Source: Candidatus Tyloplasma litorale
Lineage (GTDB): Bacteria > Bacillota_I > Bacilli_A > Mycoplasmatales > Hepatoplasmataceae
Reading direction: 5' to 3'
Assembly: GCA_027943885.1 (NCBI GenBank)
Contig: AP027078.1
Coordinates: forward strand, 1-64,000
Length of the DNA: 64,000 nucleotides
Shown: piece after piece, positions 1 through 64,000 of the stretch
Layout of the letters: each line of letters begins with the position of its first letter
Position numbering within the stretch: the stretch's first letter is position 1
Position numbers and translations under genes: made by a program
The notes under the pieces: model-generated
Told to the model about the DNA's origin: nothing
Database searches by the model: none
Seen by the model: only the letters and a program-made list of their open reading frames with translations

Positions 1-100
1 ATATCATTAAACCATTAATATATAAGAATTTAAATGAATTTTTTTATTTTTCCACAATTTTGAATTTTTTGAATATTTTCAATTTATAATTTATATTACT
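1..100 (+). promoter_or_regulatory. dnaA upstream region with promoter and one DnaA-box-like site
   Basis: AT-rich leader of dnaA. TTTTCCACA at 48-56 differs from the DnaA box TTATCCACA at one base. TATAAT at 85-90 lies 10 nt before the dnaA ATG, with no Shine-Dalgarno, so the transcript may be leaderless. The window starts here, so any further origin sequence upstream is not visible. Confidence 0.5.
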
Positions 101-1513
101 ATGAGTAATTCTATTAAAAGAAAAGATTTAAATCAAATGTTACACTCTATTAAAAATAGTTTATTTATTAATGAACCTGATAAAAGAAATAATATATTAA
201 ATTTGCTTGAAGGTTCTAGATTTGAAGAAATAAATGAATTTTATTCCAAAATAATAATATCAGTAAATTCAGAATTTGTTAAAGAAGTTCTTGAATCCAA
301 TGAATTTAAAAGTGAATTTAGAAAAAGTTCAAATAAAACATTAAATTCTAATTATGAAGTTGGTTTTGTTTTAAGAGAAGATTGGGAAAAAAGAAATCAA
401 AAAACAAATAACAATAATATTTTTGATGAATTGGAAATTAAACAAAAACATCGCAATAATGATGCTGAATTAAATAATGATTTAACACTTTCAAATTTTA
501 TTGCTGTTGGAACAAATACAGATAATAAGATGGTTAAACAAGCAGCATTATCAGTTTCTTTAAAACCAGGTGATTGAAATCCTTTCTTTATATATGGAGG
601 AAGTGGATTAGGAAAAACTCATTTATTACATGGAATAGGGAATAAATTAAAGGAAAATTTTCCTAATCATTATATTAAATATTTAGAATCAAAGGATTTT
701 AAAGATTTAGTTTATGATTCAGAAGCAATAAACACTAAAAAAGTTAATAATATAACAAAGGATATATTATCATATGATATTTTATTAGTTGATGATATTC
801 AAATGCTACAAACATTAACAAAAGCTAAAGAAATTTTCTTTAATATATTGTCAAATTTCATTAATGAAAAAAAACAAATTGTAATTACTTCTGATCAATA
901 TCCTGAGGAAATGAAGGATTTTGAAGAAAGATTTATAACTAGATTTAAAGGAGGGGTATTACTATCAGTAACTCCACCTGATATTGAAACTGCTAAAATG
1001 ATACTTGCACAAAAACTTAAGAAAAAAGATTCCTCTGGTGGTATTGTTCTTGCTGATGATGCGCTTGATTTTATTGCGAGTAATTTTGGTTCTAATGTAA
1101 GGGAACTTGAAGGTTCATTAGGAAAAATAATATTTTGATCAATAGTTAATGATCGAAATAGCAATGAACCATACACAGCAGAAGATATGGCAAATATATT
1201 TGAGGGAATGACAACAAATAAGGGTTTAACAATGCAAAGAATTGTGTCTGTTATTGCTAAAAATTATCAAGTTAAAGTTTCTGATATTTTGGGGAAATCA
1301 AGAAAAGCTGAAATTGCCTTGCCTAGACATTTATCTATTTATTTTTCTAGAAAAATCTTAAATGTTTCATTGATGGATATTGGAAGATATTTTAGTCGTA
1401 ATCATTCAACAATTATGTCATCTGTTAAAAAAATTGAAAAAGAGAGTTTAAGAAATGAATCTCTTAGCAAAGTAATTTATGACATTAGAAAAAAATTAAT
1501 TTCAAAAAAATAG
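101..1513 (+). CDS. dnaA: Chromosomal replication initiator protein DnaA
   Basis: Cytoplasmic AAA+ ATPase that binds DnaA boxes and opens the origin. The 470-aa product reads through two in-frame TGA (Trp) codons. Visible are the Walker A GGSGLGKT near residue 166, Walker B ILLVDDIQ, the arginine-finger/sensor region, and the C-terminal DNA-binding signature DIGRYFSRNHSTIMSS in the helix-turn-helix domain. Length is normal for the family. The ATG at 101 follows TATAAT by 10 nt and fits the start of domain I. dnaN is next on the same strand, but a convergent pnuC-like gene is inserted between them. Confidence 0.97.
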
Positions 1514-1533
1514 ATTTAATAATCTATTTTTTA
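1504..1533. terminator. Bidirectional terminator between dnaA and pnuC-like gene
   Basis: AAAAATAGATT and AATCTATTTTT flank a TAAT loop. A/T runs on both sides serve the converging transcripts of dnaA (+) and the gene at 1524-2327 (-). Confidence 0.75.
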
Positions 1534-2327
1534 TTTTTATTAAATGTTTGAATTTCAGAATCTTTTCATATTGCCATTCCAAAAATTGTATTTATTCAAT
1601 AAGAAGTTGCTAAAGTTAGTAGTAAAATTGAATCCAATTCTCCTTGAGAAACTAAAACAGAAAATAAAATTATTTTTAATGTATTGGAAATAAAATATAA
1701 ATATCACATTTCTCTATATCGCATTGTTCCCATAATCACAGCAAACAACATTAATGAAGCTGCAAATGAATCAAATCAAACTAGAAAACTTCCTGAATCA
1801 CTTTCTGAAGTATTGATAATAGGAATTAAAAAAGCAAAAGAAATTGAAACTAGCAAAATTCCTAAAACTAACAACATCCCTGAAGTTCAATTTAATTTTT
1901 TAGTGTTAACCTCTGTATTTTTTTCTTCTGACAATCTTTTTGGTCAAACAAAAAGATAAGCATAAATATATATTAATGGAGTCAAAATTGCATTTACAAA
2001 TCCAAGAGCTAATTGACCAGCAATAAAATTTGCTGAACCATAAAAAATAGCATCTAAACATAATAATAATGGTGCAAGTCGACTTTTTTTAGATAAAAAG
2101 GTTGCGGCTAAAATTCCCAATGGAATATCAAATAGAACAAGAAAATTGGAAATAATGTTTGTTAAATTTATTGAAGAATCTGTTTCGTTAGATCAAATTG
2201 TTATTGTTAAAATAAATAAAATAAAACCTATTATTGAAGTAAATAAAAAAAGAATTGCTTCAAATAAATTAATACCTTTAAAAATATCTTTTCTTAAAAC
2301 TTCAATAATAGTTATCTTATTTTCCAT
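1524..2327 (-). CDS. pnuC: PnuC-like nicotinamide riboside/mononucleotide transporter
   Basis: 267-aa multi-pass membrane protein with about seven hydrophobic segments and several in-frame TGA codons. It resembles PnuC transporters (NAD precursor uptake): a basic W-P-K-R loop in the middle, then a second half with MGTMRYREMWYLY and a TM segment with SYWINTIFGMAIW. A second, weakly similar gene lies at 18162-18911. TATAAT on the minus strand (2341-2346) is 13 nt before the ATG. It separates dnaA from dnaN and converges on dnaA. PnuC is assigned on overall pattern; substrate is not shown. Confidence 0.6.
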
Positions 2328-2340
2328 AAATCAATTTTAC

Positions 2341-2362
2341 ATTATAGAATTAAATGTATAAT
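2341..2362. promoter_or_regulatory. Divergent promoters for pnuC-like gene and dnaN
   Basis: Minus-strand TATAAT reads at 2341-2346 for the pnuC-like gene. Plus-strand extended -10 TGTATAAT at 2355-2362 serves dnaN, whose ATG is 17 nt downstream. The two -10 boxes nearly abut. Confidence 0.55.
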
Positions 2363-2379
2363 TATTTTATAAATTTAAT

Positions 2380-3489
2380 ATGAAATTTGAAATAAAAAAC
2401 ACTACAATAAAAGATTATTTAAAACGTCTATCAATTTCAGTTCAATCTGTTTCAAGCAGAATTGAATTTACAGGTATTTTGATAACAGTTGATAATTCAA
2501 GCATAACATTTGAAGGTAGAAATGATTGAATGGATACAAGAATTGTTGAAACAAATATTTCTAATATTAAAATAATTGAACCTGGAAAAGTTCTTATTAA
2601 GGCAAGTATGATAAATGAAATTGTTCAAGGAATGGAAGGTGAAATAATAACTTTTGCTAAAGTAGATTCTAATATTATTGTTATTAAAGATAATAATTCT
2701 AATTATAAAATGAATTTATTAGATGATGAAAAATATGAGAAAGCTAATTTCTTGTTAGATATGAAAGAAAAAATTAATATTCCTTCAAGAATTTTTAGAG
2801 ATTCTATTCAAAAAACCATTTTTGCTGGTGATGATTTTCATGTTAAATTTGTTTATCAAGGATTAAATTTAAAAATTGAAAATAATAAAATAACTTCTAC
2901 AGTTACTGATTCTAAAAGAGTTGCTTTTATTTCATTAAATATCAATTCTGATCAAAAAATAAATAAAATAATACCATTAAGAGTTGCTAGAGAATTAATT
3001 AAAATTCTACCTAATGTTAGTGAATATAAATTGTCATTCAATCATAGTATGGGTGTTATTATTTCTAATAATATGATTAATCAATTTTCTTTAATAGAGG
3101 GAACATTTCCTAATTTTAGTAAATTTTTTGAGGAAAAGGCATATAATAAAAAACTTTCTATTAAAAAAGAGATTTTAGAAAAAGCTATTAATAGAGTAAC
3201 TATAATGAATAGAAGTAGTGAAGATGCAAGAATAGAAATAACAATAGAAAATAATAAATTTACGATTGAATCAAAAGAAATTGAAATAGGTTCTGCAAAA
3301 ATAGAAGTTGAAAACTTTAATTATGATGGAGATAAAATTAAATTTTCAATTTCACCAAGATTTCTTTCTAGTGGATTAAAAAAATCAGAATCAAAAAAAA
3401 TTGAGTTATTAATGAAATCTGCTCAAGATATTATTATTTTAAATTCCAAAGATGACAATTTTAAATATTTAATATCACCAATGATATAA
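2380..3489 (+). CDS. dnaN: DNA polymerase III sliding clamp (beta subunit)
   Basis: 369 aa, normal length for the ring-forming processivity clamp. The start MKFEIKNTTIKDYLKRLSIS matches the family N-terminus. An in-frame TGA at codon 50 is read as Trp, so the ATG at 2380 rather than the ATG at 2530 is right. The middle carries the typical DSKRVAFI segment, and the C-terminus ends in YLISPMI, like the YLI(M/L)PMR-type ending. Transcribed from its own promoter. Confidence 0.95.
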
Positions 3490-3520
3490 AAAAAAGATAA
3501 GCATTTGCTTATCTTTTTTT
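3489..3520. terminator. Bidirectional terminator after dnaN
   Basis: GATAAGC-ATTT-GCTTATC hairpin flanked by A and T runs. The stop codon of the converging gene at 3509-4342 sits inside the right arm. Confidence 0.75.
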
Positions 3521-4342
3521 TCTTTTCTTACTTTTTCTTAAATATTTTTTAATTGCTTTATCAATATCCTTGTTTTCTCTTTTTAAAAATCTTAAATACT
3601 CTTTACTTCTTTGTTTAATAACTAATTCACTTACTTTTCTTTTTTTATAATTAGTTCTTAAAAATGAAATTCTATCTTTTAATATTTCATTTTTAGATTC
3701 TAATTTAAATATTTTTTTCTCAACTCTTTCAGGTTCAGTTTCTAATCTTCAATTTAAATATGGATTTAATTTTTTTCTTCCTGTAAAAATTGAAAAAATA
3801 ATAAAAAAAGTAAATAAGAAAAGTTCAAGGAAAGTAAATAATATTTTTATAAAATCAGAAATTAAATTATAATCATATAACAATTCTTGTCATTCCATAT
3901 CATAACCAATATGTTCAGCAAATTCAGAAATTTGGTCTGCAATTAAAAAAGATGATTCAATAAATGAAATGGTAGATAAAAATAAAATAAAAAATCAAAA
4001 TATAGAAATTAGCAAACTATTTTGAGCTGTTTTCTTTTTATTTTTTAAAACTTTATTTTCATTTATTTTTCTTAATTTATCTCTTTTTTTATTTGATTTT
4101 TCTATTTTTTTATATTCTTTTCAAGAAGGTTTTTTATTTAAAGTTTCAATACCTTTTTTATCTTCTATTTCTTCAGTAAGAACATAGTTATGATCTTTAT
4201 TTTCAATTATTTTTTCTTTTGTAGTTGAGGTTTTTTCAACTTCTTCTTTGTTGATTTCTTCTTTATCGGTTTCTTCTTTGTTATCGAAAAAATTTAAATC
4301 CATTCTTTCAAAAACATCTTCTTCATCATTAAATTTAAACAA
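3509..4342 (-). CDS. Hypothetical membrane protein, acidic N-terminus, basic C-terminus
   Basis: 277 aa, not recognised. The first 75 residues are rich in Glu/Lys, then come a basic stretch, two hydrophobic segments (about residues 107-127 and 160-180) and a highly charged Lys/Arg-rich tail likely to be helical. Start chosen as TTG at 4342, because AAGGAAG lies 8 nt upstream and no in-frame ATG is close. It follows metG by 15 bp and is probably cotranscribed. A mollicute lineage-specific protein is likely. Confidence 0.7.
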
Positions 4343-4357
4343 TATTAGACTTCCTTT

Positions 4358-5881
4358 TTATTTTTTTATTCTTTCAAAAAGATGTTCAATTTTATTTAAT
4401 TTAACACCTTTAAAATCTTTATCCAACAAAGAGATAGATGGCTTTTTCTTTATGGATAATCATTGGTAAACTTTTTTATAACTAGTTGTTAAAACAGAAG
4501 AAAGCAAGGTAGTTACATTAAAAATTTCTTTAACTAAAGTATTTAATGTTGCATTTAGTTCTTCACCTGAATTTTTTCATGGTTTTGTTAAATCTATATA
4601 TAAATTTATTTCTTCTACATAATTTATTAATAATTTTGTAGAATTAGAAAATTCATAATTATCCATTTTTTGATAATAATCTTCCCGAATTTTTTCTAAT
4701 TTTATAGTTAAATTTTTAGTAGGTAAATAATTAATTTTGTTTTCTGGAACAATGCCTTTACAATATTTTTTTATCATTGCATCTGTTCTTGAAACTAAAT
4801 TAGAGTATTTATTAACTAACAAGCCATTAATCATTTCTATTAGTAATTCTTCAGAAAATTTACCATCTTCACCAGTAACTATATTATTGACTAAATAAAA
4901 TTTAATTTCATCAGATCCATAAATTTTAATTAATTCTAAAGGATCAACAACATTTCCTTTTGATTTTGACATTTTATCACCATCATCACTAATTAATCAT
5001 CCATGAGCTAAAACACTAGGTTTTCTATAACCCTTCATTTTTAAAATAATTGGTCAATAAATACAATGAAATCTAGTTATTTCCTTACCTACTAATTGTA
5101 AAAGTTCAACTTCACTATTTTTATTTCAAACTTCTTCAATTGTAAATTTAGATTCTGGATATTTAAGTGCCGAAATGTAATTTTGTAAAGCATCCAACCA
5201 AACATAAATAACATGGCTAGTATCCTCATTTATTTGAATACCTCAATTAATGGAAGTTCTTGTAACAGAAAGATCTTGTAAATCATTCACAAAATTATTC
5301 ACAAGTTCATTAACACGATGTTTTGGTTTAAGAATATCTGAATTTAATAATTCATCTTTTATTCAATCTTTAAAAGCTGATATTTTTAAAAAATAAGATT
5401 CTTCCTCCATAACAATTAATTCTTTTCCACACTCAGGGCATTTGTTTTCTTTTATTTGAGTTTCTGTAAAGTAAGCTTCATCAGATTTACAATACAAACC
5501 TGAATACTTAGATTTATAAATAAAATCTTTTTTTAAAAGTTGAGTAAAAGATTCTTTAACATATTCTTTATGAGTTTCATCAGTTGTTCTAATAAACAAA
5601 TCATAATCAATATCCAATTTTAATCAAAGTTTTTTAAAGTCTTTTATTATTTTAGTTACAAATTTTAAAGTATCCTCATTTGCCTCTTTAGCTCTATCTT
5701 CAATTTTTTGTCCATGTTCATCAGATCCTGTTAAAAACATTGTTTCATAACCTTGCATTTTTTTATATCTAGAAACATAATCTGCTAATGTTGTTGTGTA
5801 AGCATGTCCAATATGTAATTTATAATTTGGATAATATATAGGCGTAGTTACATAAAATTTCTTATTCTTAAAATCATTCAT
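4358..5881 (-). CDS. metG: Methionyl-tRNA synthetase
   Basis: Class I synthetase charging tRNA-Met, 507 aa. N-terminal YKLHIGHAYTT is the HIGH signature, and MSKSKGNVVDP is the KMSKS loop. Between them sits a Cys-containing knuckle (CPECGKEL). Several tryptophans are encoded by TGA, which breaks the gene in the standard code. No C-terminal EMAP/tRNA-binding extension is present, as in short bacterial forms. Downstream gene follows by 15 bp. Confidence 0.95.
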
Positions 5882-5960
5882 ATTTAACCTTTGTAATTAT
5901 AATTATATTACTTAATTGTTTTTCAATAAAAACAAAATAAAAAAATGGCTTTAACCACTT

Positions 5961-6764
5961 TTAATATTTGCTATTTTTTAAATAATTATATACATCATTT
6001 TTCTTAAACATTTTCATTGTTGATAAATAATTAATTATTGATTTATTATCTATTTTTAATTTTTTTAATTTATCAATATGCTCTTTTAAATTATTATTTG
6101 ATTCATTTTTTATCTCAATTGTTGGAATCAATAAAACTATTTCACCTTTAAATGTTTTGTCAATTAAATTAGATATATTATCATATAATATTTCTTCATA
6201 AATTTTTGTTAATTCTCTAGCAATAACAACCTTTATATTACCAAATCTATTATTTAAAATAAATAAGGTTTTATTAATTCTATTTGGAGATTCATAGCAA
6301 ATAATAACATCTGAATTTAAATGTTTTAATATTTCATGATTTATTTTGGATTCTTCTTTTTCCAAAAATCCAATAAATGTGAATGATGAAAATTCCAAAC
6401 CTGAACCTGAAAGAGCAGTTGTGATTGCATTAGCTCCAGGTAAAGGAATTATTTTAACTTGCATTTTTTTAAAATAATGAATTATTTTTTGACCAGGATC
6501 TGAAATTGTTGGAGTTCCAGCATCACTAACTATTGCAATATCATCTTTAATTAAAATTTTTTCTATTTCAGATATTCTTGAAACCTCATTAAATTTATGA
6601 AGGGATATTAGTTGTAAATCTAAATTTAAATATTTTTTTAATTTACCAGTAACTTTTGTATCTTCACAAAATAAATATTTAACTGATTTTAAGATTTCGA
6701 TAGATCTTAAAGTAAAATCATTTAAATTTCCTATTGGTGTTGGAATAACATATATTTTATGCAT
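5961..6764 (-). CDS. rsmI: 16S rRNA 2'-O-ribose C1402 methyltransferase RsmI
   Basis: 267 aa. N-terminal IYVIPTPIGNLNDFTLR is the hallmark of RsmI; further family motifs are CEDTKVTGKL, VSDAGTPTISDPGQ and PLPGANAITTALSGSGL. It uses SAM to methylate C1402 of 16S rRNA. The start overlaps the 3' end of the upstream gene by 8 nt, indicating translational coupling in the dnaX-recR-tmk gene string. Confidence 0.95.
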   Translation of the reverse strand: MHKIYVIPTPIGNLNDFTLRSIEILKSVKYLFCEDTKVTGKLKKYLNLDLQLISLHKFNEVSRISEIEKILIKDDIAIVSDAGTPTISDPGQKIIHYFKKMQVKIIPLPGANAITTALSGSGLEFSSFTFIGFLEKEESKINHEILKHLNSDVIICYESPNRINKTLFILNNRFGNIKVVIARELTKIYEEILYDNISNLIDKTFKGEIVLLIPTIEIKNESNNNLKEHIDKLKKLKIDNKSIINYLSTMKMFKKNDVYNYLKNSKY

Positions 6765-7203
6765 TTGTTATCCTTTCAATTAATAATGGCATTAAAAGTT
6801 CAATAGCTAAATCCAAAGTTGAAATTCTTTCATTTAGAAAAACATTAGCTATTTCTATTGCTTTCTTATTATCTTTCAATTCTTCAATTATTTTTAATAA
6901 GAATTCATATTTTAAATTCTTGTCATTTTTTATTTTCAATAAATATTCATGAATTTTAATAATATTTAAGTTATTAAAAACTTCTTCAAGTTCATTATTT
7001 TCTGATTTTGAAAAATCCATTTGTATTTTAGCATTATTTTTTAAATATTCAAGATTATCATTTCAACTTGAATATTCTATTTCAATTTCTTTTTCATCTA
7101 TTTTTTCATTTAAAACATCAACAATTTTTTGTACATTTGCCTTTTTTCAACCATCAATTTTATTAATTGTTTTATTAATATCAAAATAAAGATTAAAATT
7201 CAT
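6757..7203 (-). CDS. Hypothetical protein in the usual holB position
   Basis: 148 aa, mostly helical and charged, ending LDLAIELLMPLLIERITNA. Two in-frame TGA codons. I do not recognise a domain. In many Firmicutes/Mollicutes the gene between tmk and rsmI is holB (delta' clamp-loader subunit, about 300 aa). This product is half that length and has no visible AAA+ motifs, so it may be a reduced or C-terminal-only homologue or something unrelated. Start ATG 7203 is the first in frame after tmk; an AAGGAG lies 24 nt upstream, so a TTG 6 nt earlier is also possible. Confidence 0.55.
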
Positions 7204-7240
7204 TGTCAAAACAAATGAATCTTCTTGCTCCTTATTTCTT

Positions 7241-7900
7241 TTAGTTTCTAGATTTCTTATTAATTTTATTTTCATATTCATAAAGTTTATCTATAATAAA
7301 TTTTGTTATTTCATTCATTGGTTTTAAAGCATCAACAACAATATATTTATCTTTATTTGTTTTCTTTAAATTTAAATATCCCTTTTGTATTTTTTTATGA
7401 AATTTAAAATTTTCTTCATCAAATCTATTTTTTTCAATTCTATCTTCATTATCTGAAATTCTACTTAATCCAAATTTTGGATTAAGATTAAAAATAAATA
7501 CCAAGGATGGAGAAAAATCTTGAACAGTAATTTTATTTATCTCTCTAATCATTTTTTCATCAACACCTTTAGCCACACCTTGATAAACAATTGTTGAATC
7601 TTCAAATCTATCAGAAATTACAATTTTACCTCTTTCTAATTCTGGTTTAATTTTTTTTAAAATATGTTCACGACGTGAAGCATTGAATAATAATAATTCT
7701 GTTATTGGATCAATATCTGAGTGATTCATTATTAATTCTCTTATTTTTTCAGCAAACTCTAATCCATTTCCACCTGGTTCTCTTGTTAAAAAAACTTCTT
7801 CACCTCTTTTTTCTAATTCTTCTTTAACTAATTTAGAAATTGTTGTTTTACCAGTTCCTTCTCCACCTTCAAAAGATATGAATAAATTAAGCTTCTTCAC
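7241..7900 (-). CDS. tmk: Thymidylate kinase
   Basis: 219 aa. P-loop FEGGEGTGKTT near residue 10, the DR(Y/F) motif SDRFEDSTIVYQG and the TREPGG motif identify dTMP kinase (dTMP to dTDP). Overlaps the end of recR by 14 nt, so it is translationally coupled in the dnaX-recR-tmk operon. Confidence 0.96.
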   Translation of the reverse strand: MKKLNLFISFEGGEGTGKTTISKLVKEELEKRGEEVFLTREPGGNGLEFAEKIRELIMNHSDIDPITELLLFNASRREHILKKIKPELERGKIVISDRFEDSTIVYQGVAKGVDEKMIREINKITVQDFSPSLVFIFNLNPKFGLSRISDNEDRIEKNRFDEENFKFHKKIQKGYLNLKKTNKDKYIVVDALKPMNEITKFIIDKLYEYENKINKKSRN

Positions 7901-8471
7901 GTTTTTTCATTGCCTCTCTTATAGTTCTCTCATCACTAAATTCTATTGAACCTCCAAAAGGAATACCCATTGATAATCTTGTTAATTTAGGTAATTTTTC
8001 TTGATTAAAATTTTTTGGCATTTCTTCTTTAACAACTCTCATAACTAGCTCAGATTCTATAGAAGGTGATAATAAAAATAAAACTTCTTTAGGATTATAT
8101 TCTTTAATACATTTAAATAATCTTTCAAGTAATTTTTCCATATTTTGAAAATCTCTTTTATTTTCCATATCTAAAATAAAGAAAGATTTATTAGTATTTG
8201 TTTTCAACAAAACATTATTTAAATCTTTATTTGATTCTAAAATTATTAATAAATCTTTATCCTTGTTTTCATTTGCAATTGCATCTTTTTCAATTATTAA
8301 ACCTGTTAATTCATCTTTTTTTAATAAATTTATTTCTTGATTAAGTTTATTAAGTATATCTAATAATGATTTGTCTTCAACTAATTTAATAGCCAATCTT
8401 TCAGCATTTTTTAATGAAATACCTGGTAAATCACGTAGTAATTCTGTTATATTTCTTAATTTATTATTCAT
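7887..8471 (-). CDS. recR: Recombination mediator RecR, zinc finger lost
   Basis: 194 aa. The N-terminal helix-hairpin-helix (LLRDLPGISLKNAERLAIKL) and C-terminal TRLSMGIPFGGSIEFSDERT are typical RecR. The central C4 zinc finger of the family is absent: the only Cys in the protein is in FKCIKEY, in the Toprim part. The HxLGG element of the Toprim domain is also replaced. Start placed at ATG 8471, which has GAGGAA upstream and overlaps the dnaX stop; a longer frame to 8492 exists. RecR loads RecA with RecO; the loss suggests altered partner contacts. Confidence 0.9.
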   Translation of the reverse strand: MNNKLRNITELLRDLPGISLKNAERLAIKLVEDKSLLDILNKLNQEINLLKKDELTGLIIEKDAIANENKDKDLLIILESNKDLNNVLLKTNTNKSFFILDMENKRDFQNMEKLLERLFKCIKEYNPKEVLFLLSPSIESELVMRVVKEEMPKNFNQEKLPKLTRLSMGIPFGGSIEFSDERTIREAMKKREEA

Positions 8472-10098
8472 AAGTAACGTTTTCCTCACCAAAAATATCC
8501 TTTATATTATCTTCTTTATTTTTTTCTTTTTTTAAAAAATCATCAAACTCCAATTGAACATCCTTATGATTAGGGTTATCTTCAATTTTGTCTTTTAAAC
8601 TTATTAGTTTAGATCATTTATCTTCATTAACAGGAAGAATAAATCTATAATCACCATAAAATTTTTTAATAAATTCAAAAAATAAGGGAGTTAAAGAAAT
8701 TCTTTTAAATTTTGGAATTAATGATTCATCTTTAAATCCAAGAATGATTGATTTTTTAGAAGCAGCTAAAGGAATTGTGTTTATTAATGACCCAATCACT
8801 TCTGTGAATTCTGGTGAAATTATATAAGAATCTTTATATTTTCATCTAGAAATAAATTTTGCTAATTCTTCTTTATTATTATTTTTGATAATAAAAATAT
8901 AATTATGTACACTAACAAAATCTGTAATCACATTTAATACATTTTTATTAATTTTTATTTCATTATTATCTTCTATAAGTTTATTATTTTTAATATTATT
9001 CTTTTCAATATGTTCTTCTTTTTTTATATTATTATTTGTATTCTTTATTTCTATATTTTTCTTTTTTGTTTCACGTGAAACATTGGAAAATGTTTTATCA
9101 TTTTCCAATTCTAAAGAAGATAAATATTTAAAAAAAATAGATTTTAAAGATAATTTTAATAAAATTGGATCCTTAATTGAATTTGTTGAATAAATTATTT
9201 CATTAATATAAGGAACTCATTTATATTCACCATTTTTAATAAGTTTAAACATTTCTTCAGAAATAATAAAAGCAATTTTTCTAGGGTCTTTATTATTATC
9301 ATCAATTAACTCAATTAAAGATTTAACATTGTTATTTAATAAATCAGAAATTAACTCTTTTCTTACTAATCCAAGAGAATTAATTGTATTTTCCACAGAT
9401 AAATTTTCATTATATAAAAGAGTTGTTTCTAAAGAAGAAATAGCATCTCTTAAAGAACCACCAGAATCCATAACAATATATTCCAATGATTCTTTTTCAT
9501 ATTTTATTTGTTCACTATCTAAAATTCATCTTAACCCTTGATTAATATCTTTTTCAGACATAACCTCTAAATTTATTATTATAGTTCTTGATAAAACAGT
9601 TTGTGGAATTTTATTCAATTCTGTTGTGGCTAATAAAAAGATTGTATTTCTTGGTGGTTCTTCTAATGTTTTTAAAAGAGCATTAAATGCAGCTTTTGTT
9701 AACATATGAACTTCATCAATAATATAAACTTTATAATTAGCTTCTGTAGTTAGTAATGTTGTATTTTCTTTAATAAATCTTATTTCATCAACACCATTGT
9801 TAGAAGCTGCATCTATTTCAATAACATCAAAAGCAGAACCGTTATTAATAGATTTACAAATATCACATTTATTACAAGGATTATTATTGATTAAATTTTT
9901 ACAATTTATAGCTTTAGCAAATATTCTTGCTAATGTTGTTTTACCAGTTCCTCTAATTCCATAAAATAAATAAGCATGATTTATTTTGTTTTTTTCTATA
10001 GAGTTAATTAATATTTTTTTAGCAGTTTTTTGACCTATAACTTGATCAAAATCAATAGGTCTATATTTTGTGTATAATGATTGTTTTTTATTTTCCAT
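8464..10098 (-). CDS. dnaX: DNA polymerase III gamma/tau subunit
   Basis: About 544 aa clamp-loader ATPase. N-terminal SLYTKYRPIDFDQVIGQ, Walker A GIRGTGKTT, the zinc-binding CNKCDIC, Walker B IDEVHML and sensor 1 LATTELNKIPQTVLSR are clear. A low-complexity Lys/Asn linker around residues 330-400 precedes a poorly conserved C-terminal region. The linker codes over a parS palindrome. ATG 10098 gives the conserved N-terminus; an in-frame ATG at 10128 is only 4 nt after a TATAAT and would add 10 residues. Overlaps recR by 8 nt. No ybaB lies between them. Confidence 0.95.
9067..9082. promoter_or_regulatory. parS: parS-type ParB/Spo0J binding site inside dnaX
   Basis: TGTTTCACGTGAAACA is a perfect 16-bp palindrome identical to the consensus chromosomal parS (TGTTNCACGTGAAACA). 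It lies in the low-complexity linker of dnaX (encoding NVSRET), about 9 kb from dnaA, where parS sites usually cluster. No parA/parB gene is in this window. Confidence 0.85.
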
Positions 10099-10150
10099 AT
10101 TTTTAAAATTTAAGTTTATTTTAAACATTAAAATTATACCAATCTAAAAA

Positions 10151-10194
10151 AGTATGACACTTTTTAATTGTTTAAATAAAAAAAGTGTCATACA
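10151..10194 (-). terminator. Terminator of SRP RNA gene, overlapping its 3' end
   Basis: On the minus strand GTATGACACTTTTT and AAAAAGTGTCATAC flank a 12-16 nt loop and are followed by a T run. The 5' arm is also the 3' strand of the terminal helix of the SRP RNA, so the two structures are mutually exclusive. Confidence 0.65.
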
Positions 10195-10260
10195 CGCCAC
10201 TAATCTGATGTGGCTGCTTTGTTTCCAACCTGACCAAGTTACAAATGTGACGCTATGACA
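10185..10260 (-). ncRNA. ffs: Signal recognition particle 4.5S RNA
   Basis: Minus strand shows the domain IV apical element GGTCAGGTTGGAAACAAAGC followed by AGCCA, close to the bacterial GGTCAGG...GGAA...AGCAGCCA core. The ends pair: 5' GTCATAGCGTCAC with 3' GTGGCGTGTATGAC, giving a simple rod of about 76 nt. Minus-strand TATAAT reads at 10266-10271, about 6 nt before the 5' end. It sits upstream of dnaX, a common position in Firmicutes. The RNA binds Ffh for membrane protein targeting. Confidence 0.9.
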
Positions 10261-10826
10261 ATTTAATTATACACAAAAATATCTTTTTTTATTTTTCCAT
10301 ATATGTGGAAAAAAATTAGTTTTCATATGTGGAAAACTAAACCTTTATAAAATAACACTTTAAAAAAGTTTTCCAAAAAGTTTTCAATAACATTTTCTAA
10401 AACCTTGTTGAAAACTATAATTTTAGGAGGAAATTAGTTGATAAAAAATAAAATTACAGTCCTAAACATCAAAATAAAGCATTAGATCAAAATAATAACA
10501 AGTTTTCATGTTGAAAAAACCAAAATTATCAACATTGTATAATTGAAAAGTATTTAAATTAAACGTTAATATAGTTAGCTATAATTCAATTTTCAACATT
10601 TCCACAGACATAATAACAATAATAATTTTTAATTATAAATAATAATATAATTTTGATTTAAATTTTGATTTAAAACATTTAATTTAATTCATTATATAAA
10701 ATAAAATTAGTATAAAAATAGTATAATTTATATGTAAGTATTAATAATGAATCTTTATTTAATAAAGTTTCATTTATTTTTTAAATTTAAAAATATTAAT
10801 AATATTTATATAGTAAGGAGAATAAA
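10261..10826. other. Gene-free origin-like region with DnaA-box-like sites
   Basis: 566 bp without a convincing gene between ffs and gyrB. DnaA-box-like nonamers: TGTGGAAAA at 10304-10312 and 10328-10336 (minus-strand TTTTCCACA), TTATCAACA at 10526-10534, ATTTCCACA at 10598-10606, the first within the inverted repeat TTTTTCCA/TGGAAAAA (10292-10313). The same TTTTCCACA occurs before dnaA. The rest is A/T-rich and could unwind. TATAAT at 10722-10727 is a candidate gyrB promoter. A 15-codon ORF after AGGAGG (10438-10485) is probably fortuitous. Confidence 0.5.
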
Positions 10827-12767
10827 TTGAATTCAAAAAATAATAAATCTTATGATGAAAATTCAATTCAAGTTTTAGAAGGTCTAGAAGCAGTTAGAAA
10901 AAGACCTGGTATGTATATAGGTAACGTAGATAATAAAGGTTTACATCATCTTATTTGAGAAATAATAGATAACTCAATTGATGAAGTTTTAGCAGGACAT
11001 GCTACAAAAATTGATGTAACCATAAATGAAGATCAATCCATAACAATAGAAGATGATGGAAGAGGAATTCCTGTAGCAATACACCCAAAAACACAAAGAT
11101 CAACTTTAGAAACTATTTTTACAGTTCTTCATGCAGGTGGTAAATTTGGTGGAGAAAATTCTGGATATAAAGTTTCTGGAGGATTACATGGAGTAGGTGC
11201 TTCAGTGGTTAATGCTCTATCTGAATGATTATTAGCTGAAGTATACACATCTGGAAAAAAACATCAACTTAAATTTGAGTTTGATAATGAAACTCAAGAA
11301 GAAAAAACTGATGGAATTCAATTTGTTGGTGAGACTGATAAAAGAGGAACAAAAATCACTTTTTTACCAAATTTTGCTTTATTTAATAATGGTGTTGATT
11401 CTTTCGATGTTGAAATAATAAGAATTAGATTAAAGGAAATAGCATATTTAAATAAGGGATTAATTATTACACTTATTGATAAAAGAAAAGAAGAAGATTA
11501 TAAAATTACTTATTGTTTCCAAGGTGGTATTGTTGATTTTGTTAATGATTTGAATAATGGACAAGATAAAATAACTTCTGATGTTATTTATTCAGAGGGT
11601 GAATTTGAAGGTGTTGGTGTTGAAGTAGGAATGCAATACACAACTTCATATCAAAGTAAGATAGTTTCTTTTGTTAATAATATTGCAACAGTTGAAGGTG
11701 GAACTCATGTTAAGGGATTTTTATTAGCGGTTTTAAAAATAATTAATGCATATGCTGACAAAAAACTTCCCCAAAAAGAAAAGAAGGTCTTTAAAAAAGA
11801 AGATATTAAAGAAGGATTAACAGCAATAATATCAATTAAACATCCAGATCCAATTTATGAAGGGCAAACTAAAAGTAAATTAGGGAATGTTGAAGTTAGA
11901 AGAATTGTTAATAAAGTTATTTCTGAAAAATTTGAAGCATATTTATTAGAAAATCCTGCTCAAGCAGGACAAATTTTAAACAAAATTAAACAAGCTACAA
12001 AAGCAAGAGAAGCAGCAGAAAGAGCAAGAGATATAACAAGAAGAAAAGATGTATTGTCATTTTCAACTCTACCAGGTAAATTAGCAGATTGTTCTTCAAC
12101 AAATATGGAAGAAACAGAAATCTTTATTGTTGAGGGTGATTCAGCTGGTGGTTCAGCTAAGATGGGTAGAGATAGAGAAATACAAGCTATTTTACCATTG
12201 AGAGGAAAAGTGATAAATTCAGAAAGAGCTAGAGTTGATAAATTATTTTCTAATAATGAAATAACTTCAATGATAACTGCATTTGGAACAGGTATTGATT
12301 CAGATTTTAATATTGAAAAACTAAGATATGGAAAAATAATAATTATGACTGATGCTGATGTTGATGGCTCACACATTCGGACATTGCTTTTAACTTTCTT
12401 CTTTAGATATTTTAAAAAATTAATAGAAGCAGGACATATTTACATTGCATGTCCACCTCTATATAAAATATCAAAAGGTAAAAATGAAAAGTATATATAT
12501 ACAGATAAAGAAAAAGATGAGTTTTTTGAAAATGTTAAAGATGATATTTCTAAATATTATGTTCAACGTTACAAGGGTCTTGGAGAAATGAATGATGATC
12601 AATTATGGGAAACAACAATGGATCCAAATAATCGAAAATTATTAAAGGTATCTATTGATGATTTAAATAGAGCAGATATTGTTTTTTCAGAATTGATGGG
12701 AGAATTTGTTAAACCAAGAAGAAAATTTATTACAAGAAATTCTAAATTTGCTAATTTAGATATTTAG
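10827..12767 (+). CDS. gyrB: DNA gyrase subunit B
   Basis: 646 aa type IIA topoisomerase ATPase subunit. GHKL motifs are visible ([22 protein letters not shown]), the Toprim motif EGDSAGG and DADVDGSHI, and the C-terminal [10 protein letters not shown]. Start is TTG 10827, preceded by AAGGAG at a 7-8 nt spacing; the residues after it ([17 protein letters not shown]) match the family N-terminus. Directly upstream of gyrA (19 bp gap), which supports gyrase rather than topo IV. Confidence 0.96.
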
Positions 12768-12783
12768 AAAGAAGATGAAATAA

Positions 12784-15372
<2,589 letters not shown>

Positions 15373-15406
15373 AATTAATAATCTTTTAAAAAAGTATAAT
15401 TAAAAT

Positions 15407-16333
15407 ATGCATACATTAAATTGTTTTTATAAAAATATAATATTTAATTTTAGAATGTTTTTAAAAAACAGATCTTTAATACTTTCAATTCCTTTATTTA
15501 TTTCAATAGGAATGTTGTTTCCTCTTTTTTTTGTTCCCGTGAGAAAGGCAATAGCATTAACTTTTTTAAGTATTTGAATTCCATTAAATGGAATTTACTT
15601 TTATTATATTAATGTTCAATTTAGAAGAACAAGTCTTTATGGTAATTATCGTATAACAAGAAATAGTAAAAAAATATTTTATTCATCAGCTTTATTTTCA
15701 ATATTAACTTTAACAATTTTTGCAACTATAATTTTATTTATGATCCTTTGAATGTTTGGATATTTTAATTTGCTACTAATTGATCCTTTATCATATCCTT
15801 TAGGACCCAATGGTCAAGGATCTGTTAAATATTTGTTTAACTTAAATTTGTTAGCTGTTATTCTTTATTGTGGTGTTGAAACCTCAATATTAATTTTTAT
15901 TATTTCTTTAATATTTGAATTTTCAGTTAATAATGATCAAATATATTTTGTATTTTTATTTATGAGCATGTTATTAATTCTTATGTTTGGTGGAAGTCTT
16001 AATGATTATTTTTATGTAAATGGAAATAAGATGTCTTTAGACAAAGAGAATTCATGATATCCCCCTGAATTTTATATTCCTTCAATTTTATTTCCTTTTT
16101 TTTCTATTGGGCAAGTAGTTAATTCATCTTTTGAATTAAGTCAACAAACCTTAAATTCTGAAGGTGTTTATGAAATGAGTGAATGATGAAATTACAATGA
16201 TAGTTTATTTAATCTAGTGGAAGGGTTTAATAATGATTTTTCATGAAAACTAGCAATAGTCATACCATATTTTGAAATGGCAGGGATGATAATAATAATC
16301 CCATTAATATCTAGAGATAATTCTTCTAATTAA
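15407..16333 (+). CDS. Multi-pass membrane protein, possibly ABC-2-type permease
   Basis: 308 aa with about six hydrophobic segments. N-terminal FRMFLKNRSLILSIPLFISI is reminiscent of the cytosolic-to-TM1 start of ABC-2 permeases, and the overall plan is like the protein at 20611-21846 (large extracytoplasmic part before the last TM segment). No partner ATPase is adjacent. TATAAT at 15395-15400 is 6 nt before the ATG (leaderless type). Function not established. Confidence 0.7.
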
Positions 16334-16360
16334 TAAGCATAATTTATGCTTATTTTTTTT
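16331..16360 (+). terminator. Terminator before serS
   Basis: AATAAGCATAA/TTATGCTTATT hairpin followed by eight T. Ends the membrane protein transcript; the serS -10 box starts 5 nt after. Confidence 0.8.
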
Positions 16361-16380
16361 AATGTATAATTTTAACTATA

Positions 16381-17631
16381 ATGATTGATATTAAAAAGAT
16401 GTTAAAAAATGAAGAATTTTTTATTAAAAAATTTAAGGAAAGAGGATATGAAATTAGTGAAGATGTTTATGAAATTACCACTTTATATAATGAATATTTA
16501 TCCTTTTTAAAAGCAGAACAAAAATTAAGAGAAGAACTTAATTCAATAACTTCTTTTATAAAAAACGATCCTCAAAATAATAAACTTAAAAAAGAAGCAA
16601 AATTAATTTCTTCAAAAGTAAAAAAAGCATCAGAAGAATCTTCTAAATTAAATTCAAAAATAAATAAAAAAATATTATTCTTTCCTAATATTCAAGATAA
16701 TGATGTTCCGGTAGGAAAAAGTGAAGAAGATAATTTTATTATTTCAACACATTTGGATGATAAAAAAAACAATATTTTTTCTAAGCCACATTGAGATGTT
16801 ATTGAAGAGAAAAAATTAATATTGAAAAATGAAGCAATTGATATTTCAGGTGCAAGGCAAGTTATCTATAGTGATAAAGCTGCTTATGTTATTAAAGCAT
16901 TAGAAAAATTTATGATTGATAATGCTAATTTATCAGGTTATAAACTTATTGAACCACCAATTATAGTTAATAAAAAAGCTTTAATAAATACAGGTCAATT
17001 GCCTAAATTTGAAGAAGATTTATATAAGTTAAATGAAAATCAATATTTAATTCCCACAGCAGAAGTTCCTCTAACAAATTTAGTTGCTAATAAAATAATT
17101 CCTGAAAATGAATTACCTTTAAATTATGTTGCTGCAACAAATTGTTTTAGAAAAGAAGCTGGTTCCGCTGGTAAAGATACAAGAGGGTTAATTAGATTAC
17201 ATCAATTTCGAAAAGTTGAATTAGTGACTATAGGTAAGCCAAAAGATGAAAAAGAAGATTTCGAAAGAATGTTAAATACAGCAACAAATATTCTTGAGAA
17301 ACTTGAATTACCTTATCGTTTAGTTCAATTATGTACAGGTGATGCAGGATTTTCATCTAAAAAAACAATAGATATTGAAGTTTGAATGCCTGGAACAAAA
17401 GTATATCGTGAAATATCTTCTGTTTCTATGATTGGTGATTTTCAATCTAGGAGAATGAAAACAAGATATAAAGATCAAGATGGTAATAAAGAATTAGTTA
17501 ATACTTATAATGGGTCAGGTTTGGCTATTGGTAGAACTTTTGCTGCAATAATTGAAAATTTTATTAATGAAAAAAATGAAATTAAAGTTCCCAAAGCTTT
17601 AAAAAAATATTTAAATTTTAATTATTTTTAA
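16381..17631 (+). CDS. serS: Seryl-tRNA synthetase
   Basis: 416 aa class II synthetase. The N-terminal coiled coil (residues about 30-100) binds the tRNA-Ser long arm; the catalytic domain shows TGQLPKFEEDLYKL, TAEVPLTNL, CFRKEAGSAGKDTRGLIR (motif 2) and NGSGLAIGRT (motif 3). Two TGA-encoded Trp. The extended -10 TGTATAAT at 16363-16370 is 10 nt before the ATG. Confidence 0.96.
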
Positions 17632-17669
17632 TTAACATAATAAAAATATTAAAATAGTATAATTAATCT

Positions 17670-18092
17670 ATGGAAAAAATAAAAAATTTTTTATCAAGTA
17701 GAACATCTGAAGATTGAATTATTTATTCTGTTTTAGGAATATTAATTTTAGGAATCTCATTTTTTGTTATTGGTTTCTTTTGAGGAATTAAAATAAATGA
17801 AAATTTTATTCCGGAAAATAATGCAAATATCATATTCCCTAGTTCAAATGTGAAAAATATTCTTCAAGGAGATTGAGGACAAATTCCTGCTTATGAGCAA
17901 TTAAATACAAAGAATTTATTTACATTAATGGGTTCTTTAGAACCAAATTATGGTTCTTTATATTCAATGACTGCTTTATCGATAACAGGGTTTTCATTTA
18001 TAATGATTTCAATTTTAGCAATTATTTTTATTTTTTTAGGAACATTTTTATTTAGTTTTATTATTGCTTTTTTCAAAAAAAATAAAAATTAA
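17670..18092 (+). CDS. Hypothetical two-TM membrane protein
   Basis: 140 aa, not recognised. Hydrophobic segments at about residues 17-39 and 108-134 frame an 65-residue polar region probably outside the cell. TATAAT at 17658-17663 lies 6 nt before the ATG and supports the start. TGA-encoded Trp in DWIIYSV and in FFWGIK. Confidence 0.65.
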
Positions 18093-18161
18093 ATTTATTA
18101 ATCTAAATTCACTTTAATTAAATATTTGAGTAAAATATTTTTTTATTTTAAATTATGAAAT

Positions 18162-18911
18162 ATGGAAAATAAAATAAAACAAATTTCTAAAAAAAGTAAT
18201 GAATTTTTAAATAGCAAAAATGCATTTGTTATTTTTTTGGGCGGAGTTTTATTTTTTTCAATAATTAATTATTTTTTATTTGCTTTTAATTCTGATTTTG
18301 AAATAAATACATTATTTGGAAATATAGTAAGATCAAGTTCTAATGCATGAATAGGATGATTTGAAATAACTATTTCCACAATAGGTTCATTGTTAACTAT
18401 TTCAGGAGTTATTTTAACAATAAGGTTTGATAAAAAATTTATTTGACCCTTATTAATTGGGGAAGTTCTAATTATTATTGATGCTATAATTTTGGGTGCT
18501 TTTTTAACTTCCTTTTCTTATTTTCTTATGATTATAAGTGCTATTTATAATTACTATAAATGAAACACAGAATTTGATAATCAAAATAAGATGAATTTAA
18601 CTAATTGAATTATTGTTGTTATTTTTATTTTATTTTATATTGGTTTTTTTACAACTATTATGTTTTCTTTTTCTGATTATGATTATAAAGTATTAGCAGA
18701 TTGAAATGATATTATTTCATCAGGAATTGTTGTAGCTTCTTGATACATAATTTTAAGAAAATCTAAATGAGGATTTTTGGGATTTTTAATAACCGATATT
18801 ACATATCTTCTTTATTTCTTCACAAGTGGTGTTTGAGCAAGTGGTTCTAGTTATATTGTTTATCTTTTTATTGATTCAACATCTTTTATTAGCTGGTGAA
18901 ATTCAAATTAA
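18162..18911 (+). CDS. pnuC: PnuC-like nicotinamide riboside transporter (second copy)
   Basis: 249 aa with about seven TM segments and many TGA-encoded Trp. ISGVILTIRFDKKFIWPLLIGE, then a Tyr-rich loop with YNYYKWNTE, then a repeat-like second half with LADWNDIISSGIVVASWYI and ITDITYLLYFFTSG fits the PnuC family better than the gene at 1524-2327. Family members take up nicotinamide riboside-type NAD precursors. The upstream 69 bp is A/T-rich without a clear -10. Confidence 0.65.
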
Positions 18912-18929
18912 AGTATAATTATTGTTGTT

Positions 18930-19151
18930 ATGAGAAAAAAAGAAAAGAATTTAAATTTGGATAAAAAATTATTTCATAATATTATTTGTTCATATTCTTG
19001 TGATCATGAAAGACATGAAGAATTAGGTTTTTCTTCTACTCTTTTCTCATTTTTTTATAATTTTTGTATTTTTAATTTTCTTGATGATGGCATTAAAAAA
19101 TATATAGATTATCAATTTACATTATTTGAAAAACCCTTTTTTAATATATAA
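18930..19151 (+). CDS. Small hypothetical protein, Cys/His-containing
   Basis: 73 aa, not recognised. CSYSCDHERHEELGF contains a CxxxC-x-H-xx-H pattern that could bind metal, followed by a Phe-rich segment. TATAAT at 18914-18919 is 10 nt before the ATG, and the stop is 23 bp before the next gene, so it is likely real although short. Confidence 0.5.
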   Translation: MRKKEKNLNLDKKLFHNIICSYSCDHERHEELGFSSTLFSFFYNFCIFNFLDDGIKKYIDYQFTLFEKPFFNI

Positions 19152-19174
19152 TAATTTATTTTAAAGGAGGGTAT

Positions 19175-20551
19175 ATGTATAATGAATTATTAAACTATTA
19201 TTCTCCAGAAATTTATTCAAGTTCAAATAATAATGAATGATTTTTGTATTTTTCTTTAGCAATCATATTTTTATTTGCTATTTCTTTAATAATAATTCAT
19301 TTATTAAAAGGTAGATTATTTGCCTTAATAACTTCATTAATTTTTGGAGTCTTTTTACTAATATTATTTATATCAATTGTAAATGGAATTGATATAAAAG
19401 AAACAAATTCTAATGTTCTAGAACAAATCAATTCAATAATAATCATTCCTAGTTATCTATTTATATTTTTAATAACAATAGCTATTCCATTTTATATTTT
19501 ATTTGTTGTTATTGAATTCATCACTAGTTCAACACTAACAAACATAAAAGGGAGAACCTACTTAACTTCTTTTGGTAGTTTGCTTTTACTTTCTTTATTT
19601 GGAATCATTATTGCTTTACTTATGTTGCCAATAATTTTGTTAATTCCAAATAATCTTTTTGATCCAAACATCATTAATGGCAATGTTGAAACAGAATTAA
19701 AACCAATAATTCTTTGATTTATTGATTGAAGAGTTATTCTATTTATTTTATTATTTTCATTAATTTTTGGTTTTGTATTAAGAATTTCTTTTAGAAAAAC
19801 TGAAAAATTAAAAAATATAAATATTTATTTTCAAAGGATATCAAAAGCAATTTCCATTTATTTTTCTTGAGTAACTAAATTAGTTCCTTATGTTATATTA
19901 ACAAGAATGGCTTCTTTAGGACTTTTAGAACTTGATGAAGCTAGTAATCTTTTTTCCTTAATGATTATCTATATGGTTATTTTTTGATTTGGTTCAATTA
20001 TAATTTTTTCATCACTATTTGGATTTAATGTTTTTTTATCTAGAAAACAACTTTCAAAAAAAGAATCATCAAAAATATTAATCGAACAAACTTTAAATGT
20101 TTTTGCAAAACAAAGTATTCAAGCATCACTTCCAGATACACAAGCAACAGTTCGAAAATTAGGTGTTTGTGAAGAGATATCAAAACTTACTCCTACAAAA
20201 GGAGTTATTATGGGAATGGTTATGTGTAATGGATTTACTCCTATGCTTATTATTCTATTTTCATTAATGAACTATGAACAATTAACTTTTACTAGTGTTT
20301 TAATCACAATTTCTTTAGTTATGATTTTTGCAATTAGTACTTCAGGGCAAGGAAGTGCTGATTACACTATTATAATGACAGCTTTAGGAATAATGGGTTT
20401 ACCAAATGCTTTTTATACTTCTATTTTATTACCAATACAAGAAATAAATGAATCAATAATAGCAAAACCTAACAACTCTTTAGGTCATATTGTTGCTACG
20501 CAATTAACTGAAAAAGTACATGAAAAATTAAAAAAGGAAAATCATATTTAA
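19175..20551 (+). CDS. Dicarboxylate/amino acid:cation symporter (SDF/DAACS family)
   Basis: 458 aa with eight or more TM segments. The second half has family features: STSGQGSADYT in place of the (S)SSAATLP-type hairpin tip, and MGMVMCNGFTPM resembling the MxxxxNxDG region. Nearest in pattern to glutamate/aspartate/cystine uptake carriers driven by Na+ or H+. Start ATG 19175 follows AAAGGAGG; a second ATG 7 nt later is out of frame. Substrate not determinable. Confidence 0.75.
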
Positions 20552-20610
20552 ATTAAATGTAATTTTAATTATTATAAATGTGATATTATAAAAATATATA
20601 GCATTTAATT

Positions 20611-21846
20611 ATGGAAACAAAAATTAAAGTAAAAGATAATAATTTCTTGAATATAAAAGAAGAAAATAATATAAAAACAGATTTTAAAAGATCGTTATTA
20701 ATTACTAAATTTAATTTAAAATGGTTGTTAAATAATAAGAAAACATTGTTATTTGTTATGATTTTCTTTGTATCATCAGTGTTTCTAGTTACAACTTATA
20801 TTCCTTGAGATGCGGCTACAGGAGCAATTCTTTTAATGTATTTAATAGTTCCTGAATTAATAGTGTTAGGAACAATTGGTTATGATGTTCGTGAATCAAC
20901 AATTTATAATAATTTAAATATGTCTGGTATTTCCAGAAATTCATTTCATTTTTCAAGTTTATTAACAACTTTTATTATTGGTATTTTATTATCAGTTATT
21001 TTTTGACCTATTATTTGAATAGTGAGTTTATTTGATAATGTTATTTTAAATGATTGAATCTTTGCAAATACAGTTCATCAATATCATGTTAATATTTTAG
21101 CAGGTGGATCAATCATAAATTTAATATATTCTATTTTATTAACTTCTTTTGTTTCTTTTGCATTTTATTTTGCAATTCATTCATGAGCAAAAAATTTAAG
21201 AGTTTATTATTTTTGGGTAATGTCAATGTTTATTTTAGGAATTATTTTTGGTGGTTCATTAAATTCATTCTTTTTACGTCCTATAAATAGCACTTCCATA
21301 TTATCAGGTGATTCCATTTTATTTACTAAGGTTTTTGTTAATAATAGTGAACAAACTTTAAGATTAAGTTTTGTTGATGAACAATATATGGAAGAAGTTA
21401 AAGCATTCTCACAATTAGATGTTTCTAATTCTTTAAGTTATGGTTATGGATTATTTCCTGATGCAATGTTTGTTCCAAGTTTATTCTATCCATTCTTTGG
21501 TGTTGGACAATTTTGTACAGTTGGTGTAGGTGGTGTAGCTACACTTTCAACATTAGCAAATAATGGAAGTAAAGAATTTGTTATTTTTGTTCCTCCAACA
21601 ATTGATAATTTTGATGCTTTTGTTAATTTAGTGAATTCAATGGGTTCAGAGGAAATTGCATCTTATATTGATAGTGGTTATATAATGTCTTCTACAATTC
21701 TTTCAACATATGGTTGACAATCAGTTTGAGGTTTTTCTATGGAATCATATGCATGAAGATGAACTGTTGTTATGATTCAACCTTATTTAGTAATTCTATT
21801 TTCATTTATTGTTGGTTTAATAGGTTCAAAATTAAGAAGTATATAA
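20611..21846 (+). CDS. ABC-2-type membrane permease-like protein
   Basis: 411 aa. A charged N-terminal 45 residues, then KWLLNNKKTLLFVMIFFVSS as TM1, four more TM segments, a large extracytoplasmic domain (residues about 220-375) and a final TM near the C-terminus. This is the plan of ABC-2 exporters' permeases (Y-D-V-R-E-S in the first loop resembles their cytosolic coupling region). No ATPase gene is adjacent; a distant partner or self-standing role is possible. Confidence 0.65.
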
Positions 21847-21854
21847 ATTTTATT

Positions 21855-21892
21855 AAAATTAAAGATTTGCTTAAGGAAGTCTTTAATTTTTT
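21855..21892 (+). terminator. Rho-independent terminator
   Basis: AAAATTAAAGA and TCTTTAATTTT flank a 14-nt loop and are followed by T residues. Confidence 0.7.
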
Positions 21893-21931
21893 TAATTTAA
21901 TTTTAATAAAAAATAATATAATATAAACATT

Positions 21932-22723
21932 ATGGTTGAAGTTGAATCAAGTATAAAAAATAATGAAATAACAAAATTTGAAAAAAGAAAATTAATTGAA
22001 AGGATTATATTTTTTATAATTATTTTTTCTGGTTTTTCTTTCTTTTTAATTTTTGATCTTGTGTACTCTGTTCCTTATCGTTTGGATGGTTCCCATAATC
22101 CTTGAGATTGAATGATGTATTGAACGCATTTAAGTAATATAGGAGCTTTAATTTGAATAACATTTGCTTTTATTGCTGTAATTTTTAAATCTGAAAAAAT
22201 AGAAAATGAAATTCAAAGTTGATGATTTAAAAATACAGTTTACACATTTATTATTGTTACTGGAATAGTATTTATGACTTTTGCTTATGTTCCATCAGTT
22301 ATAAAATATTCTAGTGAAGAAAATATAATGGGCTATCCTGATCTTTACAATAGTATAACAATAGATGTTGAAAGATATGGTAATTTATATATAGCTACAA
22401 CAACATTTAAACATTTAATAATACCAAGTATATTTATTTATTTAGCTTTTACAGAAAGAAATTATACAAAAAGTAATAGAGATATTTCTGTTTATCAAAA
22501 AGTAATGTTGCAATTTATTTTGCCTTGTTTATATTTTGTGTATGTTTTATTTTTAGCTTCTTCAACAACTTGCCAACCTCCATATGCAGTTGTTGATTAT
22601 GGTTTTACAGAAAATGTTGAATGATGAAAATATATTTTCTATATAATTTGTGATTTACTTGTTGGTGTGTTTTTCATATTTGTTTCTTGATTCCAATATT
22701 ATTGAAACAATAAAAATAATTAA
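21932..22723 (+). CDS. Hypothetical six-TM membrane protein
   Basis: 263 aa with about six TM segments and at least ten TGA-encoded Trp. MYWTHLSNIGALIW in TM2 and a His-containing TFKHLIIPS segment recall Pr6Pr/DUF1600-type mollicute membrane proteins, but I cannot confirm the family. TATAAT at 21917-21922 lies 9 nt before the ATG. Confidence 0.65.
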
Positions 22724-22756
22724 CAGATTTTCTTTTGTGTTATTATATAACTAATA

Positions 22757-23620
22757 ATGATTATTTTAAAAAGAGGAATTTCAATAGTTTTTGTTGTTCA
22801 TAGAGATTTAACAAGTAAGTTATCTTATTTAAATAAAATAATTAAAAGAATTCCTAAAAACATTCCTTTTATATTAATTTATGATTCAATTTTATCTAAA
22901 GAAGAAAATACTTATATTAAAGAAAAACTAAATGCTAGAATAAAACTTTTGCAATGTACTAATAGAGGAAAGATGAAAGCAATGCTTCATTTCTCTGATC
23001 AATTTACAACTTCTCATATTAAAATTATTGATCATGATGATAATATAGTTTGATTTTCATTAAGAAAATTTAACAGAAAGGTCAAAAAAATTGATCCAGA
23101 TTGTTTTATTTGACACAAGGCTGCCAAAGTTTTTAAAGATTCTAAGATCTATGGAAAACAAACAACATCTTTTTTTAAATTGGTAAAACAATTAAAAGAT
23201 TCTAAAGATGTAAGATGATTAATTCCCCCTAATGCTCAAACACTTTATAATACAAAAATTTTACAAAAAATAAGCAGTGTTGAATTTGATAGACAAAGAT
23301 TTTTTAATGACAATTTTTTGACTTTATCATGTCAAGCTTTAACTAAGGAAACATATTATATTAAAAAACATATACCATATATTCAATTTCACCGTTTTGG
23401 ACAAACATCTGTTGTTAATGAACAAAAGGGTTGATCTCTTGTTGAATTTTTCAAAAATTTAGACACATTAAACAAAAATTTTGAAATTGATTTTTCTAAT
23501 TCCAATTGAAATAAAGAGAGTTCTATAAATTGATTAGATCAACAATCTAATCAATTTGAAGAACAAAAAAGTTATTATTTTGATAATGCAAAAATATATT
23601 GAGATAAATTGTGAAAGTAG
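22757..23620 (+). CDS. Putative glycosyltransferase (GT-A/GT2-like), copy 1
   Basis: 287 aa. Starts GISIVFVVHRDLTSKLSYLN, like GT2 enzymes (beta strand, then the nucleotide-binding loop), has an ILIYDS strand at the position of the usual D-x-S, and KIIDHDDNIVW at residues about 89-99 resembling the metal-binding DxD. A Trp/Phe-rich acceptor part with QFHRFGQTS follows. Its paralogue starts 10 bp later. No TM anchor. Donor and acceptor are unknown; decoration of surface glycolipid or polysaccharide is an inference. Confidence 0.6.
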
Positions 23621-23629
23621 GCTTAATTT

Positions 23630-24487
23630 ATGAAAAAAGGAATATCATTGGTTTTTATCACACATGAAAAATTAAATTCTAGTCTAGAATATTTAAATAA
23701 ATTATCAAGAAGAATATCTTCAAATATTCCTTTTTATTTAATATATGATTCTTATATTTCTAAGGAAGATAAGAAAAAATTTTTAAAAAAATTAAATAAG
23801 AAAATTATTTTTTTAAATTATGGCGAAAATATAGGTAAATTAAAATCTATATTATTTTTTTCCAAATATTTTAAAACAGAATACATTAAAATTGTTGATC
23901 ATGATGATAATATAGTTTGGTTTGCATTGGAAGAATTTAATAAGAAAATTAAAAAAATAAAAAATAATCAATTTGTTTATCATAAGGCTGCTAAAATTTT
24001 TGAAAATAGTAAATTTTATGGTTATCAAACAATTGATAAAAAAATTTTGAAAGAAATGTTAAATGAATCAGAAAATGTTAATTATTTAATTCCCCCTAAT
24101 GCTAAGGTTTTATATAATACACAATCATTAAGAAAAGTAAGAAAAATAAAATTTTATGATCAAAAGTATTTTGATGATAATTTTTTAAGTTTAATTTGCC
24201 AATTTTTTTCAAAAAAAACATTATCTGTAAATGATAAACCTTATATTCAATTCCATCAGTATGGGCAAACTTCTTCTTTTATTTTTGAAGAAGTTGAAAA
24301 TTCAATGATTAATTATTTTAAAAATTTAATATTATTAAAAAATAATTATGAATTAAATTTTTCTAATTCTTCTTGAACAAAAAAATCATCTTTTAAATGA
24401 TTGGAATGATATTTTACACAATTTGATGAGTATAAAGAATCATTTTTTGAGACTTCTAAAAAAGAATTAGAAAAATTTTGGGAATAA
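23630..24487 (+). CDS. Putative glycosyltransferase (GT-A/GT2-like), copy 2
   Basis: 285 aa paralogue of the preceding gene: same start GISLVFITHEKLNSSLEYLN, same IVDHDDNIVWFAL metal motif, YLIPPNAKVLYNT and FHQYGQTS. The two are clearly a tandem duplication that has diverged. Ends ELEKFWE with TAA at 24485. Probably cotranscribed with copy 1. Confidence 0.6.
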
Positions 24488-24512
24488 AAAAGATTATGAT
24501 TTAATTCATAAT
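24486..24512 (-). terminator. Terminator of the gene at 24494-24901
   Basis: GATTATGA-TTTAAT-TCATAATC hairpin; on the minus strand it is followed by TTTTTT. The gene's stop codon is inside the stem. Confidence 0.7.
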
Positions 24513-24901
24513 CCTAGTAAAGCAATTATTGAGATTATTATTGCAAAATAAGCACCAATCATATCACTTGTGAATAAAGGAACAATAAATAAAATTAAAA
24601 GTAATAACATTCTTAAAATAAATCCTACAAAAGGAACTCAACCAACAATAAATGTTCCTTTTCAAGCATATCAAAATGGAGCAGTTCATATACAAGCAAG
24701 AATTAAGTATCCTACAAATTCACCTAAAGCAAATGATTCTGAATTACCAATTAAAGATTTGAATTGGTCAAAAAATTCTCCTCAATAATAAAGTGCAGCA
24801 GTGGAATTAAAAGCAGAATCTCCTCCCCCTAACAATTTTATTATTCCTTCAAATACGAATGGTGAAATTATAATTATTGTTCAGGTAAGCTTTTTAATCA
24901 T
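24494..24901 (-). CDS. Hypothetical membrane protein
   Basis: 135 aa, about four hydrophobic segments, several TGA-encoded Trp (for example WTIIIISPFVFEG and YYWGEFFDQF). Not recognised. The only minus-strand gene in the 10.8-30.9 kb stretch. Start ATG 24901 gives MIKKLTW; no strong Shine-Dalgarno. Confidence 0.6.
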
Positions 24902-24990
24902 ATTTAAATTCCTAATTATTAATATTTTACTCTAATTTACTACTTTTAATGTATATAATTAATTTAATGTATAAATAAAGGGGTAAATAC

Positions 24991-26475
24991 ATGGAAAATA
25001 TAGAACAAAATATTGATGTTAACCAAACAGAAATTGAAACATTAGCAAATTCTGTTGTTAAAGAGAAAAAAAATATTTTAACAATTTCACTATTATTTTT
25101 AGCAGGAGTTTTAATTTTTTTCTTTTTAGTTTCTGGAACTTTAACAGACAATAGATTTGGAAGTCATTTGGTTATGTCAGCAGATTTAACTGCATCACCT
25201 ATGTGATATGGATTAACAATGACTTACATATCATTTGCATTAATAATTATTGCAATTATATTATTTATTTTTGACCAAAGAGGTCAATTGAATATATCAG
25301 AAGATAAATTAAGAGTAATAAGATTAGGATCTTTATTCTTAATGGGGATATCTGCTTTTTTTATAGCTTTATCTTCAATAACATTTGCTGTTTTTAACAA
25401 TGATTTTTTTACAAATCATGTTAATAATGAGTGAAGATCGCTAGTAGAAATTAATAATTTGGGAAATATAACTTCTACTACAAAATGAGCAACTCAAGGT
25501 GTTGCGATTGCTTCACTTTCAATTATTTTTATAGTTGGAATAATAGCAACAACTATTTTCTTCTTATTTAGAAAAAAAGAAGTATCAAATAAATTTTATT
25601 ATTCAGTTAGAAATGGAGCTGTCTTATTAAGTGCTCTTGGATGATTGGTTTTTAATATTAATCTTATGGCATTTGGAGCTATGGGAGGAGATGCAGGTAT
25701 TTTGATTAATGGAGTTCTTGGAACTGATTTTAATTGAAATGACCTTGGATCAACATTAGGAGATATATCTGCAGAAGATTTTTATACAAATGTTTTAAGA
25801 AAAGTTGATGATAGTCTTCCTGGATGAACTATTTCTAGAAAATGATTTACTGAAATTTGAGATACTGGTTCAACTAGTATTATAGGAATAGGTGATATTA
25901 GCATAGGTTTTCCTTTAGGAGCATTTATTCATAACTCAGGAGATTGAGTAGCTAATCTTTCTAAAGATTCATTTTTATTAGGTGTTAATGAATCATTTCC
26001 AGCATCATTTATAATGTTAATTCTATTGCTTGGATTTGTAATGGTGCCAGCATATATTTATATTGATTATAAAAATTTTGATGATAACAGAATTTCAATT
26101 ACATACTATGCTGCTGTGATAACTTTAGTAACAATAACAATTATATTCTTATCATTAGCTTGAATAGCACCATACATTATAACTTGAGATGGTGATTATA
26201 ATCCATTACTTGATGGATTAATAGCTGGTGATCCAGCAGGAATAGCACCGGGATTAATTGGTCAAGCAGGAACTGCAGGGGGAATTAATGGTGCAATAAT
26301 TTACTTCTCACCAAATTATAGTGGAACTATTTGTTGATGAATAGCACTAGTTGTTGTTATTTTAACACCATTTGTAGCAGGGGGATTCTCAGCTTGAAAA
26401 CATTGAGATACACTTAAAACAAATAAAATTAAAATAAAATTAATTGAATATGAAAAAGAAGTTATAAATGAATAA
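24991..26475 (+). CDS. Hypothetical polytopic membrane protein
   Basis: 494 aa with about nine TM segments, a 35-residue polar N-terminus and two large extracytoplasmic loops (one around residues 230-320 with acidic and Gly-rich sequence). Not recognised. AAAGGGG lies 6 nt before the ATG, and TATAAT is at 24954-24959. It ends 20 bp before the CRISPR-associated small RNA gene, but it shows no sign of belonging to that system. Confidence 0.7.
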
Positions 26476-26483
26476 TTTTATAT

Positions 26484-26489
26484 TATAAT
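26484..26489 (+). promoter_or_regulatory. -10 box of the tracrRNA gene
   Basis: TATAAT 6 nt upstream of the first base of a 12-bp hairpin, placing the start site at about 26496. No clear -35, as for most promoters in this window. Confidence 0.6.
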
Positions 26490-26495
26490 AATATT

Positions 26496-26583
26496 AATAC
26501 ATATTACAAAGGGTAGTATGTATTGGTCAATTTCATAGGTATAGGTAGAAACAATTTTAATTAGTTGTTTCTACTTTTTTTTT
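26496..26583 (+). ncRNA. tracrRNA-like RNA with perfect anti-repeat
   Basis: About 88 nt in three parts. (1) 5' hairpin: AATACATATTAC (26496-26507), loop AAAGG, GTAGTATGTATT (26513-26524), one U-G pair. (2) Anti-repeat GGTCAATTTCATAGGTATA (26525-26543), 19 nt exactly complementary to the last 19 nt of the CRISPR repeat found 2.4 kb downstream. (3) Terminator hairpin GTAGAAACAA (26545-26554), 10-nt loop, TTGTTTCTAC (26565-26574), then nine T. The T run fixes the strand as +, the same as the array. It would pair with the repeat segment immediately 5' of each spacer. Mollicute type II tracrRNAs accompany Cas9; no Cas9 is here. Confidence 0.9.
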
Positions 26584-26590
26584 AAATTGC

Positions 26591-26596
26591 TATAAT
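26591..26596 (+). promoter_or_regulatory. Promoter of the CRISPR-associated 754-aa gene
   Basis: Extended -10 TGCTATAAT ending 9 nt before the ATG at 26606, 8 nt after the tracrRNA T run. The mRNA would be leaderless or nearly so, and transcribed independently of the tracrRNA. Confidence 0.6.
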
Positions 26597-26605
26597 TTTA
26601 TCATT

Positions 26606-28870
26606 ATGTATAAAGTAAAAGAAAAAACTAAATTAGAAAAAGACAATGAATTGGAAGAAAGTATTAAATTAAATAATGAAAATTTTCGAAAATTGTCTAA
26701 AATTTTAGAAAAATTATTATTAAAAATAGAGCCAATACTTATAAAAAGATCTAAAGAATTAGAGTTAATAATTTCTGATGATAATAGAAAAAATGAAAAA
26801 AGTAATAATTTAATAGAATTAGAGAAAATAAATAAATCTTTAAGAAGTTTTGATAAATTAAGATCTTTATTTATTTTAAAAATAAGAGAATTAGAATTAT
26901 TTTTAGTTAATGCTGAAAAAGAATATAAAAAATATAAATATTTTAGATTAGATAATTTTTTACAATCTGATGAATATAATAATGATTTTTTTGAACAAAA
27001 AGAAATTTTATATGGATTAAGTTATGAGGGTAAAAAAATTAATGAAAAATATTTTGATACATATTTATCATCGTTTGAAACAAAATATGGTCTTGTAGAT
27101 TTTTCTAATAAAATCCTTTATGATAAAATTCTTTTAAAATCTGAAGAAGACATAGAAATTGCTCTTCAAAAAAAAGAAATTAGAGAAGAAATAAGAATAA
27201 AAAATGATTTTACAAAATTTTTAATTTTTTTAGCACCTAATATATACCGGAATTATGATTTTTCATTCTTGCCAAATTATAAGAGAAGGAAAACATATGA
27301 AAAAAGTCTTATTCAATATATTATTTCAATAAATAATTTAAGAAATTCTTATATAAAATTTTTTTATCCAAATTTAAAAAAAGATAATGAAGATAATATA
27401 GATGCAGAAAATGAAAAAATAGATAATTTAAAAAATAAAGATTGTTTTTATTTTTATTCTAAAAATAAAATAATAAAAAAAGATAAATTAAAGAAATCAT
27501 TTCAAAAAGATTTATTCTTCTTTTTAGAAGCTACATTTATTTGAACTAAAAAGGCAAATAGAAATATTTTAATAAATTCTATAAAATCAATATTTTTTAA
27601 ATTAAAAGATAATATTTCTTTGGATTATGGTGAATTAAATAATTTTATTTGTAATTCAAAGAAAGAATTAGATGAATTAAGATTTAAAGTAAATAAAGAT
27701 AACAATTTAACATGGGAAAAATCTCTTAATAATAGTCATTTAAAAATTTCTGATAGTAAAAAAAGAAGAATGTATAATTCTTATTCTCATTCTATTTTTT
27801 TAAGAAGCCAAAAGATTATAAATGCAAATAAAATAAAAAATAAAAAGGATAAATATAAATCATATTTAATGCTTCCTGATTCATTAAATAAAACAAAATC
27901 TTTCGAAAATTTTTGAGAAAATAATAATGAATATAATTCTATAATAAATTTTAATGATGATTTAATAGAAATTTTTAATTTACATTTTATTTTTTTAAAT
28001 AATATAAAAAGAAAAGTTATTGAATATGGTTTAGAAGAAAAAATAAATCATAATTTTTTCATAAGTGAAAAAAATAAGAAGAAAATATTAAAATTAAATA
28101 AAGAACTTAAATTAGGATATTTTAAAAATGATATTTTTAATTTTAAAGATTTTAAAACAATATTCACTAGTAAAGATTTAATTTTTCTTAAAGAATACAA
28201 ATTTAATTTTTCTTTAAAAAATTTAAATAATAATTTTTCTATTTTAGAATCAAAATTTAGATTTTCAAATAAAAATAATACAAAAGAAGAAAATAGTTTT
28301 CTTTCTTTATTTGATGAATTAAGAAATTTAAAAATGCATCCAAGTAGTTTTTTATGAGAAAGAGATTTAAGATTTGTAAAAAAAGTTATAAATTTATTAA
28401 CTGAAAAAATTAATGGTAATAAATTATTAAAAATATCTTTTTTAAATAAAAACTTAATAATTTTATTCAATAACGCTTATTCAAATTTAAATATAAATAA
28501 ATATAATAAATCTTTTAATATTTTTATTTATTATTTAATAATAATTATTTTATATAATTATGTAATTGACTTTGATGTTAAACAATTATCTTCTCATGTA
28601 GATAAAGAAAATTTTAATTATTTAAAAGGGATTACTTTAAGTTATAAAAATTCTTTATTAGGTATTAGAAAAATAGAAAACAATAATAATGTAAAAATTG
28701 ATGAGGAAAAGGGATCCATATTTTCATTAAGTAAATATTTATTTTTAAAAAAAGAAAATAATGAAAAAAAATATAAATTATCAAAAGAAGATAGAGAATT
28801 AATTTTTTCATATATAAAAATAATAAAAATATTTAAAAATGAATTATCTTCAATAAATAAAAATAAATAA
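26606..28870 (+). CDS. Putative single-protein CRISPR effector with HEPN-type motif
   Basis: 754 aa, Lys/Asn/Ile-rich, mainly helical in appearance, no signal peptide; residues 638-652 are very hydrophobic but may be a core helix. In-frame TGA gives W313, W437 and W584. I see no RuvC (D-x-G) or HNH pattern and no similarity to Cas9 or Cas12. The segment FDELRNLKMHPSSFLW contains R573-N-x3-H578, the RNxxxH form of the HEPN ribonuclease motif, followed by a charged helix as in HEPN domains. INNLRNSYIKFFYP (R246, N247, K251) looks like a second HEPN motif with His replaced by Lys; R388-x6-H395 is a weaker alternative. Two HEPN motifs in one protein is the Cas13 plan, at the size of compact Cas13s. 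Lies between its tracrRNA-like gene and the CRISPR array. Alternatives: Abi-type HEPN protein, or an extremely diverged effector of another type. Confidence 0.75.
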
Positions 28871-28947
28871 TTTATAATTTATTTACAAATTAGTTTGATA
28901 TTTAATGCTTATTTTTATTATGTATTTTATTAATTTGTTATTTATTA
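28871..28947 (+). promoter_or_regulatory. CRISPR leader
   Basis: 77 bp, almost only A/T, between the effector stop codon and the first repeat. The upstream end of the array has the intact repeats, so this is the leader side. No perfect TATAAT is visible; the array may be transcribed from weaker AT-rich elements or by read-through from the effector. Confidence 0.55.
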
Positions 28948-30171
28948 GGAGCGTTCAGCTCCTTTATACCTATGAAATTGACCTTAAATTATCTAAATCA
29001 TTTTCTTTATCACGGAGCGTTCAGCTCCTTTATACCTATGAAATTGACCATGTTATCTTTAATAGTATAAAATTCATCAGGAGCGTTCAGCTCCTTTATA
29101 CCTATGAAATTGACCTTAATCTTTTATTAAAATGCTCTTTTATTGGGAGCGTTCAGCTCCTTTATACCTATGAAATTGACCATGTTATCTTTAATAGTAT
29201 AAAATTCATCAGGAGCGTTCAGCTCCTTTATACCTATGAAATTGACCTTTCAAATTCTAAATATTTTATATTTTTATGGAGCGTTCAGCTCCTTTATACC
29301 TATGAAATTGACCCTTTTATATTTTTTGTTGAATCATTCACTTGGAGCGTTCAGCTCCTTTATACCTATGAAATTGACCTTAAATTACAACAAATACGTG
29401 AGCAAGATTGGAGCGTTCAGCTCCTTTATACCTATGAAATTGACCTAATATAAATTACTTTAATCCTTTAAGAATGGAGCGTTCAGCTCCTTTATACCTA
29501 TGAAATTGACCACAATAAACACACTTTCCACAGGGCTTATTGGAGCGTTCAGCTCCTTTATACCTATGAAATTGACCTTGACTTCATATCAATATTCATT
29601 ATGATATGGAGCGTTCAGCTCCTTTATACCTATGAAATTGACCTAAAAAATGATTTAATTACAGCTTCTGCAAGGAGCGTTCAGCTCCTTTATACCTATG
29701 AAATTGACCAGGTCAAATTTATAAATCTAAATTTTCTAAGGAGCGTTCAGCTCCTTTATACCTATGAAATTGACCTTAAGTATTCAATTGAAACTTCTCC
29801 TTTTTGGAGCGTTCAGCTCCTTTATACCTATGAAATTGACCTCTACATATCTTGATAGATAGTCATTCATTGGAGCGTTCAGCTCCTTTATACCTATAAA
29901 ATTGACCTTTTAGGTCTTCTAACTTCATATATGGCTCGGAGCGTTCAGCTCCTTTATACCTATGAAATTGACCAATCAATCTAAAGCATTTAATTCAAAG
30001 GCAGGAGCGTTCAGCTCCTTTATACCTATGAAATTGACCTTGCTCTTTGCTCTTTCATAGTAACACCTTGGAGCGTTCACCTCCTTTATACCTATGAAAT
30101 TGACCGTTTTACTTTCTTTAAAAGCTTTCTTGTATGGAGCGTTCACCTCCTTTATATCCATGAAATTAATT
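28948..30171 (+). CRISPR. CRISPR array: 19 repeats of 36 bp, 18 spacers of 30 bp
   Basis: Repeats start every 66 bp from 28948 to 30136; every spacer is exactly 30 bp. Repeat parts: positions 1-15 GGAGCGTTCAGCTCC (5-bp stem, 5-nt loop), 16-17 TT, 18-36 TATACCTATGAAATTGACC, which is the exact complement of the anti-repeat at 26525-26543. The repeat at 29872 has one change (CTATAAAA), those at 30070 and 30136 have CACCTCC in the hairpin, and the last is further decayed at its 3' end, so the trailer is at 30171 and transcription runs on +. crRNAs would then have the handle 5' of the spacer. Spacers 2 and 4 (29050-29079 and 29182-29211) are identical; 17 are unique. I see no match of a spacer inside this window. 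Confidence 0.98.
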
Positions 30172-30185
30172 AAAAATTTTTAAAT

Positions 30186-30212
30186 AAAAAAAGAGCACTT
30201 AGCTCTTTTTTT
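30186..30212 (+). terminator. Terminator of the CRISPR array transcript
   Basis: AAAAAAAGAGC-ACTTA-GCTCTTTTTTT, an 11-bp stem ending in a T run, 14 bp after the last repeat. It supports + strand transcription of the array. Confidence 0.8.
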
Positions 30213-30252
30213 ATTTTTGATTTATTTTTATTTTAATGGATGATTTTTTATT

Positions 30253-30260
30253 TGTATAAT
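30253..30260 (+). promoter_or_regulatory. Promoter of the DEDD nuclease gene
   Basis: Extended -10 TGTATAAT ending 7 nt before the GTG at 30268. It gives the nuclease gene its own, probably leaderless, transcript. Confidence 0.6.
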
Positions 30261-30267
30261 TAAATAT

Positions 30268-30999
30268 GTGAATAATGATATTGAAAATAATTCTAAGGAA
30301 TTAAAAAATAAAAAGGAAAGATATAAAATAATAAATAAAAAAGGAATAGGAGAATTTTTAAAAGATATAAAATATCCTATTTATTTTTTGGATTTTGAAG
30401 CTATTTCTGAAAAAAAGGATTGAATGTTAAAACATAATTTGCCTTTAGATCAACAAATTTCATCTTTTTCAATTTTAAAAATAAATACTAAAAGAGATAT
30501 TAATGAGAATAAAATAAAGCATTTTAATTTTGTTGGTAAAAAAGAAGATTATAAATTAATGGCAAAAAAATTAAGTGATTTTTATAAAAATAAACCTGGA
30601 ACAGTTGTTGTTTGGGATCGGATTTTAGAAAATAATGCATTAATTAAATTAATGAAAAATGCTACTAAAGATGATGAAGTTGTTATATCTGAAATGCTAA
30701 AATCAATAATTGATTTACAAAGATTATTTATTGATAAAACATTTATTTCTGTTAATAAAGTATCTCTAGATTTTGTTTCCAAAGCATTTTCAATTTATGA
30801 AGATGGTGGAATTAAAGATGGTCGGAAAGCTCATTATATATTGGCGGATGCTGAAATAAATAAAGAAAAATATACTTCCAAGAAATTAAATAACACATCT
30901 AAAAGAATTGAAAAATATAATAATTCAGATGTTATTAATATCAAAAGAGTATTATTTGAAATTTTAAAAATTATCAACAAAAAAGAGAAAGCTAATTAA
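30268..30999 (+). CDS. Putative DEDD-type 3'-5' exonuclease, DUF2779-like, next to CRISPR array
   Basis: 243 aa. YPIYFLDFEAIS carries D42-x-E44, the first DEDD exonuclease motif; VVWDRILENNALIKLM (D117) and YNNSDVINIKRVLFEILKI (D221) match the later acidic positions. Pattern and order resemble DUF2779, an RNase H-fold domain usually at the C-terminus of longer mollicute proteins; here it stands alone after a short Lys-rich N-terminus. Start GTG 30268 follows TGTATAAT by 7 nt; the TGA before codon ATG 30424 is Trp, so the longer reading is right. Its position 56 bp after the array terminator suggests, but does not prove, a role with the CRISPR locus (for example spacer trimming or target degradation). 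Confidence 0.65.
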
Positions 31000-31012
31000 C
31001 TTTCTCTTTCTT
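30980..31012. terminator. Bidirectional terminator
   Basis: AAAGAGAAAG-CTAATTAA-CTTTCTCTTT. It contains the stop codons of both converging genes (30999 on +, 30992 on -), which overlap by 8 bp. Confidence 0.7.
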
Positions 31013-31771
31013 TTCATAAATAAAGAAATATCATCTTAGAAAGACAATAATAATTCCTAAAGAATAGGACATTAATTTTAATCCTCAAGGGTTTAATCAT
31101 TCTTCAAAAACTAAATTTGTGACATTGTCAACATCAAAATTTATCTTTTCCCCTAAAAAGATCATATTTCATAAGTAATCTTTAAAAAACATTTCAAGTC
31201 CAACAGAAACTAAAAGTCAACTAGCAATAAATATTAATCATTCATGTTTATTAATTAGTTTATTTAACTGTTCTGCAAAGAAAAGAATAATAAGTAATGA
31301 AAGTAAAAGGGCAATTAAAATTAAAGCAATATTTAATCCTCAATCATAATTAAAACTATTAATAATATCGCCAAGAACAAATGCATTATCAAAAGAAAGC
31401 ATAATATCACCAGCAATAATTATGAAAACAATTTTTCACATACTATTCTCTTTTATTTCTTTTTTTGATTTTGCTTTTTTTGATTTTGCTTTTTTATCTT
31501 CTTTTTTTATCAATGAAATTCCTAAATAAATTAAAAGAATACCACCTAATATATAAATAACTGGTATTTGCATTAATGTATCCAATGTAAGCATCACAAC
31601 AATTATGAAAATAAATCTAAAAAATATTGCTCCTGTGCCACCCAAGATTTCAGCAGTTCTTCTTTTTTTATTTTCAAGAGATTTTGTTTGTGATGCTATC
31701 AATATTGCATTATCAACTGATAATATAACATCTATAAATAAAAGTGTTAATAATTTTAAAATCCAAGCCAA
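30992..31771 (-). CDS. TerC family integral membrane protein
   Basis: 259 aa with about seven TM segments. FIDVILSVDNAILIAS and the second-half copy IMLSFDNAFVLGDI are the duplicated TerC motifs (D-x-x-L-S-x-D-N-A). Family members export metal ions such as Mn2+ or are tied to tellurite resistance. A Lys-rich repeat (KKAKSKKAKSKK) sits in the middle loop. Start is TTG 31771; the upstream gene ends 3 bp before, suggesting coupling. Confidence 0.85.
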
Positions 31772-31774
31772 TTT

Positions 31775-32716
31775 TTACTTCCTTAATAAATTTGCTTTAA
31801 ATTTTTTATTTTTTGTTAAATTATTTAAATTTAAATCATTGATTGTTTCAATGATTGCTGCAATATCTAACTCATTATTTAAAAAATATTCAAAATCAAT
31901 GTCTATTTTTCAATCTTTAATTATTGTCACAAGTTTTTTGTTTAAAAATAATTTATCTTTTCCTCTTAATAATGATTGAAGATATGGTTCTTTAATTTTA
32001 TTAATATTTTGAATCATATTATCAATATTATTTCATTTTTGAATATGTTCAATTGCTTCATTAGTTCTTCAATAGTCAACTTTTCCTTCTCTAAGTAACC
32101 CTATACCTTTAATATTGTCAGAAGAGTCTCCTATAAGCATTTTAATTTGAATAATTTGATCAGGTCATAATCCACCTGTTATTTCCCAAATATTTTTACG
32201 ATTAGCTAAGATTGATTTGCCATTTGTTTTTAAAAAATTAACTCTTGTTTTGTCAGATATTAATTGTAAAATATCTTTATCACCACTAACTATTGTTATT
32301 AAATAATTATTTTTTTCATATTTATTAACTAGCATTCCAATAATATCATCAGCTTCTCAATAAGGAGAAGAGTAGTAAGGAATGTTAATTTTTTTTAGAA
32401 TTTTTTTAATTTCTTCAATTTGTTTATAAACATAATCTTTTTGCTCTCTTCTTTTTTCACTTGTTGATTTACATTTATATTTCTTATAAATATTATGTCT
32501 AAAGGTGTGCTTATTTTGCTCATCAAAAATTATTACAATTTCATAACCAACAAAATTTTGAAATTTAAAATTTAAAATTTTTTTAATGAATTTTCTTACA
32601 ATAAAAATATCTCTTTTGTCTATTGATGACCACATTGAATTTGTAGAAATCTTATCAGAATCAGGAACTCTTGAATAAGCCAATGAATTCCCATCTATTA
32701 TTATGACTTTCTTCAT
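31775..32716 (-). CDS. 5'-3' exonuclease (PolA N-terminal/FEN-like)
   Basis: 313 aa. KVIIIDGNSLAYS (first metal-binding Asp), IIFDEQNKHTFRHNIYKKYK (FDE...R...Y..YK), ADDIIG (after the TGA-encoded Trp) and VSGDKDILQLI, then IGDSSDNIKGIG with the helix-hairpin-helix, form the full 5'-nuclease motif set. In mollicutes this domain is often a separate gene from polA and removes RNA primers. ATG 32716 gives the canonical start. Confidence 0.93.
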
Positions 32717-32782
32717 ACAAATATATTATATATTTTATTAAGTCTTAATTAAATTATTATTAATTAGTATAATTTAAAAGAT

Positions 32783-34645
32783 ATGAAACATATAATAATT
32801 GTTGGATCAGGACATGCTGGTGTTGAAGCAGCTCATTTTGCTAATAAATTGGGAAATAAAGTAACACTTGTTACTTTTAATGAGAATGATATTGCACATT
32901 TGCCTTGTAATGTTTCAATAGGTGGTTCAGCTAAAGGGATAGTTGTTAAAGAGTTATTTGCTTTAGGAGGTATTATGCCAATTGCTGCTGATGAAACTCA
33001 ATTACAAACAAAAATTTTAAATAAGTCAAAAGGACCAGCAGTACAAGCTTTAAGAGCACAAGTTGATAAATTAAAGTATCCATTATGAATGAAAAATTAT
33101 ATTTTAAATTCTAAAATCAATTTAAAACTAGGAAAAGTTCAATCTTTAATAATTGATAAAAATGATGAAGTTAAAGGAGTTGTTTTTGACAATGGTGAAA
33201 AACTTAAAGGTGATGCAGTCATTATTGCTACTGGAACTTTTTTAAGATCTAAAACAATGAAAGGAAAAGATATAAAAATGGAGGGTCCAGATGGAAAAGA
33301 AACTTCTAAGGGAATATCTGAACAATTAAATGATTTTGGAATTGAATTAATTAGATTAAAAACTGGAACTCCTCCACGAATTAAAAAGGATAGTATTGAT
33401 TTTTCTAATTTAGAAGAGGAACCAGGATCTTCTAAACCAATATTCTTTTCTGAAGATATAAAAATAAAAAAGAAATACCAAAATATCCCTGCTTGATTAG
33501 CATACACTAATGAAAAAACACATGAAATTATTAAAAATAATTTTGATAAATCATATTTATTTTCAACAGAAATAACAGGAAGTGGACCTCGTTATTGTCC
33601 TTCAATAGAAGATAAAGTTAAAAGATTTCATGAAAAAAAAAGACACCAAATTTTTTTAGAATTAGAGTCTGAAGAATTAAACACAATTTATATGGCAGGA
33701 ATTTCATCATCTTTACCTAAAGATGTTCAAGAACAATTTGTGAGAACAATAAAAGGTTTTGAAAATGCCGAATTTGAAAAATATGCTTATGCAATTGAAT
33801 ATGATTCAATCAATCCAACTCAGTTAAAACAAACTTTAGAATTAAAGAGAATTCCTTCATTATATTTTGCAGGACAAGTTAATGGAACATCAGGTTATGA
33901 AGAAGCAGCTGCTCAAGGAATGATTGCAGCAATTAATGCATCTAATAAACTACAAAATAAAAAGGATTTTATTTTAAATCGTAATGAATCTTATATTGGA
34001 GTTATGATTGATGATATTACAACAAAAGGAATTGATGATCCTTATAGATTGTTATCTTCAAGAGCTGAATATCGTTTATTATTAAGAACAGATAATGCTG
34101 TTAAGAGACTTTATAAAAAAGCTTTTGATAATAAATTAATATCACAAGAAAGATATGAACTTTTAGAAACTAGATATACAATTTTTGAAAAAATGAAGAA
34201 AAAATTATGAGAAGCTAGGTTAAATGTTGCTGATGAACGATTTTCTACTTTATTAAAAAATAAAAATATTCATTTGAATGTAAATTCTGTTCCTTTGATT
34301 GATATGATAAAAAGACCAGAATTTAAAATCAATGAATTAAAAGAATTTATTAGAGAGCAAATAGAAGAATCTTCTATTCTTACAGATAATGATTTAATAA
34401 CTTTAGGAATTGAAATTAAATTTGCGGGTTATATTAAAAAACAAGAAAGAGAAGTTTCTGATTATTTAAGATATCAAAAGTTAGAGTTAAGTTCTAAATT
34501 AAATTATGATGAAATACCTAATTTAGCTTTAGAAGCAAAAGAAAAATTAAATAAATTCAAACCAAGATCTATTCATCAAGCTAAAAATATTCAAGGAATA
34601 AATCCTGCAGATATTATGAATTTAGTTGCCTATTTAAATAAATAA
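32783..34645 (+). CDS. mnmG: tRNA uridine-5-carboxymethylaminomethyl modification enzyme MnmG
   Basis: 620 aa FAD enzyme. IIVGSGHAGVEAAHFANKLG is the dinucleotide-binding Rossmann motif; CNVSIGGSAKG, GTPPRI, GSGPRYCPS and GQVNGTSGYEEAAAQG are family signatures. With MnmE it installs cmnm5 at U34 of tRNAs. TATAAT at 32768-32773 lies 9 nt before the ATG. mnmE follows after one small gene. Confidence 0.97.
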
Positions 34646-34669
34646 TTTAAATAAAAAAGGAGGTGTAAT

Positions 34670-34849
34670 ATGGCAAAAATGGCAGAAGTAAGAGCTCAAA
34701 AAAGATCAACTTTAGCAAAGATGGTTTTAAATGAAATTAATAGAGTTGGACAAAATAATGTTATTTGTGTAATGATGGATGAAGGTGGTAAATTTGCAGG
34801 TAATTCAGTTTTTGCATCATTAAAAGCTTATATTTATTATAAGGATTAA
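34670..34849 (+). CDS. Small conserved-looking protein between mnmG and mnmE
   Basis: 59 aa, not recognised. Basic N-terminus MAKMAEVRAQKRSTLAKM, then a mixed strand/helix part with VICVMMDEGGKFAGNSVFAS. Strong AAAGGAGG at proper spacing before ATG 34670 and a terminator at its stop codon show that it is a real gene, cotranscribed with mnmG. Confidence 0.75.
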   Translation: MAKMAEVRAQKRSTLAKMVLNEINRVGQNNVICVMMDEGGKFAGNSVFASLKAYIYYKD

Positions 34850-34880
34850 AAATACCAATATTTAATATTGGTATTTTTAT
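34848..34880 (+). terminator. Terminator of mnmG and small gene
   Basis: AAATACCAATA-TTTAA-TATTGGTATTTTT hairpin with T run. Confidence 0.85.
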
Positions 34881-34923
34881 ATTAATTTAATTTAATAAAT
34901 TAAACTAATATAATTAAATTAAT

Positions 34924-36258
34924 ATGAATAAAACAATCTACTCATTAGTAACAAAACCAATTAATCAAAATGTGGGAATAATAAGAATTTCAGGACCAAA
35001 TGCTTTTGAATCAATCAAAAGAATTTTACCTAATTTTATTCCTAAGCCTAATAAAGTGGAATATCAAAAATTAGTTAATAAGGATGGTTATATTGATGAT
35101 GCACTTGTGCTATCTTTTATTAAACCTAATTCTTTCACTGGTGAAGATGTTATTGAAATACAAAGTCATGGATCTATGTTTGTGATTGAAAAAATAATAT
35201 CAGAATTAAATCAAACAGGAATTGAACAATCAGAACCTGGAGAATTTATGAAGCAAGCTTATATGAATGGTAAGTTAGATCTTTCTCAAACAGAAGCAAT
35301 TAATACTTTAATTCTTTCAGAAAATCGAAAATTAACAGAGAAATCTTTAGATAATTTAAACGGAAAACAATCTGCTTATATTGAAGAAGCTTTGACCAAA
35401 ATAGGAGAAATAGTTTCTAGAATTCAAGTTTCAATTGATTATCCAGAAAATACAGATTTACCTAAATATAATTTAAATGTAATTTGTGAATCTATTAAGG
35501 AACTTAAAGATGATTTAGTAAAAATAATTAATGATTCACAAAGATTAGTTAATTATTCTAAAGGAATAAAAATTGCATTAGTAGGAATTCCTAATGCTGG
35601 TAAATCAACATTACTTAATAATTTGGTTAATGATGATCGTGCAATTGTTTCTAATATTGAGGGAACCACAAGAGATGTTATTGAATCAATAACTTATATT
35701 GATGGTTTAAAAGTAACTTTACAAGATACAGCTGGAATTAGAAATGGAACAATTGATCTTATTGAAAAAGAGGGAATAAGAAGATCTAAAAAAACAATTA
35801 ATGATGCTAATATTGTTATTTTGTTATTAGATGGAACAAAAGAACTTAATTTTCAAAGGGAATTATTTAAAGAAGTTTATGAAAAATATAATTTTAAGTT
35901 AATCGAAGTTTTAACAAAATCTGATATTATTAAACATAAAAAAACCTTAAATATTTCTAATAAAAAGGAAACATTAATTCCATTATTGAATAAAATAAAA
36001 GAATTTGTAAAATTTAATATTTATGATGATGATAAAGATAATAATTCATTGTTAATTTCACAATCACAAATTGATAATTTTAATTTTATTAAACATTCGC
36101 TTTCAAATGCAATTAATTTTATTCAATATGGTGAAACTGCAGATGTTGTTTTATTTGAATTAGAAAATTCAATGAAGTTATTAGGAAAAATAATTGGAAA
36201 AGAAATTGATCAAAATTATTTAACAAATCTCTTTGCTAATTTTTGCATAGGTAAGTAA
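34924..36258 (+). CDS. mnmE: tRNA modification GTPase MnmE
   Basis: 444 aa. N-terminal folate-binding domain (SLVTKPINQNVGIIRISGP, GEDVIEIQSHGS), then the GTPase domain with GIPNAGKSTLLNNL (G1), EGTTRD (G2), DTAG (G3) and TKSD (G4), and the C-terminal FCIGK with the conserved Cys. Works as a dimer with MnmG. Leaderless-type promoter TATAAT at 34909-34914. Confidence 0.97.
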   Translation: MNKTIYSLVTKPINQNVGIIRISGPNAFESIKRILPNFIPKPNKVEYQKLVNKDGYIDDALVLSFIKPNSFTGEDVIEIQSHGSMFVIEKIISELNQTGIEQSEPGEFMKQAYMNGKLDLSQTEAINTLILSENRKLTEKSLDNLNGKQSAYIEEALTKIGEIVSRIQVSIDYPENTDLPKYNLNVICESIKELKDDLVKIINDSQRLVNYSKGIKIALVGIPNAGKSTLLNNLVNDDRAIVSNIEGTTRDVIESITYIDGLKVTLQDTAGIRNGTIDLIEKEGIRRSKKTINDANIVILLLDGTKELNFQRELFKEVYEKYNFKLIEVLTKSDIIKHKKTLNISNKKETLIPLLNKIKEFVKFNIYDDDKDNNSLLISQSQIDNFNFIKHSLSNAINFIQYGETADVVLFELENSMKLLGKIIGKEIDQNYLTNLFANFCIGK

Positions 36259-36308
36259 AATTAAAATTTTAACTTATATGTTGTGTTATTATATTTATAA
36301 TAGTACTT

Positions 36309-38279
36309 ATGCAAAATGAAAAGAATAGAAAAAAATTAGAAGAAGCACTTTCTTTAAAAAAGATTACTAAAACATTTTTAGGTGGAAAAATAATTGCTAA
36401 TGATGATATTACTATTTCATTTTTTAAAAATGAAATTCATTCTATAGTTGGTGAGAATGGTTCAGGTAAATCAACATTAATGAACATTATTTTTGGTTTA
36501 TATAAACAAGATTATGGACATATCTATGTTAATGGTCATAAAACTAATATGTATCAAAAAGGAGCATCTAAAAAAAATAAAATTGGAATGGTCCACCAAC
36601 ATTTCCATTTAGTAGAAAATTTTACAGTTTTAGATAATGTTATTTTAGGACAAGAAGAAATTGTTGTAAATCACAAAACACATAAAAAATTAAAAACTTA
36701 TAAAACAGACTTAAAAAAAATAAGAAAACAAATTGATAGTTTTATAAAAGAAAATTCATTTAAAAAGGAATTTGCATTTTATAAAAATATTTTTCATTTA
36801 TTTGAAGAAACTAAACATAAAAAAACAAAGCAAAAGAATTTAATTTTTGAAGAAAAAAATAAAAGAAGCAGAATTCCTCAAAAAAATTCTGGTGTGAATA
36901 AAAAATATTTAGCAATGTCAGATTGAATTAGATCTAGAAAAATTGAAATTGAAGATATTGAATTAGTTCAAGATAGATTGAATTTAATTCTTGAAAATAA
37001 TAAAGATCCAAAAGTTAAAGAGGCAATTGAATTAATTAAATCAGAAGATAAAATTTTAAATGATATATATTCTTATAATGAAAAATTAGTTAGTCGATTT
37101 GGCGTTGTTAAAAGAAAAAATGTTTTAAAAAGATTGTTATATATTCAAGACAAATATCATATTGAAATAGATCCATTTGCTAAAATTTCAAATCTTTCAA
37201 TTGGTCAAAGACAAATGGTTGAAATTTTAAAAGTTCTTTGAGATGATAAGGATATTATTATTTTTGATGAACCTACAGCAACTTTATCAATTATTGAAAT
37301 TGAAAAATTATTAAAAACAATTAATCACTTAAAAAAAGAGGGAAAAACAATTATTTTTATTTCTCATAAATTACAAGAAGTTAAAACAATTTCTGATAGA
37401 ATATCTGTTTTAAGAAAAGGTGTATTAATTAACACTTATGAAAATACTAATTCTTTAAAACCTACTCAAATTGGAAAAGATATGGTTGGAAGAGTTATTA
37501 ATTTAAATTACCCAAGGAAAAAAGAAAATATTGGTCTTGATACATTAGTGGTTAATAATTTAACTTATAGAACAAGTTCAGGATTTAAAGCACTTGATAA
37601 TGTTTCATTTGCAGTTAGAGAAGGAGAAATTTTTGGTATTGCTGGTATTGAGGGTAATGGTCAAGAAGAAATAATTAAAATACTTACTAATTTAAGAAAA
37701 CCTTATGATGGTTTAGTTAGATATAAAGGGCAAATTTTAACTGATAAAAAAGGATATAAATGAAATTCTAAAAAAAGAAGAAAAAAAATGTCCCATGTTC
37801 CAATTGATAGATTAAAACACGGACTTGTTCCTAATATGGATTTACAATTTAATTCTAAAATAAGTGATTTTGATACTAAATTTTTCAAAAAAAATAAATT
37901 AGATATTTTCACTTCTAAAATAATAAATGAAATGAGAGTAGATGGTGCTTTTAGTCATAAAGTACAAGTTAAAAATTTATCTGGAGGAAATCAACAAAAA
38001 TTTGTTTTTGGTAGAGAAATTTATCGTGATCATGAAATTATCATTGCTGGACATCCAACTAGAGGTTTAGATATTTCTGCAATAGATAATATTTATAAAA
38101 AACTAATTGCTAATGCTAAAGGAAAAACAACAATACTTTATTCATTAGAAATATCAGAACTTGTTGCAGTTTGTGATCGTATGGCAGTTATGTATAAAGG
38201 AAAAATCATTAGTATTGTTGATCCAAGAAAAGTAACAATGGAAGAAATTTCAAAAATGATGATTGGAGAATATAAATAA
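36309..38279 (+). CDS. ABC transporter ATP-binding protein (BMP/nucleoside-type), with large insertion
   Basis: 656 aa tandem-ATPase subunit of a sugar/nucleoside importer of the YufO type. The first NBD has VGENGSGKST (near residue 53), the Q-loop MVHQHFHLVENFTVLDN, LSIGQRQMVEIL (near 296) and a Walker B IIFDEPTATLS; the second has GIEGNGQEEI (degenerate P-loop), LSGGNQQKFVFGRE and AGHPTRGLD. Family members have about 510 aa: here some 140 Lys-rich residues (about 105-245) are inserted between Q-loop and signature of NBD1. First gene of the importer operon. Confidence 0.92.
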
Positions 38280-38280
38280 T

Positions 38281-39606
38281 ATGGCTGCAAATGTAAAAGT
38301 TAATACACAAAAAAAAGATATTGATGATTCTTCAAAAGAAAAAGTTAAAAATAATAAATTAAACAAATCAAACAAAGCACTTTATAGTATTTTTGCAATC
38401 ATTATTGGAATTTTAATTGGAATTATATTGCTAATGATAACTGGAAATTCATTTTCACAATATTTTTCAGAATTATTTAATAATTCATTAGGAAGTTTAA
38501 GTGCATTTGGTGATACACTTGGTAGTTTAGCATGAATCATACCACTAGGATTATGTATGGTTGTTTCATTTAGGATTGGTGTTTTCAATATTGGTTCTGC
38601 AGGGCAAATGTTATTTTCAGGATTTATAGCTTATCTATTTGCTCTAGAAATAGGTGATACATTTGGTGCATATGGAATAATATTTATTGCAATGACTGCT
38701 ATTGTTGCCGGTGCTTTAGTAGCTTGATTTATTGGAATTTTAAAAACTAAATTAGGAGTTAATGAAGTTATTTCATCAATTCTAATTAATTGAATTGTTT
38801 TCTTATTTATTGTTTGATCACAAACAAATATAAACTCTATGATTGATGGAACAGGATTTACTCATTATGATACATCCTTATCATTAAGAACAAATTGATT
38901 ATCTAGTGCATTTAATGATTCTATTTATGTCAATGCTGGAATATTTGTTTCAATTCCTTTATTAATAATATTTGGTATTATTTATTCTAAAACTAAATTT
39001 GGATTTAAGCAAGATGTTATTGGTAATAATGCTAATGTTGCAAACTATATTGGAATTAATAAAAAAAGACAATATTTAAAAGCAATGATTCTTTCTGGTG
39101 CTTTAGCAGGGGTTGCTGGTTGAATATATATTTTTGGAACACAAGATTCTTTCCCTAAACAAACAGGAGAAATATCTGGAGATATGTATCAAGGAATAAC
39201 AATTGCTTTAATTGGATTTAATACATATACAGGAACTTTATTTGCTTCATTTTTTGTTTCAATCTTTATGACAGGTGGTGGATTTGCTGATTCTAGTGTT
39301 TCTGGCTTACCAATGACTGACATAATTTTAGCAACAATTATTTTAATTATGGCAATCACACATTTCTTTATTATTTATAGACCTCAAGATAAATGATTTG
39401 CTCCTAGCCCAAAATCAAAAGAAATGTCTAAATATAAAGAGGATGTTATTAAAAATAAAGAAGAAGAAACAAAACCAATAATAGAATCAAAAGAAGACTC
39501 TACCCAAAATAAAGATGATTCAGAATCTTCTTCTACTAATAGTAAAAAAGATAAAAAGAAAAAGAAAAAGAAATCAAAAAATAAAGCAGAGGAGGATGAA
39601 GAATAA
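38281..39606 (+). CDS. BMP/nucleoside-type ABC transporter permease 1
   Basis: 441 aa, YufP-like permease with about nine TM segments; RIGVFNIGSAGQMLFSG, LKTKLGVNEVISSILINW and LAGVAGWIY are BPD_transp_2 family features. It has an N-terminal basic extension of about 35 residues and a C-terminal acidic/Lys-rich tail. ATG 38281 chosen, with GGAG upstream; an in-frame TTG at 38263 would overlap the ATPase gene by 17 nt. Confidence 0.9.
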
Positions 39607-39612
39607 AGTAAT

Positions 39613-40542
39613 ATGGAAACATTAATTATTTCAACATTATTATTATTTGCTGCATATTCATTTGCTTCATCAGGATCATTGCTTTCTGAAAAATCAGGTG
39701 TGGCAAATATTTCTATTGAGGGAAACATGATTATGGGTTCAATTCTTTATTGTGTGTTTTCTGATTTATTAATAGGACCATTGGAAGATACTTCAGGAGA
39801 ATATGTTATCCCTATTATTTCGGTTATTATTGCAGGTATATTAACAATGATTTTTTCAAGTTTATTTTCAATTATAGTGTTAAGATTTAAATCTGATCAA
39901 ATAATTGTTGGTACAGGGATTAACTTATTATCACCTGCATTAGCTACATTTATTGGTTTCCTATATTTTGGAACATCTTCTTCAGCTAGTTTACCTTATA
40001 TACCAGTTTTAACTCAAGGAAATAATATATATATTTATCCAATTATATTTTTAATTCTTGCCATAATTCTTTTATTATTTTTAGGATTTTATATTAATAA
40101 AACAAGAAGTGGATTAAGAATTAAAGCTGCTGGTGAAAATCCATATGCATTAGAAACTTCAGGAATTTCTGTTGATAAAACAAGAAGAAAAATGTTATTG
40201 TTTGCTGGATTATTATCAGGAATGGCCGGGGCAATTTGAGTGCAAACAATTGTTGGTGGATTCCATTGAACAGTTTTTGGAGCTGGATTTATGGCAGTTG
40301 GTATTGTTATATTTTCACAATGAAGAGTTGGTGGATTATTCTTTGGATCATTAATCATTGGATTTTTAACTGCATTAACTCAACATTATTTAGAAATTGA
40401 AGCCATTAAAGATGTTGAAGGTGGATTGCTACTTTTATTACAAATATCTCCTTATTTAATTCCTTTAATAGTTTTAATTTTCTCAAAAGCATCAAGTATG
40501 CCTAAAAAACTTGGGGAACCATTTAAAAAGGATGAAAGATAA
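39613..40542 (+). CDS. BMP/nucleoside-type ABC transporter permease 2
   Basis: 309 aa, YufQ-like. SLLSEKSGVANISIEGNM is the family N-terminal motif, with FKSDQIIVGTGINLLSPALA and AAGENPYALETSGISVDKTR in the coupling region. Nine TM segments or so. Follows permease 1 by 6 bp. Forms the translocation pore with it. Confidence 0.92.
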
Positions 40543-40549
40543 AAAATTT

Positions 40550-40580
40550 AAAACAAAATGAAGTATTTCATTTTGTTTTT
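40550..40580 (+). terminator. Terminator of ATPase-permease operon
   Basis: AAAACAAAATGAA-GTA-TTTCATTTTGTTTT hairpin with T-rich 3' side. Separates the permeases from the binding-protein gene. Confidence 0.75.
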
Positions 40581-40594
40581 CTTTCTTTAAATAG

Positions 40595-40602
40595 TGTATA
40601 AT
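40595..40602 (+). promoter_or_regulatory. Promoter of leader RNA/BMP gene
   Basis: Extended -10 TGTATAAT, predicting a start site near 40609, about 200 nt before the BMP coding region. This is far longer than the leaders of most genes in the window. Confidence 0.6.
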
Positions 40603-40608
40603 ATTTAT

Positions 40609-40738
40609 AAGAAAATCACATATGAAGAATAAGAAAACTGATGTCTTCGGACTGAAACCAAATTACTCACATAATTGAGATTATCTAGGGTGTTAATGTT
40701 ATAGATATAGCGTTTTCACCCTTTTTTCTTATAAAATT
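40609..40738 (+). ncRNA. Structured leader with internal terminator upstream of BMP gene (riboswitch or attenuator candidate)
   Basis: From the predicted start site the RNA holds a GTC-TTCG-GAC tetraloop hairpin (around 40650), a CTCA-CATAAT-TGAG hairpin, and a terminator made of GGGTG...CACCC enclosing ATGTTAT-AGAT-ATAGCGT, with a run of seven T. It ends 70 nt before the BMP-protein ATG. This is the plan of a transcription-terminating riboswitch, and the gene encodes a nucleoside-type binding protein, but I do not recognise the purine/2'-dG aptamer core or any other class. An independent small RNA is possible. Confidence 0.5.
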
Positions 40739-40810
40739 TTATTTTAAAAGTATATGGGATCTTTCTTGAACTAAATTTAACGAAATGAAAGGGTAAAAAA
40801 ACGAAAAGAA

Positions 40811-42304
40811 ATGAAAAAAGGAATAATGATTGGTGGCTCTATAGCTGCCCTAGTTCTATTAACTGGTGCAATTGTTGCTGGTGTAATGCTTGGCTCTAAA
40901 TCTGGTAATGGTGGAATTAAAAGAGTTACTTTCTTCTCCAATGAAGATTATTATGAAGATAGTGGATTTAATGAAGCAACTTATGATGGTAGTGTTGCTT
41001 GAGCAGATACAACAGGTGAAAATATCGGTATTCAAACAGCTACTGCTGGTTATTCAGATACAGGTGAAGAATACATTGATCAATTTAAAGATATGTTTGC
41101 AAAAGGAGCTGACATTATAGTTTCTTCAGGGTTTAATGTTGCAGGAATAATTGGTACATATAATTATGACACAGGACAATTAGTAGAAGATGAACAACAA
41201 TTATCAAGTGAATTTGATAATGGACTTTATCAAGATAAATCATTTATTTTAATTGATGATAGTGACTTAATTGCAGCAGGTGCAAATTCACATTCAGCTT
41301 CAATTTATTTTGAATCAGAACAATCAGGTTATTTAGCAGGATTGGCAGCAGGAATTTACTCAATGTCTGTAGAAGATCCTGAAGTTGATGGTGATAATAT
41401 TGTAGGAACTTGAGGTGGAGTTATAGCACCAACAATTTCATTTTTATCAGGTTTTGAACAAGGATTAGCATATGTTAATTCTCAAGAAGATGCCAATGTT
41501 GGTGAACATGAAGATGTATTGCTAACTAATGGTAAAACAGATGATAATGGTGAATTACAAACAATAACACCTGTAAAAGGTGGAACATCAAATGACTATG
41601 ATTGATATACAGATAGTTTTGATATTAATTCTACTGATCCTGGAGGACAAGATGCTATAGCTAGAGCATCAAATATGAAAGATGTTGCTAATGTAATATT
41701 CCCTGTTGCAGGTGGACAAACATTATTAGCTCTTGATACAGTCACAGGAACTAAAACACAAATTATTGGAGTTGATACTTCAGTGGAATTAGCAGAACCA
41801 GGTAAGGCAGATGATAATATTTTAGGTTCAGCAACTAAAGAAGTTGCAACAGCAGCTGAATATTCAATTTGATACGAAGATGAATTTGTTGAAGCATATG
41901 ATTCACAAACAACAGTAACAACACCAATTAATAAATTATCAACAGATGAAGTTCAACAAATAATGTCAGAAACAAATCCTGATTCACCATATGCAAATGA
42001 TGAACAAGCTTGAAAATTTGCTGCTCAAAAAGATGGTAATAAAGATGGTTGAAATCAAACAGTTGATCAACAAACAAATATTAAAAATGTTGATGGTGAA
42101 GAAAATACAGGTAATGTATTCTTAGGAACTTACTATAATGGTGGAGTTGGATTTACAGCAGTCACAGAATCAGAAGCAAATGATTCTAAAATAGAAATAG
42201 CTACACAAGCTGTATTTGGAATGAGTGTAGAAGAATTTGTGGAAACAGCAATGAATAATGATGGAAATAATATTGAAATAAATTCAAAATCATTTCAACA
42301 ATAA
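40811..42304 (+). CDS. BMP-family substrate-binding protein, TM-anchored
   Basis: 497 aa. N-terminal TM segment (residues 4-27), then a periplasmic-binding fold of the BMP/Med type: FKDMFAKGADIIVSSGFN, SGYLAGLAAG, FLSGFEQGLAYVN and IFPVAGGQTLLA. Binds the ligand of the importer encoded upstream, probably nucleosides. No Cys follows the hydrophobic segment, so the usual lipobox is missing and the protein must be held by its uncleaved TM helix. Separate transcription behind the structured leader would allow high expression relative to the permeases. Confidence 0.88.
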
Positions 42305-42323
42305 TTAAAAATAAATAAGATAT

Positions 42324-42353
42324 AAAAATAAGATTTTTCAATCTTATTTTTTT
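42324..42353 (+). terminator. Terminator of BMP gene
   Basis: AAAATAAGATT-TTTC-AATCTTATTTTTTT. Confidence 0.85.
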
Positions 42354-42504
42354 GACCTTTAATTCATAAATTAGTTATATAATTTTTGGATTTAAAATAA
42401 TTTTGATCAACAGTAGTTTTTAATTCAAACATACATGTATATTTAGGTATAATTAAAGAGTAAAATATACAAAATTTACACTCCACTTAATTTAAGGAGA
42501 AAGA

Positions 42505-42837
42505 ATGCTTAAAACAGAAGAGGTAATCAAAATACTTAAATCAAATAAAAAGCCTATGCTTTTTAATGATATTTGAAAAAAAGTTAAAAAAGAAATTACT
42601 TCTTCTTTGAATAATGAAGTTAATGAATTTGCAATTAAATCAGATTTATATCTTTCATTAATGGAAGATCCAAAGTTGATTATGGTTGGTAATAATAAAT
42701 GAGATATAAGAGATAAATATTCTTATAGTGAAATTGAATCATTAAATAAAACTTTATTAATTGAAGAAGATATTGAAGAAGATGTCGAAGAAGAGACTGA
42801 AGAAAAAATAGTCTTTGAAGAAGATACAAAAGAATAA
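42505..42837 (+). CDS. rpoE: RNA polymerase delta subunit
   Basis: 110 aa. N-terminal globular (HARE-HTH) domain with MLFNDIWKKVKKEI and a final WDIRDKYSYSEIE, then a short tail of mostly Glu, as in Gram-positive RpoE. TAAGGAGA before ATG 42505. TATAAT near 42450 is the likely promoter. Delta promotes polymerase recycling. Confidence 0.88.
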
Positions 42838-42866
42838 ATATTGAGTAAAAATAAAAGGAAAACAAA

Positions 42867-43730
42867 ATGTTAGTAAATGCAAAAGAAATGATTTTAAAAG
42901 CAAAAGCAGGAAAATATGCTATTGCTCAAATCAATATTAATAATCTTGAATGAACAAAAGCCGCTTTAGAAACAGTTCAAGAATTAAACTCACCAGTTAT
43001 TTTAGGTGTTACATCAGGTGCAGCTAAATGAATGGGTGGATGAAATGCTGTTGTTGGAATGGTTAATGGATTAATGAAAGATTTAAAAATTACTGTACCA
43101 GTTGCACTTCATTTAGATCACGGTGGAGCTATTGAAATATGTAAAGAAGCTATTGATGCAGGATTTACATCAGTTATGTATGATGGTTCACATGATTCAA
43201 TTGAAAAAAATGTTGAAGATACAAGAACAGTTGTTGAATATGCTGCAAAAGCAAATGTTTCTGTTGAAGCAGAAGTTGGAACTGTTGGTGGAACAGAAGA
43301 TGGAGTTACTGGTGGAGTAAATTATGCTTCTTTAGATGAATGTGTTAGCATTGCTGAAACAGGAATTGATTTTCTAGCTGCTTCATTAGGTTCAGTTCAT
43401 GGTAATTATGTAGGAGAACCAAAATTAGGATTTAAAGAAATGGTTCAATATTCTAAAAAAACAGATTTACCATTAGTTTTACATGGTGGATCAGGAATTC
43501 CAGATGATATGATTAAAAAAGCTATTAGCTCAGGACAATCAAAAATAAATGTTAATACTGAAGTACAACAAGCATTTAGTGCTGGTATTAGAAAATACAT
43601 TGAAGAAGAAAAAGATCAATCTGGTACAGGATATGATCCAAGAAAAGTAATTGGAACTTATGCTTATAACAATATGAAAGAAGTTATTAAGAGAAAAATT
43701 GAATTATTTGGTTCAATTGATAAAGCTTAA
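42867..43730 (+). CDS. fba: Class II fructose-bisphosphate aldolase
   Basis: 287 aa zinc-dependent glycolytic enzyme. LHLDHGGAIEICKEAIDAGF (zinc-binding His), VEAEVGTVGG and LVLHGGSGIPDDMIKKAI are class II signatures. Starts MLVNAKEMILKAKAGKYAIAQ with AAAGGA upstream. Cotranscribed with rpoE (29 bp gap). Confidence 0.96.
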
Positions 43731-43782
43731 TAGTACAATTAGTAGTACACAAAAATTTAATTAATATAAAAGGAAATTTATT

Positions 43783-43995
43783 ATGAATAAAGAAATTCAT
43801 CCAGAAACAAAAACAGTTGAAGTAATATGTACTACTTGTGGAAATAAATTTGAAGTTAAAACTACTGCAAAAGAAGTGAAGGTAGACGTTTGTTCTAATT
43901 GTCACCCCTTCTACACAGGAAAACAAACATCAGGTGCTAAAGCAGGTAGAATTGATAAATTCAACCAAAGAATGAATAAAAAAACACAAAAATAA
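43783..43995 (+). CDS. rpmE: 50S ribosomal protein L31
   Basis: 70 aa. MNKEIHPETKTVEVICTTCG with a zinc-type CTTCG and CSNCHPFYTGKQ is the zinc-binding form of bL31. AAAGGAAA before the ATG. Confidence 0.96.
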   Translation: MNKEIHPETKTVEVICTTCGNKFEVKTTAKEVKVDVCSNCHPFYTGKQTSGAKAGRIDKFNQRMNKKTQK

Positions 43996-44017
43996 AACCT
44001 TATTGGTTTTATTTTTT
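43989..44017 (+). terminator. Terminator of rpoE-fba-rpmE
   Basis: AAAATAAAACC-TTATT-GGTTTTATTTTTT. Confidence 0.85.
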
Positions 44018-44112
44018 ACTTTTTCATCAGAAGAATTTTCAATAAAATTTAATTTTCAAAAAATAAGAGTAGTATAATTTTATAAATGTTTGAATAAAAA
44101 TAAGGAGAAAAA

Positions 44113-44508
44113 ATGGAAACAAGTATTAAAGCAATAAAATTTCAAAAAAGATGAACAATTGGAATTTCAATTATTGCAGCAATTGTTTTAACTTTATTAA
44201 CACTAGGTTTTGTGTTTGTTATTGTTTCAACAAATAATGTAGAAGCTATCACTAATAGCACTAGAGCTTCAAATACAGATGTTACCGATGGTGGAATGTT
44301 AGCTGTTGGAGCTGGTCTTGCATCAATAGGATTTATTGGAGCTGGAGTAGGTCAAGGATATGCTGCTGGTAAAGCTGCTGAAGCTGTTGGTAGAAATCCT
44401 GAAGCTGAAGGTAAAATCAGAAATATGATGTTCATTGGTGCTGCTGTTGCAGAATCATCAGCATTGTATGCTTTAGTTATTGCTATTATGTGTTTATTCG
44501 TTGCTTAA
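44113..44508 (+). CDS. atpE: ATP synthase subunit c, with N-terminal extension
   Basis: 131 aa. The c-ring hairpin is clear: [21 protein letters not shown], the polar loop [11 protein letters not shown], and TM2 with the proton-binding E114 in [15 protein letters not shown]. Before it lies an extra 60 residues with a TM segment (residues 17-38), which reads like a signal/anchor; the family is usually 70-100 aa. It is the first gene of the operon, before atpI and atpB, whereas the usual order is atpI-atpB-atpE. TAAGGAGA is 8 nt before the ATG. Confidence 0.93.
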
Positions 44509-44564
44509 TAGCAATGATTTTTTAATTTAAATTTTGTATAACAAGGAATTTAAATATATTTATT

Positions 44565-45002
44565 ATGTTAGATAAGTGAATGCAATTGGAATTTTTTTAT
44601 AAGAGTATTTTCATTTCAATATTTTACTCATTAATTGCAATAATTATTTCACTATCTTTACTTGTTGTGAATGAATCATATATTTATGGTGCAATTATAG
44701 GTATATGTATGATGTATTTTTCATATTTTGTAATATGAATTTTGTGATATAAAATTAATTCAATAAAAACATTTATGGCCAAATCAACACCATTGTTAGT
44801 TCCATTCATTAGGATTTTGTTATTTTTGGTTGTGTTTTTAATAATAATTTTTGTTATTAATGAAAATGATACTTATTTAAGTGAGTTTTTAGTTCCTATA
44901 AACACACTTTTTATGATGTTTATTTATACAATACCAATGTTTGCATATTTAACTATTGGTTTTATTGAAATAATTTTAAAAAAGAAAAAAAGAGGTGAAT
45001 AA
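44565..45002 (+). CDS. AtpI/MG406-like membrane protein
   Basis: 145 aa with four TM segments, little sequence signature. Position just upstream of atpB, size and topology fit the AtpI/MG406 protein that assists c-ring assembly. It lies after atpE here, between c and a. Confidence 0.6.
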
Positions 45003-45005
45003 TAA

Positions 45006-45842
45006 ATGACGCAGTTATATGGATTAATAGTTACAACATTGTTAACAATAGTTTTAATTCTTTCAATATATATATTTGTTCTTGATCCTCAAAAAAAAGG
45101 TGAAGCTCCAAGAGGTAAGTTTGGTGCTTTATTAGAAATGTATTATGAAGGATTTAATAAGCTTTTATTTGGTTTATCAAGTGGAAAAAACCAATGATCA
45201 TATGCTTATTTATTTACGTTATTTAATTTCATCTTTATTAATTGTTTAGTTCCATGAATAGGATTTGAATCAGCGGCAACTTCTATTATGTTTACTTTTC
45301 CATTAACATTAATTACATTTATTATTATTTATATAATTGGAATTGGAACAATGGGATTTATAAACTTTTGTAGACATAAATACTCTAATCCATTGGAATT
45401 AATTTTACAATTTACACCATTAATTTCAATGTCAATTAGGTTATTTGCTGCAACATTTGCTGGTGCTATTATTGGTAATGTTCCATGAATAGTAGTACAA
45501 GGAATTGTTGGTCCTATTGATGAGGAAACAATTTCTGCTTGATTTCCTGCAATTCAGATTTTATTTATGTGAACTTGAAAAATAGCAGATACAGCATTAT
45601 CATTAATCCAGTCGTTTGTCTTTATGACTCTTTCTGTGATTTTTTGAACAATGGAAACAGGACCATCATGATCAAGTAAGAAAAGAAGAGAATTAAAACA
45701 TCAAAAATTACATGAAGAAGTAAAAGAACATTTTGCTAAGAATAAGGAATATGATAGTTATCACTCAGTTTTAAATTCTTCAGCAAAAAAAGCATTAAGT
45801 TTTAAAGAAAAGGGGAAAAGAAATAATGAATCAAAAAAATAA
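45006..45842 (+). CDS. atpB: ATP synthase subunit a
   Basis: 278 aa. Five to six TM segments; SMSIRLFAATFAGAIIGN carries the essential Arg, and the penultimate helix IADTALSLIQSFVFMTLSVIFW fits the family. A C-terminal basic/charged tail of about 50 residues is longer than usual. Several TGA-encoded Trp. Overlaps atpF by 17 nt. Confidence 0.93.
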
Positions 45843-46500
45843 AAGAAGTTTTGAAAAAGAAAAATCATTAGAAAGTAATAAATCTAGTTTTTGATTAAGG
45901 TTTTTTGGTTGATTAATTCTTATTTTTACAGTTTTATCATTAGTAGTTTTATCTATTGTTTCAGGAGTAATTTCTTACCAAGAGGTTATTGAAGGAACAG
46001 GTGTAGGGGGAATACCTCTTTCATTACAATATGCAGGTGCTTTGTTTCTTGCAACTTTAATAGCTTTATTAGTTATTTTCTTATTGGTTAAAAAATTCTT
46101 TTGAAAACCAATGAATGATCATTTAAAAATAAGAAAAGAAAATATTGAAACAAATATTGAATTATCTTCTTACAAAAATAAAATTGCTGAAAAAGAATTA
46201 AAAGATTCATTAGAGCAAAACAGAAAAGCCAAAATCGAGGCTAATAAAATTATTGAGAATTCAAAAATTGTTGCAAATAAACATAAAAAAATGATTTTAG
46301 AAGAATTAAAAGAAAAAACAAATAAGATTATAGAACAATCTAGAGAACAAATTGAAAAAGAGAAGAAATTAATGGAAGAAGATATTAGAGAAGAAATAAT
46401 ATCTACTTCAATATTAATGGCTGAAAAAATTATTCAAAAAAATCTAAACTCAGAATCAAATAAAGAGATGATTGATGAGTTATTAAAATCATTAAAGTAA
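45826..46500 (+). CDS. atpF: ATP synthase subunit b
   Basis: 224 aa. N-terminal polar 25 residues, two TM segments (about 26-48 and 70-90), then KKFFWKPMNDHLKIRKENIETNI and a long coiled-coil stator stalk rich in Lys/Glu. The additional N-terminal TM is a common mollicute form. Start overlaps the atpB end. Confidence 0.93.
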
Positions 46501-46512
46501 AAAGAAAAAACC

Positions 46513-47046
46513 ATGAAAACAAAAATTAAGCCATTTGCAAAAGCTTTATATGAAATTGCCAAAGAACAATTTAATCAAAAAGATTACTTAGATTTATCTT
46601 TGGCAATTATTGATTTGCTAAAAAATGATAATAAAATTTTGAATTATTTAGGAAGTTATGAAGTTAAATTTGAAGATAAAAAAGAATTAATAAAAGAATT
46701 AACACATGGTTTTAAATACTATTTTAATTGACTTTGCATCTTAGTTGAACAAGGAAATGGTAGACACATTCATGAATTTATTAATGGGTATATTAATATA
46801 TATAATGAAAAAAATGGAATAGTTAAGGGTTATGCTTGAACAACTGAATGATTAGATATTAAAGTAATTGAAAAATTAGGAAAAAATATATCTAAAAAAA
46901 TTAATAAAAAAGTGATGTTTGAAAATAGAATTAATAAAGATCTTATTGGTGGAATAAGATTGGAAGTTGAAGATAATGTTTGGGATAACACTGTTAAAGG
47001 TAAGTTAATGGAAATATTAAAAAAAGGAAGTGAAAACAATGAGTAA
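46513..47046 (+). CDS. atpH: ATP synthase subunit delta
   Basis: 177 aa. IKPFAKALYEIAKEQ start, central LCILVEQGNGRHIHEF and C-terminal KKVMFENRINKDLIGGIRLEV match the OSCP/delta family. Stator cap of F1. Its stop overlaps the atpA start (ATGAGTAA). Confidence 0.93.
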
Positions 47047-48550
47047 GGCAATTGAATTAAGTTCAGTTATTAAAAATAAAATCAGAAATTATGATTTAAA
47101 AGTGCAAAAATCAGAAGAAGGAAAAGTTCTTTCTGTTGCAGATGGTATTGCAACAATTTCTGGGTTAGAAAAAACACAAGCAGGAGAATTATTAGCTTTT
47201 CCAAAAAATACATTTGGAATGGCCCTTAACTTGGAAGAAGATTCAATTGGTGTTATTATTTTTGGTGATTATTCTCATATTAAAGAAGGAGATTCTGTTA
47301 ATAGAACAAAAAATATTGTTGAAGTTTCTGTTGGGGATGAAATGATTGGAAGAATTATTAATCCATTAGGTGAAGCAATTGATGGAAAACACAAAATAAG
47401 AACTTCTAAGAAAAGACCAATTGAAAGAGTTGCTCCTGGGATTATGACAAGAAAATCAGTTAATGAACCATTAGAAACAGGTATTTTAGCAATTGATTCA
47501 ATGATTCCAATTGGAAAAGGACAAAGAGAGCTAATTATTGGTGATAAAAAAACTGGAAAAACAGCAATAGCAATTGATGCAATTTTAAATCAACATGATA
47601 AGAATGTTAAATGTGTTTATGTTTCTATTGGTCAAAAAAATTCAACTCTTGCAAGTACAGTTAGAAAACTAGAAGAAAAAGGAGCATTAGAATATACAAC
47701 TATTGTAGCTGCTAATGCTTCGGAATCTAATGCTATGCAATATATTGCTCCTTATGCAGGAATTTCCATTGCTGAAGAGTGAATGGAAAATGGGGAAGAT
47801 GTTCTAATTATTTTTGATGATTTAACAAAACATGCCGTTGCTTATCGTGCTGTTTCTCTTTTATTAAGAAGACCTCCAGGTAGAGAAGCTTATCCTGGTG
47901 ATGTATTTTATTTACATTCAAAACTTCTTGAAAGATCAGCCAAATTAAATAAAAAATTTGGTGGTGGATCTATTACTGCACTTCCAATTATTGAAACACA
48001 AGCTGGTGATATCTCTGCTTATATTCCTACTAATGTTATTTCCATTACTGATGGACAAATGTTTTTAATGTCTGATTTATTTAACTCTGGACAAAGACCT
48101 GCTGTTGATGCTGGTAAATCAGTTTCAAGAGTAGGGGGTGCTGCCCAAACTAAGTTAATTAAAAAACTAGCTGGAACATTAAAATTAAAATTAGCTTCTT
48201 ATAATGAATTAAAAGCATTCTCACAATTTGCATCAGATTTGGATGAACAAACAAAAGCAACCCTAGATAATGGTGCCAAAATAATGGAATTATTAATTCA
48301 AAAACAATACACACCATATCCACAAGAGTTACAAGCATTTATTCTTTATGTTATTGATAAAGATTTATTAACTAAAATTCCTTTTGAAAATATTATTGAT
48401 TTTAAAGATTCTTTAATTAATGCTACAGATACAAATAAAGAATTAATGGAAATAAAAACTGAATTTAAAATTTCAAAAGAACTTAAAAAAGAAACTGATG
48501 ATAAATTATTAAGAATTATGAAAAAATTTATTTCAGATTTTATTAACTAA
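47039..48550 (+). CDS. atpA: ATP synthase subunit alpha
   Basis: 503 aa. Non-catalytic nucleotide-binding subunit: P-loop [17 protein letters not shown]-like [32 protein letters not shown] and [18 protein letters not shown] 47039 chosen within the overlap with atpH; a GTG 9 nt upstream is in frame. TGA at 47780 encodes Trp. Confidence 0.97.
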
Positions 48551-48570
48551 CAAAATTTCACTAAAACATT

Positions 48571-49422
48571 ATGGCAACTTTAAGACAAATAAAAGAACAA
48601 AAAAAATCAGTATCAACAATCAATAAGATTACCAAAGCAATGAAATTAGTTTCTTCAGCTAAATCACAAAAAGCAATCAAAAAAATGAGAGAATACAAAA
48701 AGTATTTTAGAAAAATTGAAGAGGTAATGTCTGAAATAGTAAATGAAAGTCCTATTTCAACAGAAAATCTTAAAGGTACTTATTGAATTTTAATTATGTC
48801 TGATCTTGGACTTGCTGGTGGATATAATAATAATATTCTTAAACAATTAAAAGATAATATTGAATACGATGATAATGTTTTGATAATTGGTAATAAAGGA
48901 ATTTCATATTTTAAAAAACATGAAGGAAATACTGAATTTTTTCCATTAGAGGAAATGGTTTCGGGTGGTAATTTATTATTTGAAATTACTAGAAAAGTTA
49001 AATCAATGTATTATGATCATAATAAAAAGGTAAAAATAATTTATACTGAGTTTGAAAATCAAGTTGAATTTAATCCCACTATTAAAACATTATTACCTAT
49101 TCAAAAAATTGAATTAAGTGCCTCTGAAACAAAACTTGAAGAAAATAAAAATAATGAACCACAAGCAGTTGTTGAATATGAACCTAATAAAGATCTTTTA
49201 TTAAGAGAATTAGAGTCTCTATATATTCATTCATTTTTAATTGGTGTATATAGAGAAGCTCAAGCATCAGAACATACCTCTAGAAAGAATGCAATGGAAA
49301 ATGCAACTAATAATGGACAAGAATTATTAGAAAAATTAGATATTGAATATAATAGAGGTAGACAAGCCAAAATTACTCAAGAAATTTCTGAAATTATTGG
49401 GGGTGCTGAATCTTTAAAATAA
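48571..49422 (+). CDS. atpG: ATP synthase subunit gamma
   Basis: 283 aa. N-terminal ATLRQIKEQKKSVSTINKIT and C-terminal ASEHTSRKNAMENATNNGQE followed by NRGRQAKITQEISEIIGGAE, the rotor coiled-coil halves, with SDLGLAGGYN in the middle. TGA-encoded Trp near codon 73. Confidence 0.96.
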
Positions 49423-49423
49423 T

Positions 49424-51044
<1,621 letters not shown>

Positions 51045-51054
51045 TGGTCTATTA

Positions 51055-51456
51055 GTGAAAACATTTAAATTGACAATTTCAACTCCAATTGGTAAGAATT
51101 TTGAAGTTGAAAATGTAACAATGCTTAATGCTAGAGTATTGGAAGGACAAATTGGTATTTTAGCCAATCATGCTCCATTAATATCATCTTTAAAAATTTC
51201 TGAATTTCAAATTATTATGGAAGATGGTTTAGAAAAAATTGGTGTTGTTCATGGAGGGATTTTTAGTGTTAAAAATAATGAAGTTTCAATATTAACAACT
51301 GAATATCATTTTGATGATGAAATTGATATTGAGAAAACACAAAAAGAATTAGAAGAAATTGAAGAACAATTTCAAGATGATGTTAAACCTTCTGAACAAA
51401 CATCTCTTAATAATAGACATATATATGCTGAATTAAAATTAAAAATTGCAAAGTAA
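51055..51456 (+). CDS. atpC: ATP synthase subunit epsilon
   Basis: 133 aa. FKLTISTPIGKNFEVENVTM, EGQIGILANHAPLISSL and VHGGIFSVKNNEVSILT define the beta-sandwich domain; a two-helix C-terminus follows. GTG start at 51055, last gene before the operon terminator. Confidence 0.92.
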   Translation: MKTFKLTISTPIGKNFEVENVTMLNARVLEGQIGILANHAPLISSLKISEFQIIMEDGLEKIGVVHGGIFSVKNNEVSILTTEYHFDDEIDIEKTQKELEEIEEQFQDDVKPSEQTSLNNRHIYAELKLKIAK

Positions 51457-51482
51457 GTAACCTTTAAAGGTTACTTTTTTTG
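51455..51482 (+). terminator. Terminator of the atp operon
   Basis: AAGTAACC-TTTAAA-GGTTACTTTTTTT. Confidence 0.9.
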
Positions 51483-51563
51483 TACACTAATAAAGTGATG
51501 ATAATTTAAACATTTTAAAATTTTTCCATTTTGTTTGTGATGTAATTAAAACAAGGAGAACAA

Positions 51564-53234
51564 ATGGAAGCAAAAGATTGAAAAATCAATGAATTAGTTT
51601 CTGGTAAAGATACAATATTCACAATTCCTTCTTATCAAAGAAATTATAAATGAAGATTTAAAACTGCTGAAAAAGATAAATCACAAAAGAATAATGAAGT
51701 TGGAGCATTAATGAGTGATATTAATGAATTCATTAAAGATCATAGTAGAAAAAATTATTTTTTAGGAACAATTGTTATAAAATCAATTCCACAACTTTCT
51801 AGAAATTTTGTTTTAATTGATGGTCAACAAAGAATTACAACTTTTTTACTAATGATATCAGCAATGAGAGAGTGTTTTGATACAAATGATCCTTTTAGAC
51901 GTGAAGAATTAGAAAAAATTTTAGAAACTGAAGAAGATAAATTTAAATTAAATAGAATAAATGACCAAAATATTATTAAAAAAATATTAGATGGAAAGCA
52001 TAATAGTATAACTAAAGAAGAAGAGAAATCTATATATTTTGTTAATTTTGTAAAAATTTTTAATTTTTTTAAAAAAATGGATAAGTCTAAAATAAAAGAA
52101 TTCTATGATTTTGGAATAAGGAAAATTGATTTAGCTGTTGTTAGATTAGATTCTGATGAAGATGAGTTTTTAGTTTTTGAATCAATTAATTCAAAAGGGC
52201 AATCTTTATCTTCGGGTGATTTAATAAAGAATTATGTAATGATGCAATTCATTCATGAACATAATTTAGAACAAAAATTTCAAGATGAAATTGTTTCAAA
52301 ATTATCTAATGAAGAATTAGAAGATTTTTATAGACAATTAATAGCAATAAGAACAGGAAAATTACCATCTAAAAAAACTAAATCTCTTTATTATTCATTT
52401 AAAAATGAATTTGATAGAGATTGAATTAAAAATAATAAAGAAGAATTGATTTTAATTTTAAAACATAATTTAGCAATATGAAAATATATTCATAAAGTTG
52501 ATTTTGGTTATGAAACACTTCCCATCATTCATAATATTCTTAATTTTTATACAATTCTTTATGCTTTGGTTGAAAAAAATTCAATTTGAAGTGAAGAGGA
52601 AAATGAATTAATAAATATAAATGAAAAAAATATAAGGATAGGCTTTATAAGACTATCTGAAATTTTAATTAGAAGAACTTTAGGTGGTAGAGGTAGAGTT
52701 GAATCAAATAGAACATTTGCAAAACTAGGTAGTGATTATTATAAAGATGAAAATGCTGTATTTGATGAATACATTTATTTAAGACTTGAACATGATGTAA
52801 CAAAGGTAAGAACACCTTCTTGAGAAGAAGTAGAAGAATTAATTTATAAAATGGATGTTTATTCTTCTAAAAGTATGATTAAATGAATTTTAATTGCTAT
52901 TGAAGAAAAAAATAGTAAAAAGAAAATATTTAATACTGATGAATTTACAATTGAGCATATTTATCCACAAAATCCAGATGATAGTTGAGATTATTTAAGT
53001 ATTGAAGATAAATATGAAATGGGCAATATGTTAAATACACTTGGTAATATCTCTATTACTAATCATAATTCAGCTCTTGGAAATAAAATTTTTAGTAAAA
53101 AGAAAGAAATACTTGAAGATAGATCTTATTTAAAAATAAATAAAATGATTTATGAGGTAGATAAATGAGATTCTAAAGCTATAAAAGAAAGAGCTAATAA
53201 ACTATTAAATTACATAAAAGAAATTTGATCATAA
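51564..53234 (+). CDS. GmrSD-like DUF262/DUF1524 defence protein
   Basis: 556 aa. N-terminal ParB-like DUF262: FTIPSYQRNYKW, D86-G-Q-Q-R90 with LIDGQQRITTFLLM, and FESINSKGQSLSSGDLIKN. C-terminal DUF1524 HNH-type: IEHIYPQNPDDSW (H465) followed by LGNISITNHNSALGN. This is the architecture of type IV modification-dependent restriction enzymes (GmrSD/SspE-like). ACAAGGAGA precedes ATG 51564; it is a single-gene transcript between two terminators and next to a restriction-modification pair. Confidence 0.88.
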
Positions 53235-53250
53235 AATAAATAAAATTATA

Positions 53251-53281
53251 AAAAACAAGCAAATATTTGCTTGTTTTTTTA
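53251..53281 (+). terminator. Terminator of the GmrSD-like gene
   Basis: AAAACAAGCAAA-TA-TTTGCTTGTTTTTTT. Confidence 0.9.
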
Positions 53282-53302
53282 TTATTTATATTTTGTTAAT
53301 TT

Positions 53303-55004
<1,702 letters not shown>

Positions 55005-55018
<14 letters not shown>

Positions 55019-56729
55019 TAAATTAATAAAACTTTATAAAATAGGCAAGTCTGAACATAAAAGAACAGATTTAATTAGTTCTTATTTTAGTTTTATAGAA
55101 TGAGCATATGAATCTAAAGAAAAACCATCTTGAAAGAATGAAAAAAAGGTCTGTCAAATTTTTAGTGAAATAGGAGTTTATAAAAATAAAGATTGTAATA
55201 CAAATAATTTAAAAATAGGTAGAGAAAAATCTTTATTTAAATCTTTAAATTTTATTGAAGACATTGATGAAATTAAGTTGACAAATTTTGCTAAAAAAAT
55301 TTATGAAGATATAAATAAGGAAAGAAAATCAATTTTTGGAATATCAAGAATTGAATATAATTTTTTATTAATATGTTTATTTAATATAAGTGATAATGAT
55401 TATCAAACTTTTGATATATTAGAAAGAATTTTAAAAAAAGAAAATTATTTTTACTTAGAAAATTTGAATAAAATAAATTATTTGATGGAGGTTGATGATT
55501 TTAAATTTTATAAAATAATAAAGAAAGAATTAGATTTAAAATCCGGTGGAAAATCTAAAATAATACAAAATCAAAAAATGAAATTATCAACTTCTAAGAA
55601 TATTTTTTTGGATAAATGATATGAATATGCATATAAAAATTCTAATGAAGAAAATTTAAAAAAATTGGAAAATTGATTATATGAATGTTCTAAAGTTTTT
55701 TATGATGGTAGAAGCAAAAAATTTTTAAAAAAATTTCTAACTTATATTTTAGTTGGTAAAGATAAAAATAAAATGAAGAAATTATGAAATGATTTTGATA
55801 AAACTGGTTTGTTAAAAAATATTGATAAAAATTTAACAAGACAAGAAGTTATCAATAAAGTTATTTTAAGAATAGTTTATGGTGTTGAAAATTCTTATGA
55901 AAATTTAATACATAATCATTTAAATTCACTATCTTTATTTTATTTAGATGAAAAAGATAAGGTTATAAGAATAAATAAAAATTGTGAAAAATTTATTTCT
56001 TCAATAATTAATAAAAAAAATGAATTATTAAATGAATTTAAAAAAAATAACTATATTACTGAAGAAAGATTTTCTGAAATATTAAATATCAATGAACAAA
56101 TATTACCTGATTTAGATGCTATAAAAAAAACCTATTTAGATAATTATGGTAATTTAAAAAAAGTTAAAGAAATCATTTCCTTATTTAAAATAAAAACAAT
56201 TAATGGAATTTCTGAGTCTGAATCTTCAATGAGAAATAGAGTTTGAAAATATATAAAAACTTCAAATCACATTAATGGAATTTGTGATGAAAAAACCTTT
56301 TTTGAATTTATTATTTGTTATGCTTTTTTGATAAAAAATAATGAAAAATTATTTGATTATTCATCAGAAGATTTTTTTAATATTGTTAAAAAATCATTAA
56401 ATTTAATTTTTTCTAATAAAAATTTAATTCCTCTAAGATTTGCCCCGGGTGGAAGAGCGGATGGATTAATTTTTACAAAAAATGGAAGTTTAGTTGTTGA
56501 ACCAACCTTACAATTAAAAAATCAAGTAAAAATGGAATTAGATTCAGTTACCGATCATGTTAATAAATATAATAGAGAAAAAGAACAAGTATCATGTGCC
56601 TATATAGTAGCTCCAATTATTGAAAAAAGATTAAATGTTGCTTTAAAAAGTTATGTTGATCATGAACTTATTTCATCTAAGGCTTATGCTTGAAATATTG
56701 ATGACTTAATTAAATACATAGAACAATAA
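55005..56729 (+). CDS. Type II restriction endonuclease, probably AlwI-like
   Basis: 574 aa. The C-terminal third has FAPGGRADGLIF (D486) and LVVEPTLQLKNQVKMELDSV (E499-x-T501), then DHVNKY and SCAYIVAPIIE, a PD-(D/E)xK-like layout reminiscent of AlwI-family enzymes. The N-terminal helical part is not recognised. Start ATG 55005 overlaps the methylase by 14 nt. The pairing with a double methylase suits an asymmetric recognition site; the site itself cannot be read. Confidence 0.65.
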
Positions 56730-56750
56730 TTAATATAATATAATTAAATT

Positions 56751-57632
56751 ATGTATAACAAGTTAAATATTAAAAAATTTGCAAATAAGTTTAACTTTAA
56801 TTTAATTGAAGATTCTCTTTGTGATTATGAAGAGGAAACAATTGATGTATTTCAGGCAGCTAGAATGAGTCATATTACTAAAACTAAATTTGGTAATTAT
56901 ATAGCTATTATTAGATTAGGTTCTAATATTGAAAAAATAAAAGAATCTATTAATCGTATTAAAATGATAATAATTTGTGAAACTTCTTCTCTTAAGAAAA
57001 GAGATTTAAAAAAATTTCTTGAATTAAAAAAACCCCTTTTAACAACTAAATTTTCTAAAAGAGAGGTATCTTCTATTGTAGATTCTTATTTACTAAGAAA
57101 GCAACAAATACCAGAAAGAATTCATGGAACTTTGATTTCTGTTTATGGTGAAGGGGTTTTAATAGCAGGTAAATCTGGAGTTGGTAAATCAGAACTTGCT
57201 TTAGAATTAATCAATCGAAAACATTTATTTATAGGTGATGATGCAATAGATATTATTTCCTTTGCAGGTAAGCCTTTTGGTAGAGCTCCTAAAATATCAA
57301 GGGATTTTATTGAAGTTAGAGGTGTAGGAATAATAAATGTCAAGGGAATGTTTGGAATTCAATCTTTAGTAAAAGAACACTCCATTGATTTAATAGTTGA
57401 GTTAGTTCAATTAGAAGAAGTTAAATCTTCTGTGGAAAGACTTGGAAGAGAATATTTAAAAAAAGAAATTAAAGGAATAGAAATTCCTTTAATTCAAATT
57501 CCATTATCAAATGGAAGGTCTATTGCTTCAGTATTAGAAGCTGCAGTTATAGCTTTTAAACAAAGAATGAATGATAACTATATTGCTGTTAATGATTTTA
57601 CACAAAGATTAAAAAATGCAAAAAAAAATTAG
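56751..57632 (+). CDS. hprK: HPr kinase/phosphorylase
   Basis: 293 aa. P-loop GKSGVGKSELALELI near residue 140, and the C-terminal VEVRGVGIINVKGMFG-type signature (IEVRGVGIINVKGMFGIQS). Phosphorylates HPr Ser46 to control carbon use. TATAAT at 56739-56744 lies 6 nt before the ATG. Often followed by lgt; here pth follows. Confidence 0.96.
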   Translation: MYNKLNIKKFANKFNFNLIEDSLCDYEEETIDVFQAARMSHITKTKFGNYIAIIRLGSNIEKIKESINRIKMIIICETSSLKKRDLKKFLELKKPLLTTKFSKREVSSIVDSYLLRKQQIPERIHGTLISVYGEGVLIAGKSGVGKSELALELINRKHLFIGDDAIDIISFAGKPFGRAPKISRDFIEVRGVGIINVKGMFGIQSLVKEHSIDLIVELVQLEEVKSSVERLGREYLKKEIKGIEIPLIQIPLSNGRSIASVLEAAVIAFKQRMNDNYIAVNDFTQRLKNAKKN

Positions 57633-57696
57633 AATTTTTATTTTAATTTAAGAAATATTTTAAAAATGAAAATTAAAAATTGTTATAATTTTTTAA

Positions 57697-58260
57697 ATGA
57701 AATTAATCGTGGGTTTAGGTAATTTTGGAAATGAATATAAAAGAACAAGACACAATCTTGGTTTTTTAGTTATAGATGAATTAGAAAAAAGGTGAAATTT
57801 ATCTTTTAAAGAAGAGCCTTCAGCTTTTTATTCAACTTTATTTATAAATGAAGAAAAAATAATAATAGCAAAACCTAAACTTTTTATGAATAATTCAGGG
57901 AAAGTTATTAAAGGTATTGCAAACTATTTTAAAGTTGACTTAAATGATTTGATAATATTTGTTGATGATAAAGATCAAGATATGGGTTCAATAAAAATTG
58001 TTAATAAAGGTGGCCATGGTGGTCAAAATGGAATACGAAATATAATAGAAAATTTTAAAAGTAATGATTTTTTAAGAGTGAAAGGTGGAATTGGTTCAGA
58101 TAAAAATATTGCTACTTCTAGCTATGTTTTAGGTAAATGAAATGAAGAACAATTAAAAATTTTACCTAATTTAGTTAGTAAATTGGCAGATATAGCTGAA
58201 GATTTTGTTCAAGGTAAAAATTTTAATGAACTAACAAATAAATATAATGAAAAAAAATAA
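57697..58260 (+). CDS. pth: Peptidyl-tRNA hydrolase
   Basis: 187 aa. [22 protein letters not shown] contains the catalytic His; KLFMNNSGK and [12 protein letters not shown] are family motifs. TATAAT at 57684-57689 is 7 nt before the ATG, leaderless type. Overlaps tilS by 14 nt. Confidence 0.96.
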
Positions 58261-59170
58261 GATTATAATCGGTGTTTCGGGTGGACCTGATTCAACATAT
58301 CTTTTAACAAAACTACATAATAACAATAGATATGAACCAATTGCTGTTCATGTTAATTATCATTTACGCGAAGAATCTAATGAAGATCAAAACAGTTTTG
58401 TTGAATTTTGTAAAAAAAGAAATATTCCTTATTTCATTAAAGATGTTAATAAAGAGGACTGAGAAAAATATGCATATTTAGGAAATAAACAATCAAAAGC
58501 AAGACAAATGAGATATGATATCTTTTTTCATATTGCTGATAGATTTAATACTAAAGAAATATTTATTGCTCATCATAAGGATGATTTTATTGAAACAGCT
58601 TTAATGCAAGAAAAAAGATCAAAAAATTTATTATTTTATGGAATAAAAAAATTGTCAAAATTTTCAAGTTATAGAATTCATCGTCCACTATTAGATATTT
58701 ATAAAAGTGAAATTATTGAATATCTTAATAATGAAAAAATAAGTTTTAGAGTTGATAAAACTAATTTTTTACCTATTTATGAAAGAAATAAATTAAGATT
58801 GGAATTATCTAAATTAAGTATTGCAGAAAAGGATGCGATTTTTGATAGATTTCAAAAAATAAATGAAAAAAATCATAAATTAGAAGATGAAATTGAAAGA
58901 AAATACAATGAATGAAGAAGAATTCAGTTTGATTATGATTTTTTTAATAGAGATAATTTCGAAGTTAAAAAGCAACTTATTTATAAAATGTTAATTCTAA
59001 ATGAATGAAGAATTAATATTACAACAGATAAATTAGAAGGAATTATTGATTTTTTAAAACATAAAAGAGGAGATAAAAATTATAGATTGATGGAAAATGT
59101 TTTTATGACTGTGGAAAATAGTAAAATTGTAATATATAAATCAAAGGTTGAAAATGGGAACGGAAAATAA
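58247..59170 (+). CDS. tilS: tRNA(Ile)-lysidine synthase
   Basis: 307 aa. GVSGGPDSTYLL is the PP-loop SGGxDS motif; VHVNYHLREESNEDQ and AHHKDDFIETALM follow. Modifies C34 of tRNA-Ile(CAU). Shorter C-terminal part than in larger bacteria, as in mollicutes. TGA-encoded Trp present. Its end overlaps the hpt start by 17 nt. Confidence 0.95.
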
Positions 59171-59696
59171 GCATATAATTAAAATTTTAAAAACACATAG
59201 TGAATTAGTTAAGGAAATAAAAATATTAGCTAAAAAATTAAATAAAAAATTTGTTGAGAAAGATAAGGAAGTTGTTTTAATTTCAATAATAAAAGGTGGA
59301 CTTCCATTCACTTTGGAATTAATGAAACATCTTGATTTTGATGTTTCTATGGATTTTATAAGTTCCTCTTCATATTATTTAGATAAACAAATAAGTGAAG
59401 CAAGAGTTAAATATGATGCAACCATTCCAATTAAAGGAAAAGATATTATTATAACTGATGATTTAGTTGATTCTGGAAAAACCTTAAATAAGGTTTGTGA
59501 AATTTTGGAAGCTTATGAACCAAAGTCAATTACTGTATCTGCAATTTATGGTAAACCAAAAAGATTAAAAACAAAATATGATGAATTATTTTGTTGAGAA
59601 GAAGAACCTGGTGGTTTCTTATTAGGTTTTGGTCTAGATTATGATGAAAAATATAGAAATTTACCTTATATTGCTATAATTAAAGAAGATGAATAA
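59154..59696 (+). CDS. hpt: Hypoxanthine phosphoribosyltransferase
   Basis: 180 aa. [10 protein letters not shown] (PPi loop) and [17 protein letters not shown] (PRPP motif) with DFISSSSYY are typical. Salvages hypoxanthine/guanine. ATG 59154 chosen; a TTG 6 nt upstream is also in frame. Part of pth-tilS-hpt-ftsH, a conserved Firmicutes order. Confidence 0.95.
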
Positions 59697-59697
59697 A

Positions 59698-61752
59698 ATG
59701 AATACTGAAGTAGTTAGAAGAATAATTGGCGATGATAATAAAAAATCTACTAATAAGCCAGATGATGAAAAAAACCAGCAAACACCTTCAGGTGGTAATA
59801 AACCACCTGTTAAGAAAAAAAGCAATGGTACAAAATGAATTTGAATAATTCTTGTTTTCATATTAACAATAATGCTTTTTTCAGCATTGTTTTCAACACA
59901 ATATGTTTCTTTTACACCTGACACTTTCAGGAATTTAAGTAATGATCAAATAACAAATATGTTTGATGGATATAGTGAAAATGGACAAGTGTCTTTAGAT
60001 TATTATACTAGTGCATATTCAACAAAAATAATTCTTCAATTTCAAGCAAATGATTTAGATGGAAGTGGTACTGTTGTATATAGAATTCAATTTGATACTA
60101 TGGATGCTTTTGATACATTTCTTGGTGATTTAAATGAAAGAGGTTTGTCATATACTTTTGTAGGATTTGAAATTGTAGGTACTTCTTCACCATTGTGATC
60201 ATTATTTTGGGGAATATTACCATGAATTTTAATTCTAGGTGGAACTTATTGAATTATGATGAAAGTGATGAAATCACAAGGTTCAATTGGAAATATGAAC
60301 AAATCTTCAATGCTACCTCAAGTTTCAAATATTAAATTTTCAGATGTTGCGGGTTATGATGAGGTTAAGGCTGAACTATGAGAAATTGTTGATTTTTTAA
60401 AAGCTCCAGAAAAGTATAATATTGCTGGTGCAAGAACTCCTAAAGGAGTGTTATTATCAGGTCCTCCAGGAACTGGTAAAACCTTTTTAGCTAAAGCTGT
60501 TGCTGGTGAAGCAGGTATACCATTCTATTCAATTTCAGGTTCTGATTTTGTGGAAATGTTTGTTGGTGTTGGTGCTAAAAGAGTGAGAGAATTATTTACA
60601 CAAGCTAAAGCTGTTGCTCCTGCATTAATCTTTATTGATGAATTAGATGCTGTTGGTAGACAAAGAGGAGCTGGAATGGGTGGCGGAAATGATGAAAGAG
60701 AACAAACTCTTAATCAAATGCTAGTGGAAATGGATGGATTTTCTCCTAATTCTGGTGTTGTGGTTGTTGCTGCAACTAATAGACCTGATGTTTTAGATCC
60801 TGCTTTAAAAAGACCTGGTAGATTTGATAGATCAATTGAATTTAGAATGCCAGATATTATTGAGAGAGAATCAATTCTAAAAATATATGCCAAACAAGGT
60901 GATAAAAAATTCTCTAAAAATGTGTCTTGAGCCAATGTTGCGGGTAGAACACCAGGATTCTCTGCAGCACAATTAGAAAATGTTATTAATGAAGCTGCAA
61001 TTTTATCAATAAGATTAAGAAAAAAAGAAATAACATTAGATATTATTGATGAGGCTATTGATAGAGTTATTGGTGGACCTTCAAAATCTAATAATTTAAT
61101 GTCTAAGGAAGAGAAAAAATTAATTGCTTATCATGAAGCCGGGCATGCAATTGTTGGACTTGCTTTAGAAGATGCTGAACAAGTTCAAAAAATAACAATT
61201 ATTCCAAGAGGACAAGCTGGTGGATATGTATTAATGACACCTAAAAAAGAGAAATTTGTTCAAACTAAATTAGAACTTAAAGCTAAATTAGCATCGTATA
61301 TGGCCGGTAGAGCTTCTGAAGAAATTTACTTTGGTAAAGATAATATTACAACTGGTGCTTATTCAGATATTGAATCAGCAACATCGATTGCTAGAAGAAT
61401 GGTTACTGAATTTGGAATGTCAGATTTAGGCCCTATTCAATATGAGAAACCTCAAGGTTCTGTCTTTTTAGGAAGAGATTATGCTAATGCATCCAAAAAT
61501 TATTCTGGTCAATTAGCTCATGAAATTGATAAGGAAATTAGAAAATTAATTGATTCTTCTTATAAAACTGCTTTTAATTTAGTGAATGAAAATAAAGCTA
61601 TTATGGATATTTTAGCTGAATCACTTTTAATAAAAGAAACTCTTACAGCTGAAGAAGCAGAATTTATTTATAAAGAAAAGAAACTTCCTGAACAAGTTCA
61701 AAAAATAAAAGATAAATTCCAACCTAATAAAGATAAATCTGAAGCTAAATAA
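59698..61752 (+). CDS. ftsH: ATP-dependent zinc metalloprotease FtsH
   Basis: 684 aa membrane AAA+ protease. Two N-terminal TM segments flank an extracytoplasmic domain (about residues 65-165); Walker A GPPGTGKT near 257, [14 protein letters not shown], the [21 protein letters not shown], and the zinc motif H479-E-A-G-H483. Starts 1 nt after hpt. TGA-encoded Trp in several places. Confidence 0.97.
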
Positions 61753-61775
61753 TAAGTTTATAAATTTTAAAAATA

Positions 61776-61812
61776 AAAGAAAATTATTACTAAAATAATT
61801 TTCTTTTTTCTT
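61776..61812 (+). terminator. Terminator of pth-ftsH operon
   Basis: AAAAGAAAATTATT and AATAATTTTCTTTT flank a 5-nt loop, followed by T. Confidence 0.8.
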
Positions 61813-61878
61813 TTTTATGTTTTATATGAAGTGTATGTTATTTAAAACTATAAATTAATATAGTATAATTTTTTTATT

Positions 61879-63375
61879 ATGAAAATCGAAAGAACTGAAC
61901 AAGAAAAAATAAGAAGAGAAAAACTTTTAAAATTAAAAGAAATGGGACTTGATCCATATTTTACTTCATTTACACAAACAGTGACAATTAAAGAAATAAT
62001 AGAGCAATATAATGATTTTTCAAAAAAGGAATTAGAAGATAATCACACAAATAATTATTCTTTAGCTGGTAGAGTAATGATGATTAGAAATCAAGGAAAA
62101 GCAATGTTTTTACTTATTCAATCAAATGGTGATAAATTTCAATTCTATCTTAGAAAAGATGCTTTACCTAAGCATGATTGGGATGTTGCTAATTTACTAG
62201 ATATTGGTGATATTGTTGCTTCTAGTGGTAGAATAATGAAAACACAAACAGGTCAATTAACATTAAGATCTAATAGTTTTTCAATTTTAACAAAATCCTT
62301 AAGGCCATTACCTGAAAAATTTCATGGGTTAACAGATGTTGAAGAAAGAACAAGAAGAAGATATGTTGATTTAATAATGAATGGACAATCAAGAGAAACT
62401 TTTATAAAAAGAACAAAAATAGTTTCTTCAATTAGAAGATTATTAGATTCTAAAGGTTATTATGAAGTTGAAACTCCTATTTTACAAGCAACATTAGGTG
62501 GTGCAGCAGCGGCACCTTTCAAAACTCACCATAATGCTTTGGATATGGAATTCAAATTAAGAATTGCTACTGAACTTCCATTAAAAAGATTAATTGTTGG
62601 TGGTATTGATAGAGTTTATGAAATTGGTAGATTATTTAGAAATGAAGGGATTTCTATCAAACATAATCCAGAATTTACTTCTATAGAATTATATGAAGCA
62701 TATGCAGATATGCATAAAATGATGAAAATTACTGAAGAAATAATTTCAAATGCTTCGATAGAGGTTAATGGCACTACTGAAATACATTATCAAGGAAAAG
62801 AAATATCATTAAAAACACCTTTTAACTCTATTGAAATGATTGATTTAATTAAAGAAGTTACAGGTGTTGATTTTAATAAAGTGAAAACATTAGAACAAGC
62901 ACAAACTCTTGCTAAAAAACATAATATTGAATTAAAACCACATTACAACTCGATAGGTTATATTATTAATGAATTTTTTGAGGAAAAATGTGAAGAAACA
63001 ATTCTTCAACCTACTTTTGTTACAGGTTACCCTGTTGAGGTTTCTCCACTTGCTAAAAGAAGAAGAGATAATCCTAATATCACAGATAGATTTGAATTAT
63101 TTATTGATGGAAGAGAATATGCTAATGCTTTCTCAGAACTTAATGATGCAGATGATCAATACTCTAGATTTGAAGAGCAATTAAGAGAATCTAAACAAGG
63201 TAATGATGAAGCAACAGAAATGGATATTGATTATGTTGAAGCTCTTGAATATGGTCTTCCACCAACAGGTGGATTAGGGTTAGGTATTGATAGATTAGTT
63301 ATGTTATTAACTGATTCAAAATCTATTAGAGATGTTATTTTATTTCCACATCAAAGAAAAAAAGAGAATAATTAA
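61879..63375 (+). CDS. lysS: Lysyl-tRNA synthetase (class II)
   Basis: 498 aa. OB-fold anticodon domain first, then motif 2 FRNEGISIKHNPEFTSIELY and motif 3 GLPPTGGLGLGIDRLVMLLT. TATAAT at 61864-61869 is 9 nt before the ATG. No TGA inside. Confidence 0.97.
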   Translation: MKIERTEQEKIRREKLLKLKEMGLDPYFTSFTQTVTIKEIIEQYNDFSKKELEDNHTNNYSLAGRVMMIRNQGKAMFLLIQSNGDKFQFYLRKDALPKHDWDVANLLDIGDIVASSGRIMKTQTGQLTLRSNSFSILTKSLRPLPEKFHGLTDVEERTRRRYVDLIMNGQSRETFIKRTKIVSSIRRLLDSKGYYEVETPILQATLGGAAAAPFKTHHNALDMEFKLRIATELPLKRLIVGGIDRVYEIGRLFRNEGISIKHNPEFTSIELYEAYADMHKMMKITEEIISNASIEVNGTTEIHYQGKEISLKTPFNSIEMIDLIKEVTGVDFNKVKTLEQAQTLAKKHNIELKPHYNSIGYIINEFFEEKCEETILQPTFVTGYPVEVSPLAKRRRDNPNITDRFELFIDGREYANAFSELNDADDQYSRFEEQLRESKQGNDEATEMDIDYVEALEYGLPPTGGLGLGIDRLVMLLTDSKSIRDVILFPHQRKKENN

Positions 63376-63400
63376 AATTACTTTTATTAATTTAATATTT

Positions 63401-63433
63401 AAAATAACTCAAGTATAATTGAGTTATTTTTTT
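63401..63433 (+). terminator. Terminator of lysS
   Basis: AATAACTCAA-GTATAA-TTGAGTTATTTTTTT. The next promoter's TATAAT starts at its end (63433). Confidence 0.85.
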
Positions 63434-63444
63434 ATAATTAAATT

Positions 63445-64000
63445 ATGAATATAATTGAAGGAAATTATTTATCAAAATTAAATTTAAGAGATACACAAAA
63501 AGCAATGCAAATAATTGAATCAATGTTGATTGAAAAAATAAATGAAAAAATAGATTTTTCAATTGTAAGAGCTCCCATTATTTCAAGTAAAAAAATTATA
63601 ACTTCCTCTTCATCTTTTGAAATTGGAAGAAGTATAAATTTTGATAGTTCAAATGATAATGTAATTTATAATATTTTTAATAATTTTAGATATTGACTTG
63701 TTAATGCTTTGTATAAAATGGATATTAAAAATAATAATGGAATTGGAATAATATCTCATTTTATTAATCGTGATTCAGAAATAAAAAATACACAATCCTT
63801 AGAAAAAAGAGTTTTACTAATTGAATATAGATATGACAATAAGGATAATGCCTTTTCAAAAGCTTTGGATATTAAACAAAATTTAATTGCTGTAATAAGG
63901 GATATTGAAAAAAAATTAAAGCAAAATTTTCCAAAATTAAAAATTAAAATTCCATCAAAAATAATCACTAAGAAGAAGGAAAAAATTCATAATTTAAATA
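63445..64000 (+). CDS. asnA: Aspartate-ammonia ligase-like protein, cut by window end
   Basis: 185 codons visible, 3' end outside the window. LRDTQKAMQIIESMLIEKI, FSIVRAPI, RSINFDSSNDN, NALYKMDIKNNNGIGIISH and NRDSEIKNTQSLEKRVLLIE follow the AsnA alignment in order. The usual GLNDNLNG-E-(R)PV substrate segment is replaced by a Ser-rich stretch (SSSSFEIG), so activity is uncertain. TATAAT at 63433-63438 lies 6 nt before the ATG. Confidence 0.6.

Follow-up and report, generated by a model that had tools for sequence, protein, structure and literature searches.

In the 2025 classification, types II and V are the only CRISPR types with a recorded tracrRNA (PMC12669027), and a literature search, conducted mostly without subscription papers and without bioRxiv, found no tracrRNA-using Cas13. 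Cas13an, a compact Cas13, is a stand-alone effector encoded beside an array without cas1 or cas2 and is missed by HMMs; it is 429-577 aa long, needs both of its two HEPN motifs, and works with one RNA component and no tracrRNA (PMC12165695). In some Cas13an genomes, type II Cas1-Cas2 is present in trans (PMC12165695). The proposed ancestor of Cas13 is AbiF (PMC12373285; PMC12165695), a HEPN RNase with an RNQCAH motif, which is inhibited by a terminated ncRNA of ca. 100 nt encoded directly upstream of it (PMC12373285). The tracrRNA of mollicute type II Cas9 systems consists of a 5' anti-repeat followed by a nexus and a terminator (PMC6882279), with no preceding 5' hairpin. For 'Ca. Tyloplasma litorale', which lives in the isopod Tylos granuliferus as a gut symbiont, two CRISPRs were listed by the describers, and the type II-A system alone was analysed (PMC10928387). 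A second CRISPR of Spiroplasma syrphidicola EA1, an array with a predicted tracrRNA and no identified cas genes, was mentioned without data (PMC6882279).

The window analysed here comprises bases 1-64000 of the 615,622-bp genome of 'Ca. Tyloplasma litorale' (AP027078.1). It contains a ca. 3.7-kb cassette (26476-30216), in which a putative tracrRNA gene, a 754-aa ORF, and a CRISPR array with a 36/30-nt unit follow each other in this order on the + strand (Table 1). Two congeneric genomes have no array at this place: the genes that flank the cassette, for a membrane protein on the left and a DUF2779 protein on the right, adjoin each other in them at a distance of 50-54 bp. We therefore conclude that the cassette is, by this comparison, a block that came or went as a unit, and that the DUF2779 gene lies outside it. 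This RNase H-like gene (30262-30999), located right after the array, was considered as a cas gene and rejected, being an ancestral neighbour that is kept without the array in relatives. The inserted block has a class 2 layout, with one large putative effector gene beside the array and nothing else; adaptation genes are absent from it, and Cas1 and Cas2 are encoded only in a separate type II-A locus. Judged by its sequence, the cassette matches no catalogued CRISPR type. Elsewhere in the window (22757-24487), a tandem pair of diverged glycosyltransferase-2-like genes was observed, whose DNA is 71% identical over 131 nt.

Table 1. Features of the cassette; positions are those of the 64,000-nucleotide window.
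Feature	Position	Strand	Basis
-10 box TATAAT of putative tracrRNA gene	26484..26489	+	Sequence, consensus match only
12-bp 5' hairpin of putative tracrRNA	26496..26524	+	Predicted fold
Anti-repeat, 19 nt, pairs with repeat positions 18-36	26525..26543	+	Sequence match, hybridisation energy
Intrinsic terminator ending putative tracrRNA, 10-bp core stem and nine T	26544..26583	+	Fold and sequence
Extended -10 TGCTATAAT, 9 nt before putative effector ATG	26588..26596	+	Sequence, consensus match only
754-aa orphan ORF, code 4 (TGA=Trp), putative single effector	26606..28870	+	ORF call, codon statistics
RNLKMH, residues 573-578 of the ORF, HEPN catalytic motif type R-[NDH]-x3-H	28322..28339	+	Sequence
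AT-rich leader, from ORF to first repeat	28871..28947	+	Repeats perfect on this side of the array, degenerate on the other
CRISPR array, 19 repeats of 36 nt GGAGCGTTCAGCTCCTTTATACCTATGAAATTGACC, 18 spacers of 30 nt, last repeat degenerate	28948..30171	+	Sequence
Terminator-like stem 3' of array, terminator-like on both strands	30182..30216	+	Sequence

The initial annotation had described 26496-26583 as a compact tracrRNA, made up of a 12-bp hairpin shortly after a TATAAT box, an exact 19-nt anti-repeat, and a 10-bp terminator stem with nine T, and all of these elements were recovered in our analysis. The box ends six nt before the hairpin. The anti-repeat, a single-stranded stretch between the hairpin and the terminator, is the exact complement of the repeat positions given in Table 1, with no longer match within the window. 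The terminator stem reaches 14 bp when an A-U/G-U extension of its core is included, and its T-run occupies positions 26575-26583. The predicted minimum free energy of the + strand RNA was -26.6 kcal/mol (z of -7.1 versus shuffles), while the - strand folded more weakly (-16.1 kcal/mol) and contained no T-run. When a 66-nt repeat-spacer unit was searched against the whole genome, the anti-repeat was the only match outside the array. In a scan of 88-nt windows on both strands, no site beyond the array hybridised with the repeat at a more favourable energy than the putative tracrRNA. By chance, ca. 3e-5 exact matches of 19 nt to the repeat, counting every part of it and both strands, are expected per 64 kb, and 3e-4 per genome. 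The argument that a 19-bp match 2.4 kb from the array (a distance that we confirmed) is not due to chance is thus sound. That the element is a truncated stray repeat, as it would be if only the opposite strand were transcribed, or a chance match is extremely improbable: very few such matches are expected per window, the - strand lacks a terminator tail and folds worse, and the same plan recurs in S. syrphidicola (see below). The anti-repeat lies in a small terminated transcript unit with a promoter-like box, near the array, and by all sequence criteria this 88-nt + strand RNA is very probably a real tracrRNA. The assignment is strongly supported by structure, strand, cassette layout, and the independent second example in S. 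syrphidicola. Like mollicute Cas9 systems, the cassette combines a terminated tracrRNA with 36-nt repeats and 30-nt spacers, but the hairpin that precedes its anti-repeat sets its tracrRNA apart from theirs.

The array has intact repeats at its left end and decay at its right; the leader is accordingly assigned to the left side and the direction of transcription to the + strand, whose transcript is the one that can pair with the anti-repeat. A hairpin (GGAGC/GCTCC) is located at the 5' end of the repeat. Spacers 2 and 4 (29050-29079 and 29182-29211) are identical, and their neighbours differ. A search for protospacers in phages, plasmids, the Tyloplasma genome itself, related genomes, and type II spacers produced chance-level matches only, with no convincing protospacer among them, and an exact 20-nt match to the repeat was absent from IMG/VR.

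The 754-codon ORF starts 22 bases past the tracrRNA terminator, and the extended -10 element in front of it is a probable promoter of its own, from which a near-leaderless mRNA would be made. In 60 simulated intervals of the same composition, the longest stop-free run was 132 codons; the ORF is therefore certainly coding. Its GC content at the three codon positions is 0.22, 0.17, and 0.06, respectively. Overall, its GC content is 14.9%, compared with 18-28% in neighbouring genes, the deficit lying largely in the first two codon positions. Searches of Pfam, NCBIfam, and PADLOC with the whole protein and with segments (E up to 10) returned no family match, and no match of note was found in PDB, while the PADLOC library readily detected Cas9 (4e-43), Cas1, and Cas2 of the same genome, which served as a positive control. 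A type II effector match (Cas9 with RuvC and HNH) was not obtained, nor was a match to Cas13 family profiles in PADLOC, NCBIfam, Pfam, or PDB, HMM detection having likewise been escaped by Cas13an. Homologues were absent from 320 genomes of the order, 395 genomes sampled from the class, GTDB genome contigs, IMG/VR, phages, and plasmids. Weak class-level matches (HlyD-like, pullulanase-like, and others) were rejected on inspection as composition matches. We consider it likely, with good confidence, that the product of this ORF is the effector of the tracrRNA.

The second array of S. syrphidicola EA-1 (genome of 1,107,344 bp), with nine repeats at 288023-288590 as described (PMC6882279), belongs to a cassette of the same design. 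A predicted RNA of 84 nt, composed of an 8-bp hairpin, an anti-repeat, and a terminator, is followed, on one strand, by an orphan ORF of ca. 725 aa and by the array of 36/30-nt units; cas1 and cas2 are absent from the cassette, and the genome has a Cas1 and a type II system away from this array. A 4.6-kb block with the cassette is missing from the sister species S. chrysopicola. The ORF, which a single frameshift in a run of A (at about 286950) interrupts, unlike its Tyloplasma counterpart, had no match of note in Pfam, NCBIfam, PADLOC, or PDB, whole or in segments, up to E = 10, and no homologues were found in the collections searched. A weak match over its RNEI segment was to TrmFO and was rejected as a homologue. 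The two cassettes also differ in their repeats, which are unrelated, in their proteins, whose similarity is undetectable, and in the mode of pairing, which in S. syrphidicola extends over the full length of the repeat (31 bp with bulges; cofold energy with a single repeat, -58.0 kcal/mol) and is not limited to positions 18-36. Whatever the effectors turn out to be, these two self-standing tracrRNA cassettes, found in tiny genomes and with effectors absent from the catalogues, amount to a new class 2 variant. Beside the S. syrphidicola cassette, in the region 284022-285584, an adenylate-cyclase-like gene and a membrane protein gene, perhaps a Pycsar-like pair, were observed together with an HNH-like gene; the whole block is absent from S. 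chrysopicola.

Pairing next to the 5' side of the spacer had initially been read as type V-like geometry. The pairing itself stands at the Tyloplasma locus, and the cassette shares with tracrRNA-using type V systems (e.g., V-B, V-F, and V-G) the tracrRNA, this position of pairing, and, for some proteins, a similar size. The effector could be TnpB-derived, with a RuvC that divergence or decay has made unrecognisable, and DNA would then be cut or only bound. The tracrRNA evolved many times in type V, for which ca. 50 separate origins of Cas12 from TnpB have been inferred (PMC12669027), and a loose D-x-G (ISLDYGEL, at about residue 340) is present in the 754-aa ORF. The type V inference was not supported, however. 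Type V systems have a RuvC nuclease and TnpB ancestry, neither of which was detected in the cassette; with thresholds as loose as E = 10, no match to RuvC, TNB, or Cas12 profiles was seen in the two ORFs, searched both as complete proteins and in segments; and, with cysteine at 0.3% of the 754 residues, there is hardly any for zinc fingers. Since the S. syrphidicola anti-repeat pairs along the whole repeat, the position of pairing is not diagnostic of CRISPR type. The missing RuvC signal speaks against type V, though a decayed RuvC is possible, several Cas12 lineages having lost catalysis (PMC12669027). We regard a type V-like effector as fairly unlikely.

A motif of the type R-[NDH]-x3-H, the catalytic signature of HEPN RNases (PMC12373285), is present in both proteins. 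RNLKMH is the sole RxxxxH in the 754-aa ORF, and the S. syrphidicola ORF contains exactly one RNxxxH (RNEISH, at about residue 512 of 726). The motifs are found at relative depths of 0.76 and 0.71, respectively, and an unsupervised global alignment puts them in register. They lie 176-215 residues from the C-terminus, farther than is known for Cas13, which counts against a HEPN effector. In shuffled sequences, one RNxxxH arises with a probability of ca. 0.025 for each ORF, and the background in the proteomes of both genomes is 0.02-0.03 per 750 aa; the joint p of the shared motif is ca. 6e-4, without correction for the other motifs that could have been sought. The shared motif could be a coincidence, since the pairwise similarity of the two ORFs is not significant (z < 1). 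If so, the proteins might form a separate tracrRNA-dependent effector class, neither RuvC nor HEPN, as their lack of mutual similarity and their orphan status in every library and collection searched would allow. Against this, R-N-x3-H occurs once in each ORF at similar depth, and AT-driven divergence in mollicutes can mask homology; a separate class is decidedly unlikely. We infer that the chances of the effector being HEPN-like are about even, and the shared RNxxxH argues weakly to moderately for type VI-like RNA targeting. Several points count against it: of the two HEPN motifs that Cas13 requires, the second is not apparent in the 754-aa ORF, where a degenerate LRNSYIK at 246 could be a dead copy; the pLDDT of single-sequence AF2 models, made without an alignment, was low (36.5 and 44); the S. 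syrphidicola ORF is frameshifted; and the spacers yielded no convincing protospacer. The cassette resembles the Cas13an loci in its stand-alone effector and array, the missing cas1/cas2, type II Cas1-Cas2 encoded in trans, a HEPN-type motif, and its invisibility to HMMs, and differs from them in protein length, in the number of intact motifs, and in having a tracrRNA. A self-contained, tracrRNA-using class 2 cassette with a HEPN, type VI-like effector is, on these grounds, an evenly balanced proposition.

The gene order in the Tyloplasma cassette also matches that of AbiF, with a terminated ncRNA of similar length directly upstream of a gene that is putatively HEPN. An AbiF-like HEPN toxin with an RNA antitoxin, residing beside an array and tuned through the anti-repeat by crRNAs or the array, would be a toxin-antitoxin system first and a guided immunity system second. 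The proposed descent of Cas13 from AbiF would agree with this, but AbiF is a smaller protein (the 754-aa ORF is ca. twice as long as AbiF proteins usually are), its RNA is an antitoxin, and it has no CRISPR array. Neither the Abi_2 profile (Pfam, up to E=10) nor the abiF RNA (RF03085, E<=10) had a match in either cassette, and the perfect anti-repeat and the arrays of 19 and 9 repeats favour a guide function. An AbiF-like system is therefore improbable.

In its most far-reaching form, held with somewhat less than even confidence, the reading we prefer is a tracrRNA-dependent type VI-like system, scattered among mollicutes, in which a HEPN effector with one RNxxxH is guided by crRNA:tracrRNA and adaptation is borrowed from type II. 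Its tracrRNA might have originated as an antitoxin RNA of the AbiF type, of which it would be a relic. The + strand pre-crRNA would pair with the tracrRNA over 19 bp per repeat, the duplex would be trimmed by RNase III (its gene is present in the Tyloplasma genome) or by the effector itself, and the effector would bind the resulting hybrid. With less confidence, the effector would be a HEPN RNase of the Cas13/AbiF type, and a spacer match to a phage transcript would lead to RNA cleavage by the RNLKMH active site, which may work as a homodimer or together with a degenerate second HEPN, e.g., LRNSYIK. RNA-guided cutting of RNA in this manner may be a form of defence that has so far gone unrecognised. 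If true, a HEPN effector with a tracrRNA would be the third independent setting of dual-RNA guiding and would bear on the route from RNA-inhibited HEPN toxins to RNA-guided Cas13. At 754 aa and 88 nt of RNA, the cassette is of a practical size.

New spacers would, in the preferred reading, be supplied in trans by the type II-A Cas1-Cas2. Located at about 456-479 kb of the Tyloplasma genome, the type II-A locus comprises Cas9, about 250 repeats, Cas1, Cas2, and a Csn2-like gene, and, because the 36/30-nt unit is common to both arrays, its Cas1-Cas2 may feed both. The same two observations, type II-A proteins encoded in trans and a common unit, would suit an array and tracrRNA that serve Cas9, with the 754-aa ORF being unrelated to either. 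Yet the repeats of the two arrays are unrelated, the Cas9 system has candidate anti-repeats of its own (481282-481340, - strand), and in two unrelated genera the tracrRNA and the array are separated by an orphan ORF, all of which makes service to Cas9 highly improbable. The type II-A array itself, with ca. 252 repeats (466000-485900 region), is very long for a 616-kb genome, and a PIF1-like helicase/GIY-YIG gene is located between it and cas1.
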